This document shows positions 1-33,813 of a stretch of 33,813 nt of DNA, one piece after another (positions within the stretch are counted from its first letter, which is position 1; each line of letters starts with the position of its first letter). The stretch lies in assembly GCA_903933385.1 (NCBI GenBank), contig CAIZJW010000243.1, forward strand, positions 1-33,813. Direction: 5' to 3'. A model generated the notes under the pieces. It searched no databases. It saw nothing but the letters and a program-made list of their open reading frames with translations, and was not told the DNA's origin. The translations under genes and the position numbers were made by a program. Origin of the DNA: an uncultured Silvanigrella sp. (GTDB lineage Bacteria; Bdellovibrionota_B; Oligoflexia; Silvanigrellales; Silvanigrellaceae).

Positions 1-584
1 CCCTTGATCAGTGGTATGCGGGAGGTGTGTCGCCGGCATTTTGGGAAGGCTTTTTCCCGTCGCAACGCGATGTCACGAACTTTCAGTTCAAAGAAGGAAG
101 TCGCTACCGCCTCGAGGCCGATCTCACCTATCTTTCTATCTATCACAGGCTCTTTAAAGAAGGGTTTAAGAGTTTTCTGATTCAACGTGGGTTGTGGACC
201 ATTGATCCCAATGCGCCACTGCTTCCGATTCCCCCTGTCTCGCGTATGCCAGGGCTCGATACTTTGAAGCCCAACTCCCCTTTGCCAGTGGTTGATCCGC
301 TTGCACCAGGAGGCGGCAACGACTTTCAGCTCGAGTTGAATCAGATGCGGGCGCTTCTTAAGGGGGTGGATTGGCCTCCCTATTTTGAAGAAATGTGCGG
401 CGACGATGGCTGCTCAAAAGCAAATTCTGGGGAAGCAAAATTGAAGGTTGGAATCGATTTCACCCTCGAACGATTCGAAGATGGAATTGGTAAAACTAAA
501 GATTACAGGGTGTGGCGCCAATCTTCGTATTCACGGGATTACAGCGACGAATCTCAAACTCTTATTAAGGCAGTGTGCCAATGA
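1..584 (+). CDS. C-terminal part of an unrecognised protein, cut by the window edge
   Basis: The reading frame is open from base 3, so only the last ~193 residues are present and the GTG at 27 is probably an internal codon. I do not recognise the family. The visible part has aromatic-rich patches, a proline-rich middle that looks like a linker, and a short CGDDGC motif followed by a charged C-terminal segment ending in VCQ. No membrane segment is visible. The stop codon TGA at 582-584 overlaps the ATG of the next gene in an ATGA arrangement, so the two are probably translated together and may share a process. The next protein is exported and cysteine-rich, which makes an exported or envelope role plausible here, but that is inference. 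Confidence 0.7.
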   Translation, partial: LDQWYAGGVSPAFWEGFFPSQRDVTNFQFKEGSRYRLEADLTYLSIYHRLFKEGFKSFLIQRGLWTIDPNAPLLPIPPVSRMPGLDTLKPNSPLPVVDPLAPGGGNDFQLELNQMRALLKGVDWPPYFEEMCGDDGCSKANSGEAKLKVGIDFTLERFEDGIGKTKDYRVWRQSSYSRDYSDESQTLIKAVCQ

Positions 585-1903
585 AACCGAATAAACCAAA
601 CAGAATAAATTACTCCTTGTTTGCAGCGGTCTTGGGTTTGGGGTTTTGTTCGCAAAGCGCAATGGCAGTCAATATTACTGTCTCAAAGGGATGGCCTTGC
701 AATGTTTTTCTAAGGCACCCGGGAGTGGTTGATGCAGTGGGGAATTTTGTTGACTTCAATGCGAAGCCAACTCCTGCCTCAGGAACCAGCACCTATTCAT
801 TTGTGGCAGGTGATTCGGTTGATTACCTGACAACTCTCGGTTTGACCTTCAATTCATTGGTGGCAAATCTGCCATTTCTCGAACCGTTGAGTTTTAATTT
901 GAAGTCGGAAAACTTTGGTGCAAAGTTAGGGGTGGATGTTTGTATTCCGCCAGTGAACGAAACGCGTGATGATGTTGTTGACTGGGATGTAAAGGCATTT
1001 GGATTAGGCGCACTGATGCCCCCGGCTGAGGGCGATTGGTTCTCTCAGAGTAATCCAAAAATTTCTATGGAATTGTTGGCGAGCAATTGCAATGGCAGTG
1101 TTTCCGCGCCGATGTCAACAGCAACTCCCACGAAGGCTGGGAGTTGCTATATTTCGTCAACTCCTTTGCCTGGGAGCGATTCCCTGTCTGCCGGGGGAAT
1201 TCCAGTCGATTTTGGCTTCAGATTGATGGCAAGTCGACAAGCTGTGTTGCGCTTTACAGTTGAAGAGCGAAATCTCACCCGAAGGCGGCAGCTTTGGGAT
1301 GCTGGTGTGATTCAGATTGAATTAGAAGATCCGCCGCTTCCTCCACTGCTCGTGGGAGATCTGCTCGGCAAACAACTGTTTTTTGCTCCGGATAACGATT
1401 TCGTTGCTTGGCCCGGCTGTAAAAATTTCAAGATTAAATCGGGAATAGCCTTTGACAATATGAATTTGCAAGGGCCCAATTCGAGTTTGGATCTCCGATG
1501 GACGGGCAAAGACACTGATTGCAATACCAGCGGCACTTGCGCTGATGGTAATAAGCGCACAAATAATTTTAGCTTTCCCGTTTCCGTTTACTTAGAAGAT
1601 GGTTCGCTCGCCCCTCCTTCGGCGAGCCCTACTGCCAAGGTTAAAAGCGTCATAGGACTTTATGATGATCAGGTTGCAAGTGGAGAAAATGTTTATCCAA
1701 GCGCCGGAAAGATAGCATTTGATGCAACCCTCGACGAAGTTTACCGGGATTCCAAGAAAGCATTTTTCTCAACAACTGTGTCGCGATTGGTGGCTGCCAA
1801 TCAATGGAGAGAGTGCCGGGTTTGGTTCAAACGCGACAACGGCTTTGATTGCGATACATTGCCCACTTCAAAGCTGAGAAATATTTGCGAAGACATGGAT
1901 TGA
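581..1903 (+). CDS. Unrecognised exported cysteine-rich protein, 440 aa
   Basis: The ATG at 581 is preferred over the in-frame GTG at 575 because it forms an ATGA overlap with the upstream stop, and it gives a normal signal peptide: basic N-region, hydrophobic core around residues 11-23, and an AMA cleavage site near residue 29. The mature part carries about ten cysteines spread over its length (for example in WPC, SNC, WPGC, REC and ICEDMD), which fits a disulfide-bonded protein outside the cytoplasm. A Pro/Leu-rich stretch lies in the middle. No catalytic motif or known domain was recognised. It ends ten bases before the stop of the convergent leftward gene, with no clear terminator between. 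Possible roles include a surface or cell-envelope structural protein, but the sequence does not decide this. Confidence 0.8.
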   Translation: MKPNKPNRINYSLFAAVLGLGFCSQSAMAVNITVSKGWPCNVFLRHPGVVDAVGNFVDFNAKPTPASGTSTYSFVAGDSVDYLTTLGLTFNSLVANLPFLEPLSFNLKSENFGAKLGVDVCIPPVNETRDDVVDWDVKAFGLGALMPPAEGDWFSQSNPKISMELLASNCNGSVSAPMSTATPTKAGSCYISSTPLPGSDSLSAGGIPVDFGFRLMASRQAVLRFTVEERNLTRRRQLWDAGVIQIELEDPPLPPLLVGDLLGKQLFFAPDNDFVAWPGCKNFKIKSGIAFDNMNLQGPNSSLDLRWTGKDTDCNTSGTCADGNKRTNNFSFPVSVYLEDGSLAPPSASPTAKVKSVIGLYDDQVASGENVYPSAGKIAFDATLDEVYRDSKKAFFSTTVSRLVAANQWRECRVWFKRDNGFDCDTLPTSKLRNICEDMD

Positions 1904-1913
1904 AGATATTTCA

Positions 1914-2804
1914 CTACGGCGCGCGCAAGGCATATTGGAATGGAGTGAAGTTGCCGCCGTTGTAGCTTGAGAGATTTCGTTTGTGAAGAAAGCCCTGATT
2001 GTCGACAACCCGAGCCCAGGATGAGCCATCGTCGACCCATTCCACAAACAAAAAAACATGTGCAGGAGTTCCGCGGCTTCCATCGATGTCGAGAGTAAAA
2101 ACGATATCTCCAGGAGAAAGGTCGCGCAGCGTTGTCACTCTATTCCACCCGACTGTAAATTCGAGGTATTCAGAAAGTGCAGCCGTCCAGGTGCTGATGT
2201 TGTAGCCTTTTGAATTGAGCGAGCGCGGCACTGGTAAGCCCGCATTGCGCAGAGCAGTGCTCATAAACGCAACGCACGCATTGCTCGTTGTTCCAAACCA
2301 GCCCATCACCTGAGTGTGAACTTTTTTATAGTTTTGAGGATCGGTATAGAACGACAACAGCTTTCCTCGAAAGCCACGCACTGCGTTGGGCTGGGTTCGC
2401 ATCGATGCATCTGCTGCTATATTGATGGAAGGTGCAGCGGGAGCTTTATCGCCGCGCAAAATGCCTAGAGGCCAGCGCATCACTTCGCAAACAAATCCCC
2501 AATTTAGATCTCGACAATTATTCACCTGCGACGGCGTAAAAGGCCCGTATGCGTATGTATCGTCAGAGCACACAGATAAAGTTGCACTTGCCTTCGTTCC
2601 GGGCGGACACTCGCTCGTGCCGCGCAATACACCGGCAAAAAATATATCCCAGTTGTCTTCCGCGCAATCGGGTGAGCCACTGCCTCGGGCGTTTTCGCAG
2701 GACCTTTTCATGTCCTGCGAAAACGGACCAATGGCGTAAAGACTTGTCATGCAGAGTTTTTGAATGGGGTTAAAAACAGCCCCATCCGGGCACCAGGCGA
2801 TCAT
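1914..2804 (-). CDS. Cysteine-repeat protein with NlpC/P60- or CHAP-like amidase domain, 296 aa
   Basis: The C-terminal half looks like a papain-fold peptidoglycan amidase. A candidate nucleophile Cys177 sits in NACVAFMSTAL, a conserved-looking SPGDIVF strand follows, and a candidate His249 lies in PAHVFLF, with a polar DNQG after it. This is the order of NlpC/P60 and CHAP enzymes. The N-terminal half holds two imperfect repeats of about 55 residues, each with CPxG, a second Cys, YAxGPF, two more Cys, Trp and LRG. The ATG at 2804 overlaps the upstream TGA (ATGA); a GTG at 2843 would add 13 residues. Neither start gives a signal peptide, which is odd for a cysteine-rich cell-wall enzyme. Either the upstream secreted protein and this one once formed one chain, or export is unusual. 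Substrate is unknown. Confidence 0.7.
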   Translation of the reverse strand: MIAWCPDGAVFNPIQKLCMTSLYAIGPFSQDMKRSCENARGSGSPDCAEDNWDIFFAGVLRGTSECPPGTKASATLSVCSDDTYAYGPFTPSQVNNCRDLNWGFVCEVMRWPLGILRGDKAPAAPSINIAADASMRTQPNAVRGFRGKLLSFYTDPQNYKKVHTQVMGWFGTTSNACVAFMSTALRNAGLPVPRSLNSKGYNISTWTAALSEYLEFTVGWNRVTTLRDLSPGDIVFTLDIDGSRGTPAHVFLFVEWVDDGSSWARVVDNQGFLHKRNLSSYNGGNFTPFQYALRAP

Positions 2805-3400
2805 TTGCCAGGTGCCGAAGGGTAGGAGGGAAGATCGAGGCACTGGTATTGATGCAGGCTTCCACAGTGTCTATCGATGTTGGAAAACTTGGTAACGAAA
2901 TCCATACGAACATTGCTGCGACCACCTTGCCCATAGCCGCCATAGCCACCGTAGGGAGATCCAATACCCCAACCACCATAGGGGTGATCGAAAGAACGGC
3001 AGCTTGTATCATCATTGTCGCATTGATCTGCAACATCATGCGCGTCGCCAAAGTGCTTACCGAAATAGTAATTACCGCCAACACGGAACGTTCCTTCCCA
3101 TCCCTTCAAATTCCCACAAACACGATATCCATGACACAAACGTCCCTGATCAAAAATGAAGAAATTCATTGTTGTTGCGGAGGGGAGATTTCCAGCGTTT
3201 TCGTGACAATCGAGAAACACAGTCATCTTTTTCGGGCTCGCCAAATCTCCCGAATCGTCTTTCATAACAATCACGAGATCTTGACAAGCTCCTGGAGGTG
3301 TCACGCTGCCACCACTTTGCTGCGCTTGCGCCGTGTTTTGAACTCCGAATCCAGAAAGGCAAAGAGCTAAAAATCCAAGGTGCGAAAGGCATATCTTCAT
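2801..3400 (-). CDS. Small secreted protein with Gly/Tyr-rich segment, 199 aa
   Basis: A clear signal peptide (hydrophobic residues 5-20, cleavage near AQA at 24-26) begins at the ATG at 3400, which has an AGGAGA ribosome site about six bases upstream. The mature protein carries cysteines in GACQDL, LDCHE, RLCHGYRVCG and DQCDNDDTSC, then a flexible PYGGYGGYGQGG stretch near residue 150. It ends in a Cys-containing tail. The family is not recognised. It is translationally coupled to the downstream amidase-like gene by an ATGA overlap, so it may be a partner, inhibitor or anchoring subunit of that enzyme, or its separated N-terminal region. A candidate promoter lies just upstream, in the 166-base divergent gap. 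Confidence 0.75.
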   Translation of the reverse strand: MKICLSHLGFLALCLSGFGVQNTAQAQQSGGSVTPPGACQDLVIVMKDDSGDLASPKKMTVFLDCHENAGNLPSATTMNFFIFDQGRLCHGYRVCGNLKGWEGTFRVGGNYYFGKHFGDAHDVADQCDNDDTSCRSFDHPYGGWGIGSPYGGYGGYGQGGRSNVRMDFVTKFSNIDRHCGSLHQYQCLDLPSYPSAPGK

Positions 3401-3436
3401 GTCGCTCTCCTATGAAAAAGTTGAGGAACGCGCGTG

Positions 3437-3465
3437 AACATAAAAGGCTAAAATCTCTCTGTCGA
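3437..3465 (-). promoter_or_regulatory. Candidate sigma-70-type promoter for the Gly/Tyr-rich protein gene
   Basis: Reading leftward, TCGACA (five of six matches to the -35 consensus) is followed after 17 bases by TATGTT (four of six matches to the -10). It lies about 35 bases upstream of the ATG at 3400, leaving room for a short leader with the AGGAGA ribosome site. The call rests on pattern matching only. Confidence 0.35.
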
Positions 3466-3566
3466 TTGGTCGAACTTGTTTCTTCCTGAATTGGGAAAAT
3501 CTGAAGTGGACGTCACCACACGTGGAAGAGCTATATGAACATCACCCGACACAGGAGGTGGATTGA

Positions 3567-4004
3567 ATGTGTTCGATGATGGCTTTTTCAAAGAAGGTTG
3601 CTGCATGTACTTCACTTTTATTTGCATCGCAGGCAATTGCTGAAACAAATGGAAAATGGATTCCTGGAGAGTGCGGAACGGATGGATTTTGCGCTTTGAT
3701 TCGAGTTGAGCAGGAGTTAACGCAGCAAACTCCACTGCGACCATCAGGTGTGGTTGTGGGCACAATTGACGATGATGGATTTACGGTCAGTCGAGTTGCT
3801 TCTCAGGGAGCAAAACAGGTTTGCCGAAAAGAAGTTCGTGTTCCAAAAGTTGTTTATGAAGCTGTGACGCAGATGTTTAATTCTGTTTTGACGCGCGGCG
3901 ACAACGGGGCCCTGCCCGCAAGCCTCACTCCTGCCGAGCAAACGATGTTGCTCTATTACAACACCATCATGCAACAGACGATGAATTTTCAGTGTGGACG
4001 TTGA
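3567..4004 (+). CDS. Secreted four-cysteine protein, first of two tandem paralogs, 145 aa
   Basis: A strong AGGAGG site at 3553-3558, eight bases before the ATG, fixes the start. The first 25 residues form a signal peptide ending in AIA. The mature chain of about 120 residues has exactly four cysteines, in GECGTDGFC, QVCRKEV and NFQC. It shares with the next gene the pattern C-x-x-D-G-x-C, a C-x-K-x-V-x-VP-x-x-x-Y block, and a C-terminal LTPAEQTMLLYY...MQQT...C block. I do not recognise the family. Two disulfides in the periplasm or outside the cell are likely. The gene stands first in a two-gene rightward unit with only 27 bases to the paralog. Confidence 0.8.
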   Translation: MCSMMAFSKKVAACTSLLFASQAIAETNGKWIPGECGTDGFCALIRVEQELTQQTPLRPSGVVVGTIDDDGFTVSRVASQGAKQVCRKEVRVPKVVYEAVTQMFNSVLTRGDNGALPASLTPAEQTMLLYYNTIMQQTMNFQCGR

Positions 4005-4031
4005 GATATTCTATTTTGGAGGTTGAAGAAG

Positions 4032-4463
4032 ATGATTAAATTTATTCTCCCGATTTTGATTTCTGCTGGTCTCAGTTCTTTGGCAAGCGCGAACGTGACT
4101 CAACCCGAAAAGGGTGGGAGTAACTGTAATCCCGATGGTCAGTGCGTGATTTTTGAAGTCAATATTCAGTTAGACAGCGCTGTTGATAGGCCAGTTGTCG
4201 TGAACTCACCCGTTATTTATCTCGACGACTCAAATTCCTATCAGACAACTGTCATGCGCACGGGTGATGTTTGCACAAAGCAGGTGAAAGTACCCTGGGC
4301 TGTTTATCAATCCATTGCTTCCATTATGTCGACGCTCGATGGCAGCAACGGTGAGCCGCCTCCAGCATTTACACCCGCTCAACAAACGATGCTTCTGTTC
4401 TACACAACACTCATGCAGCAGACACTCTCGTTCAACTGTTCACCCAGCGATTATAACCGCTAA
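4032..4463 (+). CDS. Secreted four-cysteine protein, second tandem paralog, 143 aa
   Basis: The ATG at 4032 is chosen over the in-frame TTG at 4023 because GGAGG at 4018-4022 lies nine bases before the ATG but touches the TTG. A signal peptide of about 20 residues ends in ASA. The mature part aligns by eye with the preceding protein along its full length, with the same four cysteines (SNCNPDGQC, DVCTKQV, SFNC) and the shared FTPAQQTMLLFY...MQQT block. The N-terminal and mid regions have diverged strongly, so the duplication is old or the copies have different targets. It converges on the chorismate mutase gene with 16 bases between the stops and no obvious hairpin. Function is unknown. Confidence 0.8.
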   Translation: MIKFILPILISAGLSSLASANVTQPEKGGSNCNPDGQCVIFEVNIQLDSAVDRPVVVNSPVIYLDDSNSYQTTVMRTGDVCTKQVKVPWAVYQSIASIMSTLDGSNGEPPPAFTPAQQTMLLFYTTLMQQTLSFNCSPSDYNR

Positions 4464-4479
4464 AAGCGCCTCAACGAGC

Positions 4480-4764
4480 TTACTTTTGCACGTTAAGACA
4501 AATGGTCATTAGGTGTGAATAAAGTGCTCGGAGGTCTTCTTCGGTAAGCCGCGGCTCACTCTGTGAGTTTAACGCCGCTATTCTCTCCAGAACCTGTGTT
4601 TCTCGGGCTGTGTCTCTCACGACACGGCCCTGTTCTTTTTTGAGATCTCCCATCTCAAGAGCAATCATAATTCGCTTTTTCATGAGTTCTAGAATCCGAG
4701 AATCTATGTCATCGATCTCAGAGCGGAGTTGTTCGAGAGTCTGTTTGCATTTCACGGAGCTCAC
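4480..4764 (-). CDS. Monofunctional AroQ-type chorismate mutase, 94 aa
   Basis: Chorismate mutase rearranges chorismate to prephenate, the precursor of Phe and Tyr. This small all-helical protein matches the AroQ fold and its active-site set at the right spacing: Arg14, Arg31, Lys42, Asp51, Arg54 and Glu55 correspond to E. coli residues 11, 28, 39, 48, 51 and 52. Near the C-terminus a Gln93 is preceded by Cys89/Thr87 where Ser is usual. No dehydrogenase or dehydratase domain is fused to it. The start is GTG at 4764, whose last two bases lie in the TGA of the U32 gene (GTGA overlap), so the two are translationally coupled. No other aromatic-pathway gene is nearby. This suggests its prephenate serves the U32 protein, though a general biosynthetic role is possible. 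Confidence 0.88.
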   Translation of the reverse strand: MSSVKCKQTLEQLRSEIDDIDSRILELMKKRIMIALEMGDLKKEQGRVVRDTARETQVLERIAALNSQSEPRLTEEDLRALYSHLMTICLNVQK

Positions 4765-7418
4765 AAGAGTGTCCTGTCGAAGTTTGCAGTGTGAGTTTCT
4801 GTGATAGCCTTGTTCTCAAAGGTGTCTTTTAAAATGCTGACAAAGCGCTCTTTCTCATAGGGGCGTGTGAGGAAATCGAGTCTGAAATTTCTGATGCCAA
4901 GGTTCTCAAGCTCGGTTCGCCTGTGTGTGATGGAGTACGCGCGCTTGTCGTAAACAACCGATTTGCAAGATTCATGTGCGACAAAGAAACGTTCTCCGGC
5001 GTCATTTTCAATTTCGAGTGTTCTATAGCCGCACACGGTATTGCCTGGGCATCCGTTGTGCAAAGCTGTGAGGCTGCAACTTTCAGCTATAAAAAGTGGA
5101 GTGTCTTTAAACAAAATAGCTTCTGGCAACGCGTTTTCAGGCCAGGCTGCCAACAGAGCACTGACATTTTTGAAATCGTCTTCCACTGAAAGCGCAACTC
5201 TCTCAATTCCTCTGTCGCGCCAATGAGCGACTGCTGCGGTATTGAGAGAATAGAGAGTGAAATCGGACGAAATTGAGGTGATTTTTTCCCGTAAGCCCCA
5301 ACGCTCGAGCATTGAAAGTACGCCCAAATTTCCAATTTCTAAAGATGTAACACCACTTTCAACAAACAGCTGAACCCATCTCTTCATCACTGGTTCATCC
5401 CAGGCACGCAGCACCGTTGGGATTGCCAGGCGAAGAGTGAGCCCTGTTTTGTTTCTAAATTCCTTCAGCTTTTCCAATGTCGAAGCAAACGAACTGTCGG
5501 GCAGAAATGCTCGTTTTGGTTCGAAAAGAACCTCTTTGATGCTCAGCTGACTCTGGGAGCTCGCTTCTGCCTGAGCTTCAATGATCCAATTGAGGTATTC
5601 TAAACGGTCTACTTTTATAGTTAGACTTGATGAGCTCGAAAGCGTTGTTTCGCGGGCCTGCTGGCGAGGCGCAACTGTTTCGAGGGCGACATTAAGGCGT
5701 TCACTTAAAAACGTATCAAAGGCACCTGGCAAACTTGCTTCGAGGTTGCGCTTGAGTTCTTTCAATTGTCCTCTGGGCACAAACCAATGGGTGTCGCCGG
5801 CAATGTTTATTTTGGACGAGGCAAAGCCAATGTTCCCAAGAATTCCGAGACTCTCTCGCAGGTCGTTCACGAGCGTTGAAGTGTCGTGCTTAGGGCGCAT
5901 CGCATTGAGAGTTTGCGTGACTTTAAGTAGGGGTATGCCGAACTTCAATACAGAAACATTGAGAGAAAGAATTTCGTTTTGAGCATCAACCGAGATTTCC
6001 AAGTCAATCTGCTTCAGTGGTCGCAGTCGTGCATCGGTTGAAGGTCGAGAGAGCTTTTCCACGTCTCGGCGTAGGGCATCGGATCGAGTTCGGACGACGT
6101 TGTCGCCAACGGCGGGCAGGGGAAGATTATCTGGAATTTCGATTGCCACAAGGCTTCCTGCAGGAGCACTTGTCACCATTTTTCCAGAAAGGAACATTTG
6201 CCTGAGTGAGAAGTGGCAAACGTTGTTTTCATATTTCTGACTCACGCCCTCGGCTGTTGAACTGCTCGTCGCGCCATGTTGCGGCGTGGAGTGGTAAATG
6301 GCCTCTGCGGGATCAATTCGCAGTCCGTCGTAGCGCTCGAGTTCACAGCGAGTTTCAACTTCAACAAGTCGCCCGCGCACATTTACCACGGAGCCCACCG
6401 GTTGTCCCTTGTGGGTGGGGTTATTCAGGTCAATGACATTCTCGTGGTAACGGCCTTTTAGGAAGAATGAAGAACTCTCGCGCTGAAACGTTAGGCTCAA
6501 ATTTTCACGTAACTTGTCCGGTGAGTTCGTGTTGCTCTCAGTGATGGCATGAGCCAACGCGGGCGCGTCGCGGCGCAGCGTTGCGCGGCCATAGATATCG
6601 TCGAGACGCTGCCGATACGTTTGCACAACCGTTGAAACATATTGTGCATCTTTCTTTCGTCCCTCAATTTTGAGTGTGTCGATTCCCGCATCAACGAGCA
6701 AATGCAGCGATTCAACCGTATTGAGGTCCTTCATGCTAAAGAGGAAACCATGGCCAGGTTCATTGACAATTTTGTAGGGTTTTCTGCAGGTGTAAGCGCA
6801 CTCGCCGCGATTTCCGCTGCGCGCGTCTTCTGCCCCTGAGAAAAAACAAAGTCCGCTGTAGGAGTAGCAGAGACTTCCGTGACAGAAAGCTTCCAGTTCT
6901 ACCTGCTCACGCGGCACTGCTGCTCTGATTTTTTTAATTTCCAGCGCTGTGAGCTCACGTGCCAACACAACCCTCTTGAATCCGGACCGCATGGCCTCAA
7001 GAACACCATCGAGGTTGTGAACTGCCATTTGTGTTGAGGCATGGAGTCTCAGATTGGGAAAGAATTGTTTGCACAGGCGTGCTAAGCCGAGGTCTTGTAC
7101 AATGATCGCGTGAACACCGATGTCTTCGAGTGCAGCGAGGGTCTCTACCAGAGATTTAAGTTCGCTATTCTTGATAAGAATATTCATGGTCACGAGCACA
7201 TTCATGCCATGTGAATGGGCCAAAGGTACGAGTTCGCGCAGGTCGTCGAGGGTGAAGTTCTCCGCGCGAGCGCGTGCGTTGAAGTTCTTGAGACCGAGAA
7301 AAACTGCGTCAGCGCCCGAATTGAGAGCTGCGAAGAATTGCTCACGGCCTCCGACAGGAGCCAGAATTTCGGGAACAAATGAAGGTGAATTGGATTCTGA
7401 ATGAACTTCTCTCTGCAT
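4761..7418 (-). CDS. Long U32-family protein, probable RNA hydroxylase of the RlhA/TrhP type, 885 aa
   Basis: The N-terminal ~300 residues are a typical U32 domain: EILAPVGG and GADAVFLG at the start, ASTQMAVHN, and the signature FCHGSLCYSYSGLC with cysteines 179, 184, 191, 207 and 211. In characterised relatives such cysteines bind an iron-sulfur cluster. A middle region resembles the domain that follows U32 in RlhA. From about residue 600 a second, diverged U32-like barrel seems present, with its own cysteines at 781, 790, 796 and 818. E. coli RlhA is about 650 residues, so this is a long form. Although named peptidases, characterised U32 proteins hydroxylate tRNA U34 (TrhP), 23S rRNA C2501 (RlhA) or the ubiquinone ring (UbiU/V); which applies here cannot be seen. 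The ATG at 7418 has GAGG eight bases upstream. The chorismate mutase gene overlaps its stop. Confidence 0.88.
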   Translation of the reverse strand: MQREVHSESNSPSFVPEILAPVGGREQFFAALNSGADAVFLGLKNFNARARAENFTLDDLRELVPLAHSHGMNVLVTMNILIKNSELKSLVETLAALEDIGVHAIIVQDLGLARLCKQFFPNLRLHASTQMAVHNLDGVLEAMRSGFKRVVLARELTALEIKKIRAAVPREQVELEAFCHGSLCYSYSGLCFFSGAEDARSGNRGECAYTCRKPYKIVNEPGHGFLFSMKDLNTVESLHLLVDAGIDTLKIEGRKKDAQYVSTVVQTYRQRLDDIYGRATLRRDAPALAHAITESNTNSPDKLRENLSLTFQRESSSFFLKGRYHENVIDLNNPTHKGQPVGSVVNVRGRLVEVETRCELERYDGLRIDPAEAIYHSTPQHGATSSSTAEGVSQKYENNVCHFSLRQMFLSGKMVTSAPAGSLVAIEIPDNLPLPAVGDNVVRTRSDALRRDVEKLSRPSTDARLRPLKQIDLEISVDAQNEILSLNVSVLKFGIPLLKVTQTLNAMRPKHDTSTLVNDLRESLGILGNIGFASSKINIAGDTHWFVPRGQLKELKRNLEASLPGAFDTFLSERLNVALETVAPRQQARETTLSSSSSLTIKVDRLEYLNWIIEAQAEASSQSQLSIKEVLFEPKRAFLPDSSFASTLEKLKEFRNKTGLTLRLAIPTVLRAWDEPVMKRWVQLFVESGVTSLEIGNLGVLSMLERWGLREKITSISSDFTLYSLNTAAVAHWRDRGIERVALSVEDDFKNVSALLAAWPENALPEAILFKDTPLFIAESCSLTALHNGCPGNTVCGYRTLEIENDAGERFFVAHESCKSVVYDKRAYSITHRRTELENLGIRNFRLDFLTRPYEKERFVSILKDTFENKAITETHTANFDRTLL

Positions 7419-7511
7419 TTGGCTAGCCTCGAAAAGGGCGAAGCAATGAGCTCACTTGCTCATGCGTTGCAGAGTGTTGTTGTTGAAAGTGCAGAGGAAC
7501 TCAAGAAATAA

Positions 7512-7539
7512 AATATAACAATGAAAACGGTACCTTGAA
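7512..7539 (-). promoter_or_regulatory. Candidate promoter for the U32-chorismate mutase unit
   Basis: Reading leftward, TTCAAG is followed after 16 bases by TATATT, a five-of-six -10 match inside an AT-rich patch. It lies in the 133-base gap upstream of the U32 gene and would give a leader of about 85 bases. The -35 part is weak and overlaps a small inverted repeat at 7525-7549, so the call is tentative. Confidence 0.3.
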
Positions 7540-7549
7540 TTTCCCGTTT
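7525..7549 (-). terminator. Possible weak terminator after the trypsin-fold gene
   Basis: A six-base stem (AAACGG with CCGTTT) and 13-base loop lies three bases beyond the leftward stop codon at 7552. In the leftward direction it is followed by TTCATTGTT rather than a clean T run, so termination would be inefficient. The stem overlaps the candidate promoter of the U32 gene. Confidence 0.25.
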
Positions 7550-7551
7550 AT

Positions 7552-8661
7552 TCAGGGGCTTTGAATATTTTCAATCCAGGCTGAGGGCGCAATGCCCGTG
7601 TGTGCGCTTTTGAGCATGATGGAAACAGGAGCTTTGAATTGAAAACGCTGTTCGAATCCGGCTCTGCGCGGGCCCGAGAATACCATTTTGCCACCGTCGG
7701 CACCGGTCACTTCAATCAATGAGTCTATCCCGTTGTGCGCAGTAAAGGAAATTGTTTCTGAGTTGTCGCGCGCTTCGAGTGTCGCAATTTTCATGGAAAT
7801 TTTTTCGTAAAATCCAGTATTGAAAACCTCGCTCGAAAATCCACCAATGCGAAGATGGTTGGGGTGCACATTCTCGGAGTTAATGATCCGAATGAGGTCG
7901 AGGTCGGAAATGGTTTTTGCGTAGTTTACGGATTTGAGCTTGGCCGATGAGTCACTCGCAGATTCAAATGCGGGTATAACGCTCGAACCTTGGTGAATTG
8001 CGAGTAATGCTTTGGTTGTTGCATCTATAATTGGTGATCCGTCGCTAAATTCACTCATGAGACAATCGTGGATTGCCGTGTCTGGGGTTTTTGGTTGTCC
8101 GAAAATGTTAGTGATAGGCCCTGTGACCAATCGGCATGAATTCGTGAATTCACCATTCACGCGTCCCGAACGCAATTGAACATTGAGGCCATGAACCTCT
8201 TGGGTAGCCAATTGTTCAATGGACTCTTTACCGCTTGTGAGGGAGAATTTTGCCTGCGGCGCGTTGTCGACCAAAAAGATCGCGAGGTCTGTTGAAATTT
8301 CATTGCCTCGATAAAGTGATTCGCTTGCGTTGCTAAAGACCACCTTTTTGCAATTGGAAACCATTTGAGAGTTGGCCCAACGCACCTTGGCTCCGTTGCA
8401 GTCTAAGGCTCCAAGGAAACAGTGGCCAGATGTGGCCATATAGCCATCGCCCAGATGAAATGCAGTGCAGCGCAAGGCTCTGTTTTTTTCCTCGAATGGG
8501 TACACATCGAGGATCGCAACCGCTGAACTTACGCCCGCCTGTTGGTTTGAGGTGTCGCTTGCGTTTCTTCGTCGCGAGGCAGCAGAAGCTTCCGCCGTTG
8601 CGAACAGGGCAGTCGCGCAGAGAATATTTCTGAGGGTTGCTTTCCGGAGTACATCTCTCAT
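7552..8661 (-). CDS. Exported trypsin-fold protein with Asp at the nucleophile position, 369 aa
   Basis: The ATG at 8661 overlaps the preceding TGA (ATGA) and begins a good signal peptide (cleavage near residue 28, after AEASA). An in-frame codon at 8682 would spoil it. The first ~230 residues fit a chymotrypsin-like serine protease: strand CTAFHLGDGYMATSGHC with His80, and STDLAIF with Asp125. At the third site, where GDSGGP or GNSGSP is expected, it reads FSDGSPI, which puts Asp207 in the Ser position and Ser206 one residue before. It may be a catalytically dead homologue or one using a shifted serine. The last ~120 residues are a separate beta-rich domain of unknown type. It is coupled to the SGNH-like gene upstream, which suggests the two exported proteins act together. 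Target is unknown. Confidence 0.8.
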   Translation of the reverse strand: MRDVLRKATLRNILCATALFATAEASAASRRRNASDTSNQQAGVSSAVAILDVYPFEEKNRALRCTAFHLGDGYMATSGHCFLGALDCNGAKVRWANSQMVSNCKKVVFSNASESLYRGNEISTDLAIFLVDNAPQAKFSLTSGKESIEQLATQEVHGLNVQLRSGRVNGEFTNSCRLVTGPITNIFGQPKTPDTAIHDCLMSEFSDGSPIIDATTKALLAIHQGSSVIPAFESASDSSAKLKSVNYAKTISDLDLIRIINSENVHPNHLRIGGFSSEVFNTGFYEKISMKIATLEARDNSETISFTAHNGIDSLIEVTGADGGKMVFSGPRRAGFEQRFQFKAPVSIMLKSAHTGIAPSAWIENIQSP

Positions 8662-10403
8662 TGAGCACCTACACTTTGGCACACCGCTTTGTTTATCATG
8701 CCTGCCATTTGTCTCGCACCAAAAACTGAGGGGTGCATGATTTCGGGTTTGAGAAAATAGGGGAAATTCTCAAAAAATTTATCCACATTCACAAGATGGG
8801 TGTTATTGTTTTGCAAGCCTGTGAACGCACGTATTCCCCTATTTTCGTATTGCATGCCCTTTTCTAGAGATTCCATGAACAATGGAAGATCCTTTATGGC
8901 CTTCATAACAATCCAATTGGCAAGCGATGAAATCAAAGGCGATTGTTTCTTTGTCCGCATCGTTGCATCATCTTGTGACACCTTTGTTGATGATAACCCA
9001 ACCAGTAATCCCTTTTCGGTGAGGGCATTATTTAACTGTTTTTCATATTCTTCATATGCATCGCGAGCAGCCTCTACCTCGCTCGCAGAAAAGTAGGTGT
9101 CCAATTCTTCATCATAAAATCCACCTATGCGCTCTATTCTGTTTGATGCGAGTGTTCCCAAGGAATGCTGAGACGTCCACCCGGGTTCAACTGCACTCAG
9201 CTGCGCATGAGGGTTCTCGGAATATGAAATGCGGCGCAGCCAAACAGCCAGTTGCCCAGCAAAATTTAGGCCTGTGATGGTTTCGAAATACTGTCCAAAC
9301 ACCGCCGCTAAAATTGGTTCATATTTTTTCTGAGCAAAAACTTGAAGTGGATTGTTCGCCAAGCGACCAAAGAGGATTGGGATGGCTGGTCCGTATTGGT
9401 TTTCTTGGGAGATTCCTTCGAGAACTTTGTAGAAATCTTCAGAAACATTGAAACGGCGAGTTTCGTTGAAAGTGACGCCATTCTTTTCAGTCAATGCCAA
9501 AAAGTTAAGCACCGTTCTCGTAATAAGACTTCTAGGCTTCGACTCTCTCATATAGGCCAGAGCATGTGAGACTGAATCCCAAAAGAGAGCATCGATGGCC
9601 ATGATCATGCTTGGATTTAATTGCTTGATATATTTAACCGCTTCCTCAACCGCTTTTCTTCTCAGCGCCTGATTCGACCACTTCGATTTTTGCAGTGGAA
9701 CAATAATCTCTGGGCTCACGTATGCCGCGAAGAAGTCATGCATGCGCCCACCATCGAGAGCAAGATCTATCACTCGAGGTGCATTTGGATCTTGTGCTGC
9801 TTTGGTTTGAAAGGTCTGATAAACAATACCCTTTCTAGCTGACTTGCGTGGGCCGCTTAAATCAGTGACCTTTTCAATTCCCCCGACCAATGAAATTGAA
9901 TCGCCGTAGCTTGTATTCGTCTGCAGCCATTTTGAGAAATCGTGGTCAGTCAAATGCGCAGTGTCGCGGCTTGGATCATAAATCCATTCTCCCGTGTAGC
10001 CATCTCGCTTCAATGACCACGAAGGCACAAGGCCTTTCGGTCTGTTGCGGGCATCGTTTTCCAGAATGGCAATTTTCTCCGCCGAACCATAGCCGGTTTT
10101 TTTCCATTGGACTTCGGAGAGGAAGTGGACGAGGTAGTTTCTTCTGAACCATAAGTTGTCGCCCGTGAGGTCGGCGTATGCCCGCAAATTGTCGTTTTGG
10201 TCACAGCCTATACAGCCATGTGTGTAGCTCGCGCCAACGTTCATGAGTTTAGAGTAGTATTTAACTTGGTCATCCGCACTTAACTTCGGAAAACAGAATT
10301 GAGATGCATCTTTTGTGAACCTCTGCGAAGAAGGTTCATTTGCCGATGCATTGCCAATGACAGTACTTGCTATCAACAAGCTGAGTCCGAAGCGTGCCAC
10401 CAT
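8658..10403 (-). CDS. Exported protein, tentatively SGNH-hydrolase-like, 581 aa
   Basis: The ATG at 10403 follows a GGGGTGG ribosome site and begins a signal peptide (cleavage near residue 21, after NASA). Near residue 55 the motif NVGASYTHGC resembles block I of SGNH/GDSL hydrolases (G-x-S-x-x-x-G), followed by a C-x-x-C pair (CIGC). Further on, a strand reading MIMAIDALFWDS resembles segments I associate with that family. The other SGNH blocks (GxND, DxxH) were not found with confidence, so the assignment is tentative. If right, it would be an ester or lipid hydrolase acting in the periplasm or outside. The C-terminal ~150 residues are charged and probably helical. It lies 71 bases after addA on the same strand and overlaps the trypsin-fold gene by ATGA. 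Confidence 0.7.
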   Translation of the reverse strand: MVARFGLSLLIASTVIGNASANEPSSQRFTKDASQFCFPKLSADDQVKYYSKLMNVGASYTHGCIGCDQNDNLRAYADLTGDNLWFRRNYLVHFLSEVQWKKTGYGSAEKIAILENDARNRPKGLVPSWSLKRDGYTGEWIYDPSRDTAHLTDHDFSKWLQTNTSYGDSISLVGGIEKVTDLSGPRKSARKGIVYQTFQTKAAQDPNAPRVIDLALDGGRMHDFFAAYVSPEIIVPLQKSKWSNQALRRKAVEEAVKYIKQLNPSMIMAIDALFWDSVSHALAYMRESKPRSLITRTVLNFLALTEKNGVTFNETRRFNVSEDFYKVLEGISQENQYGPAIPILFGRLANNPLQVFAQKKYEPILAAVFGQYFETITGLNFAGQLAVWLRRISYSENPHAQLSAVEPGWTSQHSLGTLASNRIERIGGFYDEELDTYFSASEVEAARDAYEEYEKQLNNALTEKGLLVGLSSTKVSQDDATMRTKKQSPLISSLANWIVMKAIKDLPLFMESLEKGMQYENRGIRAFTGLQNNNTHLVNVDKFFENFPYFLKPEIMHPSVFGARQMAGMINKAVCQSVGAQ

Positions 10404-10417
10404 TTACCACCCCATCC

Positions 10418-10437
10418 GTGGGTCGTGTCTCACCCAC
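10418..10437. repeat. Short inverted repeat in the leader of the SGNH-like gene
   Basis: GTGGGT and ACCCAC form a perfect six-base stem with an eight-base loop, just upstream of the ribosome site of the gene starting at 10403. No T run follows, so it is not a standard terminator for addA. It could influence translation of the next gene or be chance. Confidence 0.25.
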
Positions 10438-10474
10438 AATTATCGGTCTGGTGATGTTTCGGACAAAGATGGAA

Positions 10475-13400
10475 TTATTCAGCACTGACAAAAAGAAGTG
10501 ACGTGTTTTTGTCGACAACAACAAGACACCCTGCAAAGAGTGGATCGAGGTCGGCTAAATTTGCCGACGTGTAGTAAAGAATGCCTAGGAGAGGTTTGTC
10601 GGATCCTGCAAAAAGTGTTCCGTCAGTCAGTGCACCAACAAGAAGTTGAGGCTGAGAAGCCAGAATGTGTTTCACCCAACGAAGATACTGCCTCATCTGT
10701 TCAAGGTGCTTTGGGTCGGGTTGACCTGTTTTGAAGTCAATCACAAGATGCAGATTTGGTTCATTTGCAATTTTTGTTTGTAGTGTCTTTTCCAATGTAA
10801 ATTGAGCTGTTTGATTTTCCCCGACACAATAAGCATCCCAAAGCTTTTTAGGCCATTTTGATGCTGGCACAACACAATAAAGATCAAGAATTCGGCGCTG
10901 TGAGCGTTGCAGACCGCTTGCTATGTCTGCCAACGAGGGAGTGACATCAAATGCTCCCCACATCTCTAGTTCATGCTCGCGCACAAGCGCGCTCGAAAGA
11001 AGTTTGGAAAGAAAGTTTTTTTCGGTTGGCAACGATGCTCCGCCGTGCTCCATGAGAGCGTGAAACCTCAACCCTTGTTCACTTGCTGAAAGCTTCTCTT
11101 GCAACTCAGAGGGGCCTGCCTCAGGCACAGATTCCTTTGTCTGCACTGAGCTGATTGATTTTTCCACGCCGTGAACAAGCGGAGTGATTTCGGGAATGGC
11201 TGGCTTTTGCCAGGGGGAGAGGAGCGCCTTTTGGTGGCGCGCTTCTGCCCAGATATCTTGCCAATTATTTTCGAGTTCGGGGGGCTTCTGATTGTTCTCA
11301 GAAATTGGCTTCACGGGCAACGATTGACTCATTTCATGCAACCAATCAGGGCCATAGTCGCGCGCCGCGAGAATTCCCTTCCAATCTTGGTTCCGGAGAG
11401 CAGCATCAACTGTGTGTCCGAGCCAAGGTGTTTTGGGTTTGCTTCCTCTTTTGTTTGCTTTTCGTAAATCAAAAAACGTATCAGCAAAGCATCCAAAAAC
11501 GGTCGATTCGAGCCCATTGAGTTTCAATTGAACGGGGTCGAATTCATCGCCTTCCTTCAGAGCAGCGAGTTTGTCGCGGAGATTTTTTTGCACTCGCCCT
11601 GTCACAGCAGGTGAAACCAAAACGAGCATTTCCCGGGCTCTTGTATAAGCAGTGTAAAAAACCCTTTGCCGCTCATAGTCTTGCTCCAGACGATCTTGGA
11701 GATCTGCACTCCAACGAACAATTTGTTCGCCTGAGTTATTCTCAATCTCAATGGAGACGATATCTTCGGGTGGGTTTGGATTGAGAATCCAAGGAAGCAG
11801 TGAAGCAGATTCGGTGTCTTGTGCGAGCCACTTTATTTGTGTCGCATTTTCTCCGCTTTTCATAACAAAATTTTCGGGAGAACGATCGCGTTTGCTGCTC
11901 GGCCAAAAAACGACAATGGGCCACTCGAGACCTTTTGCCCCATGAATCGTACAGACAGTGATAGCATCTTCCGAGGGGTCTGATTCTGCTTCATTCAAGC
12001 GAAGTTGCTTGAGTTTATTTTGAAGGAGTTCATCGGGCCAAACTCCCTGCGAAGTTTCAAGAGACCTGCGTGTCGACCACACTTCCAAGACTTGATGAAG
12101 TGCAAGTGCGACGTTTTCCATTTCAATGTTCATGGCTTTCTGTTGCGCCGCGGCCGGATTTTGAAATCCCCAGCGAAAGACCTGCCACGCCGAGAAAAAA
12201 TGCTGAGTCGCGAGAGCCCGACAGCGAACAAGGTGATCTCTGATTGGTTGCCATGTCTCAGGAGTCGAAGTCGCAATTTTGCCTTCGAGATTCTGACGAG
12301 CTTCATTGTTGGTAACAAAGTTTCCGCCGAGTCGGCCATGACTTGCAGCGGCAATGAGCTCAGAAGCCGCCACATGACTGAATTCAAACCAACCACTCCA
12401 AATGAGTTGGGCAAATTCTTTTGCATTCAACGGTCCGCATAACCATTTTCCAAGCAGCAAACCAATTTCTTCGCAACGGAGACGATATTCTGAATCGTGA
12501 TCGGCTGGTCGACTTGTTTTTGCAACCGAAGGAAGCCCATAGCTCTGCAATTGCAGGTGCGTTTTTACAGCCCATTCGTTTGTTTCACACAAAATCACCA
12601 TGTCTTTCCAGCGGAGCGAACTTTTATCTCTTATGAGCTGCAATTCTTTTGCGATCGCCCAAGTTGTGAAGGCATGCTGATTTGGGGAATTCTCAGGCAA
12701 GGGCAATTCACAGCGTTCTTTGGAAAGAGAAGCACCGAGCAATAGCACCCGCGGCTGCTCCTCATCGGACTTGCTGAGCTCTGAGGCACGGCCAGCATCG
12801 AGTGCTTTTGATGCCACGAATGTTTGCTGCGCTGTGAGGGAGAATGTTGTTCCAAGAAATTGCTCTGGAATTTTGTTGTTTTTATAAGCGAAGCTCATGT
12901 CAGAAAGATAGTTAATCCATGGGAGAAGATCGGGATGTGAACGAAAATTCCTCGTCAGCTCAATGAGTTTCCAAGTTGGATTGTTTTTGAGACGCTGAAA
13001 AACACCGACATGTGCACTTCTGAAGCCATATATACTTTGCTTTGGATCGCCCACAACAACCATTCTTCCACTCCTGGGAGAGAGAAGTGCTGTGAGTATT
13101 TCGTGTTGAAGTTGGTTGGTGTCCTGGTATTCGTCGACAATCAACTCTTTGCATTGCACTGGCAAATGCGGCTCATTTTTTTCATGGAAAAAAGAGCCTT
13201 CATGCAAATGCTCTCTGGCGACAAGGAGGTGGTAGAGAAAAAGCATTCTGTCGCTGTGGGTAACCCGGCCGTGCATGAGGCGCTTATGGAATTGTGTTCT
13301 CGCAAGATTTTGCAAGCCATTGAGAACTGAAAGTGATGCTGGATGAATTTTCTCCAAAGCAAAATGCAGCGGTGGCGCATCGTCTCGGAGTAGGTTTTCA

Positions 13401-14065
13401 TGAAGCATGGCAGCGGTAATTCTCTCGAGGCCTCTATAACGCTCCGATGTTGTCCCACCCGTGTGGAAGGATTTGCTCTCAAATGCTCCAGCAAGGATGA
13501 AGTCAAGCAATGACACTTCTTCGGATGGATTGCTTGCGTTCTTCTCAATGAAATTGAGTACCAGCTCCGAAAGTTCGGGTCTTAGCTCTTCCTCCGAAAC
13601 CAGCGTGAGAGTGGGCGGAAAACGCTGGCTTGCGAGACCCCACTCTGCAAGCACAGCTTCCGATAATTGGCTTCGCTTTTCTTCCCACCACAGCGGAAAG
13701 AGATTGTTTGTAAGCTGCATGAAGAGGCTATCGATGGTGGAGATGTGAAGTCTCCCGAGCACTTTTTCAAGACTTTCATCGCTCAAGTTCGATGACTTAA
13801 ATCGTTTTTCAACTCTTCGGCGAAGCTCTTCGTCAGCAGCTCGCGAGAAAGTCACTAAAATGAGTTCCTGAGGCTCAAGCCGGTAGGCGGTAGGTGCCGC
13901 GTTGAGTAGCCAATGAACTCTTTCTGTGAGGAGGGTTGTTTTTCCAGCGCCTGCTCCCGCTTCGATAACGAGATTTCTAGGGGCTTTCGTTGGATCCTCG
14001 CTTGAAGGCGTGGATGAAGGAAAAAAGACCGCCTCAGATTGCTCAGGACTCAGTTTTGTTTCCAT
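10475..14065 (-). CDS. addA: AddA-type helicase-nuclease subunit (UvrD/RecB family), 1196 aa
   Basis: AddAB processes double-strand DNA ends for recombinational repair. This subunit is a superfamily 1A helicase: Q-motif LSPEQSEAV, Walker A AGAGAGKTT (residues 36-44), motif Ia LVTFSRAA, DEYQDT (motif II), GDPKQSIYGFR (motif III), and CTIHGAKGLEW and VFYTAYTRA motifs towards the C-terminus of the motor. The C-terminal domain ends in a PD-(D/E)XK-like VIDFKTG (Asp1110, Lys1112). The usual earlier Asp, 13 residues before, is Thr1097, so this nuclease site may be altered. The length matches AddA. The ATG at 14065 shares one base with the addB stop (TAATG), which fits co-translation of two subunits of one complex. 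Confidence 0.93.
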   Translation of the reverse strand: METKLSPEQSEAVFFPSSTPSSEDPTKAPRNLVIEAGAGAGKTTLLTERVHWLLNAAPTAYRLEPQELILVTFSRAADEELRRRVEKRFKSSNLSDESLEKVLGRLHISTIDSLFMQLTNNLFPLWWEEKRSQLSEAVLAEWGLASQRFPPTLTLVSEEELRPELSELVLNFIEKNASNPSEEVSLLDFILAGAFESKSFHTGGTTSERYRGLERITAAMLHENLLRDDAPPLHFALEKIHPASLSVLNGLQNLARTQFHKRLMHGRVTHSDRMLFLYHLLVAREHLHEGSFFHEKNEPHLPVQCKELIVDEYQDTNQLQHEILTALLSPRSGRMVVVGDPKQSIYGFRSAHVGVFQRLKNNPTWKLIELTRNFRSHPDLLPWINYLSDMSFAYKNNKIPEQFLGTTFSLTAQQTFVASKALDAGRASELSKSDEEQPRVLLLGASLSKERCELPLPENSPNQHAFTTWAIAKELQLIRDKSSLRWKDMVILCETNEWAVKTHLQLQSYGLPSVAKTSRPADHDSEYRLRCEEIGLLLGKWLCGPLNAKEFAQLIWSGWFEFSHVAASELIAAASHGRLGGNFVTNNEARQNLEGKIATSTPETWQPIRDHLVRCRALATQHFFSAWQVFRWGFQNPAAAQQKAMNIEMENVALALHQVLEVWSTRRSLETSQGVWPDELLQNKLKQLRLNEAESDPSEDAITVCTIHGAKGLEWPIVVFWPSSKRDRSPENFVMKSGENATQIKWLAQDTESASLLPWILNPNPPEDIVSIEIENNSGEQIVRWSADLQDRLEQDYERQRVFYTAYTRAREMLVLVSPAVTGRVQKNLRDKLAALKEGDEFDPVQLKLNGLESTVFGCFADTFFDLRKANKRGSKPKTPWLGHTVDAALRNQDWKGILAARDYGPDWLHEMSQSLPVKPISENNQKPPELENNWQDIWAEARHQKALLSPWQKPAIPEITPLVHGVEKSISSVQTKESVPEAGPSELQEKLSASEQGLRFHALMEHGGASLPTEKNFLSKLLSSALVREHELEMWGAFDVTPSLADIASGLQRSQRRILDLYCVVPASKWPKKLWDAYCVGENQTAQFTLEKTLQTKIANEPNLHLVIDFKTGQPDPKHLEQMRQYLRWVKHILASQPQLLVGALTDGTLFAGSDKPLLGILYYTSANLADLDPLFAGCLVVVDKNTSLLFVSAE

Positions 14066-17007
14066 TACGCCTGCGCCCCTCCATCAACTCTTTGAGCTGT
14101 TGGACAAAAAGTCCTTAATGAGCATGTTTTACATGTTTCTTTCAGCAGTGGACGGGCCGAGAATATTCCTGCAGTGAGATTCCTCGCGTATTCAATATAT
14201 TCTGATTCAATGAGTTGAAATGAGTCGCTGTCTTTTTTTAGCGGGGTATCGAACTCATAGGTCAGCTCTGGACTCCGACTCAAATCGAGTGTCTTGAGGC
14301 GCAAAAGCGTAAAAGCGCGCACCCCACGTGTCGCGTTGTCATCATTTTCTGCTTGATGGCGAGCCCATGCGAGACTGTATATTGCTCCTTGGACGCTCAA
14401 TTTGTTTGTTGTGTTGAGTTGCGAGGGGCGCAGCACAAGAACAGGATCGTTTTTAGGAACTTTTGATGTTTTATAATCAATGATTTTATCGCCTGTCGGA
14501 TGCGTATCGATCCTATCAATACGCCCCGCGAGTGTAAGAGATTCAGTGAGTTCATAAGAGACGGGTTGTTCGAGAAATGCTGCCCGCGCGCGCCCTGTGA
14601 TTGTCGTTTGTGATGAATTTATGTTTTCTTCTCTTTCGAGAAGTAGGAGCTCACTTTGTAGGAGCTTTTTCATCGAGCGTCGCACGCCTTCGCGTGTGAG
14701 CTGCGTTTGTAGAATGTTATCTGTAGCTTTTTTTTCGCTCACTGCTCCAGGGGCTTTTGAAAGTTTCTCGCCAAAGAGTGTTGCACGTATGTCAGAAATC
14801 ATGGGCAGCGCATGATTCATTTGCGTCGGATTCAATTCGCATTTTTCTATTGTTTCAAGAAGTTTGGCTGCCCAAGTGTCTGGGTGGGTTGAAACAAAAG
14901 CATCAGATGAAATAAAATCTTCGTCTATCCTAGTTATCAATTGCTGCCAGAGTGCATCATTACAATTTCTGGAGTCATCAAAAAGTGAAAGATGTCTCAC
15001 AGAGCGTAAAAATGTCTCCGCCAAGGTATGGGCCCTGTGTCCAAGTTCTAAGCGATTTGGCTGCAACGCTGGATGTGAGTCGGTGTCAGCTTTGTGCAAA
15101 TTCAGCCAGTAGAACTTAAGAGGGCATTCGACGTAATCTTCAAATGCCGTGACGGCAACAATCGTTTTTGAAGTTGCGGGTTGTTTTGTCAGCAGGCGAG
15201 TCCATTGTCTATCTTCTATTGAACTTCCATTGCCTAACCAGCTCTCAAAGGATGTTGTTTTTTCTCCTGCGTTGATGCGAGTGTTCCAGAGCAAAGGTGG
15301 CAAGCACCACGGTTTCGTGTACTCGGGGAAGTTTTCAACGTCTTTTATGTTTTTTACGAGAAATCTGATTTTTTCCGGACGAGCGAGGAAGGATTGCCAA
15401 TAGCCTCGGTATGCTTGCTCCGATGCAATCGGATCAAGTGCGATTTGTTTGCTCCGAAGATGGTGAAAAACCGCATTCAAAATGCGTAAATGAAAACTAG
15501 GAGTCGTTGTTGAGTGTGGCACTCCAACAACACAATACTCTTTCACATGCGAGAGTCCCGGCAAAAGTGAAAGTGCTGGAGGCAATTGTGAAACGCTCCC
15601 GAGATCTCCAACATTGAATGTTTCACTGTCGAAAAAACGATGTAAAAGAAGTTCGAAGGTGATGCCGTGGCGGCGGAGTGAGGGGCTCAACTCATATTGG
15701 TTTAAAGCTTCTTGGATGACAGAATTGAACTTCTCAAGGCGCTGCCAGTCTTTCTTAAAATCGTCATGCAATGATGCAACCCGTTCTGCGGCAGGGTTGA
15801 TCCATTCGGTCGAATTTACGTTTATTTTTTCTGCGCTTTCGGACCCGCTCTGCTGAGACGGCGTGTTTGCTAAATGCAATGCGAAGTCTGCGGGTGTCAG
15901 CGCATGGATTCCTGAACCATCGGAACGTGAAATGTTCCACAATCGGGAGTTTATGTCGCCTAATAGGAATTGTGTTTGTCCCTGCGAATTTTTTTCGAGG
16001 GTTTCAAGATGGTATTCAAGCGCAGCCTGTGAACGCAGAACGTGAATTTCGGCCGAAGGCGTCTCTGGTACGAGCGTGTTCGTGGGTATGATTGTCCTTG
16101 CCCACCATGTGCTATTTGATGTCTTTTGCACCTCTGTAGATGCAAACATTTCTCGTGATTCAAACAGCACATCGCGCAGTGCATCAATCCAGTGGGCTTG
16201 GAAGTTACCTGGTCGATACGTGTGCGTGCTTTTCGATTTTTCTTCATCGCGGCAATATTCAGGTGCAGCAACCCAGAGCATAGGCTGGGAAAGAAATTTT
16301 TGTGGAAGAAGAAATTTTTCGAACCCCTCCGATTTTTCGAGAGAGCAGCTTAGATTTTTCTTGAAGATAGGAACCCAATAATCGCCCACGAACGACTGTA
16401 ATCTGCAAAAATGCGAGTTCATTTTCTGCAGCAACTGGTAGGCAACACAAATGGTTCTCAGTGATATGTCGGGGATGTCGGTAAGGTTCTTCAAGGACGT
16501 GCTCATTTTCTGCACTTCGAGAAGCACGGATAGGAAGCTTTCGTCGCGAGGCAACTCGGTATCTGCGAGTGTGAGAATCTGTTTTGCCAGCGGTGCTACG
16601 TCGCTTCCCGCATAACCGAGCTGTAGGAGCAGCAGGCGCGTCATGCGCTCTTGCTCAACCACATCGAGAAATGGGCTGCGCAACATTCGAAATATTTCGC
16701 TCCCAAGCTGTTCCTGAGAGTTGTGCGAGAGCGTTAAGGCAAAGTTGCGAACGAGAGTGTCGGGGGTGTACAAACTGACACCCGTCCATGCTTGAAAATC
16801 GGCTTCAGGATTTCGCTCTGAATGGAGCTTTTTAAGAAGGCTAAAGATCTGGGTTCGAATGAAAAGGAGGTCTTCTTTTCTTTCGCAAACAATATTCCAG
16901 CGCTGTGGCTTTCGCTCCTCGAGGCCATTCATAAGTTCCCGCGCAAGGCTTTCGTACACTGAATGCTCAGCGAGCAAAAAGCCTTGCGCGACGAACGTCT
17001 GAATCAT
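14065..17007 (-). CDS. addB: AddB-type nuclease subunit, 980 aa
   Basis: This is the partner of AddA in end resection. The N-terminal two thirds is an inactivated helicase-like region with no Walker A motif, as in many AddB proteins outside Firmicutes. The C-terminal PD-(D/E)XK nuclease is complete: GRIDRID with Asp831, then IIDYKT with Asp844 and Lys846 at the expected 13-residue spacing. It is framed by four cysteines that bind an iron-sulfur cluster in this family (Cys628 in VECPLKF, then Cys959, Cys962 and Cys968 in CKTCSLRTFC). The gene starts five bases after the fadD stop and ends one base into addA, so all three probably share a transcript. Its ribosome site is weak and lies inside fadD. 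Confidence 0.92.
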   Translation of the reverse strand: MIQTFVAQGFLLAEHSVYESLARELMNGLEERKPQRWNIVCERKEDLLFIRTQIFSLLKKLHSERNPEADFQAWTGVSLYTPDTLVRNFALTLSHNSQEQLGSEIFRMLRSPFLDVVEQERMTRLLLLQLGYAGSDVAPLAKQILTLADTELPRDESFLSVLLEVQKMSTSLKNLTDIPDISLRTICVAYQLLQKMNSHFCRLQSFVGDYWVPIFKKNLSCSLEKSEGFEKFLLPQKFLSQPMLWVAAPEYCRDEEKSKSTHTYRPGNFQAHWIDALRDVLFESREMFASTEVQKTSNSTWWARTIIPTNTLVPETPSAEIHVLRSQAALEYHLETLEKNSQGQTQFLLGDINSRLWNISRSDGSGIHALTPADFALHLANTPSQQSGSESAEKINVNSTEWINPAAERVASLHDDFKKDWQRLEKFNSVIQEALNQYELSPSLRRHGITFELLLHRFFDSETFNVGDLGSVSQLPPALSLLPGLSHVKEYCVVGVPHSTTTPSFHLRILNAVFHHLRSKQIALDPIASEQAYRGYWQSFLARPEKIRFLVKNIKDVENFPEYTKPWCLPPLLWNTRINAGEKTTSFESWLGNGSSIEDRQWTRLLTKQPATSKTIVAVTAFEDYVECPLKFYWLNLHKADTDSHPALQPNRLELGHRAHTLAETFLRSVRHLSLFDDSRNCNDALWQQLITRIDEDFISSDAFVSTHPDTWAAKLLETIEKCELNPTQMNHALPMISDIRATLFGEKLSKAPGAVSEKKATDNILQTQLTREGVRRSMKKLLQSELLLLEREENINSSQTTITGRARAAFLEQPVSYELTESLTLAGRIDRIDTHPTGDKIIDYKTSKVPKNDPVLVLRPSQLNTTNKLSVQGAIYSLAWARHQAENDDNATRGVRAFTLLRLKTLDLSRSPELTYEFDTPLKKDSDSFQLIESEYIEYARNLTAGIFSARPLLKETCKTCSLRTFCPTAQRVDGGAQA

Positions 17008-17012
17008 GATAT

Positions 17013-18791
17013 TCAGCTGTTCTTTTGTTGCTGTTGTGAAAGAAACTCTGCACGGAGATCCTTGCGAAGGATTTTACCGATCGGAGTTTTCGGAAGTTCT
17101 TTTCTGAACTCAACCACGCGTGGAACTTTGTAGGCCGTAAGAAGTTCTTTGCAGTGAGCGCGGAGTGCATCTTGTGTGAGGCCAGGAGTGCGCGGAACAA
17201 CATATGCTTTTACAGCTTCGCCAGATTGTCCGTCGGGAATTCCAATGACGGCAACTTCAACAACATCTGGGTGCTTGGCGATGCAATCCTCAACTTCGTT
17301 GGGATACACATTGAAGCCAGAAACCAGAATCATGTCTTTTTTGCGGTCGACAATTTTGAAGAAACCCTCTGGGTCCATCACTGCAACGTCGCCTGTGTAG
17401 AGCCAGCCGTCTTTAATTGTTTTGGCGGTTTCCTCAGGGCGTTTCCAGTAACCCGCCATGATTTGCGGACCACGTGCGATAACTTCACCAGGTTCGCCAA
17501 CGGCAACGTCCTGACCGTTGTCATCTACGAGTCGGATGTCTGTGGAGGGCATCGGAACGCCAATGCAATCTTTTTTAGTCTTTCCACCAATGGGGTTGAA
17601 CGTAAGCACAGGGCTGGTTTCGGTGAGGCCATAGCCTTCAATGACAGGTGTACCAACAACCTTGTTCCATCGATCGGCCGTAGAGGAAAGAAGCGCTGCA
17701 CCACCTGCGATCGCCATCTTCATTTTCTTAGGCGGGTTTTGTGCAAACCAAGGTTCATTGAGCAAAGCGTTGAACAAGGTGTTTACACCGGTCATCCAGG
17801 TAATTTGGTGTTTGCTAAATGGCTTACGAAGATTGCTCATCGGACGTGGGCTTGGGATGAGAATGTTTGTCGCTCCCTCTTCGAAGAAGGACAAGCAATT
17901 CACTGTGAAAGCGAAAATATGGTAGAGCGGCAGCGCTGTGATGATCGTTTCTTCGCCTGTTTTGATTGTGGTTCTGGCGAATTCAAGAATTTGATAAACA
18001 TTTGATAACAGATTGCGATGGGTCAGCATCGCGCCTTTGCTCACGCCTGTTGTTCCGCCCGTGTATTGCAGTGCTGCCAAATCATCGAGAGTGACGCTCG
18101 GCAGAGACAGGGTTTTTTGTCCTTGTGAACCTGGGCGTGCCCATGCGGTTTCTGTTTGAGAGAGGCGTGATTGTCCTGCCGCAAGAGCTTCGCGGAAAGG
18201 CAGATGCGGAACTGTGCATGCAGGAACTTGTTTTTTGAGTTTGAGCAGAGTTTTGATGAGCATTTTGAGAGGAACAGGAAAGAAATCAGCAAGACTCACG
18301 GTGATGACGTGTTTGACTCCCGTTTTGGGAAGAACTCTTGGAAGTTTGTCAGCGAACATGTCGATAATCACAAGAACAGTGGCACCGCTATCGTTGAATG
18401 CGTGTTCCATTTCTCGGTCAGTATAAAGAGGGTTCACGTTCACAACAACGCAACCTGCTTTCAGAATACCGAAGAGAGCGATTGGATACGCTATGCAGTT
18501 GGGCATTTGGATAGCAACACGGTCGCCTTTTTGCAGTTGCAGCTCTTTGAGTAAAAATGCAGCAAACTGATTCGAGTAAGCTTCGATTTCTGAGAAGGTC
18601 ACTTGCCCCTGCATACCGTTGGGCAGGCAGGTCACGAAGGCGGTTCTTGCCGCGAAGCGTTGGGCAGAAGTTGAGATCAGGGCACCGATGTTTTCGTAGG
18701 GAATGGCGGGTATTTCCGAGCGAACACCTTTTGCGTAGGTGGGAATCCAGGGCTTGCTCAGATACGGCGATGCAGCATTCACTTGCGACAT
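17013..18791 (-). CDS. fadD: Long-chain fatty acid-CoA ligase, 592 aa
   Basis: The enzyme activates fatty acids to acyl-CoA with ATP, the first step of beta-oxidation or of lipid recycling. The ANL-family motifs are present in order: YTGGTTGVSKGA from residue 243 (ATP/AMP phosphate loop), GYGLTETSP, GWLYTGDVA, the IVDRKKD hinge, FNVYPNEVED, and a C-terminal PIGKILRKDLR with the catalytic lysine. The length matches FadD. The start at 18791 has a strong GGAAGGAG site about nine bases upstream. It is transcribed divergently from mutL with 87 bases between. It heads the run fadD-addB-addA; the link between lipid activation and DNA repair is probably organisational rather than functional. Medium- or other chain preference cannot be read from the sequence. 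Confidence 0.93.
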   Translation of the reverse strand: MSQVNAASPYLSKPWIPTYAKGVRSEIPAIPYENIGALISTSAQRFAARTAFVTCLPNGMQGQVTFSEIEAYSNQFAAFLLKELQLQKGDRVAIQMPNCIAYPIALFGILKAGCVVVNVNPLYTDREMEHAFNDSGATVLVIIDMFADKLPRVLPKTGVKHVITVSLADFFPVPLKMLIKTLLKLKKQVPACTVPHLPFREALAAGQSRLSQTETAWARPGSQGQKTLSLPSVTLDDLAALQYTGGTTGVSKGAMLTHRNLLSNVYQILEFARTTIKTGEETIITALPLYHIFAFTVNCLSFFEEGATNILIPSPRPMSNLRKPFSKHQITWMTGVNTLFNALLNEPWFAQNPPKKMKMAIAGGAALLSSTADRWNKVVGTPVIEGYGLTETSPVLTFNPIGGKTKKDCIGVPMPSTDIRLVDDNGQDVAVGEPGEVIARGPQIMAGYWKRPEETAKTIKDGWLYTGDVAVMDPEGFFKIVDRKKDMILVSGFNVYPNEVEDCIAKHPDVVEVAVIGIPDGQSGEAVKAYVVPRTPGLTQDALRAHCKELLTAYKVPRVVEFRKELPKTPIGKILRKDLRAEFLSQQQQKNS

Positions 18792-18878
18792 TGTTCGAGG
18801 CTCCTTCCGTTGGGGCTTCAGTTTCCGGTGTCAACAGGCTATCAAAGGCTGAGCGTCCCGCAAAGTTGAGGAAGTGTC

Positions 18879-20828
18879 ATGTCTGTAGTGCGCAAACTGC
18901 CCGATCACGTCATCAACCAGATCAAGGCAGGGGAAGTTGTTGAGCGGCCTTCAAGCGTCGTGAAAGAGTTGCTTGAGAATTCGATTGATGCCGGGGCCGA
19001 AGAGGTTGAGATCGAGTTGCTCGATGGGGGCAGGCAGCTCATTCGGATTGTCGACAACGGTTCCGGGATGTCGCTTGAGGATGCTCTGATGGCTTTAGAG
19101 CGTCATGCCACGAGCAAGCTCGCCTCCGTAGATGACCTCAATCATATTTCGACGTTCGGTTTTCGAGGAGAGGCATTGCCCAGTGTTGCTGCAGTGTCTG
19201 ATTTTACACTCCGCACACGTCGATCTGTAGACTCAACTGGGATTGAAATTCACGTCCGCGACGGTGTGAAGGAACAGGAAAAGCCATGTGGGATGGCCGT
19301 CGGCACAGAAATTATTGTGCGTGATTTGTTCGTGAATGTTCCCGCGCGGCGGAAGTTTCTACGCGCAACTGCCACCGAACTTGGGCACATTCTGGAAATT
19401 ATTCAGGCAATGGCCTTTGCCTATTATCGGGTTGGGTTGAGGCTCAGCCACAATGGCCGTGAGCTTTTGAATTTTTCTCCTGCGCAATCACTTTCGGATC
19501 GTTTCAAGAGCATTCTTACTGCCGAGGCCTCCGAGTATGTGTCAATTCACTATGAAAAGGGATCTTTCAAGCTTGAAGGTTTCGTTCAAAAACCAGATCT
19601 GGCGAGGCCCGTTCCCAAGCATTTCATGACCTTTGTGAATGGTCGACTCGTAAAAGATCGTATTGTCCGCAACGGTGTTCTCTCCGGGTACACTGGCCTG
19701 GCGATGAAAGGTCTTGTTCCTGGGTGCGTGCTTTTTGTAACGATTGATCCGGCACTCGTTGATGTGAATGCTCACCCGAATAAAACTGAAATTCGGTTTA
19801 CCGATGCGGCTTTGGTTCAAGATTTGGTCACTATTGCCCTTCAGTCAGACCTGCGTCGTAGCACCCAAAATCAGATGCTGAGCACTCTTCCTACGGCAGA
19901 AACTATTGTCCGGGTTCCGCCTGAGCTACGGCGTGACAACTGGCTTGAAGATAGAATTGGCCAGGCTCAAAGAAGTCATGCAACCGTGGCAACGCCTTCA
20001 GCAAAATTCACTCCGAACGCTGCTCCGCTGGGCTTTGCTTCAAATACCTCCCCGTCGTTCTCCACACGGCCGGAGGTAAAAGCGGAGAAACCCTTAACTG
20101 AGAGTCTGTTTTTGGCACCTGCGGGAGATCAAAAGCAGCTCCTGACGAATGTCGATCATCCTTTGGCTGATGCGCTTTATCTTGGGCAGTATAAAAATTG
20201 TTACCTTCTTTTTGAGGCTCGCGGCGATCTTTTGGTTGTTGATCAGCATGCTTTTCACGAGCGAGTTTTGTTCGAGGAACTGAGCCTTCAAATTGAATCT
20301 GAAGCTGGTCTGGCTCGGCAATCACTCTTGGCTCCGCTGATGGTTCCTGTGCCTCCGGCCGTCGCTGAGGTACTAATGGATGAAGAAAAAAATCTCCTGC
20401 ACCTGGGTTTTGAGGTTGAACTTCTCGCGAACAGAAGTGTCGCGCTTCACTCTTTACCCACTCAGGTGGATGCCAATCGGGCTGCAGTCCTTTTTGATGA
20501 TGTCATTGCGCGTTTATTGGCTATCAATGGTTTTTCTTCGGCCGATGCGCATCCGCTTGTGCAGCGGGCTCGGCGGCTCGGACAGGAGTGGCTTGAGGTA
20601 GGTGTGCGACCAGCGAATCTGACACGTAAAGAATTGTTCCATCTCCATTTGGCTACGGTGGCATGTCACACTGCGGTGCGCAGTGGTGATCCCATGAATG
20701 CTGAATTGGTCAGACGACTCTTGATGCGCGGGGTTGAGGTCGATTTTTTTGCTCATTGCCCGCATGGTCGGCCCGTTTGGAGACGTTGGACCGATTCCGA
20801 CGTGGCCCAATGGTTTGCGCGAATTTAA
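18879..20828 (+). CDS. mutL: DNA mismatch repair protein MutL, endonuclease type, 649 aa
   Basis: MutL couples mismatch recognition by MutS to strand removal. The N-terminal GHKL ATPase shows ELLENSIDAG (Glu30, Asn34), DNGSGM (59-64), RHATSK and FGFRGEAL. The C-terminal domain carries the metal-dependent nicking motif DQHAFHERVLFEE starting at Asp455, which fits DQHA-x2-E-x4-E. It also has ACHTAVRSGD near 595 and CPHGRP at 627, the set found in MutL proteins of bacteria that lack MutH. A variable linker lies at about residues 340-430. The ATG follows a GAGGA site. miaA starts ten bases after its stop, a neighbour pair found in many bacteria. Confidence 0.96.
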   Translation: MSVVRKLPDHVINQIKAGEVVERPSSVVKELLENSIDAGAEEVEIELLDGGRQLIRIVDNGSGMSLEDALMALERHATSKLASVDDLNHISTFGFRGEALPSVAAVSDFTLRTRRSVDSTGIEIHVRDGVKEQEKPCGMAVGTEIIVRDLFVNVPARRKFLRATATELGHILEIIQAMAFAYYRVGLRLSHNGRELLNFSPAQSLSDRFKSILTAEASEYVSIHYEKGSFKLEGFVQKPDLARPVPKHFMTFVNGRLVKDRIVRNGVLSGYTGLAMKGLVPGCVLFVTIDPALVDVNAHPNKTEIRFTDAALVQDLVTIALQSDLRRSTQNQMLSTLPTAETIVRVPPELRRDNWLEDRIGQAQRSHATVATPSAKFTPNAAPLGFASNTSPSFSTRPEVKAEKPLTESLFLAPAGDQKQLLTNVDHPLADALYLGQYKNCYLLFEARGDLLVVDQHAFHERVLFEELSLQIESEAGLARQSLLAPLMVPVPPAVAEVLMDEEKNLLHLGFEVELLANRSVALHSLPTQVDANRAAVLFDDVIARLLAINGFSSADAHPLVQRARRLGQEWLEVGVRPANLTRKELFHLHLATVACHTAVRSGDPMNAELVRRLLMRGVEVDFFAHCPHGRPVWRRWTDSDVAQWFARI

Positions 20829-20838
20829 GGAAATTTGC

Positions 20839-21858
20839 ATGAAGCTCTTTGAAAAGGCCGTTTTTGTGATTGGCCCGACGGCTTCTGGAAAAACAGCTTT
20901 GGCGCATGCAATTGCTGATTCTTTGGTTGCACAGGGCAAGGGCTGCGAACTTGTAAATATCGACGCATTCCAATTCTACCGAGGCGTGAGCGCGGGCACC
21001 GCAAAACCATCGCCCGCTGAAATTGCTCATTATAAGTACCACGGAATCGATATTCTTAACCCAGAAGCTTCAATGGATGCGGCACGCTATGCGGAATTCG
21101 TGTGGGGAGCCTGCAAAGAAATTTATGCTCGCGGCAACCTGCCTGTGTGTGTGGGTGGAAGTGGCCTCTATCTGCGTGCCGTTCTGCATGGTTTAGATCC
21201 GTTGCCTTCAAGGAACGATGAGCTGCGACAAATGTTTCGCGCGTCTGCTGAGGCGTGGGGGTGGCCCGAACTTCACCGTTGGTTGGAGTTGTTGGCGCCC
21301 GAGCGTGCTGCCCAGCTTCATCCAAACGACAAAACCCGAATTGAGCGTGCGCTGGAGATTGTTTTTCAGCTCCCTGAAGGTGTGACTCCTAAAGATGTGT
21401 TCACCAAATTGAAACCACTCTCGCAGCAAAGTTCGGTGGGTGATGTGTTTTTGATTCAAGTCGACTGCGCTGACGCAATATTAAAGCAGAGAATTTCGCA
21501 GCGTATCGCTGGCATGTTCAGCTCCGGATGGTTCGAAGAAATTATCGGGTTGAGAAACAATATTGGCGATGTTTTTGCGCAAAGTCAGGCGCTTAAAGCA
21601 ATAGGTTATCCCGAGATCTGGGAGTGGATCGTGGCAAACGATTGCTTGACAGTTTCCAATGCAATTGACTTGTCGCGCCTGCGCGCGCGCTGCGAATCGG
21701 AACTCGCGGAGCGTATTGCAACTCTTACTTGGCAGTATGTCAGACGACAGAGAACCTGGAATGCGAAAGAGCGTCTCGACTGGGCTGTGGATTCAACCCG
21801 CTTGTTTTCTGAGCAGTTCTTGTTTATCGACAGGTTTGTTGATTTTATCAACAAATAA
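20839..21858 (+). CDS. miaA: tRNA dimethylallyltransferase MiaA, 339 aa
   Basis: MiaA adds a dimethylallyl group to N6 of A37 in tRNAs that read codons starting with U. The P-loop GPTASGKT is at residues 12-19. It is followed by NIDAFQFYRG, where the usual DSxQ has Ala in place of Ser, then GTAKPS and CVGGSGLYLRAVLHG. The start is the ATG at 20839, ten bases after the mutL stop and preceded by TAAGGA. The longer in-frame reading from 20734 lies inside mutL and adds no conserved sequence. Length and motif order are normal for the family. Co-transcription with mutL is likely. An AT-rich perfect inverted repeat follows the stop. Confidence 0.94.
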   Translation: MKLFEKAVFVIGPTASGKTALAHAIADSLVAQGKGCELVNIDAFQFYRGVSAGTAKPSPAEIAHYKYHGIDILNPEASMDAARYAEFVWGACKEIYARGNLPVCVGGSGLYLRAVLHGLDPLPSRNDELRQMFRASAEAWGWPELHRWLELLAPERAAQLHPNDKTRIERALEIVFQLPEGVTPKDVFTKLKPLSQQSSVGDVFLIQVDCADAILKQRISQRIAGMFSSGWFEEIIGLRNNIGDVFAQSQALKAIGYPEIWEWIVANDCLTVSNAIDLSRLRARCESELAERIATLTWQYVRRQRTWNAKERLDWAVDSTRLFSEQFLFIDRFVDFINK

Positions 21859-21862
21859 AGTC

Positions 21863-21881
21863 TAATAAATTTGGTTTATTA
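21863..21881. repeat. AT-rich perfect inverted repeat between miaA and the amylase gene
   Basis: TAATAAA and TTTATTA form a seven-base stem around a five-base loop, five bases after the miaA stop. A run of seven T begins eleven bases further on. The stem is too AT-rich for a strong terminator, so it may instead be a regulator site for the downstream amylase lipoprotein gene. Confidence 0.3.
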
Positions 21882-21976
21882 CCCTATTGAAATTTTTTTG
21901 TGACTTAGGCTGGCCGATGGACCAAAGATGGGCTAGTGTGTGGTTCACAATTGGCTTCCGGGGAAGCAAGGTGGGA

Positions 21977-23527
21977 GTGCAGAGTTTGTCATCAAATCGG
22001 TTGTCATACATCGGTGCGACTTTGCTCAGCTGCTTGGTGCTTGCCACTTCCTTGTTGGCGTGTGGCCGAGTGTCATCGCCAGAAATGTCATCTCTTTCCG
22101 AACGCACAACAACAACTCGCATCCGTTCAGCTCCCTCGAACTTATCGTACGTGCATTTATTTGAATGGACCTGGAAGGATATTGCACTCGAGTGCGAGAG
22201 GGTTTTGGGGCCAGCGGGCGTTGATGCTGTTCAAATATCTCCGCCCCAAGAGCATCGAATTATGCCTGGAAGCCCCTGGTTCCAGAGATATCAGCCCGTC
22301 AGCTACAAGCTAGAGAGCCGCGGCGGAACTCGTGCCGAATTTGAGAATATGGTTCAACGTTGCCATGCGGTTGGAGTTGATGTCATTTCCGATGCCGTCA
22401 TCAATCACATGGCTCAAACACTTCCACACAATCAAAGTGAAACTGGCTGGGCAGGAACGACATACTCTCGCTACCTTTATCCCAGCCTGTTTTCGTATAC
22501 TGACTTTCATCACTGTGGCCGTTATTCCGACAGTGTTATTCGCAACTACCAAGACCGCTGGGAAGTTCAGAACTGTGAGCTCTTGGGCTTGGCCGACCTG
22601 AATACTGGCTCTGACGCTGTTCGAGGCAAGATTGCCGACTTTTTGAATGAGCAGCTGAGAATTGGCGTGAACGGTTTCCGAATTGATGCAGCGAAGCATA
22701 TTAGCTCTTCTGACGTGAATGCGATTGTCAGTAAACTCGATAAGCCTGCGTATATTTTTCAAGAAGTCATCGATCAGGGTGGTGAGCCCATTTCCTCTGG
22801 TGAGTATCTGAATGCAGGCTCTGTGACCGAGTTCAGGGTTGGCTTGGCATTGGCAACTCTTTTCCGCAGGGGCAATCTTTCAGTCCTTGAGACAATGGGC
22901 GAAGACTGGGGATTTCTCCCGTCGCGGAAGTCTGTGGTGTTCACCGACAACCACGACAATCAGCGTGGTCATGGTGGTGGAGGCTGGGTCCTCACTTATC
23001 GTGATGGCGTTCTGCACAATCTTGCCAACACGTTCCTGCTCGCGTTCAACTATGGAACAGTGGGAATCATGAGCAGCTACGATTTTGTGCGTGATTCAGA
23101 TGGTCCTCCATCCACACCAACAGGCGAAACACTTCCTGTTTACACAGAGCAAGGCTTTTCACGCTGCGGCAAAGGCTCCTGGATTTGCGAGCACCGAGAT
23201 TCCGGATTGCTGTCGATGGTAGGCTTCCGCAAAAACGTTGAATCAGCTCCGGTGAGCCGTTGGTGGAGCAGTGGTTCGGGCGGCCAGATTGCCTTTTCAC
23301 GCGGTGAAAAGGGTTGGTTTGCCCTCAATATAGAAAACAAGCCTCTGGCTGTCTCTGTTGCCACTATGGTCGCCGATGGCAGCTACTGCAATATCGTTGA
23401 AGGTGGAAAAAACAAAGTTGAGAATGCCTGCAACGGCTCACGCGTTGAGGTTCGTAACGGCTTCGCTCAGGTGACGCTCACTGCGATGTCGGCTATTGCA
23501 ATCACTTCAGAGTCTCGCCTCGACTGA
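21977..23527 (+). CDS. Lipoprotein alpha-amylase, GH13 animal-like type, about 516 aa
   Basis: The enzyme hydrolyses internal alpha-1,4 bonds of starch or glycogen. The catalytic set is complete: GFRIDAAKH (nucleophile Asp237, Arg235), IFQEVID (acid/base Glu263) and FTDNHDNQRG (Asp327, Asn325). Opening HLFEWTW, DAVQISPP and DAVINHM segments closely resemble animal amylases. In those, chloride is held by Arg195, Asn298 and Arg337 (pig numbering); the first two are kept, but the third is Gly363 in VGIMSSY. The start is uncertain: GTG at 21977 gives a compact lipoprotein signal with SLLAC and lipidated Cys29, while earlier in-frame TTG (21887) or ATG (21917) give unusually long N-regions. A likely role is use of external or prey glycogen at the outer surface. 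A strong terminator follows. Confidence 0.9.
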   Translation: MQSLSSNRLSYIGATLLSCLVLATSLLACGRVSSPEMSSLSERTTTTRIRSAPSNLSYVHLFEWTWKDIALECERVLGPAGVDAVQISPPQEHRIMPGSPWFQRYQPVSYKLESRGGTRAEFENMVQRCHAVGVDVISDAVINHMAQTLPHNQSETGWAGTTYSRYLYPSLFSYTDFHHCGRYSDSVIRNYQDRWEVQNCELLGLADLNTGSDAVRGKIADFLNEQLRIGVNGFRIDAAKHISSSDVNAIVSKLDKPAYIFQEVIDQGGEPISSGEYLNAGSVTEFRVGLALATLFRRGNLSVLETMGEDWGFLPSRKSVVFTDNHDNQRGHGGGGWVLTYRDGVLHNLANTFLLAFNYGTVGIMSSYDFVRDSDGPPSTPTGETLPVYTEQGFSRCGKGSWICEHRDSGLLSMVGFRKNVESAPVSRWWSSGSGGQIAFSRGEKGWFALNIENKPLAVSVATMVADGSYCNIVEGGKNKVENACNGSRVEVRNGFAQVTLTAMSAIAITSESRLD

Positions 23528-23547
23528 TTAAAATCGAGAGTAGCTCA

Positions 23548-23594
23548 AACAAAGAACCCCGGACTCAGATTCTCTGACTCCGGGGTTCTTTGTT
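23548..23594. terminator. Strong bidirectional terminator between the amylase and M16 protease genes
   Basis: A perfect 16-base stem (AACAAAGAACCCCGGA and its complement) continues, after one mismatch, with five more pairs (TCAGA/TCTGA) around a three-base loop. The GC-rich part is flanked by A-rich sequence on the left and T-rich on the right, so it should end transcripts from both strands. It sits exactly between two convergent genes. Confidence 0.85.
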
Positions 23595-23612
23595 ATCCAA
23601 ATTTTGAATGGG

Positions 23613-26369
23613 TTAAATATTCCATCGGCCGAGAGCTGGATCATTGCTCTCGGGAACCCAAGTGCCCTTTGGACCAACGATTGCGAGACAGGGAGCTTCA
23701 CTCTGAAGGAGGTCACGCACTGAGGCTGAAACTTGCTCTTGAGTGACACTTTCAACGCGCTCTTTAAATCCAAGGAAATTGTCGAATCCGAGTCCGTAGA
23801 TGTCACTCATTGCAAGTTGAGATGCTTGATAATGATGGTGTTGACTGTCGAGGCTCTGCGATCCTAGGAGCGAATTCTTTGCGCGATTCAGCTCTTCCAA
23901 CGTAGGTATCTCGGTGGCTATTTTTTCAAGATGGGACTTCAAACCAGCGACGGCTTGTTTGGCCTTACCAGCCGCAGTTCCAATGTAGGAATTGAATGAA
24001 CCTCCCCATAAGGCAGGGGACTGAGAGCATCCTACGCTGTAGGCTAATGATTGAGCATCACGCAGGTCCATGAAAAGTCGACCGCCCTGGCCGCCCAAAA
24101 CTCCGCACGCAACCTCGAGAGCAGTGCGGCGCTTATCGGCAAGTGTATAGCCTCGCACGGCCAAACTGATGTGGGCTTGCTCGCGATCGAGCTCATCAAA
24201 GCCGATGCGCGGCCCAGTCTGCATTTGAGGTGCTTGTTCAGGATTCAGGAGGGCACGCACTTGTGCCGAGCGCACTTTATGTTGGGCGGTCGTATCAGAG
24301 AGTTCGCCGGCAACAGTATCGAGGGTCGCCTCGCTGTTAAAATCCCCAGCTCCAGAGAACACGAACGATTGAACGAGCAGGAGGCGGTGCCATTGTTCGA
24401 TGACATCGTCGAGCGATATATTTTTGAGTGTCTCCAATGAACCCAAGGCGGGACGAGAATAGGCATGTTGACCAAAAAGGAGTGGACCATTGATGCGGGC
24501 CATCCGTGAACCAGGGCTATCTTTTTGTGCAACCAAAACTTCTTCCGTTTCGCGCATCACTCGTTCGAATTGATCAGACGCAAAAGCTGGCCTGACAAGA
24601 CAATCCATGAGCATTCGCATCGCGCGAGGTTGAACTTCACTCAGAGCGTCGAGTCGCAAACCAAATAGGTCGCGTCCTGAGAAGGCACTGATCGAAGCTC
24701 CCATGTCTTCAAGCTCAGTGACGAAAGAACGATACGATTGGCGGGCAGTTCCGCGTGTGAGCATCTGCGCGAGGAATGCATTGAGGCCTACTTTCTCCTC
24801 TGGCTCCTCGTGTTGTCCCCAACGCCAGACAAGCACGTGACTTGCAACGGGTAGACGCTTGGAAGTTCGAGTGTTGAAGTGAAGATTGCTGCCTGCGCCC
24901 AAATTTGCGCTGGTGTGATGAATGCCAGGGTTTCGCTCTGAAGAAATTGTTTTCGACTCAAAGGCAAAGTGGCGAGAGCCTTTCGCAGCGACTTTATTTT
25001 GGCCTTCCTTCAGAAGTTCAGCGCAGGCTTTGAGTGTATCGCGAATTGTTTCTGCGTTGATGAGATCGGCATGGTCTTGGCTGCTCGCAGCGATACAGGT
25101 GATACGCCCTTGAATGATATTTTCACACATCAATTGTGCACATTTTTGAACTTGTTCTGTTGAAACTTGGCTGAGTTTTTGCAGAAAAAGAGTATCGAAC
25201 TCAAGTCGAGCGCTCGTGAGAAGATTGTTTCCAATATTGCGAACAAGTCCTTCGATGCTCTCTCGGGAGTATATTTTATCGGCTCTCGCGGCTGTTAGAA
25301 CGCGCTGAAGCTCTGCGGGGGTCGGGCCATCATTGGCGAGCCGCGCAATTTCCAGAGCCGATGCAATGAGTGCATCACGGGCTGTTTCACTCCGCGCATA
25401 AAAGCCGAAGCCCGAAAAGCCATAGGGAAAGCGCGGGGTGTATAAAGAGGCATCGATGGCTGTTACGAGTTGCGCTTCGTCTTTTACGCTTTGCGAGAGT
25501 CTAGAGGAGTCGCCGTGGCCAAGAATACTTGCGTACATTTCCCACGATGGAGTTGAGTCGTCTTCGAGGCAGGGTGCTGGTGCAGCAAGCTGCAAACGGG
25601 TTTCTTGGTATGGTCCGTGGATGACTTCGCACACGGCCCCGCTGTTCATGGGCCATGAATGATGTTTCGACCAGTGCCGTTCGGGCAAACTGCTGGGGGG
25701 AAACTGAGTCGCCAGAGAGTCGAGTTTTGCATTCATCTCCCCAAGATGAAAATCGCCCGCTGCAATAAAAAACATGTTGTTGGGAATATACCAGCGTTTG
25801 TAGAAAGCTCGCAGGTTGTCTCGGTTGAAAGTTTTTACAACCTCTTCATATCCGATCACCGGACGGCCCTTGGGGTGGTCACTGAATAATTTGCCAAAGA
25901 GCGTGTGGCTGAGGCGTGCCGATGGATTGTCGCGACTGCGCCGAATCTCTTCAATGACAACTTCGAGTTCACGAGAAAGCTCTTCGGAATCTAGTAAGCT
26001 TGAGCACACAACATCGAACAGCAGTTCAGCTCCCTGAAAAGCAAATTCGCGGGGTGCATTTATGTAGAAGACGGTGTGATCGAAGGTTGTGTATGCGTTG
26101 ATTTCGCCGCCGGCATTTTCAACCTGCCTGGCAACGTCGCCTGTTTTTGGAAAGCGCTCTGTGCCTTTAAAGAGCATATGTTCAAGCACGTGTGCCATTC
26201 CAAATTCTTCGGGCTGTTCATCGATGCTGCCTGTCTTGACCCAGAGTTGAAGAGTGACAAGCGGTGCAAAGTCAACTTGCTCCAAATAACATTCACATCC
26301 ATTCGCTAGGTAGCGATGTTGAACCGCATCGTTCTTGTTGCCTTCACTTAATTTAAAGTCAGTCGACAT
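23613..26369 (-). CDS. M16 family zinc metalloprotease with two fused halves, 918 aa
   Basis: M16 proteases (pitrilysin/insulinase group) degrade peptides in a closed chamber. The N-terminal half has the inverted zinc motif HVLEH (His60, Glu63, His64) and the third ligand Glu140, 76 residues later in ELEVVIEEI. The C-terminal half repeats the fold but reads GLNAFLAQMLTRGT where the motif would be, so it is the usual inactive half. Later segments such as LLTSARLEFDTLF and GGQGGRLFMDLRDAQSLAYSV are typical of these domains. No signal peptide is visible, so a cytoplasmic location is likely, although some relatives are periplasmic. It lies 76 bases downstream of gltX on the same strand, with a hairpin in the gap. 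Confidence 0.9.
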   Translation of the reverse strand: MSTDFKLSEGNKNDAVQHRYLANGCECYLEQVDFAPLVTLQLWVKTGSIDEQPEEFGMAHVLEHMLFKGTERFPKTGDVARQVENAGGEINAYTTFDHTVFYINAPREFAFQGAELLFDVVCSSLLDSEELSRELEVVIEEIRRSRDNPSARLSHTLFGKLFSDHPKGRPVIGYEEVVKTFNRDNLRAFYKRWYIPNNMFFIAAGDFHLGEMNAKLDSLATQFPPSSLPERHWSKHHSWPMNSGAVCEVIHGPYQETRLQLAAPAPCLEDDSTPSWEMYASILGHGDSSRLSQSVKDEAQLVTAIDASLYTPRFPYGFSGFGFYARSETARDALIASALEIARLANDGPTPAELQRVLTAARADKIYSRESIEGLVRNIGNNLLTSARLEFDTLFLQKLSQVSTEQVQKCAQLMCENIIQGRITCIAASSQDHADLINAETIRDTLKACAELLKEGQNKVAAKGSRHFAFESKTISSERNPGIHHTSANLGAGSNLHFNTRTSKRLPVASHVLVWRWGQHEEPEEKVGLNAFLAQMLTRGTARQSYRSFVTELEDMGASISAFSGRDLFGLRLDALSEVQPRAMRMLMDCLVRPAFASDQFERVMRETEEVLVAQKDSPGSRMARINGPLLFGQHAYSRPALGSLETLKNISLDDVIEQWHRLLLVQSFVFSGAGDFNSEATLDTVAGELSDTTAQHKVRSAQVRALLNPEQAPQMQTGPRIGFDELDREQAHISLAVRGYTLADKRRTALEVACGVLGGQGGRLFMDLRDAQSLAYSVGCSQSPALWGGSFNSYIGTAAGKAKQAVAGLKSHLEKIATEIPTLEELNRAKNSLLGSQSLDSQHHHYQASQLAMSDIYGLGFDNFLGFKERVESVTQEQVSASVRDLLQSEAPCLAIVGPKGTWVPESNDPALGRWNI

Positions 26370-26401
26370 GATCGGTTCTACTCTCCGAGGGTTGGGTGAG
26401 G

Positions 26402-26428
26402 TCTGTCGGTTTTATGCAGACCGACAGA
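26402..26428. repeat. Hairpin between gltX and the M16 protease gene
   Basis: TCTGTCGGT and ACCGACAGA form a perfect nine-base stem with a nine-base loop, 17 bases after the gltX stop in the direction of transcription. No T run follows, so it may be a weak terminator, an mRNA stabiliser or a regulator site. An alternative pairing, GTCTGT (26401-26406) with ACAGAC (26431-26436), competes with it. Confidence 0.5.
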
Positions 26429-26445
26429 GCACAGACTAACACGAT

Positions 26446-27909
26446 TCAGGCGGGGGAGGTTGGTACAGCATTCAATGCAGCGATAGCGCAGCGCACTCTT
26501 CTGCGCACCATTTCCTTGCCTATCACTTCCATTGATTCAAAGAGCGGTGGTGTTTCCTTGGCGCCCGTAGTTGCAACGCGCAGTGGCATATAAATGTCTT
26601 TTGCTTTGAGAGATTTTGCGGCTAGAAATTTTTCCATGGCAGAGGTGATCTCTGCCACAGTCCAAAACTCAATCACCTCGAGGGCATCCAGTGCATCGCT
26701 CAGAGCTTGAGCTGTGTCAGCAGCAGAGCGACCTTTTGGAAGTAACTGCGCTGTATCGTACCTGAGATCGCCAGAGAAAAAGAAATGCGTTGCACCAATG
26801 AAGTCTTCAAATTTTTCGATGCGGTCGCGAATGAGTGGAACAATTCTCTCGAGGTGTTCAGTTGAAAATAATTCTCTTTGTAGAAACTTTACATAAGAAT
26901 CTGTCGATAAAGCTCTCATGTAGTGGCCGTTGAGCCATGCGAGTTTTTCGAGGTCGAAAACTGGGCCACCCAGCGTCATGCGCTCGATAGAGAAATGTTC
27001 AATCATGTCTTCTGTTGTGAAAATTTCTTTGTCGTCACCGTAACTCCAGCCCATGAGCGCAAGGTAATTGCGCAGGGCTTCGGGAAGAATTCCTTTACGC
27101 TTGTAGTAATTGATACTTGTTGGCTGCTTGCGTTTAGAAATTTTACTTTTGTCAGCATTTCGCAGCAGTGGAAGATGCGTGAATTCCGGACGCTGCCAAC
27201 CAAACATATCGTAAAGGACGACGTGTTTTGGGGTTGATGAAATCCATTCTTCGCCGCGAATAACGTGAGAAATCTGCATTTCGTGGTCGTCGATAACGTT
27301 GGCAAGATGGTAGGTTGGAAAACCATCGGATTTAAGCAGAACTTGATCGTCGACACCGTCGTTTTCAAACTCAAGATCACCACGCAAGCCATCGTTGAAG
27401 ACGGTTTTGCCGGTCAATGGCATCTTCATGCGAATGGTGAATGATTCGCCGTTTTTTGCACGCTGTGCCGATTCATAAGCAGAAAGGCTACGGCAATGGC
27501 GGTCGTATCCGCCTTGGAGTTTCTGTGCCATGCGTTCTTTGCGCACCAAATCGAGGCGTTCAGCGGAACAGAAACATCGGTAAGCATGTCCTTTGTCGAG
27601 AAGAACCTGCGCATATTCGCGGTAAAGTTGAGTGCGTTCGCTCTGCCGATAGGGTGCGTGCGGGCCACCAACGTCAGGACCTTCATCCCACGGTAAGCCA
27701 ACCCATCGGAGACATTCAAGAATCATTGCCTCGCTGTCTTTGCGAAATCGGTTTTGGTCGGTGTCTTCAATGCGGACAATAAACTTTCCGCCGTGTTTTT
27801 TGGCAAACGCATAATTGAAAAGAGCAATATAGGCGGTGCCGATGTGTGGGTCGCCCGTTGGGCTCGGCGCAATTCGAACCCTGACAGGGCGGGATGGGGC
27901 TTGAATCAT
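26446..27909 (-). CDS. gltX: Glutamyl-tRNA synthetase, 487 aa
   Basis: The enzyme charges tRNA-Glu with glutamate. It is a class I synthetase: RIAPSPTGDPHIGT near the N-terminus (HIGT at 22-25) and KISKR at 256-260, with VRIEDTDQNRF and GEEWISSTPKH between them as in bacterial GluRS. The length is normal for the family. The ATG at 27909 has GAGGA about six bases upstream. The C-terminal anticodon-binding part is present and ends normally. Whether it also charges tRNA-Gln cannot be told from this window, where no GlnRS or amidotransferase genes are seen. Confidence 0.96.
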   Translation of the reverse strand: MIQAPSRPVRVRIAPSPTGDPHIGTAYIALFNYAFAKKHGGKFIVRIEDTDQNRFRKDSEAMILECLRWVGLPWDEGPDVGGPHAPYRQSERTQLYREYAQVLLDKGHAYRCFCSAERLDLVRKERMAQKLQGGYDRHCRSLSAYESAQRAKNGESFTIRMKMPLTGKTVFNDGLRGDLEFENDGVDDQVLLKSDGFPTYHLANVIDDHEMQISHVIRGEEWISSTPKHVVLYDMFGWQRPEFTHLPLLRNADKSKISKRKQPTSINYYKRKGILPEALRNYLALMGWSYGDDKEIFTTEDMIEHFSIERMTLGGPVFDLEKLAWLNGHYMRALSTDSYVKFLQRELFSTEHLERIVPLIRDRIEKFEDFIGATHFFFSGDLRYDTAQLLPKGRSAADTAQALSDALDALEVIEFWTVAEITSAMEKFLAAKSLKAKDIYMPLRVATTGAKETPPLFESMEVIGKEMVRRRVRCAIAALNAVPTSPA

Positions 27910-28058
27910 GATTTCCTCGTCGATTTATCTTAGCAAAGCTGAACTATTGCATGCTTTGTTGCATTTTGGCAACGCTGAGTCGGGGAGTCATTATTGCCAC
28001 ACCCAAGCGCACAATCCCCTGCTGGTTGCGTACAATGAAGTGAGGGGGGCACTTCATA

Positions 28059-30149
28059 ATGACTCACTCCAGACTCATGTGGATGCTTGGAGGTACGGCA
28101 GGATTATTTCTTGCTGTTGCCGGTGGTGTCGCGCGTCTGGCAACTTCAGAGTACGAGCTGCGAATTCGAGTGAGTGATGCAAATGGAGCGCTCGAGGGTG
28201 CGTGGGTTGCCTTGGATGATCGCGAGGTTGTCTCGACAAATCCTCAAGGTATTGTTGTTTTAAAAGGGCGTAGATACGAATTTGATTCGGCGTTGCTAAC
28301 AGTCTCCGACACCAGCGTCAGTACCCTTCACCTCTCCAAATCGCTTCGCACTCAAATTTCCTGGAATCCACTCCGCAGCGAATCGGTGTTGGAGGTGAAT
28401 CTTCCCATCATTGAGTCGGATTCAATGCTCTCCGATTCTGGATCTGCCGAGGGTTCTCGGGTTGATATTCCACTTGCTCTCGATGGAACGAGCGGCAATA
28501 GCAATTCCGACACAGAGGTCGATGCAAGCCGCATTGTTGAAGAAGAATTGTCTGATTCAGGATCGGTTCTGGGGATAAACGCACGCCTGGAAGATTTTCT
28601 GCAAAAGAGTAGCTCCCAAAATAGTTCTGTGCTTGCGTGTCTGTTGGCTGGGTTGTCGCAAAAAATGTGCGATTCGCAAGTAAAATCAGTTCAGCCACCA
28701 TTTTTTGATGCACCTTCTGAAGTTGCTGCATCGGTTGTTTCCCCCAGGCAAAATCTGAGTGAATCAATGCTGCTTGAGGCTAGTCCAACGTCCGTTTCTA
28801 GCGAATCAAATCAGGGATCAGAGGAGTCCGACAAAAGATTTGTTGGGCGGAATGGAAGCTCTCTGTCGAAGGGGCCAATTCGAATTGAAATATCCCTTGG
28901 CGGTAAGCCTGTAGAGGGAGCTCTCGTTTTTATGAGCCGCCTCAAAGACAGCCGTGTGAGGGAACTTGGGCGTTCCTCTTCCGACGGGATGCTGCTGGTA
29001 AAAAATAGTCCCGAATTTTGGGGTGAAACTGTCACTGTGTTTCATGATTGCTGCGCTCCGCGCACTTTGCCTGCAAAAATTGTGAAGCAAGCAGGGGAAG
29101 AGCGCGTTCGACTCGAACTTCAATCAGGAACTGGCTTGGGTGTTTTGTTGCGGCAAGAGGCTTACGGTCACTTACGCAAAGTGGGCCCTTTTGAATTGTT
29201 GTCACCCCAAGGTAAATTATCGGTCTCTGGGCAGGATGGCTTTGCGCTTTACAACAGCACTAAAACGCCCGATCAACTTCTCAGTAGAATTCTCTTGCGA
29301 CAAGGCAAACCGAGTGAGTTTTTTGTGCGGCCAAGTGACATGAGTGAACTGCGTTCAAAACCATTGACATATCTTGTGGCTCCCGATGAACCTTATCTTC
29401 CCGCACTCGCTATTCTTGAAAAAACCGAAGGTCGTCCATTTCAGGGTATTTTGAAGAGTTCACCACTGAGGCGTTGGCGACGCGATTTTATGGCTCGTTT
29501 GATGCAGCAATCAAGTTTGCGAAGTCAGGTTTCAAGTGAATGTGAAGCGAGAATTAACGCAGCAGGGGAAAGTGCGACAGATGTTGTTGCGAACGGTTGG
29601 AGTCAAACTCAACTCTCAGGAGAATGGGATTTTTTGCTTGCGATTGATTATAACGAAGGTAATCAGAGCGTGAGTGTTTCTGCGAAGAATCCAGAGGGAC
29701 GTTCTTTTTTCGAAAAAGAATTTCGATTTGGAAAAGAAACGTCGCAGGTTCCTGAGAGCGCAGCGCGTCGAGCTTTTCAATCATTCGTGGAATCAGTTCC
29801 GTTTGAGGCTCATGTTCTTCGGCAACAGGGAAACCTGGTTGAGTTGTCGTTTTCGAATTTGAACCTGTTCGGATTAAAAGATGACTCTCCCATTGCTTTG
29901 TATCAACAAAGTGGCTCTTCAGGTGATGAAAAGAGCTCTGAGCTGGCAGCTTTGGCAGTTGTGGTTTCCGCAGATGCAGGGCAGGCGGTGAAGGCTCGCA
30001 TCACGCACTGGAACAGCCGTTCGAGAAAAACCGAAATACTTCCCGATGTGGTTCGTGCTTTGAAAATAAGCGAAGACGCCTATCGAAAAGAAGCGCTGCG
30101 TTCTCCAATGGCGAAGGCTGCAACTCGCTCTTCGGGGCGTTCGCTTTAA
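28059..30149 (+). CDS. Unrecognised membrane-anchored Ser-rich protein, 696 aa
   Basis: The ATG at 28059 has a G-rich GAGGGGGG site about ten bases upstream. Residues 8-29 form one hydrophobic segment, either an uncleaved anchor or a signal peptide. A short Ig-like or carboxypeptidase-regulatory-like segment follows (ELRIRVSDANGALEGAWVAL, TNPQGIVVLKG). Next comes a long Ser/Glu-rich low-complexity region at about 115-285, probably an extended linker across the periplasm. A second similar beta module (IRIEISLGGKPVEGALVF) starts near 295. The C-terminal ~200 residues form a mixed alpha/beta domain whose family I do not recognise. It is transcribed away from gltX across 149 bases. A role in the envelope is likely; the ligand or partner is unknown. 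Confidence 0.75.
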   Translation: MTHSRLMWMLGGTAGLFLAVAGGVARLATSEYELRIRVSDANGALEGAWVALDDREVVSTNPQGIVVLKGRRYEFDSALLTVSDTSVSTLHLSKSLRTQISWNPLRSESVLEVNLPIIESDSMLSDSGSAEGSRVDIPLALDGTSGNSNSDTEVDASRIVEEELSDSGSVLGINARLEDFLQKSSSQNSSVLACLLAGLSQKMCDSQVKSVQPPFFDAPSEVAASVVSPRQNLSESMLLEASPTSVSSESNQGSEESDKRFVGRNGSSLSKGPIRIEISLGGKPVEGALVFMSRLKDSRVRELGRSSSDGMLLVKNSPEFWGETVTVFHDCCAPRTLPAKIVKQAGEERVRLELQSGTGLGVLLRQEAYGHLRKVGPFELLSPQGKLSVSGQDGFALYNSTKTPDQLLSRILLRQGKPSEFFVRPSDMSELRSKPLTYLVAPDEPYLPALAILEKTEGRPFQGILKSSPLRRWRRDFMARLMQQSSLRSQVSSECEARINAAGESATDVVANGWSQTQLSGEWDFLLAIDYNEGNQSVSVSAKNPEGRSFFEKEFRFGKETSQVPESAARRAFQSFVESVPFEAHVLRQQGNLVELSFSNLNLFGLKDDSPIALYQQSGSSGDEKSSELAALAVVVSADAGQAVKARITHWNSRSRKTEILPDVVRALKISEDAYRKEALRSPMAKAATRSSGRSL

Positions 30150-30181
30150 TTAGAAGAGTTCATCGCGGTTGTCGACTTAAT

Positions 30182-30213
30182 GGGCTAAACTCATCACGAA
30201 ATTTATTTAGCCC
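30182..30213. repeat. Inverted repeat downstream of the Ser-rich protein gene
   Basis: GGGCTAAA and TTTAGCCC form a perfect eight-base stem with a 16-base loop, 32 bases after the stop at 30149. It is followed by TGCAATAAAA rather than a T run, so termination efficiency is doubtful. It may alternatively be a regulator site for the next gene, 200 bases on. Nothing else clear is seen in the 262-base gap. Confidence 0.4.
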
Positions 30214-30411
30214 TGCAATAAAATCCGGCCCGTCCAAACGTCAGTCAATTGTCAGTTTATCAGCGGATGATTTCATTCACTTTGCCAACAGCATCCTATT
30301 GCTTACACTTGGCTCCATCCATCCTGTGCTTGGCTATGGGTTGGTAGTTCAAATATTTCGTCCCTGCTTGAGTCTCTTCGATTTTGAAACCCGAACCGGA
30401 GTGTGTCTAGC

Positions 30412-30879
30412 ATGACTACGCAGATGGCCGCAGAGCAGCTTTCGCAGTTTTCTCTTTTCTCGTTGCTCACGTTCGAGGAAGCAAAAATCATTGCACCCTT
30501 TTTTCAGGAAGTCGTGATTCCTGCTGGTACGACCTTTATTCAACAGGATTCAGTGACAGCTCATTTATATTTGATTGTTTCTGGAATTACCGAAGTGAAG
30601 TTGCCCTTGATTGGACCTTTGGGAACCACCAGTATTGCAAAATTTGGTCCAGGTGAGTGTGTCGGTGAGCTATCCCTGGCTAAAGTTGTACGCCGCTCTG
30701 CAAGTGCCGTCGCGGAGGTGGAATGCCGTTGCTTTGTTGCCGAGACTCAAGTTTTGATCGACGCTTTTGAGCGTCATCCCAAAATTGGCTACGAGGTATT
30801 TCGCAAGCTTGCTGAAATCATCACTGATCGTCTTGTTGCAACAAACATGATGTTAAGAAACTCGGCAAGTCAGTTTTGA
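30412..30879 (+). CDS. Cyclic-nucleotide-binding domain protein, 155 aa
   Basis: This is a single cNMP-binding beta-barrel with a short C-terminal helix and no DNA-binding or catalytic domain. The phosphate-binding cassette reads GPGECVGELSLAKVVRRSASAVA; G-E-L and R-S-A-S are the positions that hold the cyclic phosphate and ribose in CAP and PKA. Start choice: ATG at 30412 lies ten bases after GGAG (30398-30401), whereas the in-frame GTG at 30403 is only one base away. Stand-alone domains of this kind usually work as regulatory subunits or sensors bound to another protein. The class III cyclase at the right edge is a possible source of ligand. It converges on the broken lipoprotein gene with 55 bases between. 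Confidence 0.85.
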   Translation: MTTQMAAEQLSQFSLFSLLTFEEAKIIAPFFQEVVIPAGTTFIQQDSVTAHLYLIVSGITEVKLPLIGPLGTTSIAKFGPGECVGELSLAKVVRRSASAVAEVECRCFVAETQVLIDAFERHPKIGYEVFRKLAEIITDRLVATNMMLRNSASQF

Positions 30880-30934
30880 AATTCAATTGGACCGAGCGCC
30901 TGCCGCGCCCAGCGTGGGGTTCGTGTTCATCGAC

Positions 30935-32333
30935 TCACTGCTCCTTGCAAGGGTTCGTGCGACTGGTGATTGAGCTTCCCTCTGTTTTCATCAGTGGGTC
31001 AAATACAAACTTCATGGGTGTCGATGGATGTATGGTCTGACTGCGGGTTGCATTGGTGGTCCTGACCACCAGCAGGCGGGATGCTCCGCCTGGTTGCTGG
31101 GCTGCGGGCAGGCGCGAGACTTCCCAATCCACCGCAACGTTTTCGATCTTGGCCTGGAGCGAGGCTTGAAGATGAGTTGCCATCGTGTCGCAGTAATCAT
31201 CGGTGAATGAAATCCAGTCGTTCAGATTCTTGCTACCCTCTTGTTCCGAAGGAGAAAAGATTTTTAGCACAGCATTTTTATGGAAGGCCGGACCACCGCG
31301 CTTGTTGTCGCGACCGAAGAGACTCACAAATGTTCTCACTTCGCTTGCTTGTGAACTAAGCTGTTTGCTCACGGCATCGAAGAGGAAATATGAAATCATC
31401 CAAGCTGAGACTCGTCGATCTGGAAATCCGCCAGCGACACCCAGTTGAGGCGCAAACTCCACTTGACCCATTTGAACCTTTTCAGCATTCATCAGAGAAA
31501 AAGTGAATGATCCATTCTTTTCTTTATCCCAAGCAGGATAATAGAATTCCCGAACTTCCAAATCTCCTGTTGCGAGTGGACTTCTGAGTGGCGCCATCAT
31601 GTTTGGTTCTCGAATGCTTGGGACTAGTGCACCACGGATGCTCGGAACGACGGCCAAAACGTATCTTGAGGCATAGGGGTGCCCGCTCTGGACATGCTGA
31701 CGGTAGAGCGCTGACGAGAGAATCTTGTGGATTGTATTTTGGCTACAGAAAACGACTGGTGTCAGGCTCGGATACATGGGGAGTGTCTTTACCAAAGAGA
31801 TTCTCAATCAGAGGCTGGAGAGCATTTTGATTGATTAAGTTGCTTCCCTGTGTCCAAAAGGCCTGGCCAAAAAACCGCACAAGCTCTCTGAGGTTGAGAT
31901 CAACTGAAAAAGCAACATAGCGCAGTGCCTTGGCAACGAGCGTGGCTTCCTCGAGTGATAAAATATCCTGTGCAGATTTTGCAGGGAGGATGTTCTTGTT
32001 CGAGAGAATTGAACTGAGCACGGCTGTGGTGACACTTCCGGAGCTGCCCCCAGTCATACATCCGAGATACAGACCAACCCGTTTTCCTTGCTGAGAAAGT
32101 GATATTGCCTCCTGAACGCGAACATTGATTTGCTCGGAAACCCATGAAAGCGTGGCTGCCCAATTGCCTCCGTTGCCTTGCGGCGCAAAACACTGCGCAA
32201 AGACGACATCAAAGGAAGGACTTTGTTTTGTGCTTTCAGGTTTCGATTCGTTCATTTTTTTGCATGAAGACAAGAGTAATATTGATAAAATGAATGAAAC
32301 GCGTGATGACGTTTTGAGAAGTTTTGTGAACAT
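30935..32333 (-). pseudogene. Lipoprotein with patatin-like serine motif, probably split by a frameshift
   Basis: Two overlapping leftward reading frames seem to be one gene. The first (32333 to 31743) starts with a lipoprotein signal (LLSSC, then KKMNESKP) and contains GLYLGCMTGGSSGSV, whose GGSSG fits the G-x-S-x-G nucleophile elbow of patatin-like hydrolases. It stops at 31743 after a tail that looks out of frame. The second (about 31807 to 30935) has no signal peptide and only a TTG start. It continues naturally as KTLPMYPSLTPVVFCSQN, with AGGFPDRRV later. A shift of one base near the AAA or CCCC runs at about 31780-31796 would join them into roughly 470 residues. Patatin identity is tentative, as a clear DGG motif is missing. 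A sequencing error could also explain the break. Confidence 0.6.
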
Positions 32334-32337
32334 TTAA

Positions 32338-32560
32338 TGCCTGAACTTCGATGTTGTGAATTCCAGAGGTCAGCTCCCCACAAGTTCTCCCATTCCGAGG
32401 GGCATGGGGCAAAAAGGCAAACTCCCGCCGTCTTCGGTCAGTTTGGACAGCTCAACCAAGCAGGTGTGTTTTGAGTTTTTTCGGATGCAATGGGCGGCGC
32501 TCGTGCGGGTAAGCCCAATGCATGCAGAAATTTAGATTGTTCAATATTTAGATTCTTTTT
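32338..32560. other. Structured gene-free segment with three hairpins, open on both strands
   Basis: This is the main content of the 531-base gap (32334-32864) between two divergent genes. It is richer in G+C than the AT-rich DNA to its right. Three hairpins are visible. One is CCCAT/ATGGG (32389-32408), nested in CCCC/GGGG. The second is CAAACT/AGTTTG (32418-32445), with an inner CCG-TCTT-CGG. The strongest is an 11-pair stem with one mismatch, ATGCAATGGGC/GCCCAATGCAT (32485-32523). The + strand is open from 32338 to a TAG at 32535 (43 codons from an ATG at 32404), and the - strand is open from 32531 to a TGA at 32370. It could be a small RNA, a remnant of a mobile element or a regulatory leader. 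No known RNA family was recognised. Confidence 0.4.
32530..32554. repeat. Paired direct repeats ATTTAGATT
   Basis: Two identical nine-base copies (32530-32538 and 32546-32554) start 16 bases apart, right after the strong hairpin and before a T-rich stretch. The spacing of about one and a half helix turns could suit a regulator, but no protein partner is evident. The rest of the gap to 32864 is AT-rich and shows no convincing gene. Confidence 0.4.
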
Positions 32561-32864
32561 TGAAATATGCGAATCAATCAATTGAAAATGAGGCTGAACG
32601 AGAACAAAAAAGAACATATTAAAGAGAGAATCGTCTTTTGAGAATGCATGTTCTTGTGATTGAGTGACGGGGGAGAGTTAAGAGGTCATGCCGTCCGAGG
32701 AATTGAGTGAATTTCGTCGATCCCATCTGCGGTCCTCCAATTGTAACTAGTGCGCGAGAATGAACGCATTATGTGGGTTTAAAAAAGTCATAATTCTGTC
32801 AGAAGTCGTGTATTCAAATTTTCTCCGAGAAGAATAAACTATCACTCGATGATGGAGTTATCGA

Positions 32865-33813
32865 ATGACGGTTTGTGAATGGATTTTGTCTACCACTGCT
32901 CGCAGCATGCTGCCGAAAGATTTTGTCGTTGGGCTTGCTGAACAGCTGCGTCTTGCTGAAATCCCCATCGATTGTTTCTCTTTTTCCATTCGCACTATGC
33001 ACCCAGAGGTTGGCGCGGAAATTGCGCTGTGGTCGCTTGACGATGGTGCGATGTTGAGTCCAAAGCCACACGGAAACATACAGACGCCGAAATATATGAA
33101 TAGCCCCGTTGCTAAGATTGCAGCTGGCGATCCTGGGTTTCGTCAGCAACTTGTCTTGCCAATTGCACCACATGATTTTCCTGTATTGCGTGACCTTCAA
33201 GCCGCAGGCTACACAGATTACTTAATTGAGCCTCTCCCCATCACACAACAGCTGCGGGCATATGTGTCTTGGTCAACCAAAGCTCAAGACGGTTTCACAG
33301 AAGCGCAAATCTCCTCGTTGAAATCTCTGACACCTTATATGACTGTCGCTGTTGCTTTGATGTCACAACAAAGTGCTCTTGTAGGTTTACTCGAGACTTA
33401 TTTGGGGCGTCATGCGGGTCGATTGGTTCGTTCCGGTCAGTACCGTAGAGGTGATGGCACTTCCATTGAGGCAGTCATTTGGTTCAGTGATTTAAGAGGA
33501 TTCACAAGCTTTACCGATCAGCACACGATTGAACAAACTCTGCAACGGCTCAATCATACATTCGATGTCATTGGCAAAGCGATTTCGGATCAAGGTGGCG
33601 AGATTCTCAAATTTATTGGAGATGCTGTTCTGGCTGTTTTTCCGATCGAAGCCAATCGTGACGAAAAGGCTGCAGCGCGGTCGGCTCTGCTTGCAGCGCA
33701 AGAAGCTTTGAAACGTTTTAGAGAGGATGAGATTGAATCAGATCATCCAATTCAGATTGGTATAGGCCTTCACAAGGGAACTGTTACGTTTGGCAATGTT
33801 GGAACGACAAGCC
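32865..33813 (+). CDS. Class III adenylate cyclase, cut by the right window edge
   Basis: The frame from ATG 32865 stays open to the last base (316 residues seen). GGAG at 32854-32857, seven bases upstream, and an in-frame stop at 32850 fix the start. The first ~190 residues form an N-terminal region with no recognised domain. The cyclase domain follows: VIWFSDLRGFTSF with metal-binding Asp209, GGEILKFIGDAVLAVF with Asp253 and the adenine-selecting Lys249, then IGIGLHKGTVTFGNVG. These residues point to ATP as substrate, giving cAMP. The end of the domain, including the Asn and Arg of the transition-state region, lies beyond the window. No membrane segment is visible, so it is probably soluble and regulated by its N-terminal region. 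Confidence 0.92.
   Translation, partial: MTVCEWILSTTARSMLPKDFVVGLAEQLRLAEIPIDCFSFSIRTMHPEVGAEIALWSLDDGAMLSPKPHGNIQTPKYMNSPVAKIAAGDPGFRQQLVLPIAPHDFPVLRDLQAAGYTDYLIEPLPITQQLRAYVSWSTKAQDGFTEAQISSLKSLTPYMTVAVALMSQQSALVGLLETYLGRHAGRLVRSGQYRRGDGTSIEAVIWFSDLRGFTSFTDQHTIEQTLQRLNHTFDVIGKAISDQGGEILKFIGDAVLAVFPIEANRDEKAAARSALLAAQEALKRFREDEIESDHPIQIGIGLHKGTVTFGNVGTTS

Follow-up and report, generated by a model that had tools for sequence, protein, structure and literature searches.

The whole stretch of DNA that was analysed, 33,813 nucleotides in length, is referred to here as the window. On its minus strand a U32-DUF3656 gene is followed by a gene for an AroQ-type chorismate mutase (CM). The features of both genes are listed in Table 1.

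Table 1. Features of the U32 and CM genes. Positions are those of the window.
Feature	Position	Strand	Remarks
U32 hydroxylase-like protein	4761..7418	-	885 aa, ends in TGA; N-terminal U32 barrel, DUF3656 in the middle, C-terminal degenerate U32-like barrel
AroQ-type (type II) CM, predicted	4480..4764	-	94 aa, GTG start
4-nt overlap GTGA	4761..4764	-	shared by the U32 stop (TGA) and the CM start (GTG)
AGGA, Shine-Dalgarno-like	4772..4775	-	7 nt before the CM start, within the last U32 codons (AGG ACA CTC TTG TGA)
Codons of the CX6CX15CX3C cysteine motif	6786..6869	-	Cys184, 191, 207, 211; found by pattern
Codons of the second cysteine set	4965..5078	-	Cys781, 790, 796, 818; C-terminal domain

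Gene overlap and translation signals

The first-pass annotation of this DNA had described the stop codon of the U32 gene and the start codon of the CM gene as overlapping in GTGA. This overlap is confirmed and comprises 4 nt (4764..4761). Such overlaps are common in the operons of bacteria. Between the preceding stop codon and the GTG, the CM frame contains no ATG, GTG or TTG. Thus, the GTG is the first possible start of the CM gene. A later start at Met28, the next in-frame methionine, would remove the catalytic Arg14.

The spacing of 7 nt between the AGGA and the GTG is the same in all three coupled species. The AGGA is built with the rare arginine codon AGG, which accounts for 3–8% of the Arg codons in these genes. 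An AGG is also present in the uncoupled relative G003, whose U32 gene ends in TAG, and for this reason the AGGA makes a weak case for a ribosome site selected upstream of the CM gene. A promoter scan of the minus strand between the U32 and CM genes found none, with scan counts at the level of shuffled sequences. Translation of the two genes is probably coupled.

The larger ORFs of the window yielded no further aromatic-pathway gene, in agreement with the first-pass annotation. Two adjacent paralogous small proteins without a Pfam match are encoded at 3567-4004 and 4023-4463; they adjoin the CM gene in the congeneric genome G001 too, but not directly in G002. Elsewhere in the window (10475-17007), the ORFs of a UvrD-type helicase and a PD-(D/E)XK nuclease protein touch by one base and resemble an AddAB-type pair.

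Sequence features of the two proteins

The CM matches the Pfam family CM_2 (PF01817) over positions 1–80 of 80 with 67.9 bits (E=9e-19, cut-off 27). Its residues Arg14, Arg31, Lys42, Asp51, Arg54 and Glu55, previously noted as an intact catalytic set, all align with catalytic residues of the E. coli CM (Arg11, Arg28, Lys39, Asp48, Arg51 and Glu52, respectively). Gln93, which corresponds to E. coli Gln88 in the alignment, was absent from that list and is added here. At the position of Ser84 of the E. coli CM the window protein carries a cysteine. In an alignment of 12 divergent CMs, one of them E. coli PheA, the columns of R14, D21, R31, K42, E55 and Q93 are invariant, and five of these six are catalytic residues. 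Judged by its sequence, the protein is most likely an AroQ (type II) chorismate mutase, and conversion of chorismate to prephenate is its predicted activity.

The U32 protein matches Peptidase_U32 (PF01136, E=2e-68) and DUF3656 (PF12392, E=1e-6). Collinearity with E. coli RlhA extends through DUF3656 (489 columns, E=3e-53), and the two proteins are 36% identical over 358 residues. The CX6CX15CX3C motif spans Cys184 to Cys211 and is preceded by Glu176. All four cysteines of the motif are invariant in 26 long U32 proteins. In other U32 oxidases this motif has been tied to a [4Fe-4S] cluster (review, PMC11574389). From its sequence the window protein is a putative [4Fe-4S] prephenate-dependent hydroxylase.

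The C-terminal third of the U32 protein matches a degenerate U32 barrel. A profile of mixed U32 proteins detects this domain (hhalign, 95.5%, E=1.6e-8), and UbiV alone gives no match to it. Cys781, 790, 796 and 818 of the C-terminal domain are conserved in 96, 96, 85 and 96%, respectively, of the 26 long U32 proteins (loci L111-L171). They may form a second metal site in the same chain. The best match of a fold search is the U32 structure 5d88. Little rests on this search, because the whole-chain scores are low and the structure model is of moderate quality (pLDDT 73.5), with low values in the Cys regions.

The long U32 type is found in Oligoflexia, Schekmanbacteria, Planctomycetota, Lentisphaerota and others. 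In the tree it stands apart from E. coli RlhA, which joins G023c; both of the latter lie on long branches, and with the long branches in the tree the placement is unsure. The window protein appears to belong to a long RlhA-like subfamily whose members carry a degenerate U32 barrel in addition to the N-terminal one. The label "TrhP-type" of the first-pass annotation is wrong: the U32-DUF3656 layout is that of RlhA, no Peptidase_U32_C domain (PF16325) was found by Pfam in the window protein, and the protein falls outside the TrhP clade. In addition, its score with the NCBIfam TrhP model is 205 bits, with a cut-off of 534. Identity to E. coli TrhP is 33.7% in the core. In relatives, TrhP-like proteins occur as short chains of their own.

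The layout of the protein also bears on its likely substrate. The U32 family includes UbiU and UbiV, which act in ubiquinone synthesis (PMC11574389), and the long subfamily, with two barrels in one chain, is separated in the tree from both E. coli RlhA and TrhP. A functional module of CM and U32 protein might therefore hydroxylate not RNA but, for example, a quinone or another small molecule, as in the case of UbiU-UbiV. The combination of U32 and DUF3656 and the collinearity over 489 columns are, however, common to RlhA, and UbiU and UbiV have no DUF3656. A functional module with a substrate other than RNA is unlikely.

Conservation of the pair and prephenate enzymes in the genomes

G001 (VGHE01000003.1) and G002 (RFOM01000092.1), the two other genomes of the genus, carry the same U32-CM pair with the identical GTGA overlap. 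The U32 proteins of these genomes are 67 and 63% identical to the window protein, the CMs 45 and 29%, respectively. In G001 the genes on both sides of the pair are conserved too. In G002 a different gene lies downstream of the CM gene, yet the pair is intact. Thus, with the same pair and the same GTGA in both genus-mates, the pair is more than chance.

Adjacency was surveyed at 80 long-U32 loci; flanking sequence extended to 8 kb at most, and contig ends shorten many of the flanks. The loci were found with an alignment-based scan; a single U32 protein as query had given no match. A CM was detected near the long U32 gene only in the two genus-mates and not at the 78 other loci. Accordingly, the arrangement appears to be restricted to the genus as far as tested (long U32 loci). 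The first-pass annotation had allowed for an adjacency unique to this genome; it extends to three species, but to one genus only.

The window genome (3.3 Mb, 326 contigs, 98.3% complete) contains one AroQ CM, a single hit in the genome, and one U32 gene. An AroH-type CM as a second CM was not found in it. Chorismate synthase and AroB are encoded. Neither prephenate dehydratase (PDT) nor prephenate dehydrogenase (PDH) nor CmoA was detected in the window genome or in G001 and G002 (94 and 93% complete), and the PDT and PDH searches were positive in 14/14 control genomes. With both enzymes missing in three species and found in every control, the Tyr branch at any rate seems to be closed. This small group of Oligoflexia has apparently dispensed with the final steps of Phe and Tyr synthesis. 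CmoA was considered as an alternative prephenate user and rejected: it was not found in the genus, and a weak match in G000 reaches 23 bits, compared to a cut-off of 193 bits. Among the families searched (PDT, PDH and CmoA; PheC-type dehydratases lie outside the search) the U32 protein is the sole prephenate user left.

Dehydratases of the PheC type (cyclohexadienyl dehydratases) belong to the transporter-like family PF00497. With this family outside the searches and chorismate synthase present, the CM could still serve Phe synthesis via an unrecognised dehydratase, for example one of the PheC type, or via prephenate that loses water slowly without an enzyme. Its position after the U32 gene would then be a matter of operon convenience. 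This is quite improbable in view of the missing PDT and PDH in three species of the genus, the Tyr branch that looks closed and a window in which no aromatic gene was found. A sole CM serving Phe and Tyr synthesis, as the first-pass annotation had envisaged as a counter-case, is thus only half borne out: the CM is the only one, yet neither a PDT nor a PDH that it could supply was detected (a PheC-type dehydratase being outside the search). The proposal of a dedicated prephenate source encoded with its user is strengthened in one respect, because no use of the CM for Phe or Tyr was found: the genome encodes a single CM together with chorismate synthase and AroB, and PDT, PDH and CmoA were not detected. 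The functional link is still inferred.

Co-occurrence was analysed in 38 relatives without PDT and PDH. Non-secreted CMs were scored, and Fisher tests were applied without correction for relatedness. Class-wide, 12/18 genomes with U32 contain a non-secreted CM compared to 5/20 without U32 (p=0.021, relatedness uncorrected). The corresponding numbers for U32 or CmoA are 15/23 and 2/15 (p=0.0025, likewise uncorrected). For genomes of at least 90% completeness only, the p-values are 0.12 (U32) and 0.04 (U32 or CmoA). In the family of the window genome, a non-secreted CM is present in 4/4 genomes with U32 and in 0/7 without U32 (p=0.003, relatedness uncorrected). The label "secreted" for the CMs of G007, G008 and G012 was assigned by reading the N-termini. 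For this reason, and because relatedness is uncorrected, the counts are supporting figures only. In another genus of the same family, CMs with signal-peptide-like N-termini (L072:6007-6405, L074:5523-5942, L076:4874-5278, L073:5410-5946) are possible exported chorismate mutases.

Six relatives in the class (G023, G026, G032, G035, G042 and G043) possess U32 genes, and no AroQ or AroH CM, PDT or PDH was detected in them. A class-specific CM profile gave nothing convincing in the U32-bearing genomes without CM. Thus, either U32 can do without a CM in some genomes or the CM escaped detection there. These six genomes, together with the orphan CMs that have other partners, are what chiefly speaks against a dedicated prephenate source.

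Orphan CMs with other partners occur in the class as well. In three genomes the orphan CM gene lies directly behind a gene for a radical-SAM protein similar to lysine 2,3-aminomutase (KamA) with a 4-nt overlap (L079:3881-5478, L101:3567-5137, L102:4749-6319). The overlap with a KamA-like gene is 22 nt at a further locus (L106:5243-6657), and at another the two genes do not overlap (L088:3679-5429). At four loci of one genus of the class (L077:5794-7504, L081:5590-7262, L083:5279-6987, L085:4050-5793) the orphan CM gene adjoins a homogentisate 1,2-dioxygenase (hmgA) gene, which is confirmed by Pfam in L077 and assigned by sequence resemblance in L081, L083 and L085. With KamA-like and hmgA genes as partners, pairing of a CM with something unrelated does occur.

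Accordingly, the CM of the window could be an orphan with another use of prephenate or chorismate, and its link to the U32 gene could be incidental and kept by descent in one genus. The KamA-like and hmgA partners, the genus-restricted adjacency and the relatives with U32 and without CM are consistent with this explanation. It is nevertheless unlikely. The exact overlap is kept although the CM identity drops to 29% and a neighbouring gene changes. Within the family, the presence of an orphan non-secreted CM follows that of U32 (4/4 versus 0/7). Furthermore, no other prephenate user is present among those searched.

Proposed function and comparison with known systems

The best explanation, and a fairly probable one, is a two-gene unit in which a monofunctional CM supplies prephenate to its operon partner, a prephenate-dependent RlhA-like long U32 Fe-S hydroxylase with RNA as the most likely target. 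The AroQ CM would turn chorismate into prephenate, and the U32 protein would use prephenate as oxygen donor or cosubstrate and hydroxylate its target, most likely RNA. With the Phe and Tyr branches lost, the CM that fed them would have been left without use. A continued need of the hydroxylase for prephenate may explain why the CM has been kept and is coupled to the U32 gene. A more far-reaching version is put forward tentatively, with somewhat less than even chances: a self-contained O2-independent hydroxylation cassette in which the CM is freed from amino-acid synthesis and serves only to provide the oxygen donor for a U32 hydroxylase with two barrels in one chain. Direct hand-over of prephenate from the CM to the U32 protein is conceivable in such a cassette and is speculation.

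In E. coli, hydroxylation by TrhP and by RlhA requires prephenate, and for TrhP a PheA with CM activity only, or added prephenate, restores ho5U (PMC6599085). This need was shown in mutants of an organism that also makes amino acids from prephenate; the authors left room for an unknown metabolite derived from prephenate (PMC6599085). In the anaerobic synthesis of ubiquinone, the source of the hydroxyl is likewise reported to be prephenate, and a review of 2024 regards the chemistry of the U32 prephenate reaction as undemonstrated (PMC11574389). The E. coli mutant test has a counterpart in nature in a lineage that has no detectable PDT or PDH and keeps a CM beside its sole U32 gene. The pairing points to prephenate itself, rather than a product of the Phe or Tyr branch, as what the U32 enzyme uses, and would be natural genetic evidence for this if the proposal is true. 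No prior report of a CM-U32 pairing was found in the open-access literature searched. The pair offers a minimal two-protein system for reconstituting hydroxylation.

Of the known systems, E. coli RlhA, which hydroxylates C2501 of 23S rRNA and is fed by the CMs of PheA and TyrA, shares the U32 barrel with CX6CX15CX3C, DUF3656 and the collinearity described above. RlhA is prephenate-dependent (PMC6599085), and the same dependence is proposed for the window protein. In contrast to PheA and TyrA, the CM of the window has no dehydratase or dehydrogenase fused to it, and its own gene is coupled to that of the U32 protein. The U32 protein differs from RlhA in its C-terminal part, where a further, degenerate U32 barrel carries a Cys set of its own, and in its separate branch in the tree.

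E. coli TrhP, which hydroxylates U34 of tRNA, resembles the window protein in the U32 motif and the core, and its prephenate dependence is reported (PMC6599085). The window protein differs in having DUF3656 and no detected Peptidase_U32_C, and in its position outside the TrhP clade. Monofunctional AroQ CMs (for example 1ybz and Rv0948c) belong to the same fold family as the window CM and have the same catalytic residues, whereas the genome of the window has no detected Phe/Tyr branch (PDT, PDH). In UbiU-UbiV and TrhP1-TrhP2 two U32 proteins work together. By analogy, the two U32-like barrels of the window protein may represent such a partnership within a single polypeptide, with DUF3656 placed between them.
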